A stretch of DNA of 64,000 bases from Clostridiales bacterium DTU069 (GTDB lineage Bacteria > Bacillota > Clostridia > DSM-8532), in NCBI GenBank assembly GCA_001512485.1, contig LFRV01000095.1, forward strand, positions 1 to 64,000, read 5' to 3'. Shown piece by piece: positions 1 to 64,000 of this stretch. Position numbers and translations under genes: made by a program. The notes beneath the pieces are model-generated. The model was not told the origin of the DNA. It saw only the letters and a list, made by a program, of their open reading frames with translations, and ran no database searches. Every line of letters begins with the position of its first letter. Within the stretch, counting starts at the first letter, position 1.

Positions 1-56
1 TTTTCTGCATCCTTGTTATTAAGTATTATCGCTTATTTCAGAACTTCGCAATTTAC

Positions 57-1160
57 TCAAAACCATACAACTTTATTTTTTCCTGCTTTTTTAGCAGCGT
101 ACAGAACATTGTCAACTTTCTTCAAAAGTGTTGTTTCATCGTCATCGGGAGACATTTGAGCGACTCCTATACTGCATGTCAGTTTGCCGGCTATATAAAA
201 GTCATGATTTTCTATGCTCTTTCGTATCCTTTCAGCAAATTCGACAGCCTGATTAATATTTGTATTGGGAAGAAGAAGAATAAATTCTTCGCCTCCCCAG
301 CGCGCGAAAATATCGCATTCCCTGATGTTTTTTTTAATCAGGGACACAAACTCAATAATAACCATATCGCCGACAAGATGTCCGTAATTGTCGTTTATTC
401 TTTTAAAATCGTCAAAATCTATAATGGCGATTGAAAAATCAGTATTATACCTTTTAGCGTATCCTGTCCATTTTTCCATTTCCTCATTGAACTTTGCCCT
501 GTTAAACGCACCAGAAAGCGGATCTGTTATCGAAAGCCTTGTAAGCTCTTTATTGTTCATATACCATATTCTCTCAATGTAGTTACTTCGAAACGACAGA
601 ATTGCGGACAATATGATTACAATCCAGATATAGACCGCGCCGGCCCAGAATTCCCTGTCTTCAATACCTTTTATCAGCGATTTCGATAAAATTAGAAAAC
701 CGGTACTCGTGAAAACTGACATCGCTATTGTGTAAATCCACCGGTTCGGCACCATACACAATACCATAAGAATAACCATTACGCCAAAAGCTTGTATTAA
801 ATAATCAGGATTTTTATAGCTGTTTAACACATAAAAAAACAAACTAACAACAGCAGTTTCCCCTAATGTTATCCAAACCGCGAACTTTCTGTAATTGTTC
901 GTTCGCTTTATTCCGAAAAATAATATCAGCACGATTAAAAAAAGAACCGCCCTGCCTGCGGCAGCATGTATAAACGCGGAAAAATCTCCAATAAAGAAAT
1001 AATCGGGGATTATAAACAGTGTGTTAAGGATGCCTAAACACATCATGATAGGCCTTATATATCTCACAGCCTTTTGTATGTATTGGTTAAAAAACTCTAA
1101 TTCAAGCTCCTTGTCCGAAAACTCGGCGATATAGTTTATATTGTTCCTTAATACGCCCAT
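57..1160 (-). CDS. Membrane-anchored GGDEF-domain diguanylate cyclase
   Basis: ORF with several N-terminal hydrophobic segments, then a GGDEF domain (FARWGGEEFILLLPNT; SITDPLSGAFNRAKF). Confidence 0.92.
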   Translation of the reverse strand: MGVLRNNINYIAEFSDKELELEFFNQYIQKAVRYIRPIMMCLGILNTLFIIPDYFFIGDFSAFIHAAAGRAVLFLIVLILFFGIKRTNNYRKFAVWITLGETAVVSLFFYVLNSYKNPDYLIQAFGVMVILMVLCMVPNRWIYTIAMSVFTSTGFLILSKSLIKGIEDREFWAGAVYIWIVIILSAILSFRSNYIERIWYMNNKELTRLSITDPLSGAFNRAKFNEEMEKWTGYAKRYNTDFSIAIIDFDDFKRINDNYGHLVGDMVIIEFVSLIKKNIRECDIFARWGGEEFILLLPNTNINQAVEFAERIRKSIENHDFYIAGKLTCSIGVAQMSPDDDETTLLKKVDNVLYAAKKAGKNKVVWF

Positions 1161-1270
1161 ACTGTTAATTTATTCCATTCAATATATAATATTTCATATT
1201 TCAATGCAGTTCCTGACATACACGAAGCCTGTGATGCCGCCCCTGAACCAAACGCGCTGCTCCCGGCTGG

Positions 1271-3046
1271 TTATTGGAGCATCGGCTTAATTGTCGAAAG
1301 CACCTGTGTTTTCAGATTATTAAGTGATTCGGCGGAAGAACGTTCGGTTTTCCCCGATACACCGTAATATATTTTCAGTTTTGGTTCTGTTCCGGAAGGC
1401 CTGATGCAGAACCAATGCCCTTCCATTGTTTCATAATAGAGCACATCTGCTGAAGGGAGGCCTAGGGGCTTCTCTTCTTTATTTCCGATTTCAAACCTCG
1501 TACCCTTTTTGTAATCCCTGACCGCTTTTATTTCAACGCTGCCGAAATTCGGCCGTACCTGTTCTCTCAACTGCTCCATCGCCCTTTTTATCTTCTCGAT
1601 GCCTTCCTTACCTTCTAGCGTAAATGAATCAAGCTCTTCCTTTTCGTAGCCGTATTTCTCAAACAATTCGGCAAGCCCGTCATAAATCGTCATTCCGCGT
1701 GATTTGTACCATGCGAGCATTTCCGCTGTCAGCATCGAAGCAACTACGGCGTCCTTGTCGCGGGCATATGTTCCCGCAAGATAGCCATAACTTTCTTCAA
1801 AGCCGAATATGAATTTCCCGTTTCCAAGCTCCTCGCGGATGAGAATCTGCTCTCCGATAAACTTGAATCCCGTTAGCACTTCAACCAGTTTTACGTTGTA
1901 CGCATCCGCTATTTTATCCGTAAGGTTCGTCGTAACAATTGTTTTCACAACAAACCCGTTCGGGGGTATCGCGTCCTTCCGATTCAGATTTGACAAAATG
2001 TATTCGAGAAGAAGACATCCTAACTGGTTCCCCGTCAACGGAACATATTCGCCGTGACGGTTCCTTATAACCACACCCACCCGGTCGCAGTCTGGGTCCG
2101 TACCAATTATAAGTTCGACATCCCTTTCTTCCGCTATTGATATGGCAAGTTCAAAGACATCCCTGTCTTCAGGGTTCGGGTATTTCACGGTAGGAAAATC
2201 CGGATCAGGCACTTCCTGTTCCGGTACGACATGCACATTATGAAAACCGGTTTCGTTTAGTATTCTTCGCACCGGAATATTTCCGGAACCATGCAGAGGT
2301 GTGTACACAATACCGCATTTATCCTTGATTTTTTGATCGGCCTCCGTTATTTTCAGTGATTTTAACGCCTCAATATACGCATCGTCTACTTCCGAACCAA
2401 CTATCTGAATCAGGCCTTCGGCTTTAGCTCTTTCAAAATCCATAACCTGTATTGCCGTTAAGTCCGAAATTGAGTTTACTTCCTTCAGTACCGCATCGGA
2501 AGCATCGGGGGGCATCTGTCCCCCATCTTTTCCATATACCTTATAACCGTTGTATTCCTTTGGATTATGGCTAGCTGTAATAACAACTCCCGCATCACAG
2601 TTAAGATGCCTTACAGCGAATGACAATTCGGGAGTCGGCCTTAAAGATTCAAATATATAACTTTTAATGCCGTTGCTTGCAAAAACGCAGGCACTTTCTT
2701 TCGCAAACTCATCTGATCGGTGCCTTGAATCAAATGCAATCACAATCGAGGGGGATGTATTCCCGTGCTTTTTGATATAGTTTGAAAGCCCCTGTGAAGC
2801 TTTACGCACAGTATATTTGTTCATGCGGTTAGTGCCCGCTCCTATTATGCCGCGCAGTCCTCCAGTTCCGAACTCAAGATCGCGATAAAACCTGTCTTCT
2901 ATTTCTTTTTCATTGCCGTGTATCTCCAATAATTCTTTTTTTGTGTCCTCATCATAATACGGATTCTCGAGCCAACTGTTGTATTTTTTAATAAAATCCA
3001 AACTTAGATCACTCCCCGTGATATTTATTATTGGATATCCGGCCAT
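1271..3046 (-). CDS. pgcA: Phospho-sugar mutase (phosphoglucomutase/phosphomannomutase family)
   Basis: TASHNPKEYNGYKVY active-site serine loop, GTDPDCDRVGV metal loop, GFEESYGYL and C-terminal RPSGTEPKLKIYY motifs. Confidence 0.93.
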   Translation of the reverse strand: MAGYPIINITGSDLSLDFIKKYNSWLENPYYDEDTKKELLEIHGNEKEIEDRFYRDLEFGTGGLRGIIGAGTNRMNKYTVRKASQGLSNYIKKHGNTSPSIVIAFDSRHRSDEFAKESACVFASNGIKSYIFESLRPTPELSFAVRHLNCDAGVVITASHNPKEYNGYKVYGKDGGQMPPDASDAVLKEVNSISDLTAIQVMDFERAKAEGLIQIVGSEVDDAYIEALKSLKITEADQKIKDKCGIVYTPLHGSGNIPVRRILNETGFHNVHVVPEQEVPDPDFPTVKYPNPEDRDVFELAISIAEERDVELIIGTDPDCDRVGVVIRNRHGEYVPLTGNQLGCLLLEYILSNLNRKDAIPPNGFVVKTIVTTNLTDKIADAYNVKLVEVLTGFKFIGEQILIREELGNGKFIFGFEESYGYLAGTYARDKDAVVASMLTAEMLAWYKSRGMTIYDGLAELFEKYGYEKEELDSFTLEGKEGIEKIKRAMEQLREQVRPNFGSVEIKAVRDYKKGTRFEIGNKEEKPLGLPSADVLYYETMEGHWFCIRPSGTEPKLKIYYGVSGKTERSSAESLNNLKTQVLSTIKPMLQ

Positions 3047-3072
3047 TATTAAAACAATTTCCGAACCCGGAG

Positions 3073-3858
3073 CTACAAATCATATATTTCCGCTATTCTT
3101 TTTATATTGGTTGCTTTTCCTGATAAATCGTCTATCGTTATCAGAACTGCATTAAGGCAACCGCGGCCGCCTGCAGGCTTAAAGCGCGCAGGCAGCCCCG
3201 TAACAAATCTATTTATGATTTGAGATCTTTCCACACCGATTATTCCTTCTGACGGCCCGGTCATTCCAACATCGGTGATAAAAGCGGTGCCATTTTTCAA
3301 AATACGTTCATCGGCAGTTTGCACATGTGTATGTGTTCCGACAACAGCGCTTACTTTCCCGTCGAGATAATACGCAAGAGCTGTCTTTTCACTGGTCGCT
3401 TCCGCATGGAAATCGACCAGTATCGCATTGCACTGCTGCTTTAAAACCGATATTTCCCTGTCGGCAGTCAAAAACGGGCATTCTGCCGGCTGTTCCATAT
3501 AAACGCGTCCGATAAGATTGACAACACCTAACCTGATACCGTTTTTATCTATAAGCAGGCGCCCTTTTCCGGGAACTCCTTCGGGATAATTCGCAGGTCT
3601 TATCAGACCGTCGAAGGAATCGATGCAATCCAGTATTTCCTTTCGAGCCCACGCATGATTACCTAAAGTAAGCGCATCCACTCCGTATTCAAATATTTCC
3701 CGGGCTACATCATAGGTTATGCCTTTTCCTCCTGCGGAGTTTTCCGCGTTCGCAATACAAAGATCCCAACTGTACGCTCTTTTTAGTTTTTCCAATTCGC
3801 CGGCAAGTATAACTCTTCCGGTTTTACCGAATATATCGCCTATAAAAAATATTTTCAA
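3073..3858 (-). CDS. ymdB: TIGR00282-family metallophosphoesterase (YmdB-like)
   Basis: FFIGDIFGKTGR, NAENSAGGKG, GNHAW, VDFHAEATSEK and GTHTHVQTADE motifs; directly downstream of rny as in many Firmicutes; TTG start. Confidence 0.9.
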   Translation of the reverse strand: MKIFFIGDIFGKTGRVILAGELEKLKRAYSWDLCIANAENSAGGKGITYDVAREIFEYGVDALTLGNHAWARKEILDCIDSFDGLIRPANYPEGVPGKGRLLIDKNGIRLGVVNLIGRVYMEQPAECPFLTADREISVLKQQCNAILVDFHAEATSEKTALAYYLDGKVSAVVGTHTHVQTADERILKNGTAFITDVGMTGPSEGIIGVERSQIINRFVTGLPARFKPAGGRGCLNAVLITIDDLSGKATNIKRIAEIYDL

Positions 3859-3935
3859 ATCAATATACGCCCTTTTAAAGCGTAAGAAGCGTTTTACACG
3901 CTTCCTACACTTTAATTTAATAATATAATAATTTA

Positions 3936-5507
3936 TTATTTCGCATATTCAACAGTTCGTGTTTCCCGAATAACGTTAACCTTGATCTGGCCGGGATAGT
4001 CCAACTCGTTTTCAATACGTTTGACAATATCCCTTGCAACCATTACCATTCTGCCATCATCAACATCTTCGGGTTTAACCATAATACGTATTTCTCGTCC
4101 GGCTTGTATCGCAAAAGATTTTTCCACACCGGAAAAAGAATTCGCAATTTCTTCAAGCTTCTGCAGCCTTTTAATGTATGATTCCAATGTTTCTCTCCGG
4201 GCCCCGGGGCGTGCTGCCGAAACAGAATCCGCGGCCTGTACCAGAACGGCTATTATCGATTTTGGTTCGGCGTCTCCATGGTGAGCCATTATGGCATCAA
4301 CAACAGCTTCATGCTCGTTGTATTTTTTGCATAAATCGGCTCCTATTGTGACATGTGAGCCTTCTATTTCATGATCCACAGCTTTGCCGATGTCATGCAA
4401 CAGCCCGGCACGTTTCGCAAGTGACACATCCTCACCGAGTTCACCCGCCATAAGGCCGGCCAAATTCGCAACTTCAATAGAATGGGTCAGCACATTCTGC
4501 CCGTAGCTTGTTCTGAACTTCAGTTTCCCAAGCAGTTTAATCAGTTCGGGGTGCAGCCCGTAGACACCTGTTTCAAATGTCGCATGATCGCCTTCTTCGC
4601 GGATTGTATTTTCAACTTCTTTCTTGGCCTTCTCAACCATTTCTTCAATACGAGCAGGGTGAATTCTGCCATCCAGAATAAGTTTTTCAAGGGTAATCCT
4701 CGCAACTTCTCGCCGTATCGGATCAAAACCTGATAATATTACCGCTTCAGGAGTGTCATCAATAATCAAATCTATTCCGGTCAATGTTTCCAATGTACGA
4801 ATATTTCTGCCTTCCCTACCGATAATTCTCCCTTTCATTTCATCATTCGGCAAGGACACAACCGAAACAGTGATTTCAGAGACATGGTCGGCGGCACATT
4901 TCTGAATCGCCGTAGCCAATACCTCTTTCGCTTTTCTGTTGGCTTCTTCTTTTGCTTTATCGTAAATATCCTTCACCAGAATAGCAGCTTCGTGTTTTAC
5001 TTCATCTTCAATATTTTTCAACAGGTATTCCTTCGCTTCTTCAACGGATAGCCCCGAAATTTTTTCAAGCTTTTCAAGCTGCTGTTTATAAAGTTCATCA
5101 ATTTTTTCCTGTTTTTCTTCTATTTCTTTTATTTGCCTGTTCAGCCCATCCTCTTTTTTCTCGAGGGCATCCATTTTCTTTTCAAGGGTTTCGTCCTTCT
5201 GCTGAAGTCGCCTTTCGGTTCTTTGGATTTCAAGCCTTCTTTCCTTAACTTCCTTTTCAAGCTCAACCCTGCTTTTGTGTATTTCTTCTCTGGCTTCAAA
5301 AAGAGCTTCTCTTTTCTTTCTTTCAGCTATTTTTTCAGCTTCACTTACGATTCGCTGTCCTTCCATCTCGGCGCTGCCTATTTCGGCTTCTGCCACCTTT
5401 TTTCTATGCTCAATTCCTTTACGGAACATTATAAGTGAACTGATAACTGCGATAACCAAGCCTGCTCCCAAACCTAAAAATAACATAAAATAATCTATCT
5501 CCCTCAC
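3936..5507 (-). CDS. rny: Ribonuclease Y
   Basis: N-terminal TM plus coiled coil, KH domain ([15 protein letters not shown]), HD domain ([10 protein letters not shown]), C-terminal [21 protein letters not shown]. Confidence 0.96.
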
Positions 5508-5915
5508 CTCCTTATCGACTGTAACTCACAACCGGTTATCTCCTGTAAAATGTTTATTACATATAACAATTATATTTCGTTGATATAAGTATATATGCAA
5601 ATCTACACTTAATATAAACGGTGTTCCGTACTTGTTTCTTTTTATCGCAAACAAAACACCGCCACTTCACGATAATAACCGGCAGTTTTTATAATCGCGT
5701 CAAAGCATATAATACATATTTTTTAGAGCAAACTAATGCAAAATCAACGCGTTTACGCTGCAGAAGCTTACGCTATCAACATTGTAAACTTTTTTCAAAA
5801 TAGTGTCAAGAAACGGGCATAGCTGTTTGACTTAACCGATAAGACCTGGCTATGAACGGTAGATATGAACTGCCGTAAAATCTATTTGAAAAAATGTTAT
5901 AAAACAAAAGAAATC

Positions 5916-6770
5916 TTAAATGGAATTCAGCATCTCCGCTGCCTTAACCGTGTTTTTCATAAGCATCGCGATTGTCATCGGCCCTACGCCGCCCGGAACC
6001 GGCGTTATATACGAAGCGACACCCTTCGCCCCGTCGAAGTCAACATCGCCGCATAACTTACCGTTTTCCATTCTGTTCGTCCCGACATCAATCACAACGG
6101 CTCCCGGTTTAATAAAATCAGCTTTTATCAGTTTAGGCTTTCCGACAGCCACTACAAGCACATCAGCCCTTTTGCACACGGATTTCAAATCCCTTGTTCT
6201 CGAATGACAAACAGTAACGGTGGCATGCTCATGCAGCAACAGCATTGCCATAGGTTTCCCTACAATATTACTTCGCCCGACAACCACGCATTCGCTGCCT
6301 TTTAAATCAATACCGGTACGGTGTATCATTTCTATAACTCCGGCGGGTGTGCACGGCAGGAACCTGTAATTTCCTATCATAATCTTCCCGACATTGACCG
6401 GATGGAACGCATCCACATCCTTGTCAGGGTCGATTTCGAACAATACCTTTTCGCTGTTTACATGCTGCGGCAACGGAAGCTGGACAAGTATTCCATGTAC
6501 ATTTTTGTCATTGTTCAATGTTTTTATAAGTTCAATAATCTCTTCTTCGCTTGTTTCTGCCGGCAGTGCATATTCAAAAGATCGAATTCCTATTTCCTCG
6601 CATGCCTTTTTTTTGTTATTAACATATATACGCGAAGCCGGATCATCGCCGACAATAACAACCGCAAGCCCGGGCTGAACTCCATTTTCCTTTAGTCTTT
6701 CAACATCGTTTTTCAAACCAAGTCTTATTTCAGAAGCAATATCACGTCCGTTTATTATTTTCGCTTCCAA
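5916..6770 (-). CDS. folD: Bifunctional methylenetetrahydrofolate dehydrogenase/cyclohydrolase
   Basis: VGDDPASRIYVNNKKKACEEIG, GILVQLPLP, VVGRSNIVGKPMAMLL, PVPGGVGPMTIAML motifs. Confidence 0.97.
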   Translation of the reverse strand: MEAKIINGRDIASEIRLGLKNDVERLKENGVQPGLAVVIVGDDPASRIYVNNKKKACEEIGIRSFEYALPAETSEEEIIELIKTLNNDKNVHGILVQLPLPQHVNSEKVLFEIDPDKDVDAFHPVNVGKIMIGNYRFLPCTPAGVIEMIHRTGIDLKGSECVVVGRSNIVGKPMAMLLLHEHATVTVCHSRTRDLKSVCKRADVLVVAVGKPKLIKADFIKPGAVVIDVGTNRMENGKLCGDVDFDGAKGVASYITPVPGGVGPMTIAMLMKNTVKAAEMLNSI

Positions 6771-6865
6771 TTCAAATTCTCCTATTCCTTTGCTCTATAG
6801 CGGCACAAAAGTATTTGAACCGTGAATTATTCTACGGCACAAAACCGTAATTGTCAAGATATTCC

Positions 6866-8056
6866 TCATCGTACGGCGGATAGGTATTCCAGGCAAAAAC
6901 GGCCGTTGTGATAAGGGCCTTTCCATATATCCGCTTTCGGCAGGCTTGTTTTCGGGTTTCCTATTCTTGTCACGGAACCAAACCATTCCCCGTATCGGTG
7001 ATCAACCATATATTTATCAATAAATTCCCATGTCTTTATAACGGCATCGGAATATTTTTTATCACCCGAAAGCATATACGCGTTCAGAAAACCCGACACA
7101 GCCTCAGCCTGCGCCCACCAGTCCTTATCAAAATCAATATCATACTGTGCTGATATTTGATTATAGATACCGCCCAAAACTTCATCATATCCTTCATTAT
7201 AAACGGATTCGGCCATTTTCAGCGAAGCGTTTGCGGCCAAATCTTTAAGTTCTTCTTCGCCGGATATCACGGCAGCCTTATATATAAGCCGGCTTGCGGC
7301 AATATTGTATCCAAATGAGACAATATCCGAAACAGGTATCCAGTTTTCATTGAAATACAGCTTTAGGCCGCTGTTTTCATCATGCATTTTTTCAAGCATT
7401 AATCGTACGAGCGAGATAAGCTTTACTTTCGGCAGGCTTCCGGGAGCAGCAGCGTACAGGTTCGTATAAGCGTCAAGAATATGTAAATGAGTACTCGCAC
7501 TCTTTGCCGCATTAATATCCTCCCCGCTCATTGTCTTATCGGCAACGGGCTTCCAGTCTTCCGAAAAAGCACTGAAATAACCGCCGTCCATATTGTCAAA
7601 AGTGTTTTTTTCAATAAGTTCGAACAACTCGACAGCCATTGAAATGCTTTCGATGTTTCCGGTCGCCCTGTAAAATTCCGACAACCCATTTATGCCCGAA
7701 GCAATGCCGCAGACTATTTTTTTCCTGTTTTCCGGGCTGCCTTTATAATCGACAGTAAAATACAACCCACCGTATTTGTGATCATAAAAAGCGTCCTTCA
7801 GGAACCGGAAGGCATGTTCCGCTGTTTTCCGGCAGTTTTCGTCGTTAAAAAACGAATACGCGGCGGAAAATGTCCATAGTATCTGTGAAATAAGAACGCA
7901 GCTTTTATCAGCTGTTTTGTCAATACTCAAATCATTGGCCGCGCGTCCGTAAAACCCGCCGAATTCGCTGTCAAGCATCTGATTTCCCCAAAAAGGTAGT
8001 ATGTTTTCGACCAGTTCCTTTTGTATCCTGTTTTTTATTGATGACAGTTCCCGCAT
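6866..8056 (-). CDS. AGE-family epimerase, likely cellobiose 2-epimerase
   Basis: N-acylglucosamine 2-epimerase fold motifs (LPFWGNQMLDSEFGGFYG, DKDWWAQAEAVSGFLNAY, KADIWKGPYHNGRFCLEY). Substrate inferred from family resemblance. Confidence 0.82.
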   Translation of the reverse strand: MRELSSIKNRIQKELVENILPFWGNQMLDSEFGGFYGRAANDLSIDKTADKSCVLISQILWTFSAAYSFFNDENCRKTAEHAFRFLKDAFYDHKYGGLYFTVDYKGSPENRKKIVCGIASGINGLSEFYRATGNIESISMAVELFELIEKNTFDNMDGGYFSAFSEDWKPVADKTMSGEDINAAKSASTHLHILDAYTNLYAAAPGSLPKVKLISLVRLMLEKMHDENSGLKLYFNENWIPVSDIVSFGYNIAASRLIYKAAVISGEEELKDLAANASLKMAESVYNEGYDEVLGGIYNQISAQYDIDFDKDWWAQAEAVSGFLNAYMLSGDKKYSDAVIKTWEFIDKYMVDHRYGEWFGSVTRIGNPKTSLPKADIWKGPYHNGRFCLEYLSAVR

Positions 8057-8103
8057 AGGCCATCACCTCCGCCCATATATAAACTGCTGTTGCTACCTTC
8101 GGA

Positions 8104-9894
8104 TCATGAGGCTACAAGCGAACGATAACCCGGATGCCGGTACAGCGTCTTAAAATCGAGATCTTCTTTGATCCGGGCAGCAAATGAAGGATCCAACTCC
8201 AGTACTTTTTTCAGCAAATCAACTGCGATGTCCTTCTCGCCCATATGTGTATATACCTTTGACAAGCCGTATATCAATTCGGTATCATCAGGGTAATTCG
8301 ACATCCCTGCCTTGCATATTCTGATTGCTTTTGCGTAATCCCTTTTTTTCAGAAGCACAGCCGTATAATGGTAATACAGCATAGGATCATTCCGGTTCAG
8401 TTCATACGCCTTTTCGAAGTAAACTATCGCATCTTCGAGCCTTCTTGACATTTCGAGGACAATTCCAAGGTTAAAATGAAGCTGGTACGATTTATTGAAA
8501 ACACGTATTCCTTTTTCAAATACCTGCACCGATTCCCTATAACGCTTCATCTGCCCGAGCAGAACTCCGAGATAGTTGAACGCGTCTTCCAAAGGCTCTA
8601 CGCATTGAATTGACCTATACAAAACCTCAACAGCCTTTTCTTTTTTCCCGACCTCATCGAGCAGTGTTCCATAATAATAAAGGAGAGTGCCGTTAGTTTG
8701 GTTTTGCGCAATGCCCGCTTCATATGTCCATAAAGCGTCTTCGTTTTTCCCCATTGACCTCTGCGCGAGCGCCAGATGATAATAATGCGATGCTTCGGCA
8801 GGTTCCATTTCAACAAGAGTATTAAAGCATTCGACTGCCTTATCGTAAATTTTTTCTTTAATAGCCGCTTTCCCGCGCCATTTTAATGCCTCAATCTGTT
8901 TCGCGTTTGTTTTGACCGCCTCATCCAGGATCTCAAGAGCCCTTTTTGTATTGCCCTTGTTATAGTAAATAGAGCCAAGAACAATCCGCATATTGCTGTC
9001 CCTGACATCCATCCGTCCTTTTTCGAGGTATTCAATGGCTTTATCATCCATGCCTATTTTAAGATAAGCCCTTGCGATGTTCTTATATGCTACAGTTAAG
9101 TCCGGCTTCTTTTCCAACACTTTTTTAAAACGCCGGATCGAATGCTCATATTTTCCGATATTATAAAGTGAATAACCGATGTTAAACTCAATCACCAGAT
9201 CGAGATCCTCAGGAAGATAGTGCTTATGGCCTTTTTCTATTTCTTCAAAATCCCTTCCCCATTGTTTTTCATGCTTAACCAATTCATACGCTTTCCTGAG
9301 ATATTTGTAAGCTTCCCTGTATCTGCCGATGAAACAATGCAAAAACCCGGCATTATAACAAATCAAATGGGAGTCCGGAAGAATTTCAAACAAAAAACGG
9401 TACTGTTCTGCAGCCGTTTCGTACCTCTCGAGGTTAATCAAACGCTGCGTAATTATCAGTTTCTTTTTTATATTCTCCAAAATATGCGCATCCTGGACGG
9501 ATAATGAACGGTATACATCCATTGCGTGAATTTCCCTCTTCCAAAGCTCGGCGTTACTAAGGAAACTTGAACTGTCCAGTTCTTCCCTGCGCTTCTCTTT
9601 CTTTTCAATGAACTGGACAGTTATGCCCATTTTCCTTATCTTCCGATAAAAAACAATATGATCAAAGGCAATGACAAACACAGGCAAAACAATTCCTGTA
9701 GCTATAGCGACGAACTCAACTTCCGGAATTGTTAAAACTTCCTGAATAAGAGCAAAAACAATAACTGTCGCCGAAAAAAGCTGTATGCTCAAAATCATGC
9801 CTGTTATAACCGACGGTCTTTTAATAAAGCGGTTCATCATGTACAAAGCTATAAAACATGCCACAACTGCGACAAATATTAATGGGATGTCCAT
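8104..9894 (-). CDS. Membrane-anchored tetratricopeptide repeat protein
   Basis: Three N-terminal hydrophobic helices followed by many TPR-type repeats. Confidence 0.85.
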   Translation of the reverse strand: MDIPLIFVAVVACFIALYMMNRFIKRPSVITGMILSIQLFSATVIVFALIQEVLTIPEVEFVAIATGIVLPVFVIAFDHIVFYRKIRKMGITVQFIEKKEKRREELDSSSFLSNAELWKREIHAMDVYRSLSVQDAHILENIKKKLIITQRLINLERYETAAEQYRFLFEILPDSHLICYNAGFLHCFIGRYREAYKYLRKAYELVKHEKQWGRDFEEIEKGHKHYLPEDLDLVIEFNIGYSLYNIGKYEHSIRRFKKVLEKKPDLTVAYKNIARAYLKIGMDDKAIEYLEKGRMDVRDSNMRIVLGSIYYNKGNTKRALEILDEAVKTNAKQIEALKWRGKAAIKEKIYDKAVECFNTLVEMEPAEASHYYHLALAQRSMGKNEDALWTYEAGIAQNQTNGTLLYYYGTLLDEVGKKEKAVEVLYRSIQCVEPLEDAFNYLGVLLGQMKRYRESVQVFEKGIRVFNKSYQLHFNLGIVLEMSRRLEDAIVYFEKAYELNRNDPMLYYHYTAVLLKKRDYAKAIRICKAGMSNYPDDTELIYGLSKVYTHMGEKDIAVDLLKKVLELDPSFAARIKEDLDFKTLYRHPGYRSLVAS

Positions 9895-9941
9895 TTCTCA
9901 TCCTCCGACAAAATGTATTTTTATTACTTGGTTCCAAAAGG

Positions 9942-12383
9942 TTATTTTCTATCCATTCCTCCCATTTTCATTTCTTCCCACTGTTCCTTGCTTATAAGAA
10001 CCCTGCGAGGCTTGCTTCCTTCAAATCCGCTTATTATCCCTCTTTCTGCCATCTGGTCGACTATTCTTCCCGCGCGCGCATATCCTACCTTAAAACGCCT
10101 TTGAATAAGAGAAACCGATGCCTGTCCGCAGTTAATAACGAGTTCAATAGCTTGCGGCAGCAGTTCGTCCGCGTCCATCGCCGCTGTGTCCGACTCATCG
10201 TCGGTCGCGGTTATTTTTTCGATAACATCCTCGTCATACTCCGCAATAACCTGGCTTTTTATATGGTTGACAACACTTTCAACCTCGCGCTCGTCAACAA
10301 ACGCGCCTTTTACACGTATTGGCTTTTGCGTGCCGACCGGATAATACAGCATATCGCCTTTGCCCAGAAGTTTTTCGGCGCCGCCCATGTCCAAAATAGT
10401 ACGCGAATCAACCTGTGACGAAACGGCGAATGCGATCCTCGACGGTATATTGGCTTTTATAACGCCGGTTATAACATTCACCGAAGGACGCTGCGTAGCG
10501 ATAACAAGATGCATTCCGGCCGCACGGGCCATTTGCGCAAGCCTGCAGATCGAATCCTCAACATCATGCGGCGCTACCATCATCAGGTCGGAAAGTTCGT
10601 CTATAATTATAACTATATGCGGAAGCCTGAAAGCTTCCGGGTCATCTTTAACTGCCCTGTTGTATCCCGCAAGATCCCTTACTCCCCTCTCGGCAAAAAG
10701 TTTGTACCTGTTTGCCATTTCCTGTACCGCCCACTGAAGCGCTCCGGCAGCTTTCGCGGGATCGGAAACCACAGGAATAAGAAGATGCGGAATCCCGTTA
10801 TACGCCCCAAGTTCTACAACTTTGGGATCTATCAGAACAAGCTTTACTTCTTCCGGAGTCGCCTTGTATAAAAGGCTTATAATGATACAGTTTATACAAA
10901 CGCTCTTTCCCGATCCCGTTGCGCCCGCAATCAACAAATGCGGCATTTTTGCAAGGTCAATAATTATATTCTCTCCGGAAATATCTTTTCCCAAACCTAC
11001 CGCGAGCCTTGATTTATATTTCACAAAATCCGGAGTTTCAAGAACTTCCCGCAGCCTTATCGGCGCTACTTCCCTGTTCGGTACTTCAATGCCGACCGCG
11101 GCCTTGCCCGGAATGGGAGCCTCAATTCTTATCCCTTGCGCCGCAAGGCTTAACGCAATATCGTCGGCAAGGTTGACAATGCGGCTGACCTTTACCCCCG
11201 GGCTTGGCTGAAGCTCAAATCTCGTAAACGCAGGGCCTACCGATACGTTAACCACCTGAACGCTGATTCCGAAATTAATCAGCGTTTCTTCAAGTTTTCT
11301 CGCATTTTCAAGCGCGTCAGCCCTTAATTTTCTCACATTTACCCCTTCGTCATCCGGAGCCTTCAGACAGGAAAAAGGAGGGAAATGATATTCTTTCCCC
11401 TGCACCGGTTTAACCCTGACTTCACTTTCCAACGATTTTTTGATCTCTTTAGCCGCTCCGGATATCTTTCTTCTCTTTACCCCGGTATCCGTTTCCAGCG
11501 CGCCGTTTGTTTTTGTCTCTTCGGTCATAAAACTTTCACGCTGTTCTTGAGCTCTCCTGTTAAGAGGAAAATCAATTATTTTACTTTTCGAAAATATTCT
11601 CTGCGGCCTGTCCTCAACAGCTGGTTCATCAAGTTCTTTAAGAAATACCGTTTCGTCGTCTTCTTCTTCATAAGCATCTTCGTATGTATCAACGACGGGT
11701 AAACTAATATTTTTTACTTTGTCGGCCGCGCTGACCAGTGTTTTCTTTATTGAAATTTCGGTAATCATCATAGCGATAATAATTCCTGATGTAGCAAGCA
11801 CAATAATGGTTCCGGTCTTTTGCAGCAGGAAAATAAGCGGTATGCTGATTACCCCGCCGACAACGCCGCCGTTAAGCGTATACGGCACTTTTGCGACACC
11901 ACGCCCTTCCTGGTAAAAAGACTTTAGATACTGAAACAGGGACATGTTTACGTAATCCGACTGGTTGAACGAACCCGCCTGGAAAATCGCTCCGACTATA
12001 ATGAGAAGCAGGAAAACAAGAAGCGCTTTATTTCTTATTCGGGGTCTCTGCGGGAAGAATATATGTAAAAGGCCGTAAATAAAAATAAGAGGAGGCATTA
12101 TAAAAGCGACAAAACCAAACATTCCCGTCAGAACATGCAAGATTATTTCACCGATGATACCGGTGGTATTACGCGTATAAATACTGAGCCCGAAAAGAAT
12201 GCTTAAGGCTATTAGCATTACGCCTGTAAATTCACGCCGCTGCCGCTTATTTTTTGCGCTTGACTTGCCGGCGGCGGCTGCTTTTTTATTTCTGCCGCTG
12301 CCCGAGGTACGGGCGGTTTTTCTTGAACCGGCTTTATTTCTATTACTATATACTTTTTTTTTCTTTTGTACCGTTTTTGACAA
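9942..12383 (-). CDS. ftsK: DNA translocase FtsK/SpoIIIE
   Basis: N-terminal TM segments, Walker A ([16 protein letters not shown]), [20 protein letters not shown] and C-terminal gamma winged helix ([23 protein letters not shown]). TTG start at 12383 preferred because GGGAGG lies upstream; the ORF extends to 12413. Confidence 0.95.
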
Positions 12384-12509
12384 AACAATAAACCTCCCGG
12401 AATAACTTTTCAAAATCTAAAACGCGGCCTCTCAATCTATTTTTACTATACCATATCATAGCAAATTGCCGCAAGCTGTCGGTTTCATCAGTTTACGCGG
12501 AAACCCGTA

Positions 12510-12811
12510 TTAACCGATATTTGCTTTGTCGCCCCAGGAACCCGAAACACCCGAACCAGGACCCGCGGGAATTACGACGAAAACACAGCGGGTGGTTCGG
12601 GTGCTTTCGGTGACGACGGGCGACATGCTCCGAAGCCCTTCTACCTACAGGCAACTGTGGAGCGGGTTAATGAGCGAAACGGGATATGGAGACCACTTCT
12701 TAATGAAATGAACAGGATCTAAAGCGTGTTGTCGGTATGTGCTTTGTCGACACAGGAAACGAAACACCCGAACCAGGACCCGCGGGAATAATGTCTAACA
12801 TTTTACTTCCT
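12510..12811 (+). repeat. Structured intergenic repeat, 'outer' module, tandem partial copies (copy A1)
   Basis: GCTTTGTCG..AGGAA.CCGAAACACCCGAACCAGGACCCGCGGGAA occurs twice (from ~12523 and ~12741), with TTCGGGTGCTTTCGGTGACGACGGGCGACATGCTCCGAAGCCC between; similar sequence at 16.0 and 30.3 kb. Confidence 0.85.
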
Positions 12812-12910
12812 GAACTATTGTACAATAACGTCAACAAGGAGCTTCATTTGCAAGAGCTATACAGTTCAGCTCGGGAAAGTCGAAACTCGCAAAAATGCTT
12901 TAAAAAATCT
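12812..12910 (+). repeat. Left arm of the ~205-bp palindromic element (truncated copy)
   Basis: GAACTATTGTACAATAACGTCAACAAGGAGCTTCATTTGCAAGAGCTATACAGTTCAGCTCGGGAAAGTCGAAACTCGCAAAAATGCTTTAAAAAAT nearly identical to 16085ff and 37430ff; the right arm is missing. Confidence 0.9.
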
Positions 12911-13007
12911 CTGCTTCGTTTTCTGCCTTGTTTCATGCCGAAAAAGAGTATACAATAATGTAACGTGCATTCGTCCCGGATTCCGAGTATTGAAAGGAGC
13001 ATAAACA

Positions 13008-13403
13008 ATGGTTTTCAGGTACAGCATCAGAACAGGTTCGGAAGGCTTTTACAATGTAACGTCCAAAGTAAATTCGGCAGTATCGGAAAGCGGCGTTAAG
13101 GACGGAATATGCGTTGTATTCTGCCCGCATACAACGGCAGGCATAACGATTAATGAAAATGCCGACCCGGATGTGGTTAATGATATGTTATACGCATTGA
13201 GTAAAACCCTGCATGATCGCCCTGAATTCAGGCATGCCGAAGGCAATACGACAGCGCATTTAAAAGCCTCCTATACAGGAAGCAGCGCTACCGTAATTAT
13301 TGAAAACGGACGATTGGTATTGGGAACATGGCAGGGAATCTATTTTTGTGAATTTGACGGGCCAAGAAACCGTAATTTTTTCGTAAAGGTTATCTCCGGT
13401 TAA
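13008..13403 (+). CDS. YjbQ-family (UPF0047, secondary thiamine-phosphate synthase-like) protein
   Basis: CPHTTAGITINENADPDV, EGNTTAHLKASYTGSSATVIIENGRLVLGTWQGIYFCEFDGPRNR motifs. Confidence 0.92.
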   Translation: MVFRYSIRTGSEGFYNVTSKVNSAVSESGVKDGICVVFCPHTTAGITINENADPDVVNDMLYALSKTLHDRPEFRHAEGNTTAHLKASYTGSSATVIIENGRLVLGTWQGIYFCEFDGPRNRNFFVKVISG

Positions 13404-14158
13404 TTAGTATTGTGCGATGGGGGCTGTGTAACTTCTATATCTTTTACCATATTGATGTAATAGGATGAAAGTTCGGGATACTTGCTGAATACTTCCTGCC
13501 CCCTGTCGCTTAATTTATACACACCTCTTTTCACTCTTTCAAACCATCCATAAAAATTCTTTTCAAGTATTGACTGGGTCTTCTTTCCTGTCCCTAACTC
13601 TCTCAAATTACGCGGGGATAATTGACCGTACTTTTTCAAACAGCATGCGATGTGGATTGCATTCTCCCTGTAAGCAGTCATTATCTTTGTTCGCGAACTT
13701 CCGCCGACGTTATAGCTTCCATGACGTCCGTCAATTTCACTGATAATGTTTTTTCTTTTTTTCTTCGAAAGTTTCATGCTTTTTAATCTGTCGAACGGGT
13801 GCGGTTCAAAGACTACATTTACCTGTTCCACATCGTCTTTCAGCGATACGGTTATTAAACCGAACTCAAGTCTCCTTGCAATAAAGCATAAGTCTTTCCA
13901 TTTTTTCGTGTATATGCTGTATCGCGGTTTCGGTATCGCTATATACACATTCTCGGTAATACGCTGGCGTTTCGCAGCCTGGATCAGCAGATCGAGGCTC
14001 ATATTACGCTTTAGTTCGATTATTATCAGTTCATCGCCTTTTGAAGCGGTTATATCACAGTCTTTAACTTCTCCGTGCACATCATAGCCAAGATTTTTAA
14101 AATAGTCATACACCGGCCGGTATAAATCTTTCTCAAGCATCTTTTCTGTTTTTTTCAT
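13400..14158 (-). CDS. DUF2161-like protein with PD-(D/E)XK nuclease-like N-terminus
   Basis: EVKDCDITASKGDELIIIELKRNMSLDLLIQAAKRQ resembles the PD-(D/E)XK core; C-terminal winged-helix-like region. Confidence 0.7.
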   Translation of the reverse strand: MKKTEKMLEKDLYRPVYDYFKNLGYDVHGEVKDCDITASKGDELIIIELKRNMSLDLLIQAAKRQRITENVYIAIPKPRYSIYTKKWKDLCFIARRLEFGLITVSLKDDVEQVNVVFEPHPFDRLKSMKLSKKKRKNIISEIDGRHGSYNVGGSSRTKIMTAYRENAIHIACCLKKYGQLSPRNLRELGTGKKTQSILEKNFYGWFERVKRGVYKLSDRGQEVFSKYPELSSYYINMVKDIEVTQPPSHNTN

Positions 14159-14215
14159 TTCCGATACTCCAAATATCAGCAGCGGTAGTACCCGTATGTT
14201 CTTTAATCTTTGATA

Positions 14216-15376
14216 TCATCCTGTCTGGAGGCCGTTTCTGAAAAGTTTCTCCGCTTCCTCCATATTCTTAATGATTGGAACGTCGAACGGGCAGCGGTTC
14301 TCGCAGTTTCCGCAGCTAATGCAATCGCCTCCGTTATGCTCCAGGCTCAAATAGTGGGATCGGATCGATTCAGGTATATTCTCAGGATCCAATCGCGCTA
14401 TGTCCAGGTACTTGTTAACTGCCGCGATATCAATTTCCGCGGGGCAAGGCTGGCAGTGACTGCAATATACGCAGTTTCCTCTAAAATCATTCCGCATAGT
14501 TCCAATAATTCCAGTGTAATCCTTATCAGAATCACTGAGTTCAAAATACCGCACAGCGTCCGCAACCTCGTCCGCTGTCTTACAGCCGAGCAATACGCTC
14601 GCCACGGCCGGCCTGAACAGTGCATAATGAATGCATTGATGCACGCTAAGCGGCTTTTCGAACGGAGTGTGTTCCGGCGAGATTAATTTGCCCGCGCCGA
14701 GGGTCTTCATAACCGTAATTCCAACCTGTTTTTTCTGGCATAGCTTGTACAGTTCAGTTCGTTTCGGATCAATTCCCCTAAATAATTCAGGGCTAAAACC
14801 TTTATCAATATGATCCAAAGTGTATTCCTCAGGCGGAAGCATATCAAACGCAGGGTTTATGCTGAACATCATCATTTCCGGCAAACCTGTGTTTATTACC
14901 TTTATTGCTGTCGCCGGATTATGTGAACTAAAGCCGATATGCCCTATGTAGCCTTGATTTTTCATATGTTCTACATATTTAACAAAGTCTGTTTCAAAAA
15001 CATTTTTATAATCTTCATCCGAATCTATGAAAAACATCATCCCTAAATCTATGTAATCGCCGAAGATACGCAGGATATCTTCAAAATACCGCCGTACGGT
15101 AGGCAAATCCCTGCTTATATCGTACTGCTGTCTAATATCCGTAGAGCCGATATGCCCCTGTATTATTACTTCTTTGCGTCTGCTGCCCAGGGCTTTTGCA
15201 ATGTTTTCCCGAACCTCTTTTCCCGGCATAAACACATCAAGAATATTAATATTGTGTTCAAGTGCGGCATTAATTGTTTCTTCAACCTGTGAATAAGGCT
15301 TTCTGTCAAGATGTTCACACCCGAGGCCAATAGCGCTTACTTTAAGGCCTGTTTTGCCAAGCTCTCTAAATACCAT
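14216..15376 (-). CDS. Aldo/keto reductase with C-terminal 4Fe-4S ferredoxin-type domain
   Basis: N-terminal AKR sequence (MVFRELGKTGLKVSAIGLGCEH) and C-terminal CVYCSHCQPCP and CISCGNCENRCPFDVP clusters. Confidence 0.88.
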   Translation of the reverse strand: MVFRELGKTGLKVSAIGLGCEHLDRKPYSQVEETINAALEHNINILDVFMPGKEVRENIAKALGSRRKEVIIQGHIGSTDIRQQYDISRDLPTVRRYFEDILRIFGDYIDLGMMFFIDSDEDYKNVFETDFVKYVEHMKNQGYIGHIGFSSHNPATAIKVINTGLPEMMMFSINPAFDMLPPEEYTLDHIDKGFSPELFRGIDPKRTELYKLCQKKQVGITVMKTLGAGKLISPEHTPFEKPLSVHQCIHYALFRPAVASVLLGCKTADEVADAVRYFELSDSDKDYTGIIGTMRNDFRGNCVYCSHCQPCPAEIDIAAVNKYLDIARLDPENIPESIRSHYLSLEHNGGDCISCGNCENRCPFDVPIIKNMEEAEKLFRNGLQTG

Positions 15377-15440
15377 TTTCAGTGCTCCTTTTTTTACATT
15401 TTGTATATTATTTGTATATTATAATTGTATCACAACTTTT

Positions 15441-15953
15441 TTAGCGGGCGGATATAATTTTATGGATTTCATGAGGCCACTTATCGCTTACGTTTTCTTC
15501 CCCTTTGTAATAATCGACTTTATCCTTCACCTCGTATATCTCCCGGTACGGAAGGATATTTACTTTCCCCGAGTCCGGATATTCGCAGACATCTATATCG
15601 GCGGCCGTACGTATATCAAGATAAAAGCACGGATTTTCCGTATGGTTATACATCTGGTGCGCGCCTTCCGGTCCCATTTCAAAGAATACGATATCGCCTT
15701 CATCTAACTCTATAAATTCCTGGGGCGTTCTAAGAATTGCTTTCCCGGACAGGATTACGAAGAGCTCTTCCGCATTCCTGTGAAAATGGTACGGGTAAGA
15801 ATATTTTCCCGGATCAAGCGACCTTACGTCAAAATGCAAATGCTTTGATTTTACAAGTTCCGCGAGTTTTTGACTTGTATGCCAGGAAAATTCGGGTACC
15901 GGTGATTGCCGCAATTCAAACGGCAGATTTTTTGCGTTGAATATGTGAGCCAT
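15441..15953 (-). CDS. Cupin-domain protein
   Basis: YPYHFHRNAEELFVILSGKAILRTPQEFIELDEGDIVFFEMGPEGAHQMYNHT cupin motifs. Confidence 0.85.
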   Translation of the reverse strand: MAHIFNAKNLPFELRQSPVPEFSWHTSQKLAELVKSKHLHFDVRSLDPGKYSYPYHFHRNAEELFVILSGKAILRTPQEFIELDEGDIVFFEMGPEGAHQMYNHTENPCFYLDIRTAADIDVCEYPDSGKVNILPYREIYEVKDKVDYYKGEENVSDKWPHEIHKIISAR

Positions 15954-16011
15954 GCAATATTCTCCTCCTTACTTAATTATCTATGTTGACTATACTAAAC
16001 AACCAGCAGGT

Positions 16012-16084
16012 TGTGCTTTGTCGACCTAGGAAACGAAACACCCGAAACAGGACCCTTGGAAACATGTCTAACATTTTACTTCCT
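16012..16084 (+). repeat. Outer repeat module, left part (copy A2)
   Basis: GTGCTTTGTCGACCTAGGAAACGAAACACCCGAAACAGGACCC...ATGTCTAACATTTTACTTCCT, near-identical to 12737-12811. Confidence 0.88.
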
Positions 16085-16288
16085 GAACTATTGTACAATA
16101 ACGTCAACAAGGAGCTTCATTTGCAAGAGCTATACAGTTCAGCTCGGGCAAGTCGAAACTCGCAAAAATGCTTTAAAAAATTTTTGCAGGCAGCATTTTT
16201 GCTCAGACAGTCGACTTGCTTTCCCTCGCTCTGACTGTATATCTCTATGCTTCATTCCGCTATAGCTTCCGTTATTGTACAATAGTTC
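16085..16288 (+). repeat. ~204-bp near-palindromic MITE-like element, full copy
   Basis: Perfect 19-bp terminal inverted repeats GAACTATTGTACAATAACG / CGTTATTGTACAATAGTTC, with further pairing stems inward (GCAAAAATGCT/AGCATTTTTGC; CAAGTCG/CGACTTG; TATACAGT/ACTGTATA). Confidence 0.88.
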
Positions 16289-16401
16289 TTCTGAGTAGCC
16301 CGTGAGAGTTACGCCGAAAACACAGCGGGTGGTTAACGGGTCGAGGCTTTGCTGCCGCGTTCCGGTGGGTACACGGCTTTGGTTCGGGTGTTTTCGGTAA
16401 C
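16289..16401 (+). repeat. Outer repeat module, right part (copy A2)
   Basis: CGCCGAAAACACAGCGGGTGGTTAACGGGTCGAGGCTTTGCTGCCGCGTTCC...GGTACACGGCTTTGGTTCGGGTGTTTTCGGTAAC; matches the 30.3-30.5 kb copy on the opposite strand. Confidence 0.85.
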
Positions 16402-16408
16402 TTAACAG

Positions 16409-17497
16409 CTACTTAATGCCTACGGAAAAGCCCAGAGCCTTAAGAATCCAGTAACTGCTCTGCTGGCTTTCCCGGTCGTAGAAGCAAATTTCAAGCGCTC
16501 CGCCTTCCATCTCCCAACTGTTAATAATACCAATGTTTTTTATGTTTATACCGTGCCTGCCGAGTTCACCCGAAATTGATGCTATTACTCCCGGCTGATC
16601 TTCGACATCGACAACGATATCATATGTTTTAATCAGCGATCCATGCTTTCTTTCAGAGAACGAATCGCGGTATTCTTTGGCGCTGCCGAAAAAATCCATT
16701 AACGCCGGGGAATCTTTTTTTCGAAGAATTTCTCTGAAAGAACAAATACCCTCTTCGAATTTTGACAGTATTTTCAGGATATTGTCACTATTCGCCAGAC
16801 AAATGCTCTCCCATATTACCGGGGGAGATGACGCAATGCGCGTAAGGTCCTTAAATCCTCCCGCCGCAAGCGTATGCATTAATTTATCGTCACCGTCAAG
16901 CTGTTTAATCATATTTACAATCGCCGATGCCAATACATGAGGAACATGGCTTATCGCCGCGGTCACATAATCATGAACCGGGGGCTCCATAATAACGGGA
17001 AGTCCTCCAAGAGCTGAAATAAAATCCATCAGCTTATTCAAATGCGATTTTTTTGTATCGCTGAACGGAGTAAGTACATAATACGCGTTTTCAAACAAAG
17101 TATGCCTTGCCGCGTTATACCCGGCAGATTCGGAACCCGCCATCGGGTGACCGCCTATGAAGGTACAGGCAAGGGACATCTCGCGTATTGAGTTAACCAC
17201 ATTCACTTTTGTGCTTCCGACATCGGTTAGTATGCATTCGCCGTCAACAAGCCCGCTGAGCTTTTTCACGTAGAACGGCACTACATCAACCGGAACGCAA
17301 ATAAAGATAATTTCGCAGTCCCTGAAAGAATCATTTATTTCATAGGCGGCCTCCTGAATTGTACCCTCAGATAATGCCTGTTTAGTTACTTCAGGATTTC
17401 GGTTGTATGCGACAACACATTCGGACAAACCTTTTTTATTAATAGCCTTTACAATTGAACCGCCAATAATACCAAGACCGATTACACCTATTTTCAC
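16409..17497 (-). CDS. tyrA: Prephenate dehydrogenase (with C-terminal ACT-like domain)
   Basis: GVIGLGIIGGSIVKAI, DVGSTK, GGHPMAGSESAGY, TAAISHVPHVLASA motifs; C-terminal DVEDQPGVIASISGELGRHGINIKNIGI. Confidence 0.93.
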   Translation of the reverse strand: MKIGVIGLGIIGGSIVKAINKKGLSECVVAYNRNPEVTKQALSEGTIQEAAYEINDSFRDCEIIFICVPVDVVPFYVKKLSGLVDGECILTDVGSTKVNVVNSIREMSLACTFIGGHPMAGSESAGYNAARHTLFENAYYVLTPFSDTKKSHLNKLMDFISALGGLPVIMEPPVHDYVTAAISHVPHVLASAIVNMIKQLDGDDKLMHTLAAGGFKDLTRIASSPPVIWESICLANSDNILKILSKFEEGICSFREILRKKDSPALMDFFGSAKEYRDSFSERKHGSLIKTYDIVVDVEDQPGVIASISGELGRHGINIKNIGIINSWEMEGGALEICFYDRESQQSSYWILKALGFSVGIK

Positions 17498-18510
17498 TAT
17501 ATCACCCTCCCGCAGAGAGCCGCTAAAGGTTTAAGTTCTTCAAGCAATTTTGTGAATTCTTCAAAATTTAAAGACTGCGGGCCGTCCGACAATGCTTTCG
17601 CCGGGTTTGGATGAACTTCGATCATAATGCCGTCAGCACCGGCTGCAAGCGCGGCTTTGCACAGTGAAGGAATATACTCCCTTACACCGGACGCGTGACT
17701 GGGGTCGATAAGTATCGGCAGATGGGACTTGCTCTTAATCGCCGGTATCGCACTGATGTCAAGCGTATTTCGCGTGGCTGTTTCAAAAGTCCTTATTCCT
17801 CTTTCACACAATACTACATTGCTGTTTCCTTCTCGCATTATATATTCGGCAGCATTCAGCCATTCATCTATTGTAGCCGAAAGACCTCTTTTCAGGACAA
17901 CGGGCTTATAGGTTCTGCCTACCTCCTTCAACAGTTCAAAATTATGCATATTTCTCGCGCCTATCTGAAGGATATCAGCGTAATCTGCCGCAATCTCCAG
18001 AGTTCTTAAACTGGTCACTTCGGTTACAATGATCATATCTGTTTCTTCAGCCGCTTCGCGTAAATACTCCAGGCCTTCACGGCCAAGACCCTGAAAAGAA
18101 TACGGTGATGTTCTCGGCTTAAAAGCGCCTCCCCTTAAAAAGCGGATTCCCAGCCCGGATAAAAACCTGGCTTCTGTGATAATCTGTTCCCTTCCTTCAA
18201 CCGAGCAGGGACCGGCTATAATGCAAAACGATTCGGCACCGATTGTCCGATTTTTTACACGTATTACGCTCGGTTCCGGATTAAACTTTTTATTGCTTAA
18301 CTTATAGCTCTCAGTGATAGGAACAAGTTTGTCGACTCCGTCAAGAATCTCAAGATTCTTTCCGGATATAACCGATTTGTCACCGACGACTCCGATAATT
18401 GTTACCTGTTTTCCAATTGAAAGATGTGCCTGGAGCCCGTGTTCTTCAAGAACTCCAATGACCTTTTCGATATTTTCCCGGTTCGCGCCGGGTTTCATTA
18501 CAATAATCAT
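17497..18510 (-). CDS. aroF: 3-deoxy-7-phosphoheptulonate synthase (DAHP synthase)
   Basis: IAGPCSVEGREQI, LRGGAFKPRTSPYSFQGLG, PILIDPSHASG; N-terminal ferredoxin-like regulatory domain. Confidence 0.95.
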   Translation of the reverse strand: MIIVMKPGANRENIEKVIGVLEEHGLQAHLSIGKQVTIIGVVGDKSVISGKNLEILDGVDKLVPITESYKLSNKKFNPEPSVIRVKNRTIGAESFCIIAGPCSVEGREQIITEARFLSGLGIRFLRGGAFKPRTSPYSFQGLGREGLEYLREAAEETDMIIVTEVTSLRTLEIAADYADILQIGARNMHNFELLKEVGRTYKPVVLKRGLSATIDEWLNAAEYIMREGNSNVVLCERGIRTFETATRNTLDISAIPAIKSKSHLPILIDPSHASGVREYIPSLCKAALAAGADGIMIEVHPNPAKALSDGPQSLNFEEFTKLLEELKPLAALCGRVI

Positions 18511-18649
18511 ATTTTTTCCCTCCTGCTACCATACTTCCATACTACAAAACGATAAAACGGGAACAGAACTAAACCTTCCGTAACGGTCTATATAATAAAC
18601 GCCGTTATGGTTTAGTATATTCTAAACGATGTCATGTTTTCAGTCAAGA

Positions 18650-18672
18650 AAAAAAAGCCCACAGCGGGGCAT
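18650..18672 (-). terminator. Putative Rho-independent terminator downstream of xerD
   Basis: Minus strand GCCCCGCTGTGGGC followed by a T8 run. Confidence 0.55.
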
Positions 18673-18735
18673 TAGAGCATGTCATCCTTCGTCACCGAAA
18701 GCACCCGAACGAGGGCAGCGTGCTACGAGCTTTCA
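18666..18735 (-). repeat. Outer repeat fragment (copy A4) overlapping the xerD 3' end
   Basis: Minus strand CTCGTAGCACGCTGCCCTCGTTCGGGTGCTTTCGGTGACGAAGGATGACATGCTC; core identical to TTCGGGTGCTTTCGGTGACGA at ~12598. Confidence 0.7.
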
Positions 18736-19574
18736 TTTACAATTTGCAAATATACCTGCGTCGATGAAATATCCGAATGTCCGAGCATCATCTGAACATC
18801 CTTGAGGTCCTTTCCCCTCTGTACAAGATGCGCAGCGAATGAGTGCCTCAGCGTATGCGGAGTAATATCCTTGTTGATGTTCGCTTTTGAAGTGTAATAC
18901 TTGACAATTTTCCAAAAACCCTGCCTTGTCAGCCTTTTTCCGTTCGTATTGACAAACAGGGCCTTTTCGTCCTTGTCCCTGAGCATGAACGGCCTTACTT
19001 TCTCAAGATATTCCTTCATAAGTTCGACGCATTTTCTTGAAATCGGAATTTTACGTTCACGGTTGCTGTGGCAGCAAGTTAGAATTGCTTTTTGTAAATC
19101 CAAATCTTCAACATTCAGTGAAATAAGTTCAGATACCCTGATTCCTGTCGAGTAAAGCAATTCCAGCATTGATTTGTCACGTACACCTTTCAAACCAATC
19201 CTGTTCGGCTGGTTTAAAAGTATTTCCACTTCTTCGACCGAAAGAATCTGTGGTATCTTTTTCTCTATCTTTGGTGATTCAAGCCCTATTGTCGGATTGC
19301 CCGTCATAAAGTCATGAGAAATTAAAAACCTGTAAAATGCTCTGATTGACGCAAGGCTCCTTGAAATAGTTGTAACCGCCCGCCCTTGACTGTTCTGATA
19401 TGCAATGTAGGTTGAAATTGTCGCTCTGTTGCTTTGTTGGATACTGTTAACGTTTTTGCGCTGAAGAAATGCGATATACTGTTCGATGTCCCTCTGGTAC
19501 GACATAAGTGTGTTTTGGGAAAGCTTTTTTTCATCCCTAAGATAATGGATAAATGCTGTAACAAGATTGTCCAT
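18723..19574 (-). CDS. xerD: Tyrosine recombinase XerD-like (C-terminally shortened)
   Basis: N-terminal SAM-like domain; catalytic region (STGIRVSELISLNVEDLD, HTLRHSFAAHLVQRG, MLGHSDISSTQVYLQI); only 8 residues follow the catalytic Tyr. Confidence 0.9.
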   Translation of the reverse strand: MDNLVTAFIHYLRDEKKLSQNTLMSYQRDIEQYIAFLQRKNVNSIQQSNRATISTYIAYQNSQGRAVTTISRSLASIRAFYRFLISHDFMTGNPTIGLESPKIEKKIPQILSVEEVEILLNQPNRIGLKGVRDKSMLELLYSTGIRVSELISLNVEDLDLQKAILTCCHSNRERKIPISRKCVELMKEYLEKVRPFMLRDKDEKALFVNTNGKRLTRQGFWKIVKYYTSKANINKDITPHTLRHSFAAHLVQRGKDLKDVQMMLGHSDISSTQVYLQIVNESS

Positions 19575-19957
19575 TTTTCAATCACCCCTATATTCCACAT
19601 AAAGCCATAAGGCTTCCAAATACCTGTACTGTGAAGCTAAGCTGTCCCAATTCTGTCGATTTATAGAGCGCTTTGGTAAAATTAGCATCTGCTACTGTGA
19701 GAATTATATCCTAAGTACGATGTGTTAATCAAACATGATATAAATTTCCGTATTATGTTACATAACCAAAAAGTCTGCCAGATGCGATAAACAGAGAATA
19801 ATTCCGTTAACGATAATCTAATAGTATTTCCCAGGACTAACCTGAAAAAATAATCAAAAATCTAAGCAAAGCACCAAACCACTGTTACCCATTAATTACA
19901 AACTATAATCTGATGCTCTTTATATTAATTTACCACTTAATTCATTTTTATGCAAAC

Positions 19958-20515
19958 TTAACTTGATTTATACTCGCCTCGTATTATTCTGTCGGCAAGA
20001 AAAATACCTATAATAGTTTTTGCGTCCGTTATCTCTCCGTTATCAACCATATAAACGCAGTCAGAAAGCGGATATTCGCCGCATGTAATGAACTCGTCAT
20101 CATCGGGGCACGCTTCGCATTTGGTCAGGCCTGTAGCCACATACATATGCAGCACTTCGTCGGAAAAACCGGGCGCTGAATGTATTGTCATAACTTTCTG
20201 CAACTTTCTAGCATGGTACCCCGTTTCTTCCGCCAGTTCTCTCTCGGCGCAAACCACAGGATCTTCGCCTTTATCCAATTTGCCTGCGGGTATTTCCAAT
20301 GAAATCATATCACACGGCTTCCTGTATTGTTTTACAAGCAGGATATTTCCATTATCCTTGACAGGAATAACAACGGCCGCTCCCGGATGCCTCACCACAT
20401 CCCTTGTGGCTTCCTTTCCGTTAGGGAGCAGTACCGTTAGCTTTTCAACATTTATTATGTTTCCAGTATACTTTCTTTCTGTTTTTATTGTCTTCTCAAA
20501 GTATTCCATCTTCAA
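19958..20515 (-). CDS. NUDIX hydrolase, ADP-ribose pyrophosphatase-like
   Basis: Nudix box GKLDKGEDPVVCAERELAEETGYHA. Confidence 0.93.
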   Translation of the reverse strand: MKMEYFEKTIKTERKYTGNIINVEKLTVLLPNGKEATRDVVRHPGAAVVIPVKDNGNILLVKQYRKPCDMISLEIPAGKLDKGEDPVVCAERELAEETGYHARKLQKVMTIHSAPGFSDEVLHMYVATGLTKCEACPDDDEFITCGEYPLSDCVYMVDNGEITDAKTIIGIFLADRIIRGEYKSS

Positions 20516-20964
20516 TCTTCCTTTTGTTTATGTTTTAAAATCTCACCGGTTGCAAGTTTGTCGCACCTGTTGTTGTATTCATTATCGGAATGCCCTTTAA
20601 CCTTAATAAATTCAACGGAATGAATTTTTATCAGCTGTTCAATCTCTTTCCAAAGATCCGGGTTTTTCAGCTCTTCCTTCTTTTTACCGCGGGTCCAGCC
20701 GTTGTTCTTCCAATTTTTTATCCATCCCTCGTTAATTGAATTGACAAGGTAGGCGCTGTCGCTGTACAGTTTTACCCTGCAAGGCTCTTTGAGCGCTTTC
20801 AGTCCTTCAATAGCCGCTCTTAATTCCATTCTGTTATTCGTCGTGTTTTTTTCATGCCCGGAAAGAATTTTTTCCTTTCCTTTATAGACAAGAATGGCTC
20901 CCCAGCCGCCGTCGCCGGGATTGCCGGAACAAGCGCCGTCGGTATATATTTCAACTTCTTTCAT
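20512..20964 (-). CDS. rnhA: Ribonuclease HI
   Basis: EIYTDGACSGNPGDGGWGAIL, NRMELRAAIEGL, LYSDSAYLVN, KVKGHSDNEYNNRCDKLA. Confidence 0.96.
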   Translation of the reverse strand: MKEVEIYTDGACSGNPGDGGWGAILVYKGKEKILSGHEKNTTNNRMELRAAIEGLKALKEPCRVKLYSDSAYLVNSINEGWIKNWKNNGWTRGKKKEELKNPDLWKEIEQLIKIHSVEFIKVKGHSDNEYNNRCDKLATGEILKHKQKED

Positions 20965-21777
20965 TTACACTGTCTCCCTGGCGATTTCTCTCGCTTTTCT
21001 CGTGCATTCCATCATGGACGATATTACTGCGTTCCTGAAACCTTTGTGTTCAAGCATTGCGACGGCTTCTATCGTAGTTCCGCCGGGCGAGCATACCATG
21101 TCCTTAAGCTCGCCGGGATGTTTGCCCGTATCGAGTACCATTTTGGCGGCTCCCAGCACTGCCTGCGCCGCGAGCCGGTAACTTAACGCTCTCGGTATTC
21201 CCGACTGCACCGCCGCATCGGCCATCGCTTCAATGAACATATATACGTATGCCGGGCTGCTGCCGGTTACGGCAGTCACCTCGCTCATAAGCGATTCATC
21301 AAGTTCTTCGACTTTCCCGACACATTTAAAAATATCTTTTATCATCTCGCGTTCGGACGCGTTAACCCTTTCGTCAAAAGAAACAACCGTCATTCCTTCT
21401 CCTACCAACACGGGAGTATTCGGCATCGTACGCACAATTTTTACGCTGTCGCCGAGTATTTTTTTATAAGATTTTATAGGAATCCCAACGGCGACAGTAA
21501 CAAAAATTGTCGAATCATTAAACGAACCGGCGCATTCGTTCAAAACATCCTCTATATAAACAGGTTTCACTGCGATAACAACGATATCGCATTCCTTTAC
21601 GAGGGTGGGTATCGAAGGCATCGCATTCACGGCGTATAGGCCTGCCAGCTCTTTTATCGCCGTTTCGTTTATATCATACGCGTACAACTCATACTTGCCG
21701 GTGCCGGCGTTTGATAAACCTTTAATAAGAGCGCCTCCCATATTTCCCGCGCCGATAAACCCTATTCTTACAGCCAT
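20965..21777 (-). CDS. proC: Pyrroline-5-carboxylate reductase
   Basis: RIGFIGAGNMGGALIKG, VRTMPNTPVLVGEGMT, SSPAYVYMFIEAMADAAV, VCSPGGTTIEAV. Start set at the M preceding AVRIGF. Confidence 0.95.
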   Translation of the reverse strand: MAVRIGFIGAGNMGGALIKGLSNAGTGKYELYAYDINETAIKELAGLYAVNAMPSIPTLVKECDIVVIAVKPVYIEDVLNECAGSFNDSTIFVTVAVGIPIKSYKKILGDSVKIVRTMPNTPVLVGEGMTVVSFDERVNASEREMIKDIFKCVGKVEELDESLMSEVTAVTGSSPAYVYMFIEAMADAAVQSGIPRALSYRLAAQAVLGAAKMVLDTGKHPGELKDMVCSPGGTTIEAVAMLEHKGFRNAVISSMMECTRKAREIARETV

Positions 21778-21855
21778 TGCGAATACTCCTTTCATACCGA
21801 TTGCAGGCGAACACAAAAACTTTTTCCGCGCTGAAAAAGTAAAATTTAAAAACTG

Positions 21856-22881
21856 TCAAATATCGTCAATTAAACTAATCTGATCCGCGTGATCGTAATT
21901 AATATTCAAATGACGGTAAGCCAGACGCGTAGCTTTCCGGCCTCTCGGTGTTTTCTGAATAAAACCAAGCTGAATCAGGTAAGGCTCATATACATCCTCA
22001 ATTGTCTCAGCTTCCTCGCCCGTAGAAGCCGCGAGGGTATCAAGGCCGACCGGCCCTCCGGCGAATTTTTCAATAATACAGTACAATAAATTCCTGTCTA
22101 CCCTGTCGAGCCCCTTTTCATCCACTTCAAGCGCTTCAAGGCCATATTTCGCTATCTCCATGTCTATAATTCCGTTTGAGCGCACCTGTGCAAAATCCCT
22201 TATTCTTCTCAGCAACCGATTCGCAACTCGAGGCGTTCCCCTTGCCCTTCCGGCAATTTCCTCCGCCGCGCCGGGTTCTATTTCTATGTTAAGTATCTTT
22301 GCTGAGCGCATTACTATTTTTGTTAATTCCTCTTTCGTATAAAGCTCCAAACGGTTGATAATGCCGAACCTGTCGCGCAGAGGAGAAGTCAGCAAACCCG
22401 CCCTTGTAGTTGCCCCTATCAATGTGAATTTTGACAGATCAAGGCGTATCGAACGGGCTCCCGGGCCTTTCCCGATGATTATATCCAGGGCAAACTCCTC
22501 CATCGCAGGATACAGTATCTCTTCCACCGTCCGGTTAAGCCTGTGGATTTCATCGATAAAAAAAACATCCATAGGTGCAAGGTTCGTAAGGATCGCGGCA
22601 AGATCCCCGGGCCTTTCAATCGCCGGTCCTGATGTTACCTTTATGCTTACTCCCATTTCCCGCGCTATAATACCTGCAAGCGTGGTTTTGCCAAGACCGG
22701 GAGGGCCATAAAGCAATACATGGTCAAGAGGTTCCTTTCTCTGTTTCGCGGCTTCTATAAAAACCATCAGGTTTTCCTTAACTTTTTCCTGACCGATATA
22801 TTCATCGAAGCATCTCGGTCTAAGCCCCGCTTCTTCGTAGTCTTCCTGCTTGAATCTATAGTCTACAAGCCTTTCATCCAA
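21856..22881 (-). CDS. ruvB: Holliday junction branch migration DNA helicase RuvB
   Basis: [66 protein letters not shown]. Confidence 0.98.
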
Positions 22882-22968
22882 AATAAACGCCTCCGTTACA
22901 ATTCCTTCTAGATATTAATATATCCGCGCAAATAAAGCCGGCCTAGCTTCATTCTTTAGTTTTCAGGT

Positions 22969-23577
22969 TTATATCGCAAGACTCTTCAGGGCATCGCGAA
23001 TAATATCTTCAAGGCTCTTGTCCTCGCTGAACACTCTTGACACAGCTCTATTCGCCTCATATGCGGAATACCCGAGCATAACAAGGGCGCCGACGGCTTC
23101 TTGAATTTTGCCTTCGGGTTTGTCGATACCGGCAATTTCAGAACCTGACATCGCTTCAATATCGCTTCCTATTTCCTTCTTTAATTTATCTTTTAACTCA
23201 AATATAATCCTCATCGCCGTTTTCTTTCCGATACCGGGTGCCTTCACAAACGAGTTAACATCATCGGTCAGCACGGCAAGTCCGAACTGTGAAGGCCGTA
23301 TAACGGATACGACTGACAATGCGGCTTTCGGTCCCACTCCTGAAACCTTTATCAACTGCTCGAACATTTTCAGCTCTTCCTCGGTAAGGAACCCGTACAA
23401 AAACAAACCGTCTTCCCGCACATTGAGATGGGTATGCATTTTCACTTCGGATCCTATGCTGTCAAGCCGCTCAAGCGTATTCGACGTGACGCTGATACGA
23501 TAGCCTATCTCGCCTGTGTCTATTACAACGTAATCCTGCCCTTTTGCCGCTAAAACCCCTTTTATGTACGCAAACAT
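22969..23577 (-). CDS. ruvA: Holliday junction branch migration protein RuvA
   Basis: MFAYIKGVLAAKGQDYVVIDTGEIGYRI, VSGVGPKAALSVVS, APGIGKKTAMRIIFELKDKL. Confidence 0.97.
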   Translation of the reverse strand: MFAYIKGVLAAKGQDYVVIDTGEIGYRISVTSNTLERLDSIGSEVKMHTHLNVREDGLFLYGFLTEEELKMFEQLIKVSGVGPKAALSVVSVIRPSQFGLAVLTDDVNSFVKAPGIGKKTAMRIIFELKDKLKKEIGSDIEAMSGSEIAGIDKPEGKIQEAVGALVMLGYSAYEANRAVSRVFSEDKSLEDIIRDALKSLAI

Positions 23578-23631
23578 AAGCTTCCCCTTTTAAATATAAT
23601 GATTTGTGCAAAGATAATAATTGCCGGTTTT

Positions 23632-24120
23632 TTAAAGAGCCTTTCCGCCAATTCCCGAATAATGGGCGTGACATATCGCGGCAGCGAGCGCATCGGCCGC
23701 GTCATCGGGTTTTGGTATTTTTTCAAGATTCAGCAAAACCCTAACCATATGCTGTACCTGGACCTTATCCGCCCATCCGTATCCTGTAACACCCTGTTTC
23801 ACCTGAAGCGGAGTATACTCGTATACCGGTATTCCGGCGCGTGCAGCGCATAAAAGCGCCACACCCCTTCCCTGACCAACTTTTATCGCTGTTTTTGAGT
23901 TGCTGTTGAAAAACAATTCCTCAACCGACACCGCATCAGGCATGTATTTTTCGATTAACTCAACGAGACCTTTTTCTAGTATAAGCAAACGATTTGCGAG
24001 AGGCAGTGAAGCGTTTGTCGTAATAACGCCGTAATCAATCATTTGAAAACGGTTGCCTTCGTATTTGACAATTCCATACCCCAAAATGGCAAATCCCGGA
24101 TCAATTCCCATTATAACCAC
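23632..24120 (-). CDS. ruvC: Crossover junction endodeoxyribonuclease RuvC
   Basis: [54 protein letters not shown]. Confidence 0.97.
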
Positions 24121-24194
24121 GATGTAATCTCCTTGTGTTATTTATAAGGCATCTTCACGGATACCCTGTTCCGTAGTATGTAAAAAATCAAGTA

Positions 24195-24229
24195 TTGCAT
24201 AATTATGCATTCTAATGTATAATTATTAA
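24195..24229 (+). promoter_or_regulatory. argGH promoter overlapped by two ARG-box-like palindromes
   Basis: TTGCAT (24195-24200), 17-nt spacer, TATAAT (24218-24223). TGCATAATTATGCA (24196-24209, perfect palindrome) and TGTATAATTATTAA (24216-24229), centres 20 bp apart. Confidence 0.65.
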
Positions 24230-24293
24230 AATAAATAATTTACCGTAAATCTGTAACATGATAATATTTTAACATAGAATGGAGAGATTTTGT

Positions 24294-25511
24294 ATGGCAA
24301 ATAAGGAAAAAGTTGTACTTGCATATTCCGGAGGCCTTGACACATCAATAATTATTCCGTGGCTGAAGGAAAACTACGATTACGAAGTTATCGCGATGGC
24401 AGCGGATGTCGGGCAGGGAGAAGAACTTGAACCGCTTAAGGAAAAAGCCGTAAAAACAGGCGCTTCAAAAATATATATCGAAGATCTGAAAGAGGAATTT
24501 GTCACCGATTATATCTTTCCGACATTGAAAGCGGGTGCTAAATATGAGGGGAAATACCTTCTGGGCACTTCGTTCGCAAGGCCGATCATTGCGAAAAGAA
24601 TGGTAGAAATCGCGAAAAATGAAGGAGCCGTCGCGATCGCGCACGGGGCGACAGGTAAAGGCAATGACCAGGTACGTTTCGAACTGGCTGTAAAAGCCCT
24701 CGCTCCCGAGCTTAAAATAATCGCCCCGTGGAGAATATGGGACATACGTTCGCGCGAGGACGCGATAGACTACGCAGCGGCACGAAATATTCCCATTCCG
24801 GTAACGAAACAGGACAATTACAGCCGCGACAGGAACTTATGGCATTTAAGCCATGAAGGTTCCGAGCTGGAAGACCCGGCAAACGAGCCCTTCTACGACA
24901 AGCTATTGAAGCTTTCGATCACCCCCGAGAATGCTCCCGATAAACCTGCCTATGTTGAAATAGAATTTGAAAAAGGCATACCGGTGAAACTTAACGGTTC
25001 TGTCAAAAAGCCTGTCGATCTTATCATGGAGCTTAACAAAATCGGTGGCGAAAACGGGATCGGAATAATAGACATTGTCGAGAACAGGCTTGTCGGGATG
25101 AAATCAAGAGGCGTTTACGAAACTCCCGGAGGTACAATATTATATGCCGCCCACCGTGAACTTGAGCTTCTGTGCCTTGACCGCGACACACTGCATTTTA
25201 AGGACATGATATCGCACCGTTTTGCGGAACTCGTGTATTACGGGCAGTGGTTCACTCCTCTTCGCGAGGCGCTGTCGGCTTTTGTCGATTCCACGCAGAA
25301 AACCGTCACGGGTAAAGTCAGGCTAAAACTTTATAAGGGGAACATTATTCCCGCCGGAAGCGAATCCCCCTATTCACTGTTCAGTGAAGAACTCTGCACC
25401 TTCGGCCGGGATGACGTTTATAACCAGAAAGACGCGGAAGGCTTTATCAACCTTTTTGGCCTCCCGGTTAAAGTGCAGGCGATGATGAAGAAAAAGAGCG
25501 GGCTTGAATAA
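24294..25511 (+). CDS. argG: Argininosuccinate synthase
   Basis: [43 protein letters not shown]; start ATG at 24294 after GGAGAG. Confidence 0.98.
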
Positions 25512-25571
25512 TACCCTGCATTTTTCGAAAGAACACGAATATTCTGAAAGTATTAGTATGGAGGAAATGCA

Positions 25572-26939
25572 ATGAAACTGTGGAGCGGTCGTTTTTCAAA
25601 ATCTACGGATCCTTTGGTTGACGATTTCAACTCATCCATCCGTTTCGACAGCCGCCTGTATAAGTATGATATTTTAGGAAGCGTGGCTCATGCGAAAATG
25701 CTTGGGAAATGCGGGATTATTTCCGAAGAAGAATCCTCGCTCATTTGCAAAATGCTTCTTGAAATCCTGGCGGATATTGAAAATGGCAAAATAGAATTTG
25801 ATATCGACGCCGAAGATATACACATGAACATTGAGAAAATCCTTATATCCCGGATAGGAGAAGCGGGCAAAAAGCTTCACACCGGACGGAGCAGGAACGA
25901 TCAGGTAGCCTTGGACATGCGGATGTACTTAAAGGATGAAAACATTAAGATCCGTGAAATGATTACGGAATTAATAACCGTGCTTATAAATATCGCGGAG
26001 AAGAACCTTGATGTCATTATGCCCGGGTATACCCATCTGCAGAGGGCCCAGCCCGTGACATTCGCCCATCATCTTATGGCATATGTCCAAATGCTGTTAA
26101 GGGATCGCGAAAGGCTGTCGGACTGTTATGCGCGGCTGAATGTCATGCCCCTTGGTTCCTGCGCCCTGGCCGGCACAACCTATAATCTTGACAGGAGAAT
26201 GACCGCTATAGAGCTTGGATTTGATTCAATTACCGAAAACAGCATTGACGCCGTATCCGATCGTGATTTTGTCCTGGAAATGGCTTTTTGCCTATCGGTG
26301 TTAATGATGCATTTAAGCCGTTTCAGTGAAGAGATTGTTCTGTGGTGTTCTCATGAGTTCTCTTTTATAGAGCTTGATGATGCGTTCAGCACGGGAAGCA
26401 GCATAATGCCGCAGAAAAAAAATCCCGATGTTGCGGAACTGGTCCGCGGAAAAACCGGTCGAGTATACGGCAGCCTGATGGCCTTGCTGACCATGATGAA
26501 GGCTCTGCCGCTGGCCTATAACAAAGATATGCAGGAGGATAAGGAGGCAGTATTCGATTCAATTGATACGGTAAAAATGTGCCTGCCGGTATTTACCGGA
26601 ATGATTAAAACAATGAAAATAAACCGTGGCAATATGCTTAACGCGGCCAGGAGCGGTTTTACAAACGCTACCGATATAGCCGATTACCTGGTAAAAAAAG
26701 GGGTCCCGTTCCGCGATTCGCATAATATAACCGGAAAACTCGTAGCTTACTGCATAGAGCATAAAAAGGACATCAGCGAACTGACAATGGAAGAATTTAA
26801 ATCTTTTTCACCCGTTTTCGAAGATGATATTTACAGCGTAATCACGCTTGAAGCATGCGTAAACGGCAGAAAGCTCACGGGAGGACCGGCTAATGAAATC
26901 GTAAAGGCATCAATCGAAAAAGTAAAAAAACTCCTTTAA
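25572..26939 (+). CDS. argH: Argininosuccinate lyase
   Basis: [60 protein letters not shown]. Confidence 0.98.
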
Positions 26940-26945
26940 AAAGCG

Positions 26946-26983
26946 AAACAGGAAAGAATTGTTTTACATCTTTCCTGTTTTTT
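26946..26983 (+). terminator. Rho-independent terminator downstream of argH
   Basis: AACAGGAAAGA ... TCTTTCCTGTTTTTT hairpin with T-run. Confidence 0.8.
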
Positions 26984-27053
26984 AATTCATATTAGCGTGT
27001 CCAACAGTTTCACCAATTATCTCTTTATCAAGAGGGAACAACTATTAATCAAT

Positions 27054-27084
27054 AAAAAAGCTCCGGCTTTTCTAACCGGAGCTA
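27054..27084 (-). terminator. Rho-independent terminator of the 27085-27405 gene
   Basis: Minus strand AGCTCCGGttagaaaagCCGGAGCTTTTTTATT. Confidence 0.8.
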
Positions 27085-27405
27085 TTAATATGGTTTTGCT
27101 TTCTTGTCAAGGGCTTTGCCCATACTATACCAGGAATCCCTTAACTTTTTCCTCATAGCTCCGTCAAGTGTACTTTCAATTACATCATTAAACTGCCTGC
27201 GCATTCTGTGATACTCTCTAATATCGAATTCTTCTTTCTCCAGCAGTGCATCCATTTCTTCGAGCCAATCCATAAGATAATCGATACCCATATATTCTTT
27301 CGAAGCCTTTTTCTTTAAATGTGCCACGACAAGCTTTACGGCTTTCTTTTTTACATCGGCATCGGTCAACTGTTTTTTCGTGGTTTTTTCTGTCTTTACA
27401 TCCAT
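27085..27405 (-). CDS. Hypothetical protein, charged/helical, 106 aa
   Basis: ORF with Shine-Dalgarno (AAAGGAG) and its own terminator; no family recognised. Confidence 0.7.
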   Translation of the reverse strand: MDVKTEKTTKKQLTDADVKKKAVKLVVAHLKKKASKEYMGIDYLMDWLEEMDALLEKEEFDIREYHRMRRQFNDVIESTLDGAMRKKLRDSWYSMGKALDKKAKPY

Positions 27406-27592
27406 TTTAGCTCTTACTCCTTTCTATATATTAATGAGGTAAAAGGTGCGCTTACGCCCTACCTCTGTTTTTTATAAAAAACAAAAATCAAGTGCAAAAA
27501 TCCGTTATTTTCTGCTTCAATCGTGGGTATAAACCATCACTGCAAGGGCATTTGATAAAATGGTCTTGTGCGAAGTTACGCGACAAAACTGG

Positions 27593-27660
27593 CTTTTAAA
27601 AAATAACGAAAGAAACTGTTACGCAATTTTAATACACCAGGTTACATGGGCAAGCAAACC
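27593..27660 (-). other. Candidate conserved intergenic/leader motif, copy 2
   Basis: Minus strand GGTTTGCTTGCCCATGTAACCTGGTGTATTAAAATTGCGTAACAGTTTCTTTCG...; similar by eye to 33451-33518. Confidence 0.5.
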
Positions 27661-27801
27661 ACAGGAATGTGCAAAAATTGCCTAAAAAAACAATAAACAA
27701 CTTAATAGCACCGGTTGCAAACAGTAAAATGTCCGGTGCATTTATATTATACCTTAAATCTTCCAGAATTGCAAATTCAAAATAAGGAAAAATCAGGGTT
27801 T

Positions 27802-29034
27802 TTAGTAGGTTATCAATTTCTTTCCGTTAAGTTTTCCGGTATCTATCAGGTTTTCTTTTCCCTTCGGAACGACAACGGTATTCGGATCGCCGTCACTTAT
27901 ATACATCCTGTCCCTTGTCATATTAGGAAGCCAATATGTAAGGTCGAATTTTATCTCAACTTTGCCCTGCGAACGTATACGCGCTACATATTCGGGATTA
28001 TAGTCTTTATGAATTGAAGGCACGCTCGGCGTAGAGCCGACTGCCATAATAGTCTCATGGAAGTAACGGGTGCCTTCATATTCCCCCCGGATCATTGCGT
28101 CCTTTAGTTCTTCGGGCGCTTTTCCCCCATGCGGCAGCGCGAGGGAATAAAATGAGACGCCCCCTATTATCTCCTGCAGGCGTTTTTGGTTCCTGCCGAG
28201 TCTTTCATAAATCTGCTCGCGGTTTTTAGCCTGCGAAAAATAGAAATGCCCCCATGAATGGTTGCCGACTTCAAAACCGTAACTCATCAGTATTTCCAGT
28301 CTTTCTTTCAATGTGCCGGCTCCCTCGAAAGTCTTTTCTTCCTTATCCATGTTCAGGTAGAAAATGCCCTTTAACCCGAAGTCGGGATGCTTCTCGCTGA
28401 ACTTAATCATAATTCCGGCGGCAGACTTGGGATTCACAACCAGTTTGCCGTTTTCTTCGATAAGGTTGAACTGCCCGGGAGAACCGTCATCAAACGTAAA
28501 TACCATCGGTTTCGTGCCCGCGGGGACTGATATGTTGTGATCTATGAAATCACGCATGCTGATAAGCCTGTAACCTTCATTATATAAAGTTTCAAGCAGT
28601 TCCTCGAAAGCCTCGAATGAAGTAGTAAACTCCTCATCGTTCGTTGAATCCAGGTCTTCCACAAAATTGTGAAACATGACAATAGGTATATCACCCGATT
28701 CATTCGGTCGTATTTCCGAATAATCAACAGGTTCGATATTTGCCTCCTGTGCCGGTGCTGATGGTTTCTGTTCAGGGGAAGAAAGAGCCGGTGTCGGCTC
28801 CGAAGGCTCTTGTCCGGACGGTGAAATATCCGGTGCCGGTGAAGTTTCCTGCCCGGACGATACCATCGCCGGTGTCGGGGAAGCTATTCCGGGCGACGGT
28901 TCACTTTCTGTCGTCCCGTCCGCTATATGCTCCCGGGACGGAGCCTTTTTATTCTCATTTCCAATTATGCACGACACTGCTATCAGCAAACATACCGCCA
29001 GCGTTAACATCAGTATCCCTTTTAAAATTCTCAT
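27802..29034 (-). CDS. Polysaccharide deacetylase-family protein, secreted/lipoprotein-like with Pro/Ser-rich linker
   Basis: Hydrophobic N-terminus with Cys, Pro/Ser/Glu-rich linker, FTFDDGSPGQ and VGNHSWGHFYFS NodB-like motifs. Confidence 0.85.
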   Translation of the reverse strand: MRILKGILMLTLAVCLLIAVSCIIGNENKKAPSREHIADGTTESEPSPGIASPTPAMVSSGQETSPAPDISPSGQEPSEPTPALSSPEQKPSAPAQEANIEPVDYSEIRPNESGDIPIVMFHNFVEDLDSTNDEEFTTSFEAFEELLETLYNEGYRLISMRDFIDHNISVPAGTKPMVFTFDDGSPGQFNLIEENGKLVVNPKSAAGIMIKFSEKHPDFGLKGIFYLNMDKEEKTFEGAGTLKERLEILMSYGFEVGNHSWGHFYFSQAKNREQIYERLGRNQKRLQEIIGGVSFYSLALPHGGKAPEELKDAMIRGEYEGTRYFHETIMAVGSTPSVPSIHKDYNPEYVARIRSQGKVEIKFDLTYWLPNMTRDRMYISDGDPNTVVVPKGKENLIDTGKLNGKKLITY

Positions 29035-29057
29035 CTTTTGTTTTCACTCCCAAAACA

Positions 29058-29594
29058 TTAATATTCTATCCCATGCCTTGCGCATACTCCTTTATCAAAG
29101 GGATGCCTTACTTTTTCAATTAATGATATATAGTCCGCCAGATTACGCAAACTGTCCGGCGCATCGCGGCCTGTACATATTATTTCCGTTTTTCCGGGTT
29201 TTTTTATTAACACATCCGTTATATCTTCTTCCGGAAGCAGACTACTTGAGATAACGTCAAGAACTTCATCAAGCACAACGACGTCCCATTTACCGAACAA
29301 TATTTCTTCGCGGATATGCCGCCAGCCTGCATGAATATCTTCTTTCGTTTCAGCCAACTGTTTTTCGGTCATTTTCCACAGGAACATCGTATGTCTCTGC
29401 TCCGGGCGGTAAAAATAAAGGCTTCCGGAAAACTTCTCCATGATATTTTTCTCGCCTGTTATCGTATTCTTAAGAAATTGAACAAAGAAAACCTTTAGAC
29501 CCGCGCCAAGTGCCCTTATCGCAAGACCTACGGCAGCGGTGGTTTTCCCTTTTCCGTTTCCGATATACAGGTGGATCATTCCCTTTGACAGCAT
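29058..29594 (-). CDS. cobO: Cob(I)yrinic acid a,c-diamide adenosyltransferase
   Basis: GMIHLYIGNGKGKTTAAVGLAIRALGAGLKVFFVQFLK, VVLDEVLDVISSSLL, ICTGRDAPDSL. Confidence 0.93.
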   Translation of the reverse strand: MLSKGMIHLYIGNGKGKTTAAVGLAIRALGAGLKVFFVQFLKNTITGEKNIMEKFSGSLYFYRPEQRHTMFLWKMTEKQLAETKEDIHAGWRHIREEILFGKWDVVVLDEVLDVISSSLLPEEDITDVLIKKPGKTEIICTGRDAPDSLRNLADYISLIEKVRHPFDKGVCARHGIEY

Positions 29595-29739
29595 ACCGTT
29601 TCCTTTCGGAACAATAAAAAATACGGCATTGAAAACAAATATTTATTTGTCCCAGACAATGCCGAGAATATTATGCAGCAATTCAATATTTATTATATTA
29701 CATTATGTTTTGTACCGCAACGAAAACTGCCGTATACTT

Positions 29740-30201
29740 TTACTTCCTGTATTTGCTGAGCGGATTCGATATTTTCCCGATTCCTTTATACCTGCTTACA
29801 GGTTTTATCTTTCTGTTCATTCCAATAACGCTGCCAATGGCTCCGGCCAGTATTCCTGCCAATATCATTATAACAGCGCGGCTATTCAGCATAAAATCCT
29901 TATAGGCGATACTGCTGGCCATATACAGTATGACCATATATATAAGCCCGCATAACGTTCCTTTCAGCACGCCGTTTTTCTGGTTAAGGACTCCCGCTTT
30001 AAAACCTGCCGCAAGCAGGCCTATTAATGTGGCAATTAATACGGCAATCGTAGTATACTTTTCGGGAAAATCGGTAAAAGCCAGAATGCCGGCCAATACC
30101 AGCAGAGCCGGAACGGTAATTCCGTAAGCGGTAATCAGCGCGGAACCGATGCCGTACCCTTCCGCTTTAACCGCACTTTGACCTCTCATCTTATCCAACA
30201 T
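29740..30201 (-). CDS. TIGR04086-like integral membrane protein
   Basis: Four predicted TM segments and a Gly-rich pattern typical of the family; start chosen at M preceding LDKMRG, with an upstream GGGGTGA. Confidence 0.7.
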   Translation of the reverse strand: MLDKMRGQSAVKAEGYGIGSALITAYGITVPALLVLAGILAFTDFPEKYTTIAVLIATLIGLLAAGFKAGVLNQKNGVLKGTLCGLIYMVILYMASSIAYKDFMLNSRAVIMILAGILAGAIGSVIGMNRKIKPVSRYKGIGKISNPLSKYRK

Positions 30202-30240
30202 TTTAATCACCCCAATACCTTCGCATATTGCTGTCCGAAA

Positions 30241-30588
30241 GCCGCTTTTGAACTGTTGCACTAAACACTATCCCCGCGGGTCCTGCTTCGGGTGTTTTCG
30301 TTTACTTGGGCGACAAAGCACCTACCGATAGCACGCTCCATGCATTTTATTAAATTCGCACAGTGGTCTCCATATTCCGGGTCGCTCATTTGCCCGCTCC
30401 ACAGTTACCTGTACGCAGCAGGGCTTCGGAGCATGTCGCCCGGCGTAACCGAAAACACCCGAATCAGAGCCGCGTACCAATCGGAACGCGGCAGCAATGC
30501 CTAGACCCGTTAATCACCCGCTGGTTTGCGGCATTAATTGCAGGTGAAGACTTGTTACCATGTAATTACGCAATAGTTCAAAAGCGGC
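30241..30588 (-). repeat. Complete-looking structured repeat (copy A3) bounded by 19-bp inverted repeats
   Basis: GCCGCTTTTGAACTGTTGC (30241-30259) and GCAATAGTTCAAAAGCGGC (30570-30588), 18/19 complementary. Internal arms 30287-30322 and 30428-30463 pair with each other; body matches 12.5-12.8 kb and 16.3-16.4 kb. Confidence 0.82.
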
Positions 30589-30745
30589 ATTTGAACAGCA
30601 GTCTTCGCTTCAATGTATGCGCGGAAACCGGACTTTAGAACCGGTCCGGCCGCGGAATCGGTTCCGGCATAATTAATAAAGCTGTAACATCATTACGTTA
30701 ACTTGAATAAACTGTTATTGAAAATAATATCAGGGGGTCAAGGAC

Positions 30746-30859
30746 ATGGGCTCACGTAGAAGAGGAATTATGGGATGCAATAGCGAAATATTGTTCTTCA
30801 TTATCCTGTTCCTGCTTCTGTTCTGCAACACAGACTGCGGATGCGGTGTCTGTGACTAA
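30746..30859 (+). CDS. Small hydrophobic Cys-rich peptide, 37 aa
   Basis: MGSRRRGIMGCNSEILFFIILFLLLFCNTDCGCGVCD; not in the ORF track (below size cutoff); shares the NSE(I/V)LFFI core with the next ORF. Confidence 0.72.
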   Translation: MGSRRRGIMGCNSEILFFIILFLLLFCNTDCGCGVCD

Positions 30860-30901
30860 TGGCACGGAATAGGAGAGCTTAACGTAAAGGAGGGAAAAAT
30901 A

Positions 30902-31021
30902 ATGCCGGACGGAATTTTTGGCGACTGGAACAACAGTGAAGTTCTTTTCTTCATCCTTATTTTCCTGTGCTTGTTCTTCAATCGTAGTTGTGGCAGCTAT
31001 GGCTACGACGACAAGTGCTAA
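30902..31021 (+). CDS. Small hydrophobic peptide, 39 aa
   Basis: MPDGIFGDWNNSEVLFFILIFLCLFFNRSCGSYGYDDKC; strong AAAGGAGGG ribosome-binding site upstream; terminator downstream. Confidence 0.78.
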   Translation: MPDGIFGDWNNSEVLFFILIFLCLFFNRSCGSYGYDDKC

Positions 31022-31084
31022 AGGAATTATCCAAAATTGAAAACTGAAAAAACACTGACTTAAATAATTTCACCACTCATAATT

Positions 31085-31109
31085 AAAGAAGCGGCGTTCC
31101 GCTTCTTTT
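31085..31109 (+). terminator. Rho-independent terminator after the small-peptide pair
   Basis: AAAGAAGCGGcgttCCGCTTCTTTT. Confidence 0.75.
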
Positions 31110-31170
31110 GCTTTAAGTGGCTATTATCTATTATCATCTTTTCATATTCAAAATACCCCAGGCCGTCGGT

Positions 31171-31719
31171 TCAATCCAATTCTTTCCGTCCGGTGCCGGG
31201 ACTTTTAAGCTGTTTAACATAACAATTAAGGTACACGAAAGACGCAGCGATTGAAATCGCGGTACCAGCCCACATAATGTAGACCGCGGCAGGAATGTTT
31301 AGAAAAGCAAGTACGATTCCCGCAAAAAGGACAGCGGCAGCAGCCTTCCCAACCCAATTCGACGAAACCACAATCTCTTTGCGAAGAAAAAACAAAGAAC
31401 CGATAATCATCGCGGCTTCCTTAGCGATCAGGATGAAAAAGAAATAATACGGGAGCCTGCCGCCCCTGGCTAAAAGCAGCAGGGCAGTTAATTGAATTGC
31501 TTTATCGGCGAACGGATCAGCAAGCTTTCCAAAATTCGTTATAAAATTATATTTCCTTGCGATATAACCGTCGAGTATGTCGGTTAATTCAGCAGCAGCA
31601 AAAACAATCAGGCCTTCCGTCAATTTCCCCGAGATCATCAATAAAGCCATGACAGGCACGGCGATAAGCCTTAATATCGTTAAAATGTTCGGCACATGCC
31701 TCCATTTGCTCTTATTCAT
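31171..31719 (-). CDS. pgsA: CDP-diacylglycerol--glycerol-3-phosphate 3-phosphatidyltransferase
   Basis: CDP-alcohol phosphatidyltransferase motif DILDGYIARKYNFITNFGKLADPFADK. Confidence 0.88.
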   Translation of the reverse strand: MNKSKWRHVPNILTILRLIAVPVMALLMISGKLTEGLIVFAAAELTDILDGYIARKYNFITNFGKLADPFADKAIQLTALLLLARGGRLPYYFFFILIAKEAAMIIGSLFFLRKEIVVSSNWVGKAAAAVLFAGIVLAFLNIPAAVYIMWAGTAISIAASFVYLNCYVKQLKSPGTGRKELD

Positions 31720-32149
31720 CGTCACAGTTCTCCCCTTGCATGAACACATCGATAAGCAGTTGGTATAAATCAGGGCGATATTTTTTCATGTTGACAGGTT
31801 TTAGCTGTCTGTTTGCCCAAACATGCTCGGTTTCGCCGGAAGCAGCGGGTTTCACGGAGCCTTTACGAAAAACTTCATAAAAGAAAGTTATCCGAGTCGG
31901 TTTAATATCCTTAACACCGGTTTTCACAATAACCGTGTCACCATAAAAACACGGAGAAGCAAACCTGCATTTCAGATCCAGTAACGGCAGCATAACACCG
32001 TCCTTCTCCATTTGGTCATATGTTATTCCGGCTTTTTTTATTAAATCGGTTCTGCCGCATTCAAACCAAACCGGATAGACCGAATGATGGACAACGCCCA
32101 TTTGATCCGTTTCCTGGTATCTTACAATAATTTCGGTTTGTGATAACAT
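31712..32149 (-). CDS. Acyl-CoA thioesterase (4-hydroxybenzoyl-CoA thioesterase/YbgC family)
   Basis: VRYQETDQMGVVHHSVYPVWFECGRTDLIKKAG hot-dog fold motif. Confidence 0.9.
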   Translation of the reverse strand: MLSQTEIIVRYQETDQMGVVHHSVYPVWFECGRTDLIKKAGITYDQMEKDGVMLPLLDLKCRFASPCFYGDTVIVKTGVKDIKPTRITFFYEVFRKGSVKPAASGETEHVWANRQLKPVNMKKYRPDLYQLLIDVFMQGENCDDE

Positions 32150-32165
32150 CGGACTCTCCTTAACA

Positions 32166-33137
32166 TTACAGCGCCAAAATCTTATTCAACTCAATCATTT
32201 CCTCATCAATGGATTTTTTCATTGAAAGGGCTTCGGCCAGATCAAAGTCGGTAATCTGTCCGTTTATAAACGAAACTGCCCTGTTTATATGTCCATCTTT
32301 CAGCAATTTGACCGCATGGGCACCCATACGGCTTGCCATTACCCTGTCATGAACTGTTGGGCTTCCCCCGCGCTGAATATGCCCCAGGATAGTCGCACGT
32401 GTTTTAATCTCGGTTTTCTTTTCTATGTATTCGGCTATTTCCACCGCTCCGCCGACACCTTCCGCGATTATCACAAGATAGTGCTTTTTCCCGCGGTTTC
32501 TTCCTTCTACAATCGGCTTAATTATATCAATATCTATATTAAAGTCCTTTTCGGGCAAAACAACGGCTTCCGCGCCTCCTGATATCGCAACGTTCAACGC
32601 GATATATCCCGCTTTCCTGCCCATAACCTCGAGAACACTGCAGCGTTCGTGGGAATACGCGGTATCCCTTATCTTGTCTATTGCATCCTGAACTGTGTTC
32701 ATCGCGGTATCGAAACCAATTGTATATTCCGTGCACGAAATATCATTATCAATCGTACCGGGAATGCAAATCACCGGCAGCCCTTTTTTGCTCAAGTCAA
32801 GAGCTCCGCGATATGAACCGTCGCCGCCGATAACAACAAGCGCGTCAATCCCGAATACTTTCGCAATCGTTATCGCTTTATTTACGCCGGCTACAGTATT
32901 GAATTCCGCTGACCTTGCGGTTTGAAGCGCAGTGCCGCCCCGGTGTATTAAATCACCCACCGAACGCGCCGTCATTTCTTCAATGTCACCGTTTAGAAGA
33001 CCTTCATATCCTTTACGGATTCCCATAACCTTAAATCCATAGTATACGCCGGTCCGCACTACGGCACGTACCGCCGCGTTCATTCCGGGAGCGTCCCCTC
33101 CGCTTGTTAAAACTCCTATTGTCTTCAATTCGCCCAT
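32166..33137 (-). CDS. pfkA: ATP-dependent 6-phosphofructokinase
   Basis: IGVLTSGGDAPGMNAAVRAVVR, PGTIDNDISCTEYTIGFDTA, EVMGRKAGYIAL, LGHIQRGGSPTVHDRVMASRMG. Confidence 0.97.
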   Translation of the reverse strand: MGELKTIGVLTSGGDAPGMNAAVRAVVRTGVYYGFKVMGIRKGYEGLLNGDIEEMTARSVGDLIHRGGTALQTARSAEFNTVAGVNKAITIAKVFGIDALVVIGGDGSYRGALDLSKKGLPVICIPGTIDNDISCTEYTIGFDTAMNTVQDAIDKIRDTAYSHERCSVLEVMGRKAGYIALNVAISGGAEAVVLPEKDFNIDIDIIKPIVEGRNRGKKHYLVIIAEGVGGAVEIAEYIEKKTEIKTRATILGHIQRGGSPTVHDRVMASRMGAHAVKLLKDGHINRAVSFINGQITDFDLAEALSMKKSIDEEMIELNKILAL

Positions 33138-33228
33138 TCTTTCACCACTCTTTTATTAATTTAATGTAATGAATAGCCCGTGTTATTCACACGGGCACAT
33201 TCGTAAATGCGGTTTTTAAATAAATCAT

Positions 33229-33423
33229 TCAGAAGCCTTTTTCTATTATTATACTGTGTGCTTCCTCTACTTCACCTTCCGGAACTGATACTTCAAAATA
33301 GTTGTCGTTTTTTTCTTTCTGGCTGACCGGGTTCAGCTTTACAAGTATACCTTCAGCCTCGAGAATTTCTTTAAGTTTTTCAGCCATTTCCTTATTCTGG
33401 GCCATATATACGACAGTCCACAT
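33229..33423 (-). CDS. Small DUF2007-like protein, 64 aa
   Basis: MWTVVYMAQNKEMAEKLKEILEAEGILVKLNPV...; clear GGGGGGAG RBS. Family assignment tentative. Confidence 0.7.
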   Translation of the reverse strand: MWTVVYMAQNKEMAEKLKEILEAEGILVKLNPVSQKEKNDNYFEVSVPEGEVEEAHSIIIEKGF

Positions 33424-33450
33424 TTTACGCTCCCCCCTGTTAATTCAGGT

Positions 33451-33518
33451 CTTTCAAAAAGCGGAAGAAACTGCTTGGCAATTTCAACACACCAAGTTGC
33501 ATCGGCAGGCATTAAACC
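33451..33518 (-). other. Candidate conserved leader/intergenic motif, copy 1
   Basis: Minus strand GGTTTAATGCCTGCCGATGCAACTTGGTGTGTTGAAATTGCCAAGCAGTTTCTTCCGC; similar by eye to 27593-27660. Confidence 0.5.
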
Positions 33519-33706
33519 TTCATGTTTGCAGCCAGCCATGTTTCAACGAGGCGGCCGGTTATTGCCCGCCGCCTGCACCTTAAACCGGTATTAACCGTCC
33601 AAAACCAAAAAATATCCCTTACAGGCTATATGGATTGAATATAGCTACGACATTACTATATATTATTTTCAGAAAAAACGCAAGTAATAGGCTTAGATAT
33701 GCCCAT

Positions 33707-36700
33707 TTATTTCCATAAACCGTTTTTTACGGGTACCTTTTCCTGTTTTACGTTTTCCGCGCCCAACATGTCCTTCAACTCATTTATAAGAGTATTATTC
33801 AGTGTTACCCTGAAGCCTTTTTTTACTGAACCGGCATGATAAATATATACCGGGACCGTCCCGTCAAAGTATTTCAGCATCGAACCGACAGCGTGCATAA
33901 CTTCTTTGCCGGTGCCCGCGGGTATGCGTATTTTCAGGCACTCTATCATCGTGCCGTATCCATTGTTTATTTCCTGAATATAACCTGTGTCATTTGTTGC
34001 CCCACCGGGTAAACCCGAATATCTTTTCGGTTCAAAAGGCTTTTCACCCTTAACAATAGGTTTTGCCATTTCCATTATGATTTTCGGAGCCTCATCTTCC
34101 CTTACGCTTATTTTCCCCTCAATCCATATAGGTAATTCCGGTTTAAGAAAAGCCCCGTATTTTTCAAGCACGCTTGGAAATACTATAACTTCCATCTGTC
34201 CCATCAGATCCTCAACAGTAACAAACGCCATCAATTGATTGCTCTTTGTCGTAATAGTCTTAATGTCCGTGACCAATCCGGCAACGCGCGCAAAAGCGCC
34301 GTCTGCGATATTATTCCCGGATACATCACCGGTTTTCTCCTCATCTATTAAATCAACGGAATGTATCGTTACCCAATTATTTATGTCATCTTCAAATTCC
34401 CTTAAAGGATGTCCCGATAAATATAATCCAAGCATATCCTTTTCCATTGCCAATAAAAGCCTGTCGTCATATTCGTCAATCTCGGGATATGATACATCGA
34501 AACCGGAGCTTTTCAAATCGCCGTTGTCGAAGAACGACAGCTGGCCTTCCATTCTCATTTTTTTTGCATTGGCAATGTTGTCCATTATCTTCTCATACGA
34601 GTTAATCAGTCTTGAACGGTAGATCTTCAGCGAATCAAAAGCACCGCTTTTTATGAGGCTTTCAATACATCGTTTATTCAAATCCCTTCCTTCCATTCTT
34701 TCGCATAAATCGGGCAGACTTGTAAACGGGCCGTTCTTTTTCCTTTCCGCAATTATTTGCTTTACAACACTTGAGCCGACATTTTTAACAGCCGCAAGCC
34801 CAAACCTTATTTTGCCGTCCGATACCGTAAACCCGACACCGCTTTCGTTAATATCGGGAGGCAGCACCTTAATACCCATTTTTCTGCATTCATATACATA
34901 GCGTGATATTTTTTCCGGCGATCCGAGAAAACTGTTCAAAAGCGCCGCCATAAATTCAACGGGATAATAACGCTTAAGCCATGCGGTCTGATACCCTACT
35001 ACCGCATACGCGGCTGCATGGGATTTATTAAACGCGTAGCTTGCAAAATCCGACATTTCATCGAATATCTCATTTGCAGTCCTCTCATCCACACCATTTC
35101 GTACCGCGCCCGGAATTATAACGTTCCCGGACGGGTCCGTTTCGCCGTATATAAACCTTTGACGTTCATCATCCATTATTTCCTTTTTCTTTTTTGCCAT
35201 AGCCCTTCGGACAAGATCGGAGCGGCCAAGCGAATACCCGGCCAAATCCCTTACGATCTGCATTACCTGTTCCTGGTAGATGATGCAGCCGTAAGTTACG
35301 TTCAAAATCGGTTCAAGCAAAGGATGGGCATACCGAACTTCTCCGGGATTCTTTTTATTCCTGATATACCTTGGTATTTGATCCATGGGCCCGGGACGAT
35401 ACAGGGAAATCCCGGCGATAATGTCTTCTATCGAGGATGGTTTAAGCTCGGTAAAAAACTGCGTCATACCCGAGCTTTCCAACTGAAACACGCCGGCGGT
35501 GTCACCATCGGATATCATCCTGAAAACCTCGGGATCGTTCATGTCGATATTATCAATATTAATCTTTATTCCGTGATTTTTTTCTATCATATTCAGCGCG
35601 TCGCGTATTACCGTAAGCGTCCTGAGTCCGAGAAAGTCCATTTTCAAAAGCCCGAGTTCTTCGAGCGTTGTCATCGGGAACTGGGTCGAGATATTACCTT
35701 CGCTCTGGTAAAGAGGAACATATTCGGTTATCGGTTCGCTTGAAATAACGACACCTGCCGCATGCGTAGACGCATGCCGCGGCATTCCCTCAAGCAGAAC
35801 GGCGGTATTGATAAGTTCATGCACACGGTGGTCGTTTTCATAAACCTGCCTTAATTCATTATTCAATTCAAGGGCTTTTTTTATGTTCATGCCAATTTGC
35901 ATCGGAACCATTTTCGCTATCCTGTCAACTTCGGAATACGGAATTGCCAATGCGCGTCCTACATCCCTTATCGCTGCCCGAGCAGCCATAGTTCCGAAGG
36001 TTATTATTTGCGCAACCCTGTCTTTTCCGTATTTGTTGACAACATAATCTATTACTTCGCCGCGCCTTTCATAGCAAAAATCTATATCAATATCTGGCAT
36101 GCTTATTCTCTCGGGGTTAAGGAACCTTTCAAATATAAGGTTATAGCGGATTGGATCAACATTCGTGATCCCAAGGCAGTACGAAACCAGGCTCCCCGCA
36201 GCCGAACCTCTGCCCGGCCCTACCATTATGTTGTTTTCCTTCGCATAGCGGATAAAATCCGATACAATAAGGAAATAGTCCACGTAATTCATCTGCCTGA
36301 TAACCGAAAGCTCATATTCAAGCCGTTCGAGAAGTGAATCTTCATCGCCGTAGCGTTCGCGGAAACCTTTAACACACAGCTCTCTCAGGTATTCGAACTT
36401 ATCGACGTTTTCCGGTACTTCAAAAGTAGGAAGACGCGGATTCCCGAACTCAATTTCGACATTACATAATTCTGCAATTTTAACGGTGTTTTCAATTGCT
36501 TCAGGATAATAATTGAACTGCTTCGTCATTTGATCCGGGGATTTTAAAAAGAGCTCATCCGTTCTGAATGTCATCCTGTCTTCATCTTCAATCGTTTTTG
36601 CCGTTTGTATGCACATCAGTATTTCCTGCGCTCTTGCGTCCTCTTTGTTCAGATAATGAACATCATTAGTGGCAACGACCGGGATTCCGGTTTCGGCTGA

Positions 36701-37279
36701 CAGTTCGCGCAGTTTCATATTGACAAATTTCTGCTCCTCAATGCCGTTATGCTGGAGCTCAAGGTAGAAGTTCCCCTTGCCGAAAACAGCTTCTAACTTT
36801 ACGGCGAGATCCTTTGCACGTTCATACCTGTTATCCAGGAGCGCTTTCGGAATATCTCCCGCAAGGCACCCGCTTAGACAAATAAGGCCTTCATGGTATT
36901 TCTCCAAAAGCTCAATGTCAATTCTCGGTTTATAGTAGAAGCCCTCGATATAACTAGCAGAAACCAGCTTCATAAGGTTCTTGTAGCCTGTCGAGTTTTT
37001 CGCGAGCAGGATTAAATGTCCCTGATCGGCATCAAGCCTTGCATCCTTGTCAAACCTGGAGCGCGCGGCAGTATAAACCTCGCATCCGATAATCGGTTTA
37101 ATCCCGTTTTTCACGCAGGCCTTGTGAAAATCTATCACCCCGAACATAGCGCCGTGATCGGTGATCGCAACCGCGTCCATCCCGAGCTCCTTAACCCGTT
37201 CCACAAGTGAATCGATCCGGCAGGCTCCGTCAAGAAGGCTGTATTCTGTATGAACATGCAAGTGAACAAAAGAACCCAT
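33707..37279 (-). CDS. dnaE: DNA polymerase III subunit alpha
   Basis: PHP domain (FVHLHVHTEYSLLDGACR), MPDIDIDFCYERR, FAAYAFNKSHAAAYA-type motif; start set at MGSFVHLHVH. Confidence 0.98.
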   Translation of the reverse strand: MGSFVHLHVHTEYSLLDGACRIDSLVERVKELGMDAVAITDHGAMFGVIDFHKACVKNGIKPIIGCEVYTAARSRFDKDARLDADQGHLILLAKNSTGYKNLMKLVSASYIEGFYYKPRIDIELLEKYHEGLICLSGCLAGDIPKALLDNRYERAKDLAVKLEAVFGKGNFYLELQHNGIEEQKFVNMKLRELSAETGIPVVATNDVHYLNKEDARAQEILMCIQTAKTIEDEDRMTFRTDELFLKSPDQMTKQFNYYPEAIENTVKIAELCNVEIEFGNPRLPTFEVPENVDKFEYLRELCVKGFRERYGDEDSLLERLEYELSVIRQMNYVDYFLIVSDFIRYAKENNIMVGPGRGSAAGSLVSYCLGITNVDPIRYNLIFERFLNPERISMPDIDIDFCYERRGEVIDYVVNKYGKDRVAQIITFGTMAARAAIRDVGRALAIPYSEVDRIAKMVPMQIGMNIKKALELNNELRQVYENDHRVHELINTAVLLEGMPRHASTHAAGVVISSEPITEYVPLYQSEGNISTQFPMTTLEELGLLKMDFLGLRTLTVIRDALNMIEKNHGIKINIDNIDMNDPEVFRMISDGDTAGVFQLESSGMTQFFTELKPSSIEDIIAGISLYRPGPMDQIPRYIRNKKNPGEVRYAHPLLEPILNVTYGCIIYQEQVMQIVRDLAGYSLGRSDLVRRAMAKKKKEIMDDERQRFIYGETDPSGNVIIPGAVRNGVDERTANEIFDEMSDFASYAFNKSHAAAYAVVGYQTAWLKRYYPVEFMAALLNSFLGSPEKISRYVYECRKMGIKVLPPDINESGVGFTVSDGKIRFGLAAVKNVGSSVVKQIIAERKKNGPFTSLPDLCERMEGRDLNKRCIESLIKSGAFDSLKIYRSRLINSYEKIMDNIANAKKMRMEGQLSFFDNGDLKSSGFDVSYPEIDEYDDRLLLAMEKDMLGLYLSGHPLREFEDDINNWVTIHSVDLIDEEKTGDVSGNNIADGAFARVAGLVTDIKTITTKSNQLMAFVTVEDLMGQMEVIVFPSVLEKYGAFLKPELPIWIEGKISVREDEAPKIIMEMAKPIVKGEKPFEPKRYSGLPGGATNDTGYIQEINNGYGTMIECLKIRIPAGTGKEVMHAVGSMLKYFDGTVPVYIYHAGSVKKGFRVTLNNTLINELKDMLGAENVKQEKVPVKNGLWK

Positions 37280-37365
37280 TTGCCGATGCTCCTTTTTAAA
37301 GAAATGCCGCAAAAACGAATGTTCCCTTAAAATTATAACATAACGGATCATCACTGCAAACTGTT

Positions 37366-37429
37366 ACCCGTCGTCACTGAAATCACTTGAATAGACCCCG
37401 CGGAAATAATGTTTATACACTGCCCATTA
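37366..37429 (+). repeat. Outer repeat module, left arm (copy A5)
   Basis: GTCGTCACTGAAATCACTTGAATAGACCCCGCGGAAATAATG; pairs with 37676-37697. Confidence 0.75.
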
Positions 37430-37635
37430 GAACTATTGTACAATAACGTCAACAAGGAGCTTCATTTGCAAGAGCTATACAGTTCAGTTCGGGCAAGTCG
37501 AAACTCGCAAAAATGCTTCGGAATATTTTTTGCAGGAAGCATTTTTGCTCAAACAGTCGACTTGCTTATCCTCGCTCTGACTGTATATCTCTAGGCTTCA
37601 TTCCGCTATAGTTTCCTTTTATTGTACAATAGTTC
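37430..37635 (+). repeat. ~206-bp near-palindromic MITE-like element, full copy
   Basis: Same sequence as 16085-16288 with scattered substitutions; terminal GAACTATTGTACAATA / TATTGTACAATAGTTC. Confidence 0.88.
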
Positions 37636-37720
37636 CTCTGATTATTGCGCTGATTCAACCAATCAGCCAGCGGGTGGTTCGGGTGATTTCAGTGCGACTG
37701 GAGATACTGCGGTGTTGCGT
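37636..37720 (+). repeat. Outer repeat module, right arm (copy A5)
   Basis: CAGCGGGTGGTTCGGGTGATTTCAGTGCGAC; first part matches 12588ff and 16328ff. Confidence 0.7.
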
Positions 37721-38647
37721 TCAGAGCAACGGCCTTGTTAAGGATATTAAGAACAGAACCGTGATTATAAGGTATGTCGAATATACGGCCAGCATCGGCC
37801 AATGCGCAATAACCGGAACAACTGCGGATTTTTTATTGCCTGAAGCGGGTTTTACTTTACCCTTTTTTAATGCTTCAAAAGCTTTAAGCATAATTGCAAG
37901 GATAAACCCGACAACAGAAGCAAGAATAAGAAGCTCTCCCATTATTGCCGGAGTCAGCGCTGCGTCGCTTGCGGGTATATGCCTGTTGTTCCAGTTAATT
38001 AACACGGCAAGAAGGTTATTTGTAAAATGCGCAAGAATTCCCGTTAATATTGAGCCCGTCCTATAGCAGAACCATGCAAATAGAAGCCCAAGGAAAAAAG
38101 GGCCAAGCAGGTTTCTTATATCGAAATGAAACAAAGCAAAATAAAAAGCGGATATTATTACCGCCGCTCGGGTACCAAGCGGCTCAAACATGCCAAATAC
38201 AACGCCTCTGAAGAATAACTCCTCGCATACGGCCGGAAGCAGAACTATCACAAAAATTTGCGTCCATAATTCCGGTACGCTTGCCGGGGCTGGTACATTA
38301 ACGGTTGTTACCTTACCGATTTTTTCAAGCAGGAAAATCACAAACGAATTCAGAACCGACGCAATAAGGCTTGAAGCGACGGTCATCATAATTACCAGAA
38401 GCGCTTCGAGAATTGTTATTGGTTTCAGCTTTAGAACCGCTGCCGGGGAAGTACCGTTTAAATATATAAAAACAAGCGCCGGGAGAAGTATTACAATCAA
38501 CTGGAAAAAGGCAAGCAGCATATACAGGTTATTATCAATCCACGCATCTCCGAACAACAGCTTGAATAAAAATTGAAATATGAGATATATCAAAACAACT
38601 GCAAATACCAGATAGTTGGTATGTTTCTCAGTTAATTGCCGCTCCAA
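37721..38647 (-). CDS. CPBP-family intramembrane metalloprotease (CAAX protease-like)
   Basis: EELFFRGVVFGMFEPLG and FALFHFDIRNLLGPFFLGLLFAWFCYRTGSI; TTG start at 38647 after GGAGG (the ORF-track start overlaps the upstream gene). Confidence 0.9.
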   Translation of the reverse strand: MERQLTEKHTNYLVFAVVLIYLIFQFLFKLLFGDAWIDNNLYMLLAFFQLIVILLPALVFIYLNGTSPAAVLKLKPITILEALLVIMMTVASSLIASVLNSFVIFLLEKIGKVTTVNVPAPASVPELWTQIFVIVLLPAVCEELFFRGVVFGMFEPLGTRAAVIISAFYFALFHFDIRNLLGPFFLGLLFAWFCYRTGSILTGILAHFTNNLLAVLINWNNRHIPASDAALTPAIMGELLILASVVGFILAIMLKAFEALKKGKVKPASGNKKSAVVPVIAHWPMLAVYSTYLIITVLFLISLTRPLL

Positions 38648-38660
38648 CTTAACCTCCGTT

Positions 38661-39245
38661 TTACTTTTCCGCCGGGCACAGCAGTATTCGTTTTTCTGTA
38701 ATGATAAGCATAACCGGTTTGTCGTGTTTTCCACGCGGAAGTGTTTGTACCAGCTGGTTTTCAAATGCAAGCCCTATTGTCCGGCAGTGCGGTGAAATCG
38801 TATAAACCCTGTCAAGATACCTGTCATAATATCCTTTCCCGTAACCTATGCGGTATCCCCTTCTGTCAAACAAAAGGCCGGGAACAATAATAAGGTCGAT
38901 ACAAGCTTCGGAAACAGGCAGTAAATGTAATTTCGGTTCCATTATTCCGAACTTACCGGGTTCCAGGTCCTGTTCAAGGTCTCTTACCGGAACCGCATGC
39001 ATTTGTGTTCCCGGACCAATCCTCGGCACAGATACGGTTTTCCCGCCGGCCAGAGCGTTTTTTATTATATTGTGCGTCGGAACTTCATTCCCCATCGATA
39101 CATATATAAAAATGCTTTTGCTTGATTTATACCATTCATGATTTATAACGCGGTTTGCAATAATATCGCCATATTTGCAAACCATCAGTTTATCCATTGA
39201 ATCTCTTTTTATCTGCGCCTGCTTTCTTAATTCGCTTTTTAGCAT
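38661..39245 (-). CDS. 5-formyltetrahydrofolate cyclo-ligase
   Basis: DLIIVPGLLFDRRGYRIGYGKGYYDRYL and VPRIGPGTQMHA motifs. Confidence 0.93.
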   Translation of the reverse strand: MLKSELRKQAQIKRDSMDKLMVCKYGDIIANRVINHEWYKSSKSIFIYVSMGNEVPTHNIIKNALAGGKTVSVPRIGPGTQMHAVPVRDLEQDLEPGKFGIMEPKLHLLPVSEACIDLIIVPGLLFDRRGYRIGYGKGYYDRYLDRVYTISPHCRTIGLAFENQLVQTLPRGKHDKPVMLIITEKRILLCPAEK

Positions 39246-39275
39246 TTATAACCTCTTACGCTGTTTTAGCGCAGA

Positions 39276-39617
39276 CTAATTCAGCTTGTTTCCGCACTGG
39301 GGGCAAAACGCGGTATCCGCGGTAACTTCCGTTCCGCACCCCGGACACTTCTTCGAATTCTTTATTTCCTGGATTTTCTGCTGGAGTTCTTCAATTTTCT
39401 GTTCAATTTCAGCTATCTGGGAACATTTTTCTTCCATTCCCAGATTGTTTCCGGCTTTGTACTGTTCATAAACGGCAGTGCCTATTTCATAATATAATTT
39501 TCTGATCTTTTCCTTTTCCTGTGAAATAGCGGAATTTAACTTTGTTACCTCAACCATATCACTTGTCTTTTGGGAAATATTTTTGCCAAATTTCTTTAAA
39601 TCGTCCATAAATGCCAT
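39276..39617 (-). CDS. Zinc-ribbon domain protein with coiled coil
   Basis: C-terminal CPGCGTEVTADTAFCPQCGNKL; upstream GGAGGCG before ATG 39617. Confidence 0.85.
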   Translation of the reverse strand: MAFMDDLKKFGKNISQKTSDMVEVTKLNSAISQEKEKIRKLYYEIGTAVYEQYKAGNNLGMEEKCSQIAEIEQKIEELQQKIQEIKNSKKCPGCGTEVTADTAFCPQCGNKLN

Positions 39618-39686
39618 ATATATCGCCTCCAAATTATAATTTTACTTTTCCTGACACTAATAGGATATTATTTATTTACCGCAAAA

Positions 39687-40160
39687 TCAAGAGCCTATAA
39701 CATTACCCGTATCTTCCTGTTTGATCGCGGAAATCCACAAGGTCAGTTCCGAAGAAAGCACGACTCTGTCAACATGAAGCTGGTACTGGTATTTATCTGT
39801 CCTGAATAACCTTTTATCGACAACTTCAATAACAAGATCGATATCAATCTCTTTTGTTTTCTTGCCGAGCAAAACACTGTATTTTTGTTTGACAGCCTGC
39901 TGCAGGACCATTTTTTCAATGTCGTCATCGACGTTTATTTCAACAATAATATCCTTTAAAGTTTGTTCTGTTTCCTGTTGGGATTGTTCCAGTTTTTCAA
40001 GCTTTGTCCGATAATCTTCAACCATTGTTTCAAGGTACCTGTTTCTTTTATATAAATCATCGATTTTCCCCGCAAGCAGAAGATTCCATAATAACGCACC
40101 TATCGCGATTCCGACTAAAATGCCCGAAATATGATATATAAACGCGGTTTTTTTCTTCAT
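39687..40160 (-). CDS. Hypothetical membrane-anchored coiled-coil protein, possible YtrI-like sporulation protein
   Basis: Single N-terminal TM plus coiled coil; immediately downstream of ytrH and overlapping its stop. Assignment by context. Confidence 0.5.
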   Translation of the reverse strand: MKKKTAFIYHISGILVGIAIGALLWNLLLAGKIDDLYKRNRYLETMVEDYRTKLEKLEQSQQETEQTLKDIIVEINVDDDIEKMVLQQAVKQKYSVLLGKKTKEIDIDLVIEVVDKRLFRTDKYQYQLHVDRVVLSSELTLWISAIKQEDTGNVIGS

Positions 40161-40501
40161 GGCAGTAAATCCCCAAAACCCGGAACAAATTTAAATACAT
40201 ATGACCCGCAGTTCGCTCCTGCCATTGCGCAGATAATATAAATTACCTCCCTTGCCATTGCCCTAATTTCGCCCTGCAGGAGTCCTTTTTCAAACATCTT
40301 CAGTGAATTAAATGAACCTCCGAGAGCAATGGCTATTGCCCATACTTTTACAAAGCTGGCCATGTCATTCATTGCCTTAAGCGGGGGCTGATCATTAATA
40401 ACAGCGGCAATACCGGCAAAACACGCGGCTCCCAGTACAACGCCGAAAGAAACTAGGAAGTGATATATAACAGCTCCCAAAAAGGACGACACGTTATTCA
40501 C
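40157..40501 (-). CDS. ytrH: Sporulation membrane protein YtrH
   Basis: FLGAVIYHFLVSFGVVLGAACFAGIAAVINDQPPLKAMNDMASFVKVWAIAIALGGSF is characteristic of the YtrH family. Confidence 0.85.
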   Translation of the reverse strand: MNNVSSFLGAVIYHFLVSFGVVLGAACFAGIAAVINDQPPLKAMNDMASFVKVWAIAIALGGSFNSLKMFEKGLLQGEIRAMAREVIYIICAMAGANCGSYVFKFVPGFGDLLP

Positions 40502-40565
40502 ACCTCCAAAAGCTTATACTATTGAAGTTTATGCTAAAAGATAATTATGAGAACATGAAAATAAA

Positions 40566-41792
40566 TTATAGACTTTTCTTTCTAAGTATCGAATTCGGTA
40601 ATACACGGCATGGTGTTTTTATTTTAAACATCATCTGCGGATGCGGTGCGGCAGTAATAACATTGCCTTCCATATCCTGCATAAGATCGGCAACCATCCG
40701 GATGTCATTCCCGTCAGGCTGCATTATTTCAATTTCATCACCTTTTACAAGCTTGTTGCGCTGTTCCACAACAGCAAGATGTTCCCGTTCATCATAGGAC
40801 CTTACAATCCCCATGAACTCCCAAGTCCTGATATAGCTTGAAGTACGGTAGTTCTGACTTTCAGAGCCGGGTTTTCCGAAGAAAAAACCGGTTGTAAATC
40901 CGCGGTGGCTTACTTTAGAAACCTCTTCAAACCATCTTTGTTCCGGTTTATATCCTTCAGGGTCTTCACGCCACTTGTCGAACACGTTTCGGTATGCTCT
41001 TACAACCGTAGCCACATAAAATACGCTTTTCATGCGCCCTTCTATTTTCAGGCTCGTTATGCCCGCTCTCGCAAGTTCCGGGATATATTCAATCATGCAC
41101 AGATCCTTTGAGTTAAATATAAAAGTGCCCTTTTCGTCCTCCTCAACAGGGAAATACTCACCGGGGCGTTTTTCTTCGGTCAGGTAATACTTCCACCGGC
41201 AGGGATGGGCACAGTCGCCGCGGTTCGCGTCCCTTCCGCACATGAAATTGCTTAACAGGCACCTTCCGGAATACGAAATGCACATCGCGCCGTGAACAAA
41301 CACTTCCAGTTCGATATCCGGCAGCATTTGGCGCATAAACGCAAGCTCTGAAAGCGACATTTCCCTTGCCGCGATAATCCTCGATACCCCTTGCTGCTGC
41401 CAGAAGCGGGCGCTCATATAATTGGTCACGTTCGCCTGCGTGCTGATGTGAATCGGCATACCGGGGCTTATTTCCCTGACAAGGGATAAAACTCCGGGAT
41501 CCGATACAATAACGGCGTCGGCGCCGAGAGCGGTTATTTCTTTTATATAATCCGCCATGCTGTTAAAATCTTCATTGTGAGCGATGATATTTACCGTTAC
41601 ATATACTTTCCTGCCCCTTTCATGGGCAAATTCAATCCCTTCCTTCATCTGTTCCGGCGTGAAATTACCGGCACCTGCCCGAAGTCCGAAACGTTCTCCG
41701 GCAACGTAAACGGCATCGGCTCCGTATATAACGGCCATTTTAAGTTTTTCAAGGTCTCCGGCGGGAGCCAGAAGTTCCATTTTAATATTCAC
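40566..41792 (-). CDS. Peptidase U32-family protein (tRNA/rRNA hydroxylation-type)
   Basis: ELLAPAGDLEKLKMAVIYGADAVYV, EVFVHGAMCISYSGRCLLSNFMCGRDANRGDCAHPCRW, SLKIEGRMKS. Confidence 0.93.
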   Translation of the reverse strand: MNIKMELLAPAGDLEKLKMAVIYGADAVYVAGERFGLRAGAGNFTPEQMKEGIEFAHERGRKVYVTVNIIAHNEDFNSMADYIKEITALGADAVIVSDPGVLSLVREISPGMPIHISTQANVTNYMSARFWQQQGVSRIIAAREMSLSELAFMRQMLPDIELEVFVHGAMCISYSGRCLLSNFMCGRDANRGDCAHPCRWKYYLTEEKRPGEYFPVEEDEKGTFIFNSKDLCMIEYIPELARAGITSLKIEGRMKSVFYVATVVRAYRNVFDKWREDPEGYKPEQRWFEEVSKVSHRGFTTGFFFGKPGSESQNYRTSSYIRTWEFMGIVRSYDEREHLAVVEQRNKLVKGDEIEIMQPDGNDIRMVADLMQDMEGNVITAAPHPQMMFKIKTPCRVLPNSILRKKSL

Positions 41793-42439
41793 ACCTTCCT
41801 GTAACTGATTGCGATACCATCTCCAATCGGAACAACGCTTGTTATTAAATTATCCATCGCAAAAAGTTCTTCGAGGTATTCCCTGAGCCTGTTCGCTATT
41901 GTACGGTGCTTATGCTCAACAGTCCCTTGCTTTGCGACAAGCCCTCCATATAATACGTTATCGGACAGCAGAATACCGTTTATGTTAATTAATCTGACGC
42001 AATGCGGAAGAAACAGCGGATATTGGCCTTTTGCCGCGTCAAGAAATATTAAATCGTATGGTTTGTCAAGGCACTGCAAAACGTCAAGAGCTTCACCGTT
42101 AATAATGCGTATAACCTTATCAAGGCCGGCCTTTTTTATATAAAACACGGCCGTTGAAGCCATATCTGCGTCTACTTCAATCGTATCAATGGTACATTCG
42201 GAATTTAATGCCTTTGCGATAATAATTGACGAATAGCCGATAGCAGTTCCTATTTCAAGGATTCTGCGCGGTTTCGAAATTGCGCATATCGTTTCGATAA
42301 ATCTTGCGGTCTCGGGAACAACAACAGGAATATGCCTGCTTTCGGCATATTCCTTCATCTCGGCCAGCAGCGGATCCTTTTGTTTTATTAATTCTGAAAT
42401 AAAAGCGTTTATATAACGGTAATCAACCCTATTGTCCAA
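41789..42439 (-). CDS. O-methyltransferase (TrmR-like)
   Basis: RRILEIGTAIGYSSIIIAKAL, DLIFLDAAKGQYPLFL, LLSDNVLYGGLV. Confidence 0.9.
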   Translation of the reverse strand: MDNRVDYRYINAFISELIKQKDPLLAEMKEYAESRHIPVVVPETARFIETICAISKPRRILEIGTAIGYSSIIIAKALNSECTIDTIEVDADMASTAVFYIKKAGLDKVIRIINGEALDVLQCLDKPYDLIFLDAAKGQYPLFLPHCVRLININGILLSDNVLYGGLVAKQGTVEHKHRTIANRLREYLEELFAMDNLITSVVPIGDGIAISYRKV

Positions 42440-42473
42440 ATCGGAAACACTCCCGGCTTTACAGGAATTTAAC

Positions 42474-43562
42474 CTATTTCATCCCGTATCTTTTCAGGTC
42501 CCTTTCATGCCCGCTAAAGGTTTCGTTATATATAACAGTGCCATCAGGAGGCGAAAAGAAGAAATAATATTCTGTTTCTTCGGGGTACAGCGCAGCCTCT
42601 ATGGCTTCAACCCTCGGCGAACAAATCGGCCCCGGCGGGAGCCCGCCTACTTTATACGTGTTATACGGGCTATCTATTTCAAGGTCTTTAAACGTTACTA
42701 TCTGGATACGCCCGAGCCCAGCCATTATTCTCGCGTACTGGATAGTAGCGTCCGATTCGAGACGCGTATAAGCGCGGCTGTTCAGCCTGTTATGAAAAAC
42801 GCTTGATATCTTTTTATAATCATCCAGATATTTCGCTTCCATTTCAATGAGAGAAGCAAGGGTAACCACCTCATCGACTGTCATGCCGAGTTCTTCCGCC
42901 CGTTCATAATATTCCGGCTTAAATACGGAATCAAACTCTCTAAGAAGCCTGTCTACAATTTCTTCTTCTTTCCAATCAAGTTCTATTTTATACGTATCCG
43001 GGTATAAATATCCCTCCAATGGGTATTTTCTGTCGGGAACATTCTCTAAAAATTTATATTTTTTTATTTTTGTTTTGCAAAGAGATTCAAACCTGTCCCT
43101 GTCAACAATATTCCTCTCCACCAGGTAATCTATAAGCTCGACAACGGTGAACCCTTCCGGAATACGCACATCCTTAGTCGGCTCGGCCATCGGGTTGCTC
43201 GTTAATACAAGCATAAGGCCTTCATAGTTCAATTCCTTGCTGACAATATGTTTTCCGGCCTTGTATTTCGTATCATACCCGTTCAGTTTCGAAAGCAATC
43301 TGTACAGCCACGGATACTCCACAAGACCTTCTTTATACAAAATGGATAATATTTTAGTTTCGGTCGCGCCTTCCGGAATTTCTATTATAATCTGTTCCTC
43401 TTTGGGAATTTCAATTTTACCGGTCGTAGCGTATTCGACTCCATATTTCGTTAGATAATCATACGCGACATATGCGGATGAAAAAAATAGACCCATACAT
43501 ATTACAACAAATATAAGAAAACGCAAAAATAATCGTTTTTTCTTTTTCCCAGTTCTTGCCAT
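42474..43562 (-). CDS. mltG: Endolytic transglycosylase MltG
   Basis: YLYPDTYKIELDW, LASLIEMEAKYLDDYKKISSVFHNRLN, LESDATIQYA, SPYNTYKVGGLPPGPICSPRVEAIEAAL. Confidence 0.95.
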   Translation of the reverse strand: MARTGKKKKRLFLRFLIFVVICMGLFFSSAYVAYDYLTKYGVEYATTGKIEIPKEEQIIIEIPEGATETKILSILYKEGLVEYPWLYRLLSKLNGYDTKYKAGKHIVSKELNYEGLMLVLTSNPMAEPTKDVRIPEGFTVVELIDYLVERNIVDRDRFESLCKTKIKKYKFLENVPDRKYPLEGYLYPDTYKIELDWKEEEIVDRLLREFDSVFKPEYYERAEELGMTVDEVVTLASLIEMEAKYLDDYKKISSVFHNRLNSRAYTRLESDATIQYARIMAGLGRIQIVTFKDLEIDSPYNTYKVGGLPPGPICSPRVEAIEAALYPEETEYYFFFSPPDGTVIYNETFSGHERDLKRYGMK

Positions 43563-43701
43563 AAGATCACCCTCCGGCAACAATATAAAGCAGCCGCAAT
43601 TCTTAAGACCCTGCCGCCCTTATCCTTTATATAACAAACCATCCATTAAAACAAGATTAATTATACCATTTCATCTCGTGACAGTCAAAACGGGTGTACC
43701 G

Positions 43702-46191
43702 TCAACCCTGGAACAGGAAGCCTCTCCTGAGTATCCTTGCAGCAATATACATATTCCGCCCGGTTTTCGTTTTAACTTCGCCTGCAAACCTGAATAAATC
43801 GTTGATGGTCTTTTTGTCCGGTACACGGCCGCCGTAGCGAACACTGTAATATATGTCCGTCATATCTGCCATGCTCATCTTAACAAAATTATAACGCTGA
43901 TCAACCCTGACGGCAAAATTTTTCGGGGTTTCCCCGGTTATAATAACACATCCGGTATGTTTAAGAAGCGAGACTATATAACGGTATAGGTAAAGAACCG
44001 TTTTCCCGGGAGCAATCAAATGCAAAACAGCCTGTCTTGTCAGTATGAACAATATGTTAACAAGCGCGATTGCAAGTATAACAGCGGCAATATATAATAT
44101 TACCTCGCCTGAAGATATGCCGCTTTGCGTGTTATAAAGGTCGTCCGGTCCGTATCCGTCCCTTCCGTAGAAATCCATATACTGTTCGGCGTAGGATTCG
44201 TCATACATTGAATACGGATCTTCCGAACCGCCGGTGTTGACACTAAGGGGCACTATATAATTCATTGCACCCGCGAACGGCGATGTCGGTTCAAAACTAA
44301 CCCATCCCGCGCCTTCAAGGTACACTTCAACCCATGCGTGTGCGTTTTGGTTAGTAACATGATAATATCCGTCATTACCGGTGTTTACCGGCATTACAAA
44401 ACCCTCAACATATCTTGCGGGAATACCGGCAGCTCTTGCCATAATGCACATCGCACTTGCATAATAAGAACAATACCCTTCTTTTAATTCAAAAAGGAAA
44501 TAATCGACAAAATCCTGCCCTTCAGGCGTGTATCCGGGTGCCAGCGTATAGTTGTAGTTATTTCTTAAATATCTCTCGATTGATTTAACCTTTCCATAAA
44601 CCGTATCGACATTTGAAGTCAGTTCGTAGGCAAGCTCGTAAACCCTGTCCGGCAGATTCCCGGGAAGCTGCGTGTAAAGTTCGTAAACCTCGTCCCGGTG
44701 CCTTTTCAACTGCTGAAACAGTTCAATAACGTCAATGACTTCCTCCCTTATAAGCTCGGCGTTTTCAATATCCTCCGTTTCAAGTTTTCTTAAGAAGTCC
44801 ATGTTTGTGTTAATAAAATCATAATACATCCCCGGCCGGCTTATATTAAAGAAATTGTCCAGAGCACTCATACCATAGCCGGGCTGAATATAATTGATCT
44901 CGTACGTTGTGTTTCCGGAAAGTCTCCTGTCCGCCCTCACCGTTCCGGTTATATCCTCTTCGAGGGCATGGCCCAGCGACGAAATCCCTCTTATTGGCAG
45001 CAATATCTTGAGCGGCGTAAAAACCGTTTTAGTGCGCACATTCAAATGCCTTATCGACAGATTTCCTTCCGGAAAGAGCATTTTTAATTCATCCGGCATT
45101 TGTTTCCGGCTGATATACTCAACGTATTGTTCGGGCTCTTCAATGCTTGCCGATAGATCAACGACATTGTCCTGGTATATGTTAATGGTACTGCCTATAG
45201 CCGCTTTCCATCCGTGTTTAAGCTCCTCGTGATCATAATACCTGTCGGTAAGATATTCCTCCTTGTCCCTTTCCGTTTTCTCCCATCCAACACCTGTATA
45301 TTTGTCATAAACCGCTCCACGCAAATAAACCCGCGCAGGAGCCTTAACTCTCATAACCGGAGTATAGTCGGGCGCCACCGGTCCGCCAAGACGCGACGGG
45401 TCTCCGAAACCCGTATTCGCAAGCGAAAAATCATCATACCTGTCAACAGAATATTTATAATAAAGGTCCCAGTAAACCGTGTTTATTTTATCTCTCATCC
45501 ACGGCCATTGAATCGGCAGCGGATTCTTAGGAATAAGTGACACAAGCAGAATCAAAACCAAACCGACCGGAACAAAATAAACCGAAATGTCCCCGTGTTT
45601 TCTGAACGCTTCAGCATCCTTCGTTTTTATTGTATACAGCAGATAATTATGGCGTACATATGCAATTATCGCCACTATTATGAAGATGAAAAAAGACAGT
45701 TTATCGACATAACGGATTAAGCCCCAGACCGTGATAAAAAAAACAAGGCCGGGCACAATCAAAGGATAAAACCTGAAACGCCTTACAAGGAAGTAGTATA
45801 TCGGCATAGCCGCGATTACCGACAGCAATCCGGTTCCGTACATAAGCACGGAATAAGGAACGGTTTCGTCATAGTAACCTGTGCCCACCTTGACTATCAT
45901 CTTCACAAATTCTTCGGCATACGACAATAACGGCATCACCGAGCCAATACCGCTCACTGCTATCCTGATTGTTATATAAATAATCCCGAGCGCTATCGAT
46001 GACAAAAAAACAATACGACCCGCAAATGTATTCAGCAGGGAATAAAATACAAACGCTCCGACTGCAAACAAAAGCATCTGCCATGAATAAACGGGAATAT
46101 GCATCGGCATCAAAGACGCCTTAATTACCGCAAACAGATAGAATACGCCTATTAACCAGCAGGATAAATAATTGCGGTGCTTTTCGTTCAT
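43702..46191 (-). CDS. Transglutaminase-like domain membrane protein
   Basis: Multiple N-terminal TMs; EGYCSYYASAMCIMARAAGIPARYVEGF and NAHAWVEVYLEGAGWVSFEPT; start set at MNEKHRN after AAGGAG. Confidence 0.92.
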   Translation of the reverse strand: MNEKHRNYLSCWLIGVFYLFAVIKASLMPMHIPVYSWQMLLFAVGAFVFYSLLNTFAGRIVFLSSIALGIIYITIRIAVSGIGSVMPLLSYAEEFVKMIVKVGTGYYDETVPYSVLMYGTGLLSVIAAMPIYYFLVRRFRFYPLIVPGLVFFITVWGLIRYVDKLSFFIFIIVAIIAYVRHNYLLYTIKTKDAEAFRKHGDISVYFVPVGLVLILLVSLIPKNPLPIQWPWMRDKINTVYWDLYYKYSVDRYDDFSLANTGFGDPSRLGGPVAPDYTPVMRVKAPARVYLRGAVYDKYTGVGWEKTERDKEEYLTDRYYDHEELKHGWKAAIGSTINIYQDNVVDLSASIEEPEQYVEYISRKQMPDELKMLFPEGNLSIRHLNVRTKTVFTPLKILLPIRGISSLGHALEEDITGTVRADRRLSGNTTYEINYIQPGYGMSALDNFFNISRPGMYYDFINTNMDFLRKLETEDIENAELIREEVIDVIELFQQLKRHRDEVYELYTQLPGNLPDRVYELAYELTSNVDTVYGKVKSIERYLRNNYNYTLAPGYTPEGQDFVDYFLFELKEGYCSYYASAMCIMARAAGIPARYVEGFVMPVNTGNDGYYHVTNQNAHAWVEVYLEGAGWVSFEPTSPFAGAMNYIVPLSVNTGGSEDPYSMYDESYAEQYMDFYGRDGYGPDDLYNTQSGISSGEVILYIAAVILAIALVNILFILTRQAVLHLIAPGKTVLYLYRYIVSLLKHTGCVIITGETPKNFAVRVDQRYNFVKMSMADMTDIYYSVRYGGRVPDKKTINDLFRFAGEVKTKTGRNMYIAARILRRGFLFQG

Positions 46192-46204
46192 CGGCAAACT
46201 CCTT

Positions 46205-47410
46205 TCAAACCGCTTTTGTATCGGGCATATCATCGAATTCCTTCATGTTTTCAAACATATTAACAACACGTATGCCCAACTCCGATAATTCCTCAGCGAG
46301 CGCCTTTTCCACTTCCTGCTTCATTTGTCCTGAGACATCGCAGTAAAAAAGCGATATATTATGTCCGTTAGCATGCATTCTGGCGATACTTTCAAGGCAG
46401 CTTTCATTAACCATCGGTGAAAAAACCATTACGCTCTGGCGTTCGGGCATGCTCTCTATAAAATAGTCCATAACGCTGTTGAATGAAACTTTCTGATCGA
46501 ACGGAATAAACGCAAATAATTCGTATAGTTGATTAAAAGCGTTCATATCCTGATAAGTAAGCGTGATCTGTTCTTTCCTGAAAAAACATGTTTTAAGAAC
46601 AACGCCCGAGCTAAGAAACACCCTCGCCAGCGAAACCAGGACTTCTATTGTCCTGTCTTCAATTTTAAGAACATATTCCGCTTCCCCGGGTATTTCCTCA
46701 AAATTTATTATTATCCAGAATTCCTTTTCGGAGGACGAGTGCGTTTCCTTTGTCATAAGCTTGTTAAACTTCGATGAAAGCTTCCAATGTATTTTTTTCA
46801 AACTGTCGCCATACATGTAATCTCTTATGTTGTCTATTTCGGAATGACCCATTTCTTTTTTCCGGGAGAGGTATTCATTCTCCGAAACCCTTGCAAATTG
46901 ATGTTTAGCCTCCTCAAGCGGCAGAATCCTGGGAAATACGCGTATAAACTTTGTTTCGCCCATTTTATATTTTAATGAAAACAGGTTTAAAAAATCCCTT
47001 ATTTCAATACACGATATGCCGATTTTATACCTGCCCCTGTACAGTATCGGAACGCTGAAATGGAATTCACGGCGGCTGAATGGCTTCAGTACAAGGTGCT
47101 CGGTTTTCATGCCGCTGATTAACATTTGCCCTTCCATATGCATATACACCGTGAAGTATGGAATGTACAACGGTGTGACATTATGTATTTTTAACTTGTA
47201 GTCAAGTATTTCACCTTTCCGGTATTCGCGTTTGTCCAGTCTCTCACTGAAAGTAAACGTATTATACACTATAAAGAGGTAAGTAAACGACACAAAAGGC
47301 AGGAAAAGAACCACATAAAAAAGTGTATACGGCAAAAATCCGCCGTCAATGAATATATAAACAAAGGACAGAAAGAGAATAGCCAAATAAACAATCCTGC
47401 TTTTTTTCAT
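46205..47410 (-). CDS. DUF58 domain-containing membrane protein
   Basis: Two N-terminal TMs; DNIRDYMYGDSLKKIHWKLSSKFNKLMTKE motif; flanked by MoxR and transglutaminase genes. Confidence 0.9.
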   Translation of the reverse strand: MKKSRIVYLAILFLSFVYIFIDGGFLPYTLFYVVLFLPFVSFTYLFIVYNTFTFSERLDKREYRKGEILDYKLKIHNVTPLYIPYFTVYMHMEGQMLISGMKTEHLVLKPFSRREFHFSVPILYRGRYKIGISCIEIRDFLNLFSLKYKMGETKFIRVFPRILPLEEAKHQFARVSENEYLSRKKEMGHSEIDNIRDYMYGDSLKKIHWKLSSKFNKLMTKETHSSSEKEFWIIINFEEIPGEAEYVLKIEDRTIEVLVSLARVFLSSGVVLKTCFFRKEQITLTYQDMNAFNQLYELFAFIPFDQKVSFNSVMDYFIESMPERQSVMVFSPMVNESCLESIARMHANGHNISLFYCDVSGQMKQEVEKALAEELSELGIRVVNMFENMKEFDDMPDTKAV

Positions 47411-47477
47411 AAATAACCTCCGCCTGCTGCATAAACAGCCGACTTTTTATTCATAAACACGTACGGAATGATTTTAA

Positions 47478-48410
47478 TTACATCGGTACCCTGACATTTG
47501 TCAATAATTCCGACAGGACGCTTTCAGCGGTGATTTTCCTGATACGCGCTTCCTGCTTCAGAATTATGCGGTGTGACAGCACGGGAACAACGAGGCTTTT
47601 GACATCATCCGGTATCACATAGTCCCTTCCCATATATAAAGCAAGGCTCTGAGCCGCGCGCATCAAATATAATGACGCCCTCGGGCTGCATCCCAACAGC
47701 ACATGTTCCTGGCGGCGCGTTCTCTGCACGATCTCAACTATGTATTCACCGATTGCCCGCTCCACATGAACCTTCCTCACCTGTTTCCTAAGCTCTATAA
47801 TTTGCCCGCCGTCGGCGACAGCACTTAATTCAGCCAGCGGATTGTCCTGCCTGAACCTGAATAAAATATCCACCTCATCATCCTTATCAGGGTATCCCAT
47901 TGTTATTCTCATCAGAAACCTGTCCAGCTGCGCTTCGGGCAGAGGATATGTCCCCATGTATTCTACGGGATTCTGAGTTGCGATAACCATGAACGGATCG
48001 GGTACGGAGTATGTAACGCCGTCGACCGTAACCTGCCTTTCTTCCATAACTTCAAGCATACTGGCCTGGGTTTTCGGCGATGTGCGGTTTATTTCATCGG
48101 CAAGAATGATATGGCTCATAATATTGCCCTGTCTGTATTCAAATTCGCTGGTCTTCGGATTAAACACCGAAAAACCCGTTATATCCGAAGGCAATATATC
48201 AGGCGTAAACTGGATCCTGTTAAATGACACGCCTATTGATCGCGCAAGCGAATAAGCCATTGTTGTTTTGCCTATCCCGGGCACATCCTCGATAAGCACA
48301 TGCCCGCCCGCGGCAAGGCAAACAACCATTAACTTCGACGCCCCGCTTTGGCCGACCATTACTTTTCCCATGTTTTCAACAATTCTTTGCATAATGGAAC
48401 CGTTATCCAT
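47478..48410 (-). CDS. MoxR-family AAA ATPase
   Basis: HVLIEDVPGIGKTTMAYSLA, FTPDILPSDITGFSVF, ILADEINRTSPKTQASMLEVMEERQVTVDG, ATQNPVEYMGTYPLPEAQLDRF. Confidence 0.96.
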   Translation of the reverse strand: MDNGSIMQRIVENMGKVMVGQSGASKLMVVCLAAGGHVLIEDVPGIGKTTMAYSLARSIGVSFNRIQFTPDILPSDITGFSVFNPKTSEFEYRQGNIMSHIILADEINRTSPKTQASMLEVMEERQVTVDGVTYSVPDPFMVIATQNPVEYMGTYPLPEAQLDRFLMRITMGYPDKDDEVDILFRFRQDNPLAELSAVADGGQIIELRKQVRKVHVERAIGEYIVEIVQRTRRQEHVLLGCSPRASLYLMRAAQSLALYMGRDYVIPDDVKSLVVPVLSHRIILKQEARIRKITAESVLSELLTNVRVPM

Positions 48411-48617
48411 ATGACCATTCCTTTCGGCGAGAAACTTATACTGTACAGCTTGCGATATGCAGCTTAAACACAGATTTCATCCTGACAATATCCGGCATAA
48501 TAACAAGCAGCGGAAAATCCGAAAAAACATACGGTTTATATTTATTTAAGATTTTATCACAATAATAATAACGGTAAATATCAGCACAATGAACGAAAAA
48601 TGAGAATAAATTTTGGA

Positions 48618-50021
48618 TTATTTCTTTTTACCGGTAAGGCCGTTTACAATATCTTTAAAATGATTGCCCTTTTCCATAAAGTTTGCATACATGTCAAAAC
48701 TGGCGCTGGCAGGGGATAAAAGCACAATACCTCCGTTGCCGGCTAACAAAAAAGCTTCCGTTACCGCGGCTTCCATTTCGGAAATGCGTATTATCGGCAC
48801 AGGTTCAGCGCCAACCATTTCTATGTATTTCCTGTACGCCTGTTCAATTTTTTGTGCAGTATCGCCCATTAATACCAGGGCACTTGCATGATTGTGCAAA
48901 ACCTCTCCCATTTCGTCATAGGAAAGGTTTTTATCATATCCTCCGGCAATAAGGACGACTTTACGGTTAAATGCTTTCAGGCTCGCAATCGTACGTGTCG
49001 GGCTTGTTCCGATTGAATTATTGTAGAACGAAACGCCGTCCACTTCCCTGACAAACTCAATTCGGTGTTCGACACCCTTAAATGTCTGCGCTACATACCT
49101 GATTGTATTTATGCTCACTTCGGGCATTACCGCGGAAACGGCGGCCATTATGTTCTCCACATTATGCATTCCCGGCAGCTTTATTTTTTCTATAGGAAGT
49201 ATATCAACCTCGGACGTATCCCTGTAAACAATACGGCTGTTTCTTAAAAAAGCCCCGCAAATTACTTCCTCCCTGCTGCTGAACAGCACCGGTTTGCCCG
49301 GGACTTCGGACAGAAAACCCGCGGTTACCGGGTTATCCGCGTTCAATACAACCCTTCCTGTTGAAGTTTGGTATCTGAATATGTTTTTCTTTGCATCGAT
49401 GTATTCTCCCATGGATTTATGCACATCAAGATGGTTTGGCGTAATATTTGTTATAACGGCGACATGAGGACTGTTTTTCATCGTATGGAGTTGAAAGCTC
49501 GAAAGCTCGAGGACAACCCTGTCATCAGGCTTTATTCCGCCCAGCTTCTCAAAAAGAGGAGTTCCGATATTACCGCCTAGATAACAGCTGTACCCCTGTT
49601 TTTCGAGCATATTGAATATTAATGAAGAAGTGGTGGTTTTCCCGTCGCTTCCCGTAACGCCGTAAATTTTAGCAGGGCAAAGCTTAACAAATACCTCTAT
49701 TTCCGAGGTCAGTTCCGCCCCTTCATGCAAAGCCGTTGTAATCTGCGGAAGATCAAACCGCATCCCCGGCGTACGGAAAATAATATCGAATCCTTTAAGG
49801 TTGTCAAGGTAATTTTCGCCAAGCGAGAAACGTATTCCCCGTTTTATATAGTCCGGCAGTATGTCGGATAACTCTTCTTCCTTCTTTTTGTCAAATACCG
49901 TAACAAACGCTCCCCAATCGGTTAACGTACCGGCCAGCGGCCTGTTACTGATGCCAAAGCCAAGAACCGCCACCTGTTTGCCTTTAATCTCTTTTTTAAA
50001 TGATTCCAACGCCAGGTTCAA
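48618..50021 (-). CDS. murD: UDP-N-acetylmuramoyl-L-alanine--D-glutamate ligase
   Basis: VAVLGFGISNRPLAGTL, YGVTGSDGKTTTSSLI, LGGNIGTPLF, LELSSFQLH, ITPNHLDVH. Confidence 0.95.
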   Translation of the reverse strand: MNLALESFKKEIKGKQVAVLGFGISNRPLAGTLTDWGAFVTVFDKKKEEELSDILPDYIKRGIRFSLGENYLDNLKGFDIIFRTPGMRFDLPQITTALHEGAELTSEIEVFVKLCPAKIYGVTGSDGKTTTSSLIFNMLEKQGYSCYLGGNIGTPLFEKLGGIKPDDRVVLELSSFQLHTMKNSPHVAVITNITPNHLDVHKSMGEYIDAKKNIFRYQTSTGRVVLNADNPVTAGFLSEVPGKPVLFSSREEVICGAFLRNSRIVYRDTSEVDILPIEKIKLPGMHNVENIMAAVSAVMPEVSINTIRYVAQTFKGVEHRIEFVREVDGVSFYNNSIGTSPTRTIASLKAFNRKVVLIAGGYDKNLSYDEMGEVLHNHASALVLMGDTAQKIEQAYRKYIEMVGAEPVPIIRISEMEAAVTEAFLLAGNGGIVLLSPASASFDMYANFMEKGNHFKDIVNGLTGKKK

Positions 50022-50035
50022 AGTATTTCCACCTT

Positions 50036-50203
50036 TCAGTCAACATACCTTTTTTTCATTCTTGCTCTTCTGATAATAAGCCCTACAAGAAATCTTAACG
50101 CCAGCAGAGCAAGAATAATGACAGCCCGCGGATCGAGACGGTCGGACAATTCCTTTAAATAATCCATTATCCCTTTTAGGCTTTTACCAGGAATATCAGC
50201 CAT
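50036..50203 (-). CDS. Small single-pass membrane protein, 55 aa
   Basis: MADIPGKSLKGIMDYLKELSDRLDPRAVIILALLALRFLVGLIIRRARMKKRYVD with GGAGGGG RBS; below the ORF-track cutoff. Confidence 0.65.
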   Translation of the reverse strand: MADIPGKSLKGIMDYLKELSDRLDPRAVIILALLALRFLVGLIIRRARMKKRYVD

Positions 50204-50445
50204 TCAAAACCCCTCCATACCAACTATAATATAATAGCCCGCATAATTTAATATTACCATATTAACCAGTGCAGCGAAATCAAAGCCAAAAAATTTTTCT
50301 TGTTTTCCGTGGACACTGATTCTTGGGATCGGGTCTGAATTTTTACTTATAACGGCAGGATTATTTTTAATAGGAATAAACACATAATAAGCTGTAGGAT
50401 TTATATTTCTGTATAAAAATTGATTGGATAGGTATTTAATTATGC

Positions 50446-50473
50446 AAAAAACCCGCTGAAACAGCGGGTTTTC
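50446..50473 (-). terminator. Rho-independent terminator downstream of tRNA-Leu
   Basis: Minus strand AACCCGCTGTTTCAGCGGGTTTTTTGC. Confidence 0.85.
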
Positions 50474-50481
50474 GGACAACC

Positions 50482-50569
50482 TGGTGCGAAAGGCGGGATT
50501 TGAACCCGCACGTGCGTAATGCACACTAGATCCTGAATCTAGCGAGTCTGCCAATTCCACCACTTTCGC
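50482..50569 (-). tRNA. tRNA-Leu (CAG)
   Basis: Minus strand GCGAAAGTGGTGGAATTGGCAGACTCGCTAGATTCAGGATCTAGTGTGCATTACGCACGTGCGGGTTCAAATCCCGCCTTTCGCACCA: acceptor stem, long variable arm, GGTTCAAATCC T-arm, anticodon loop TTCAGGA, encoded CCA. Confidence 0.96.
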
Positions 50570-50642
50570 ACGTTACTTTTACGACAATGTTAATTATAAA
50601 GTGGCGGCATGAGTTTGTCAATAGAAAAAGTCGCGGAACGGT

Positions 50643-53393
50643 TTACCAAATGCACTCAAAGTGATACTCCCCCGATCCTGTTTCAAAGCAGATGTAACCA
50701 TCCTCCTCTATAGCCTTTGCTACCCCTGCAGCATTACCAGTAAACTTACCCTCCTGCCAGAGGCTCCTGCCACCCTCTTTTATAATGAATTTACCTTTCG
50801 CATCACCGGGCACAGGAACGCATATCTTTGCTGTACTGTTACACGGAACAGCGACCTCCATATTAAGCGCCTTGTCATTTCTTTTCCATCTTGATAAAAC
50901 AACACCCAACATTGTTTTTACAGAACCTTCAGCAAAATCAAGTCCATCAGGCATATACGGCTTAATGGTAAACTTGCTGAACCCTGGCCCTTCTTCATTT
51001 ACATTAATGCCTGCCAGGTATTTGTAGAACCATGCACCCACTGAACCATACATGGGATGATTATGAGAAGCCATTTCGATAAGCTTGCCCCCCGTAACGT
51101 ATTCCCATCTTTCCCAAATGGTCGTCGCGCCTTTAGAAATCATATATCCCCAACTTGGGTAAGTTGTTTGTGTTACAAGTGCATATGCTACATCGACACG
51201 GCCCATTTCGGTAAGCACTTCAATGATGTACTTCGTACAGAGATTTCCTGTTGTAATATGGGTATCATTTTTTACGATATCATTGATTAAATTGTCTAAT
51301 ACAGCCTGCTTATTTTCCTCCGGAACAATGCCAAGATATAACGGGAATACATTGGAAGCCTGGTTTCCCGGGCCATAGTTATTTGTATCCCTGTCAAAGA
51401 ACGTATTGTTCATCGCTTCTTTTATTTTATCTGCAAGTTCTTCATATTCTACTGCTTCCTCTGCCCTGCCCAATACTTTTGCAAACTTTGCCATAAGCAC
51501 TGCATTATAATAATAGTAGCCTGTAGATATCAAAGCACCCGGAGTTATGGCGGAAATTGCGCTGGCACCTACACTTCCCTCAATTGCCTGGGCAAAAGGA
51601 GGAGCCCAGTCACCTATCCTACTATAGTTAATTATGTAATCCTCTCCTGCAAGGCCGCTCATGTAGGACACCCATTTCTTCATATTTTCATAGTGTGTTT
51701 CAATGACTTTTATATCCCCATAGTGCAGATACATAAGCCATGGAAAGATTAAATAACTGCTAGCAACAGGGTCGGCGGGCCTTCCACCGTAACGGATGAA
51801 AGGAGCTACATCTGTAATTGCGCCGGTTTTTTCGCCCTGAGCATCCGTTATGTCATCCATCCATTTTGAATATAACCGGGCAAGGTTAAAGTTAAATACT
51901 GCCTCTTCTGCCCTTACCGTCATATCATTGAGCCATCCTAACCGCTCATCCCTTTGGGGACAGTCGGTAGGTACACTGTGCAGGTTATTGGATTCCGTCC
52001 ATACTACATTCCTGTGAATTTGGTTTACAAGCGTATTACTGCAGGAAAAAGAACCAATGGGCTCAACAGATGACCGTACAACCCTTCCTGTAATAGTGTT
52101 AATATCCGGTTCGCCCGGGAAGCCTTCAAGCTGTACATAACGGAAACCATGGTAGGTAAACCTTGGCTCATAAACTTCCACGCCTTCACCTTTTAGTATA
52201 TATGTATCCAATTGGCGGGCAGTCCTTAAGTTTTCACGGTTCACAGTACCATCTTCGTAAAGAACCTCTGCAAACTTCATTGTAACTACAGTACCACGGT
52301 CACCTTTGACTCTAATCTTTGCCCAGCCTGCAAAATTCTGACCCATGTCATAGACATAAATTCCAGGAGCAGGATTTGTAACACGGATAGGCTTTATGTC
52401 ACTGATTACTTTAATTGGTTCCAGCGCCTGTGCCCTTAGTTCTCCTCCCGGCCCCTCAACAATCAAAGGAAGATCCCAGCTGCCCTGATCTTTTCCATTC
52501 ATATCGAAACCGGCCATATCCCAACCTGTCTTTTCGAGCCTCGCATCATAAGTCTCTCCGTTGTAAATACTGTTTTGCACTATAGGGCTGTCGGAAGAAG
52601 CATACCAGCCGGATCTCCTGTCACTTACAATGATTTCTTCCTCCCCATCTGCATAGTTTATGTGCAGTTGGAGAAGCATCTGCGGGATGCACTTGCTCCG
52701 CTCCTCTGTCTCAGAAAAACAGTGCCAGCCATTCCCAAGAATAACTCCTATTGCATTCATACCAATCTTTAGATTATTTGTTACATCATAGGTAGAATAC
52801 AGTACCCTTTTTGTGTAGTCTGTCCACCCAGGGTCCAAAACATGGTCTCCTACTTTATTTCCATTTATGCGTAGTTCATAATATCCAAGGCCTGTTATAT
52901 ATGCCCTGGCCTGAGTAATCTCTCTATCAATCCTGAATTCCCGGCGGAACATGCAAGACCCGGGTTTTGTAATTAAACATGCAATCCACTGGGCTTTCCA
53001 TTCACTTGCGTCTAAAAAGGCGGTCTCGAACTTAGCAGCTTTACTGTAGCAGCTTACATTTCCTTCTTCATCCCATATGCGAACTTTCCACCAATAGCAT
53101 TTTCGGTTCTCCAGAGGCTTCCCTCCATATACAACACCTATGGAAATGCCTGACTCGACCTTGCCGCTGTCCCACATTTCGCCAATATCCTGTTCCAGCA
53201 TTTCAAGGCTTTTCGCAACAAGAATTTGATACGAGGTTTGTTTCATACCTCTTCTGTTACAAACAGTCTTCCATGAAAACCTTGGTTTTGCGATATCAAT
53301 GCCAAGGGGATCCGTTGCGTACTCGCACATGAGATCTACCGGCACACATTCATTAATTACTGTACTTTCACAATTCTTCAAACAGTCCGTCAT
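50643..53393 (-). CDS. Alpha-L-rhamnosidase (GH78)
   Basis: Bacterial rhamnosidase architecture: PRFSWKT..., DQRDE-type motif (SVPTDCPQRDERLGWLNDM), ATTIWERWEYV, SHNHPMYGSVGAWFYKYLAGI; no obvious signal peptide. Confidence 0.93.
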   Translation of the reverse strand: MTDCLKNCESTVINECVPVDLMCEYATDPLGIDIAKPRFSWKTVCNRRGMKQTSYQILVAKSLEMLEQDIGEMWDSGKVESGISIGVVYGGKPLENRKCYWWKVRIWDEEGNVSCYSKAAKFETAFLDASEWKAQWIACLITKPGSCMFRREFRIDREITQARAYITGLGYYELRINGNKVGDHVLDPGWTDYTKRVLYSTYDVTNNLKIGMNAIGVILGNGWHCFSETEERSKCIPQMLLQLHINYADGEEEIIVSDRRSGWYASSDSPIVQNSIYNGETYDARLEKTGWDMAGFDMNGKDQGSWDLPLIVEGPGGELRAQALEPIKVISDIKPIRVTNPAPGIYVYDMGQNFAGWAKIRVKGDRGTVVTMKFAEVLYEDGTVNRENLRTARQLDTYILKGEGVEVYEPRFTYHGFRYVQLEGFPGEPDINTITGRVVRSSVEPIGSFSCSNTLVNQIHRNVVWTESNNLHSVPTDCPQRDERLGWLNDMTVRAEEAVFNFNLARLYSKWMDDITDAQGEKTGAITDVAPFIRYGGRPADPVASSYLIFPWLMYLHYGDIKVIETHYENMKKWVSYMSGLAGEDYIINYSRIGDWAPPFAQAIEGSVGASAISAITPGALISTGYYYYNAVLMAKFAKVLGRAEEAVEYEELADKIKEAMNNTFFDRDTNNYGPGNQASNVFPLYLGIVPEENKQAVLDNLINDIVKNDTHITTGNLCTKYIIEVLTEMGRVDVAYALVTQTTYPSWGYMISKGATTIWERWEYVTGGKLIEMASHNHPMYGSVGAWFYKYLAGINVNEEGPGFSKFTIKPYMPDGLDFAEGSVKTMLGVVLSRWKRNDKALNMEVAVPCNSTAKICVPVPGDAKGKFIIKEGGRSLWQEGKFTGNAAGVAKAIEEDGYICFETGSGEYHFECIW

Positions 53394-53586
53394 AATGATT
53401 CTCCTTACAGCGCTACTGCTTTTGAAAATCCGTAAGCTAATAGATTTTCAAATTTCCTTTAAGTTAAATATATAAAACTTCAACAGAATTTACAATACTG
53501 GCAGCGTTATTTGATGGAGTCATATGTGTAACCATTTGCCGTTCACGCAATATGATATATTAACGAGTATTGTGCATGGTGGTAAT

Positions 53587-54858
53587 ATGGAAACCCTGAT
53601 GTTGAATTCGCGCGGTCCTTACGTGAAACTAATCCAGAGCCTGCTTGCGAGGATTAGATACAATCCCGGCTCGGTGGACGGCATTTTCGGTCCGCAGACA
53701 CAGCGTGCCGTAATTAATTTTCAAAGAGATAACGGACTCACCCCCGACGGTATTGTTGGTCCAAGAACATGGAGTTATTTTCAAAGGTTCCTGCTCGGAT
53801 ACGATACATATACGATACAGCCCGGCGACACGTTATATGCTCTTGCGCGGAGGTATTACACGACGGTAAACGCGATCCTGACCGCAAATCCCGGGATAAA
53901 CCCGTTGTACCTGCGAGTCGGGCAGAGGATAATAATCCCGTACGGAATTGATGTTGTCTTTACCGATATAGATTATACATACGAGATAATGGAAATGGAC
54001 ATTGAAGGCCTTCAAGCGAGATACCCGTTTATTGAAACGGGAGTTGCCGGAAGAAGCGTTCTCGGCAAAAATTTATATTACATCCGCCTTGGTACGGGGC
54101 CTGTCCAGGTTCATTACAACGGCGCGCATCATTCCCTCGAATGGATCACTTCGCCGCTTCTTATGAAATTCATTGAAAACTTCTGCCGCGCTTATGCCGC
54201 AGGCACAAGCATACGCGGCTATAATATCCGTCAAATCTGGAACAGCAGCAGTATATATATCATACCGATGGTTAACCCGGACGGCGTGAATCTTGTCCTT
54301 GAAGGACTTAAACCCGACAACCCGTATTATAACCAGCTTCTTCAATGGAACGATACGGGGCTTCCGTTTTCACAGGTATGGCAGGCTAATATCAGGGGAG
54401 TGGATTTAAACCGCAACTACCCGGCAAGCTGGGAAGAAGCTAAAGCCCAGGAGCCGTCACTCGGAATAACCGGCCCGGGACCGACGCGCTTCGGCGGACC
54501 ATTTCCTTTATCCGAACCCGAAACGCAGGCAATGGTAGACTTTACGCGCCGGCATAATTTCAAGCTCGTGATTGCATACCATACCCAGGGTGAGGTTATT
54601 TACTGGCTTTATAAAAACATGTTTGTCCCGCGGGCGCAGCAGATCGGTGAAATATTTGCAAGGGCAAGCGGTTACGCGCTCTCGGCAACACCTTATGAAG
54701 CGGCATATGCGGGTTACAAGGACTGGTTCATTGAAGAGTTTACGCGCCCCGGATACACAATTGAAGCAGGCCTTGGAAGAAACCCGCTTCCGATATCGCA
54801 GTTTGACACGATTTATAATGACAATGAGGAAATAATGCTTCTTGCGCCAATTATTTAA
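53587..54858 (+). CDS. M14-family metallopeptidase with peptidoglycan-binding and LysM domains (gamma-D-glutamyl-meso-DAP peptidase-like)
   Basis: N-terminal PG_binding_1 ([54 protein letters not shown]), LysM ([32 protein letters not shown]), M14 zinc motifs ([20 protein letters not shown]). Confidence 0.93.
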
Positions 54859-54873
54859 CCGGATTTCTCTAAC

Positions 54874-55668
54874 CTATTCAATGTTTTTAACTTTTTGATA
54901 AAAGAATGTTTGAATAGGTTTTAATCCATACTTTATCGAACCGATAATCTGCTCCGTGCTGCCGAGGAAGAGTATGCCCCCATGTACAAGCGAACGGTTG
55001 AAAGCTTTATATATATTGACTTTTGCTTCCTCAGTAAAATATATCAATACATTTCTGCATACAATCAAATCCATATTCTGGGGGTAATCATACTCGAGCA
55101 GGTTTAGCTGGCTGAAATTGACGCAGTTTTTTACTTCGTCTATTATCTTGTATGAGTTGTCGCCAATCTTTTTAAAATACTTTTTCAAAAACTCATCAGG
55201 CAGATCCTTTATGCTTCTATCAGAATATATGCCCTGTTTTGCTTTTTCAATCGCGCTCATATCAATATCCGTAGCTATTATCCGGATCTTTGACAGCGGC
55301 AGGTATTTGCTTAATATCATTACAATAGTGTAAGGCTCATCCCCGGTTGAACAAGCCGAACTCCATATTTTAACGTTCTGAAGATCCCCTTTCAATTTTT
55401 CAAGCATTGGGATCATACTCTTTTCAAACAATTCCCACTGAGTCGGGTTCCTGTAGAACTCCGAAACATTTATCGTCAAATAGTTTATAAATGAATTGTA
55501 CAACTCCTTGTCGTTTTGCATCGCAAAAAAAAACGACATAAACCTGCTGTGCCCGTTTCTTTCGACAAGAGATGTTATCCGTCGCTTCATCTGTTTTTCC
55601 TTGTAAAGGTTCAAGTCAATTCCTGACTGTTTATAAAAAGCATTTTTAAACTCTTCATAATCGGTCAT
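54874..55668 (-). CDS. cheR: CheR-type protein-glutamate O-methyltransferase
   Basis: WSSACSTGDEPYTIVMIL, RIIATDIDMSAIEKAKQGIY, DLIVCRNVLIYFTEEAK; start set at MTDYEEF. Confidence 0.93.
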   Translation of the reverse strand: MTDYEEFKNAFYKQSGIDLNLYKEKQMKRRITSLVERNGHSRFMSFFFAMQNDKELYNSFINYLTINVSEFYRNPTQWELFEKSMIPMLEKLKGDLQNVKIWSSACSTGDEPYTIVMILSKYLPLSKIRIIATDIDMSAIEKAKQGIYSDRSIKDLPDEFLKKYFKKIGDNSYKIIDEVKNCVNFSQLNLLEYDYPQNMDLIVCRNVLIYFTEEAKVNIYKAFNRSLVHGGILFLGSTEQIIGSIKYGLKPIQTFFYQKVKNIE

Positions 55669-55730
55669 TTCTATCACCTGTTCAAACCTAAGCAAACAAA
55701 CTTATTTAGCTGCAAAAAAACGCATAAACC

Positions 55731-55762
55731 AACAAGACCGGCTGTAACCGGTCTTGTTAATT
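55731..55762 (-). terminator. Putative terminator downstream of ispH-S1
   Basis: Minus strand AACAAGACCGGttacagCCGGTCTTGTT hairpin; T-run imperfect. Confidence 0.55.
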
Positions 55763-55778
55763 ATATCGGCAAATTATT

Positions 55779-57806
55779 TTATTCCTTTATCATGTCTCCG
55801 ATAGTGGTTTTCATCTCTTCGACATGCTCACTGGGAACATCTGCCTCTTCAGCCGGTGCTTCTGGTTCGTCTTCACGGACGGGATCAATCGGCTCCACAT
55901 CCCGTATGCTTAAACTTATTTTCTTTAGATCCGGGTTTACCTCAAGAACTTTCATCTTAACTTCCTGTCCTATCGATAAAACCTCATCCGGCTTTCCAAG
56001 ACGGACATTTGATATTTGAGATATGTGAACCAGTCCTTCGACACCATCCTCAAGCTCGACAAACGCACCGAAAGGCACAAGACGCACTATTTTCCCCGTT
56101 ACCTCGTCGCCTACGGTATACTTTTCTTCAATATTGAACCACGGGTTATCTTCCGCTTTTCTGTAACCGAGGGATACTTTCTGTTTTTCCCTGTCAAAGC
56201 CAAGTATTCTTACGGTTACAGTCTGCCCGATTTTTAGTACATCGGAAGGCTTATTTATTTTCTTCCAGGACAATTCGGAAACGTGAATTAACCCGTCAAC
56301 AACGCCGAGGTCGACAAAAGCCCCGAAATTGGTAAGGCTCTTAACCTTTCCTGTATACTCCTGTCCTACATCAACACTGTTCCAGAATTCTTCCAACTTA
56401 GCTTCCTTTTCTTTTTCAATGACATTTCTGCACGAGCCTACAACGCGTCTTTTATTTTTGCTCATTTCCACAACTTCGAATTTTACTTTTTTATTAAGAT
56501 ATTCGTTGAGGTCTTTTACATAACGGTCACTTATCTGCGAAGCCGGAATGAAAACGCGAATTCCCTTATAATTTGCAACAACGCCGCCGTTTACAACTTC
56601 TCTTACCGTTGCTTCAAGAGGGGTTTTATTGTTGAAAGCCTGATCGATATCTTCCATACCTTTTATTGAATCGACGCGTTTCTTCGACAGAGATACATTT
56701 CCCTCTCCGTCGTTTACTTTTATAACATAAACAAGGATTTCGTCTCCTTCCTTTAAATCTCTTTCAGGATCAAAATCGGGATCCTCTAAAAATTCTTCCA
56801 TTGAAATGGTCCCGTCGGCTTTATATCCCAGATCGACAAAAACTTCGCTGGTATTGTAACCGATAATACGCCCTTTTACAACTTCACCTGCCCGTATGCT
56901 GTTTACCTCCGTCTCTTCGAAAGCCTTTTCGAAAGAAATCTCATTTTCTGTCTCCTGTTTGTTGTTTAAAATTTCTTCCATCGTTTTGATAACCTCCTTG
57001 ATTACCCAGTCCGGTGTTGAAGCACCTGCAGTAATCCCAAATGTGTTTATATTATTATTCAGCGGCGGTATATCCGCCGCAATTTCAACTTTATACGTGC
57101 ACTGACAATTTTCGGAGCATATTTCAAACAGCTTTTGGGTATTTGAACTGTTTTTGCCTCCAATAACAATCATTACGTCGGATTCTCTTGATATTTCAAG
57201 GGCTTCACGCTGGCGTTTCTCGGTTGCATTACATATTGTATCAGATTTTATTGCATTTGCAAACTTTTTCTTTATCAAATCGCATATTTCACCGTATTTT
57301 TCAGGCTTCATCGTCGTTTGGGCTACAACAAACACACATTTGTCAGTATCGGGCAAGAGTTCGACTTCTTCAGGTTCCGATACGACAAAAGCTTCGTTTC
57401 CGCACCATCCGTTAATGCCGATAACTTCAGGATGCGTTCTGTCTCCAACTATAATAATACGGCATCCTTCATTATATTTTTCCCTGACCAGATTGTGTAT
57501 TCTTTTGACATATGGGCAGGTCGCGTCGTGTATCACAACGTCTCTGCTTTTTAATTCGTTATAAAGATCTTCCCCTATTCCATGAGCTCTTATAACAACA
57601 TGATCACCCGGCTCAAGCTGATCGGGGGATTGAACGCTAAATGCGCCCTCTTCAGCCAGGGCATCCGATACCTGACGGTTATGTATAAGTTCGCCATATA
57701 TGCGGGTTCTGCCCGGATTTTCTTTTAACACCCGAAACGCCGTCTGTACGGCATTGGCAACACCGAAACAAAAACCCGCAGTCTTTGCCAAAATTATTTT
57801 AGCCAT
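55779..57806 (-). CDS. ispH: Fusion of 4-hydroxy-3-methylbut-2-enyl diphosphate reductase (IspH) and S1 RNA-binding domains
   Basis: N-terminal IspH (AKTAGFCFGVANAV, GELIHNRQV, RAHGIG, DATCPYVKRIH, AGASTPDWVIKEVI), then repeated S1 domains (GAFVDLGVVDGLIHVSELSWKKI; GAFVELEDGVEGLVHISQIS). Confidence 0.95.
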   Translation of the reverse strand: MAKIILAKTAGFCFGVANAVQTAFRVLKENPGRTRIYGELIHNRQVSDALAEEGAFSVQSPDQLEPGDHVVIRAHGIGEDLYNELKSRDVVIHDATCPYVKRIHNLVREKYNEGCRIIIVGDRTHPEVIGINGWCGNEAFVVSEPEEVELLPDTDKCVFVVAQTTMKPEKYGEICDLIKKKFANAIKSDTICNATEKRQREALEISRESDVMIVIGGKNSSNTQKLFEICSENCQCTYKVEIAADIPPLNNNINTFGITAGASTPDWVIKEVIKTMEEILNNKQETENEISFEKAFEETEVNSIRAGEVVKGRIIGYNTSEVFVDLGYKADGTISMEEFLEDPDFDPERDLKEGDEILVYVIKVNDGEGNVSLSKKRVDSIKGMEDIDQAFNNKTPLEATVREVVNGGVVANYKGIRVFIPASQISDRYVKDLNEYLNKKVKFEVVEMSKNKRRVVGSCRNVIEKEKEAKLEEFWNSVDVGQEYTGKVKSLTNFGAFVDLGVVDGLIHVSELSWKKINKPSDVLKIGQTVTVRILGFDREKQKVSLGYRKAEDNPWFNIEEKYTVGDEVTGKIVRLVPFGAFVELEDGVEGLVHISQISNVRLGKPDEVLSIGQEVKMKVLEVNPDLKKISLSIRDVEPIDPVREDEPEAPAEEADVPSEHVEEMKTTIGDMIKE

Positions 57807-57837
57807 ATATAATATTTCCTCTCCGGAAATAATGAGA

Positions 57838-58434
57838 CTAATTCGCCTGTTCTATGCTTTTATCCAATGAGTATATCCTATCCATCAAATCCTGCGCAAG
57901 CGCGTCCATTTCCTGCTTGGAAACCTTGCCGCTGCCTGCTGCGGGATAATAGGGCTTGCCGTAAAATACACGCAGTTTTGAAAAAAGCCTGTAGTTTCCA
58001 AAAATCCCGACAGGAACAATCGGCACCCCGGATTCTATCGAAAACAATATCGCCCCGTTCTTCGGCCTTTGCTTTTTTTTGCTTACATTTCTTCTGCGCC
58101 CTTCGGGGAAAATACCGACCACTTTGCCCTCATTAAGCAGTTTCAGTGTGGTTTTTGCCGCGTATAAATCTCCACGGCCTCTGTTTACCGGGTAAGCGCC
58201 GAGATTTTTTATAATAATATTAAGCAAAGGGATTTTAAACAGTTCCTGTTTCGCCATGAAATGAATCCTGTGCGGTACTCTCGGGCCAAACAAAAACATA
58301 TCAAGCATGCTGATATGGTTCGAGCAAATGATAAATGGACCCTGTGCCGGAATATTCTCAATACCGTGAAAAGAGACCCTGTAAAATATGCGGAAAAAAA
58401 CCCTGCTTAACCAGGCTGCAAACCTATATAGCAT
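57838..58434 (-). CDS. plsC: 1-acyl-sn-glycerol-3-phosphate acyltransferase
   Basis: CSNHISMLDMFLFG (NHX4D) and FPEGRRRNVSKKKQRPKNGAILFS. Confidence 0.9.
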   Translation of the reverse strand: MLYRFAAWLSRVFFRIFYRVSFHGIENIPAQGPFIICSNHISMLDMFLFGPRVPHRIHFMAKQELFKIPLLNIIIKNLGAYPVNRGRGDLYAAKTTLKLLNEGKVVGIFPEGRRRNVSKKKQRPKNGAILFSIESGVPIVPVGIFGNYRLFSKLRVFYGKPYYPAAGSGKVSKQEMDALAQDLMDRIYSLDKSIEQAN

Positions 58435-59110
58435 TATTAACCCTCGCCTTGACTATATCCAATATCATCTTAACCGTCTTTTCCAAGGAAAAACCGGTAG
58501 TATCGAGCAATATAGCGTCATCCGCTTTTCTCAACGGGGCTATGCTTCTGCTGCTGTCGTTTTTATCCCTGTATTCCATCTCACGCTTAAGCTCTTCAAA
58601 TGTTTGGGTGAGAGCGCCTTTTTCAATAAGCTCTTCATACCTTCTTCTTGTCCTGTCTTCGACGGAAGCGGTTAAAAATATTTTTATATCGGCATCGGGC
58701 AGAACATACGTGCCTATGTCACGACCATCCATAACAACACTGTTTTCAGCGGCAATCGCCCGCTGAAGCTCAACCATTTTCTGGCGCACTCCCGGCACGA
58801 CCGCTACATTTGACGCTCCTACCGTCACATCCGGTGTTCTGATTTTTTCGGTAACATCTTCGCCGTCAAGAAAAACTTTTTGCTGCCCGTTATCATATTC
58901 AATCCGGATATCTATGTCTTTAACCATTTCCTCCAATGCCTTTTCATCATTATCGGCTATCCCTTCCCGCAGCGCTTTCAGCGCCACGGCGCGGTACATC
59001 GCTCCCGTATCGAGGTAAAGAATTCCGAGCTCCTTCGAAACCATTTTTGCCATTGTACTCTTGCCTGCTCCCGAAGGCCCGTCTATAGCGATTTTTATTT
59101 TCTTCATCAA
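58424..59110 (-). CDS. cmk: (d)CMP kinase
   Basis: IAIDGPSGAGKSTMAKMVSKELGILYLDTGAMYRAVAL, VMDGRDIGTYVLPDADIKIFLTAS. Confidence 0.97.
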   Translation of the reverse strand: MMKKIKIAIDGPSGAGKSTMAKMVSKELGILYLDTGAMYRAVALKALREGIADNDEKALEEMVKDIDIRIEYDNGQQKVFLDGEDVTEKIRTPDVTVGASNVAVVPGVRQKMVELQRAIAAENSVVMDGRDIGTYVLPDADIKIFLTASVEDRTRRRYEELIEKGALTQTFEELKREMEYRDKNDSSRSIAPLRKADDAILLDTTGFSLEKTVKMILDIVKARVNNAI

Positions 59111-59213
59111 TTCCCCTCCATAACAAAGCAGGCAATAAGCATATCGATACAGCCTGTCCCACTGCTGTACTGCCCGCCTATGTATCCGGTATCGTAAAAC
59201 TGTCAGGAAGGAT

Positions 59214-59645
59214 TCATACTACCCTGTGCCCGACTCCAATAGATATTTCATTCAAATGAAGAAGACCTATGCCGAAAAATACGCACACTGCGACATGATC
59301 ACGATACCGCGCGACACCGATTTTACCGCCCACGTTTAATCCTATTGCCTTTGGCGTCACCTGGGTAAGCGCCTCTCTCGCGGCGCCGGCGACAGCGCCT
59401 TCTTCAGCGTGGCTTTCAATGATAACTCCTTCTCTTTTCGAAGAAACCACAGCTCTTTCTATAATTTTCATTATAGATGATAAAAACTCTCCGCCGTAAT
59501 CCACAGCACAAGCTTTTATGCCAATGTCGGTATAATAGGCCTTAAGCTCCTTCTCTTCGTCACGGTTTGCAGATAAGGCCATTCGTATTGCCGCTTTTAC
59601 GACATCCTTGCTTCCGAATTCAAATTGCTGCTGATTGTATGACAT
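59214..59645 (-). CDS. HutP-family protein
   Basis: MSYNQQQFEFGSKDVVKAAIRMALS..., GAVAGAAREALTQVTPKAIGLNVGGKIGVARYRDHVAVCVFFGIGLLHLNEISIGVGHRVV. Start chosen at MSYN. Confidence 0.75.
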   Translation of the reverse strand: MSYNQQQFEFGSKDVVKAAIRMALSANRDEEKELKAYYTDIGIKACAVDYGGEFLSSIMKIIERAVVSSKREGVIIESHAEEGAVAGAAREALTQVTPKAIGLNVGGKIGVARYRDHVAVCVFFGIGLLHLNEISIGVGHRVV

Positions 59646-59768
59646 AAAAAACCTCCGGCATAAAACATCTTTTGCCCGGTCGTGGCTGTTGTATCGACAT
59701 TCATCATTATATAAAAACCGTTTGCGGAATACAAGCAAAAATATGGATTTCATATATGAGAGCTGGAT

Positions 59769-60218
59769 TTATTTTTTTCGATCTGCCGCGCATATTACTT
59801 TCCCGATACGGTGCAATCCCTTATTAAGTGGCAGGGATGTCCTTGAGTATTTCAGCCTGACATTTTCGCTCGTGTTCTTAACTATTAAAGAAGCTCCGGG
59901 GTTTTCTTCCAAAACCCATATTTCCAGCACGTCTCCTTCTATTACTTCTATTTCAACCGGAAACATCTCAACCAAAAGATAACGCTCACCATTTTTATAT
60001 ATCATCGCGCTGTGGGGCTCATAGATTCCGGCTGCATCTACCGTTACGATTCCCCGCTCCACCAGTGAAACAAACTGTTCCATAGGAGCGCCGGCATAGG
60101 GATCCTCGGGAAGTTTTGCCCATACCGGATAAACCCTTGAAACCTGTACTCCCGCAAGCAATATTAACATTATTATCGAAATGAATATGAAAAACCGGCC
60201 CATTTTCAATCGAACCAC
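59769..60218 (-). CDS. Hypothetical membrane-anchored protein
   Basis: N-terminal TM segment and ~110-aa extracellular domain; no family recognised. Confidence 0.6.
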   Translation of the reverse strand: MVRLKMGRFFIFISIIMLILLAGVQVSRVYPVWAKLPEDPYAGAPMEQFVSLVERGIVTVDAAGIYEPHSAMIYKNGERYLLVEMFPVEIEVIEGDVLEIWVLEENPGASLIVKNTSENVRLKYSRTSLPLNKGLHRIGKVICAADRKK

Positions 60219-60299
60219 TCAGCCTATTTCGGATTTCCCATTTGATATCAGGGAGAATTTATTTTATTATTCCCATTAAGCTTGTAATTCATTCCGAAA

Positions 60300-60358
60300 A
60301 AAGCGGGTGATTAACGACGGGCGAAGCATTGCTTGCGCGTTCCTGCAGGTACGCGGCT
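60300..60358 (+). repeat. Outer repeat fragment (copy A6)
   Basis: AAGCGGGTGATTAACGACGGGCGAAGCATTGCTTGCGCGTTCCTGCAGGTACGCGGCT resembles (minus strand of 30.5 kb) CAGCGGGTGATTAACGGGTCTAGGCATTGCTGCCGCGTTCCGATTGGTACGCGGCT. Confidence 0.7.
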
Positions 60359-60365
60359 AACGATA

Positions 60366-61592
60366 TTATACCGAATTTCCCGCGGTATAGCCCGTGGAAA
60401 ACGCTATTGTAAGGTTGAACCCCCCGGTATAGGCATCAACATCAATTATTTCACCGGCAAAAAACAAACCTTTCACTATTTTTGATTCCATTGTACTAGG
60501 TATTATCTCTTTAACCGATACGCCGCCCGCAGTTACGATTGCTTCATCGAGCGGACGCGCGCCTTTGATTTCAAACGCAAGGTTTTTCAGCAGTTTTCCG
60601 ATTCGCTGCCTTTCCTCCTTTGTTATCTGATGAACAGGTTTTTCGGGAGAGATCCCGGTAAGCTCTATAAAAACGGGGATCATCATTTTAGGCAGCAAAT
60701 CCCCGAGAGAATTTTTAAACTGCTTTCTCGAATATTTCATAAAATCCCTTTGAAGCCTGAGATCCAACTGTTCTTCGGTCAGCGCCGGTTTTAAGTCTAT
60801 AACGAAAACAACGTCACGGTAATCATATTTTAAAATATGTCGGCTCGCGCTTAAAACAACAGGCCCCGACACGCCGAAATGCGTAAACATCATTTCGCCG
60901 AAATCGGTGTAAATAACATTTTTGTTATTATCTTCAAGCCCTATTGACACGTTTTTCAGCGACAAACCCTGCATCCGCTTCACCCAGTTTTCGTCTGTCT
61001 CCAGCGGGACAAGGGACGGCTTAAGCGGGGTTATGGTATGGCCGAGTTCCCGGGCCATTTTATGCCCGTCACCGGTGGAACCGGTTTTCGGGTATGAAAC
61101 GCCTCCTGTCGCCAGAATAACTGCGTCAAATTCCATAATTTCGCCGCTGTGAAGTTTTATACCGGTAACTGCCCCGTTACCGGCGATAATCTCGCGTACC
61201 ACGCACCTGTATTTTATCTCTGCATTATTTGAAAGCACGTAATGAACAAGGGCTTTAACCACGTCTTCCGCGTTATCGGATTCGGGAAAAACACGTCTTC
61301 CTCGTTCCACTTTCAGCTTTATGCCCATGTTTTCGAAAAAACTCATCACATCCGCGTTGGAAAAAGTACGAATTGCCGAATGCATAAACTTCCCGTTTCC
61401 GGGTACGTTCGAAATGAACGAGTCAATATCGCACGCATTCGTGATATTGCATCTGCCTTTTCCCGTAATGCGAAGTTTTTTCCCGGCACCATTATTTTTT
61501 TCAAAAACAAAAACGCGGTGCCCTCTTTCGGCTGCTCTACCGGCAGCCATAAGACCGGCCGCGCCCGCTCCGATAACCGCTACTCTTTTCAT
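60366..61592 (-). CDS. HI0933/YhiN-like NAD(P)/FAD-dependent oxidoreductase
   Basis: RVAVIGAGAAGLMAAGRAAERGHRVFVFEKN, KLRITGKGRCNITN, ILATGGVSYPKTGSTGDG, GLFFAGEIIDVDAYTGGFNL. Confidence 0.93.
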   Translation of the reverse strand: MKRVAVIGAGAAGLMAAGRAAERGHRVFVFEKNNGAGKKLRITGKGRCNITNACDIDSFISNVPGNGKFMHSAIRTFSNADVMSFFENMGIKLKVERGRRVFPESDNAEDVVKALVHYVLSNNAEIKYRCVVREIIAGNGAVTGIKLHSGEIMEFDAVILATGGVSYPKTGSTGDGHKMARELGHTITPLKPSLVPLETDENWVKRMQGLSLKNVSIGLEDNNKNVIYTDFGEMMFTHFGVSGPVVLSASRHILKYDYRDVVFVIDLKPALTEEQLDLRLQRDFMKYSRKQFKNSLGDLLPKMMIPVFIELTGISPEKPVHQITKEERQRIGKLLKNLAFEIKGARPLDEAIVTAGGVSVKEIIPSTMESKIVKGLFFAGEIIDVDAYTGGFNLTIAFSTGYTAGNSV

Positions 61593-61608
61593 TTTACCTC
61601 TCTTTGCA

Positions 61609-62490
61609 TTAATCGGTTTGATGAGTTGTATAAGGCTCATCCTTCTCGTAAACCTGGTACTCGTCCCAGATACTTTCAAGCCTCTCAAGGCTCGCCTGTA
61701 TATGCTCTTTCTTTTTCAAACCTATCGCAACTATAAGCGCATTGATTACACTTAACGGCGCTACCAGTGAATCGACGAACGAATTCATGTCGCTTCTCGC
61801 AAAAAGTGAATAACTTGAACTTTTTGCAAGCGGCGAATCTTCATTGTCTGTGATTGCTATCGCCGTCGCGCCCTGTTTTTTGACAAACTGCATGGCCTTT
61901 GTCGTTCTCCTTGAATACCTCGGAAAACTGATTCCTATAACAACATCGCCTTTCCGCGCGTTAATTATCTGTTCAAACATTTCGCTCGCGCTTGTCGTGT
62001 GCACGAGGCGGACATGCTCAAAAATCAGGTTGAAATAAAAGCCTAAAAAGCTTGCCAGGGGCGCCGAGCTCCTAACCCCAATTATATAAATTCGTTTGGC
62101 TGCAAGTATCTCTTCCACTACACGGTTAAAATTATCTATATCTATTTCTTCCATCGTCATTTTTATTTTATTCATGTCGGACTGAAGAACACTTTTAAGC
62201 ACATTGTTGCTGTCAATCCGGCTTGATGAAACCTCAAGCCTTTGTACAGCGGTAAGCTTGCTTTTAATAACCTCTTTCAGTTCCTTCTGGAGCATAGGAT
62301 AACCATCAAACCCCAGTTCGGCAGGAAACCGGACAACCGTCGATTCGCTCACGCCCACTTCCTCGCCGAGCCTGGCCGCGGTCATGAACGCGGCTTTGTC
62401 ATAATGGTTAATGATATAAGAAGCGACAGCCTTATGACCTTTACTGAGATTAGGGTATTTTTCCTTTATTAATGAGATCAAATTATCCAT
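61609..62490 (-). CDS. MurR/RpiR-family transcriptional regulator
   Basis: N-terminal HTH (AARLGEEVGVSESTVVRFPAELGFDGYPMLQKEL) and SIS domain (RIYIIGVRSSAPLASFL). Confidence 0.92.
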   Translation of the reverse strand: MDNLISLIKEKYPNLSKGHKAVASYIINHYDKAAFMTAARLGEEVGVSESTVVRFPAELGFDGYPMLQKELKEVIKSKLTAVQRLEVSSSRIDSNNVLKSVLQSDMNKIKMTMEEIDIDNFNRVVEEILAAKRIYIIGVRSSAPLASFLGFYFNLIFEHVRLVHTTSASEMFEQIINARKGDVVIGISFPRYSRRTTKAMQFVKKQGATAIAITDNEDSPLAKSSSYSLFARSDMNSFVDSLVAPLSVINALIVAIGLKKKEHIQASLERLESIWDEYQVYEKDEPYTTHQTD

Positions 62491-62612
62491 TATGCTCTCC
62501 TCAAAAACATTGAATATTCCGGATAAACATACTGTTTAATAATAATATATAGCCGTAATGTATTAAAATCAAGATTGCGGCATAATGCCGGACATCGACC
62601 GTCCATTTCAAA

Positions 62613-63434
62613 TCACGCATCCCGGTATTCTTGGGACCGCTGTTGATTTAAAACAAAAACTTCTATAACTTTCGCAACTCCATCTTCATCGTTTGAAAAG
62701 GTGATATAATCCGCGGCATTTTTCACTTCTTCCGGAGCGTTGCCCATAGCAACGCCAAGCCCGGCATATTCTATCATCGCCAGATCGTTAAAACCGTCTC
62801 CAACCGCTATCATTTCTTCACGCCTGATACCGTAATGCTCTCCCATTTTCTCGAGAGCAACTGCTTTTGATACGTTGCGGTCGACAAACTCAAGAAAAAT
62901 CGGCTGCGAAGTATGAACGTTAACGGAAGGGCTTAATAAGCCGTTAAGCCTGCGCTCAAAGCCGTTTATCCGTTCAATTTCATCGTACCAGAGTACTTTA
63001 CTGACGCCCATGCTAACAGGTTCCATAACATCGGTATAAATTTGCGGGCTAACACCACTTATTTGAGCGTACTTCAATGCGCGCTCATTGAGTTTATTTA
63101 CAAAGAGCCGGTTACCGGCCCAAATTGCAATGGTTGTCCCCCACTCCTGCCCGAGCCTTTCAATATGCAGTACATCCTCTTTTTGCATTGTACACGAGAA
63201 AATAACCTTGTCGTCGACAATTACCATCGCGCCATTATATGTAATTACCGGGATATCAATTTCAAGCATATCGGTTATTAATTTAACACCCTGCACAGGC
63301 CTTCCGCTGCAAATTGTAAAAACAATCCCTTTTTCAATTGCTTTTTGTATGCTTTGCTTTGTGAGCATAGTAATCTCACGGCGGCTATTCAGTAAAGTTC
63401 CGTCAACATCGACTGCCAGTAATTTATATTTCAT
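62613..63434 (-). CDS. Cof-type HAD-IIB family hydrolase
   Basis: LLAVDVDGTLLNSRREIT, TICSGRPVQGVK, AVGDGFNDLAMIEYAGLGVAMGNAPEEVK; start set at MKYKLLA. Confidence 0.93.
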   Translation of the reverse strand: MKYKLLAVDVDGTLLNSRREITMLTKQSIQKAIEKGIVFTICSGRPVQGVKLITDMLEIDIPVITYNGAMVIVDDKVIFSCTMQKEDVLHIERLGQEWGTTIAIWAGNRLFVNKLNERALKYAQISGVSPQIYTDVMEPVSMGVSKVLWYDEIERINGFERRLNGLLSPSVNVHTSQPIFLEFVDRNVSKAVALEKMGEHYGIRREEMIAVGDGFNDLAMIEYAGLGVAMGNAPEEVKNAADYITFSNDEDGVAKVIEVFVLNQQRSQEYRDA

Positions 63435-63784
63435 CAGGATCCCCTTTACCCTTGTTAACTGTTTTTCTTTCAATAAAAAACCTTTTCACTTCTCTGCTGA
63501 ATATTTTTATTTTATATGATAAATCCCTTTTCAGCAACCGCTGTCATTGAAAATGGCCGATATTGGCTTTTTTCCGGCTTGTTTTTCTGCTTATCGTATC
63601 TTATACTATTATCTGTTGAAACCGCTGTGTCTTTTACTGAAGAAATTTGTCCGGGATTTAAACACGGGACGCACAGGTGGACAGCACAGCGGAATAATCT
63701 AGCCCCGGCTGCACAGGCAGCATGACCTGCTGATCAATGTAACGGCTGTTATACGCGCTTTTTGTAATAAGGAGGATACGTGCT

Positions 63785-64000
63785 TTGAGGCTCAGAAATT
63801 TACCGCACGCTAATGAGCTTGTCAGAAATCATCCGAACTTTATTCCCGAACCCGAGGAATATAAGGGCAGATGGTCCGAATACTTTCAGAATACAAATCC
63901 TATCCATATTGAAATAGGTTCAGGCAAGGGTAAATTTATAACAACTCTTGCCGGTCAAAACAGGGGCATAAACTATATAGCCCTTGAAAGACAGGTTTCA
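63785..64000 (+). CDS. trmB: tRNA (guanine-N7-)-methyltransferase, 5' part (truncated by window end)
   Basis: TTG start after AAGGAGG; MRLRNLPHANELVRNHPNFIPEPEEYKGRWSEYFQNTNPIHIEIGSGKGKFITTLAGQNRGINYIALERQVS; not in the ORF track. Confidence 0.88.
   Translation, partial: MRLRNLPHANELVRNHPNFIPEPEEYKGRWSEYFQNTNPIHIEIGSGKGKFITTLAGQNRGINYIALERQVS

What the first reader, a model, noticed from the sequence alone, without database searches (positions are those of the whole stretch)
30241..30588. A 330-350 bp structured repeat bounded by 19-bp inverted repeats: a possible complete unit of an undescribed non-autonomous element
Sequence shows: GCCGCTTTTGAACTGTTGC (30241-30259) and GCAATAGTTCAAAAGCGGC (30570-30588) are complementary at 18/19 positions. 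They enclose sequence that recurs (on the opposite strand) at 12.5-12.8, 16.0-16.4, 37.4-37.7 and 60.3 kb. Inside, 30287-30322 (TTCGGGTGTTTTCGTTTACTTGGGCGACAAAGCACC) and 30428-30463 (GGAGCATGTCGCCCGGCGTAACCGAAAACACCCGAA) are mostly complementary and would form a long stem. The ~105-nt loop holds a conserved block (CTGTGGAGCGGG.AATGAGCGA..CGG.ATATGGAGACCACT) also present at 12.65-12.70 kb. The GAACTRTTG core at the ends is shared with the separate 205-bp palindrome. No transposase or other long ORF lies within. Inference: a non-autonomous mobile element or structured-RNA element.
Basis: partly seen in the sequence, partly recalled or inferred. Interest (0 to 1): 0.72.

Follow-up and report, generated by a model that had tools for sequence, protein, structure and literature searches.

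The report
Mobile repeat with a conserved fold
About fifty copies per genome of a 200-letter repeat fold, when read on one particular strand, into the same shape in several families of clostridia; the repeat is in no RNA catalogue we could search, and copies appear to overwrite one another at fixed places between genes.

Summary
The repeat is real but the proposed unit is wrongly bounded. The outer 19-bp inverted repeat (18/19) belongs to a GAACTATTGTACAATAGTTC-type linker, conserved at this locus in two sister species; it is not the end of the element. The repeating core is 30269-30466 (197 nt), with 39 distinct full copies analysed in this 2.55-Mb draft genome, about as many hits in each sister species, and fewer in other genera of the family.

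Covariance models found diverged homologs in other genera and in two further Clostridia families (one only a truncated copy). Two helices change sequence almost completely between groups yet keep pairing (104 double-changed cells versus 31±5 shuffled), while loop motifs such as ACCCG-RA-GGAC and GUGCUU stay fixed. On the window's minus strand the helices hold 68 G-U against 27 A-C cells. Loop columns and a neighbouring 203-bp palindrome show no such bias. This indicates selection for a folded single strand of one polarity: RNA is favoured, ssDNA is not excluded.

At 10 of 12 orthologous sites a copy resembles a paralog elsewhere in its own genome more than its ortholog, so site contents are replaced within genomes. 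No Rfam match; no association with RAYT genes. Partner and copying mechanism are unknown.

The parts
30269..30466 (-). Core of the element (197 model positions); the folded strand is the window's minus strand
   Evidence: Models R1-R3; nhmmer hit 2-197 of the core profile
30450..30466 (-). Helix 1 (outer stem), 5' arm on the minus strand; about 9-11 bp, a one-base bulge, then UUUCG
   Evidence: Covariation
30285..30301 (-). Helix 1, 3' arm on the minus strand
   Evidence: Covariation
30434..30441 (-). Helix 2, 5' arm (GGGCGACA on the minus strand)
   Evidence: All 7 pairs show changes on both sides across groups
30308..30315 (-). Helix 2, 3' arm (UGUCGCCC on the minus strand)
   Evidence: All 7 pairs show changes on both sides across groups
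30415..30432 (-). Conserved loop block 1, consensus GCUUCGnAGCnnUnCUnC
   Evidence: Conserved across genera in A9
30362..30388 (-). Conserved loop block 2, consensus UGAGCGACCCG(U/G)RA...GGAGACCUCU
   Evidence: Most conserved columns of A7 and A9
30314..30326 (-). Conserved loop block 3, GGURnGUGCUUUG, leading into helix 2
   Evidence: A9
30467..30513 (+). Optional 46-nt hairpin insert (GAGCCGCGTACC...GGAACGCGGC...GACCCGTTAA), also found without a core
   Evidence: Present in L001-L004 and absent from most copies; second occurrence at 60319-60358
30275..30281 (+). Basal GCGGGT arm that can pair with 30516-30521
   Evidence: Fold
30516..30521 (+). Partner ACCCGC of the basal stem
   Evidence: Fold
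30241..30259 (+). Left arm of the 19-bp outer inverted repeat: linker sequence, not an element end
   Evidence: Shared with G001 and G002 at the orthologous site
30570..30588 (+). Right arm of the 19-bp outer inverted repeat: linker sequence
   Evidence: Shared with G001 and G002 at the orthologous site
12593..12790 (+). Second full core in the window (folded strand = plus), flanked by an arm fragment 12506-12572 and a half 203-bp palindrome 12798-12914
16011..16399 (.). Mosaic copy: arm fragments around a full 203-bp palindrome; the sister species has a full core between the same ends
18662..18710 (-). Decayed arm fragment; longer orthologous copy in G001
37362..37694 (.). 203-bp palindrome with arm fragments
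60319..60358 (-). Isolated hairpin insert
   Evidence: I8

Best explanation
This is a family of non-autonomous, structured, dispersed elements of Clostridia. The unit is a core of about 200 nt whose functional form is a folded single strand of fixed polarity, most likely an RNA: two long helices of free sequence hold conserved internal-loop nucleotides. Shown here: copy number, strand-specific covariation and wobble bias, conserved loops over three taxonomic families, species-specific amplification, and replacement of contents at fixed sites with flips of the core. Inferred: the fold is bound by a protein supplied in trans, which copies the strand into intergenic DNA and preferentially back into sites that already hold arms of the element ('homing'). 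Arm-to-arm recombination and deletion then give the inverted, tandem and truncated mosaics such as the copy at 30241.
For: Own genome: 57 listed matches, 40 candidates scored. Model R1 hits: 70, 52 and 53 in the three genus members, 22 in G019, a few in other genera. Diverged homologs in genus g2 and in families f64 and f87, the last a truncated copy. Covariation: 52 double-changed cells versus 15±3 within the near group, 42 versus 14±3, and 104 versus 31±5 with slid controls at most 38 across groups. Strand test on 93 copies: helices 1 and 2 hold 68 G-U versus 27 A-C cells (p 3e-5); helix 2 alone 26 versus 6; conserved loop columns go the other way (133 versus 173; Fisher p 3e-6); the 203-bp palindrome shows no such excess, 21 versus 37. 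Amplification: 62 of 79 nearest relatives lie in the same genome (about 30 expected from sample sizes) and there are species-only clades. Replacement: at 10 of 12 orthologous sites the copy is closer to a paralog (86-95%) than to its ortholog (77-85%), although flanks align at mostly 80-93%. Core orientation differs at 5 shared sites. Not in Rfam even at E up to 5, apart from chance hits.
Against: No transcription data and no identified partner. G-T wobble also stabilises ssDNA, so the strand test does not separate RNA from ssDNA. Copies are not independent samples, so the p-values are optimistic; capped at three cells per position the bias is 47 versus 25, p 0.013. No clean empty site with target duplication was found, so transposition is inferred from distribution and phylogeny. 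The replacement pattern could also be plain gene conversion.
Confidence: 0.5

Rival explanations
1. The folded single strand is DNA: a REPIN- or IS200/IS605-like hairpin processed on the lagging strand by a HuH (Y1) transposase supplied in trans.
For: It would also give strand-specific folding with tolerated G-T pairs. Y1_Tnp proteins of about 250 aa exist in many of these genomes. Tandem arrays and inverted arms resemble REPIN clusters (PMC3116915).
Against: Y1_Tnp presence does not track the element: 10 of 14 genomes with it, 11 of 20 without, p 0.48, and none in G001 (99% complete, about 50 copies). No copy flanks the 18 Y1_Tnp loci examined. The core is about 200 nt with large conserved internal loops, unlike REP singlets.
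Confidence: 0.22
2. An ordinary DNA-level MITE or palindromic repeat; the matching arms are kept by template switching or inverted-arm correction, with no function of the fold.
For: Palindromic arms and orientation flips; a neighbouring 203-bp palindrome of 92-96% identity behaves like a simple palindromic repeat.
Against: It does not predict conserved unpaired motifs across groups whose arms share almost no sequence, nor the strand-specific wobble excess that the palindrome control lacks. No constant ends or target duplications were seen.
Confidence: 0.13
3. A host-beneficial non-coding or cis-regulatory RNA, for example a leader or 3'-end element, that spread because it helps host genes.
For: Only 3 of 79 copies lie between convergent genes; many sit between a stop codon and the next promoter-like sequence. 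The G183 copies whose neighbours could be called read in the direction of the downstream gene.
Against: Orientation to genes is mixed (35 with the plus-strand core, 20 opposite, 21 divergent) and it flips between sister species. Distribution is patchy even within one genus (G019 22 hits, G010 none).
Confidence: 0.1

Closest known systems
REPINs / RAYT system (Pseudomonas, Enterobacteria)
   Same: Non-autonomous intergenic hairpins with inverted arms, tandem clusters and compensatory changes (PMC3116915)
   Different: About 200-nt core with conserved internal-loop motifs; no RAYT association or flanking copies here
ERIC, BOX, YPAL, Bcr1 and similar 70-290 bp stem-loop repeat families
   Same: Size, intergenic location, stem-loop potential, copy number (PMC2267715)
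IS-derived MITEs (from general knowledge)
   Same: Non-coding, dispersed, inverted arms
   Different: No constant ends, no TSD seen, no parent IS found
Mobile-element RNAs such as IS110 bridge RNA, TnpB omega RNA, HEARO (from general knowledge)
   Same: Structured RNAs of similar length tied to mobile DNA
   Different: No Rfam hit; here the RNA-like core is present in tens of copies with no gene inside; partner families not tested

Membership tests
REPIN/RAYT | Associated Y1 (RAYT) gene in the same genomes | tested here: not met
   10 of 14 genomes with the element versus 11 of 20 without, p 0.48; absent in G001 and G002
REPIN/RAYT | Repeats flank the RAYT gene | tested here: not met
   Model R3 finds nothing near 18 Y1_Tnp loci
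REPIN/RAYT | Inverted arms forming a hairpin in single-stranded nucleic acid | tested here: met
IS-derived MITE | Constant terminal inverted repeats with target-site duplication | tested here: not met
   Outer limits vary from copy to copy; best presence/absence pair, near 27.74-27.80 kb, shows no clean duplication
IS-derived MITE | Autonomous parent sharing the ends | tested here: inconclusive
Any Rfam 15 family | Match to the covariance model | tested here: not met
Functional structured RNA | Covariation beyond controls | tested here: met
Functional structured RNA | Strand-specific G-U tolerance | tested here: met
   control; ssDNA not excluded
Functional structured RNA | Expression as RNA | not testable with these tools
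   No transcriptome available
IS110 bridge RNA / TnpB omega RNA / retroelement RNA | Linked recombinase, nuclease or reverse transcriptase gene | not tested

The most novel reading that the evidence does not exclude
A new class of bacterial mobile RNA: a SINE-like, gene-less RNA of about 200 nt that is copied by an unidentified enzyme in trans and homes into sites already holding its own arms, conserved in fold over several Clostridia families.
Probability: 0.25. Interest if true: 0.88.

Novelty: new variant of a known kind. Interest (0 to 1): 0.66.

Why it matters
Families of bacterial intergenic repeats are usually recognised by sequence within a genus. Here a fold survives almost complete replacement of its helices between taxonomic families, carries a single-strand polarity signature, and its copies replace one another in place. 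That gives a concrete handle (a covariance model, conserved loop nucleotides, natural sister-species comparisons) on how gene-less repeats persist and copy themselves, and points to an unidentified partner.

Tried and rejected
Unit = 30241-30588 with TIR ends: rejected. RAYT partner: not supported. 5'-truncation as a sign of target-primed reverse transcription: rejected, because truncated copies are full-length in sister species at the same site (L006/L032, L128/L054/L061), so they look like deletions. Leader-type cis regulation: orientation is mixed and flips. Phylum-wide spread: only the own genome of 398 matched (strict filters). Hit in G224 (L196): appears to lie inside a protein-coding gene, treated as a false positive. 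Plasmid and phage collections: no match (one query each). Scan of genome contigs for named organisms: the server gave no answer, so hosts remain unnamed. Literature searches for such a repeat found nothing specific.

Full report
WHAT WAS CLAIMED AND WHAT IS THERE. The 19-mers at 30241-30259 and 30570-30588 pair at 18 of 19 positions, and the inner stem is real. But a search of the whole draft genome (2.55 Mb, 130 contigs) shows that what repeats is mainly positions 24-226 of the proposed unit, with 40 candidates scored and 57 matches listed. A profile built from these copies gives a sharply bounded 197-nt core, here 30269-30466, in dozens of full copies. Around the core lie shared arms (CGCGGGTCCTGG...HEAD / TAIL...CCACCCGCTG), a short linker with the palindrome GAACTATTGTACAATAGTTC, an optional 46-nt hairpin insert, and an optional 203-bp palindrome that is nearly always nested in the linker and is 91-96% identical between most full copies. 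Both sister species have it at this locus, although one holds only a 73-nt head of the core and the other an inverted fragment.

DISTRIBUTION. Model R1 gives 70, 52 and 53 hits in the three genus members, 22 in G019, 1 in G015, 3 in G007, weak hits in G006 and G031, and none in the other 24 of the 32 family genomes. Models R2 and R3 add G009, G023, G024 and G027 of genus g2 and two other Clostridia families (G183; G394 with one truncated copy); of 388 Clostridia genomes drawn, 10 score. One of those, G224, is judged a false positive. In a draw of 398 genomes of the phylum only the own genome scores. These wide searches score only six candidates per genome under strict filters, so absence is weak evidence.

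FOLD. Helix 1 (outer) and helix 2 are supported by compensatory change: 52 double-changed cells against 15±3 in shuffles for 65 near copies; 42 against 14±3 for 21 sequences; 104 against 31±5, and at most 38 in slid controls, for 29 sequences of several groups. Example: helix 2 reads GGGCGACA/UGUCGCCC in the genus, GAGCAACA/UGUUGCUC in G019 and GACUGUGUUUC/GAAACACAGUC in G183. Helix 1 reads UUCGGGUG..., GAUGCAGGG..., GACCGGCGGCGC... or GCAAGG... in different groups, each with its own complement. Meanwhile unpaired blocks persist: GCUUCGnAGC, ACCCG(U/G)RA...GGAC and GUGCUU.

POLARITY. On 93 full copies, reading the minus strand of this window's copy, helices 1 and 2 hold 68 G-U against 27 A-C cells (16 positions against 3). 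A strand bias of mutation would show in loops as well; conserved loop columns instead go 133 against 173 the other way (Fisher p 3e-6). The 203-bp palindrome from the same loci, taken as a control, has 21 against 37 and no consistent positions. So a folded single strand of one polarity is under selection. RNA is the simplest reading; ssDNA is possible. The copies are related, so these p-values are optimistic; capping each position at three cells still gives 47 against 25 (p 0.013).

DYNAMICS. Nearest relatives are in the same genome for 62 of 79 copies, about twice the expectation from sample sizes, and there are species-only clades. Yet about twenty intergenic sites are occupied in two or more sister species. 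At 10 of 12 such sites with full cores the copy is closer to a paralog elsewhere in its own genome (86-95%) than to its ortholog (77-85%). Copy number at a site changes (one core versus two, truncated versus three), the 203-bp palindrome and a core occupy the same outer ends in different species (16-kb site), and the core's orientation differs at five sites. At one of these, G001 L096, the interior is inverted between the arms. Thus sites are old and contents are replaced. Truncated copies look like deletions, since sisters hold the full copy. The best presence/absence difference is at window 27.74-27.80 kb, where only G002 holds a fragment, but it is not clean.

CONTEXT. Of 79 copies with called neighbours, only 3 lie between convergent genes; orientation to genes is mixed. 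The gene calls were simple longest-ORF picks. The finding's copy lies between a gene with a DUF3792 domain (followed by a cobA/btuR-type gene) and a small unannotated ORF.

MECHANISM. I commit to a non-autonomous structured element whose folded strand, probably RNA, is recognised by a trans-acting factor and copied into intergenic DNA, preferentially into existing sites. Shown: fold, polarity, spread, replacement. Inferred: factor, copying step, homing. The RAYT hypothesis was tested and is not supported.

NOVELTY. No Rfam 15 family matches even at E up to 5, apart from evident chance hits. It works like REPINs or BOX/ERIC-type repeats in being gene-less, hairpin-forming and dispersed, but fails the RAYT criteria and differs in conserved loops and polarity. 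I file it as a new variant of a known kind, with a 0.25 chance of being a new class of mobile RNA.

Noticed in passing
16085-16288, 37430-37635, half copy 12812-12914: A 203-bp near-perfect palindrome (GAACTATTGTACAATAACG...CGTTATTGTACAATAGTTC), about 28 full copies in this genome at 91-96% identity, almost always nested in the linker of the core family; a relative seems to occur in G019.
   Followed up: partly
30467-30513 and 60319-60358: A 46-nt hairpin (GAGCCGCGTACC...GGAACGCGGC...) that interrupts the outer stem on either side and also occurs alone; possibly a third, separately mobile module.
   Followed up: no
L096 (G001) 1010-1296 versus L047 (G000): The interior of the hairpin is inverted between its arms in one species, as if inverted-arm recombination flips the loop.
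   Followed up: partly
L164, L179, L207 (G024, G023): Copies lie beside GTCATCCTGAGCGAAGCGAAGGATC-type repeats, another palindromic repeat whose nature was not studied.
   Followed up: no
L162 and L169 (G183): Copies sit 29 bp upstream of an AAA-ATPase (RarA-like) gene and about 20 bp after a gene end that looks like rpoC, both in the direction of transcription.
   Followed up: no
18723-19574 (-): A tyrosine recombinase gene (Pfam Phage_integrase) lies directly beside the decayed copy at 18.66-18.71 kb; probably a XerC/D-type gene.
   Followed up: no
15462-16397 versus L084 (G002): A cupin-domain gene and the adjacent element are both absent from G002, with the flanks directly joined.
   Followed up: partly
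many short contigs of G000 and G002 (for example L013, L042, L063, L064, L065): Contig ends fall inside copies of the element or close to them, so draft assemblies probably undercount it.
   Followed up: no
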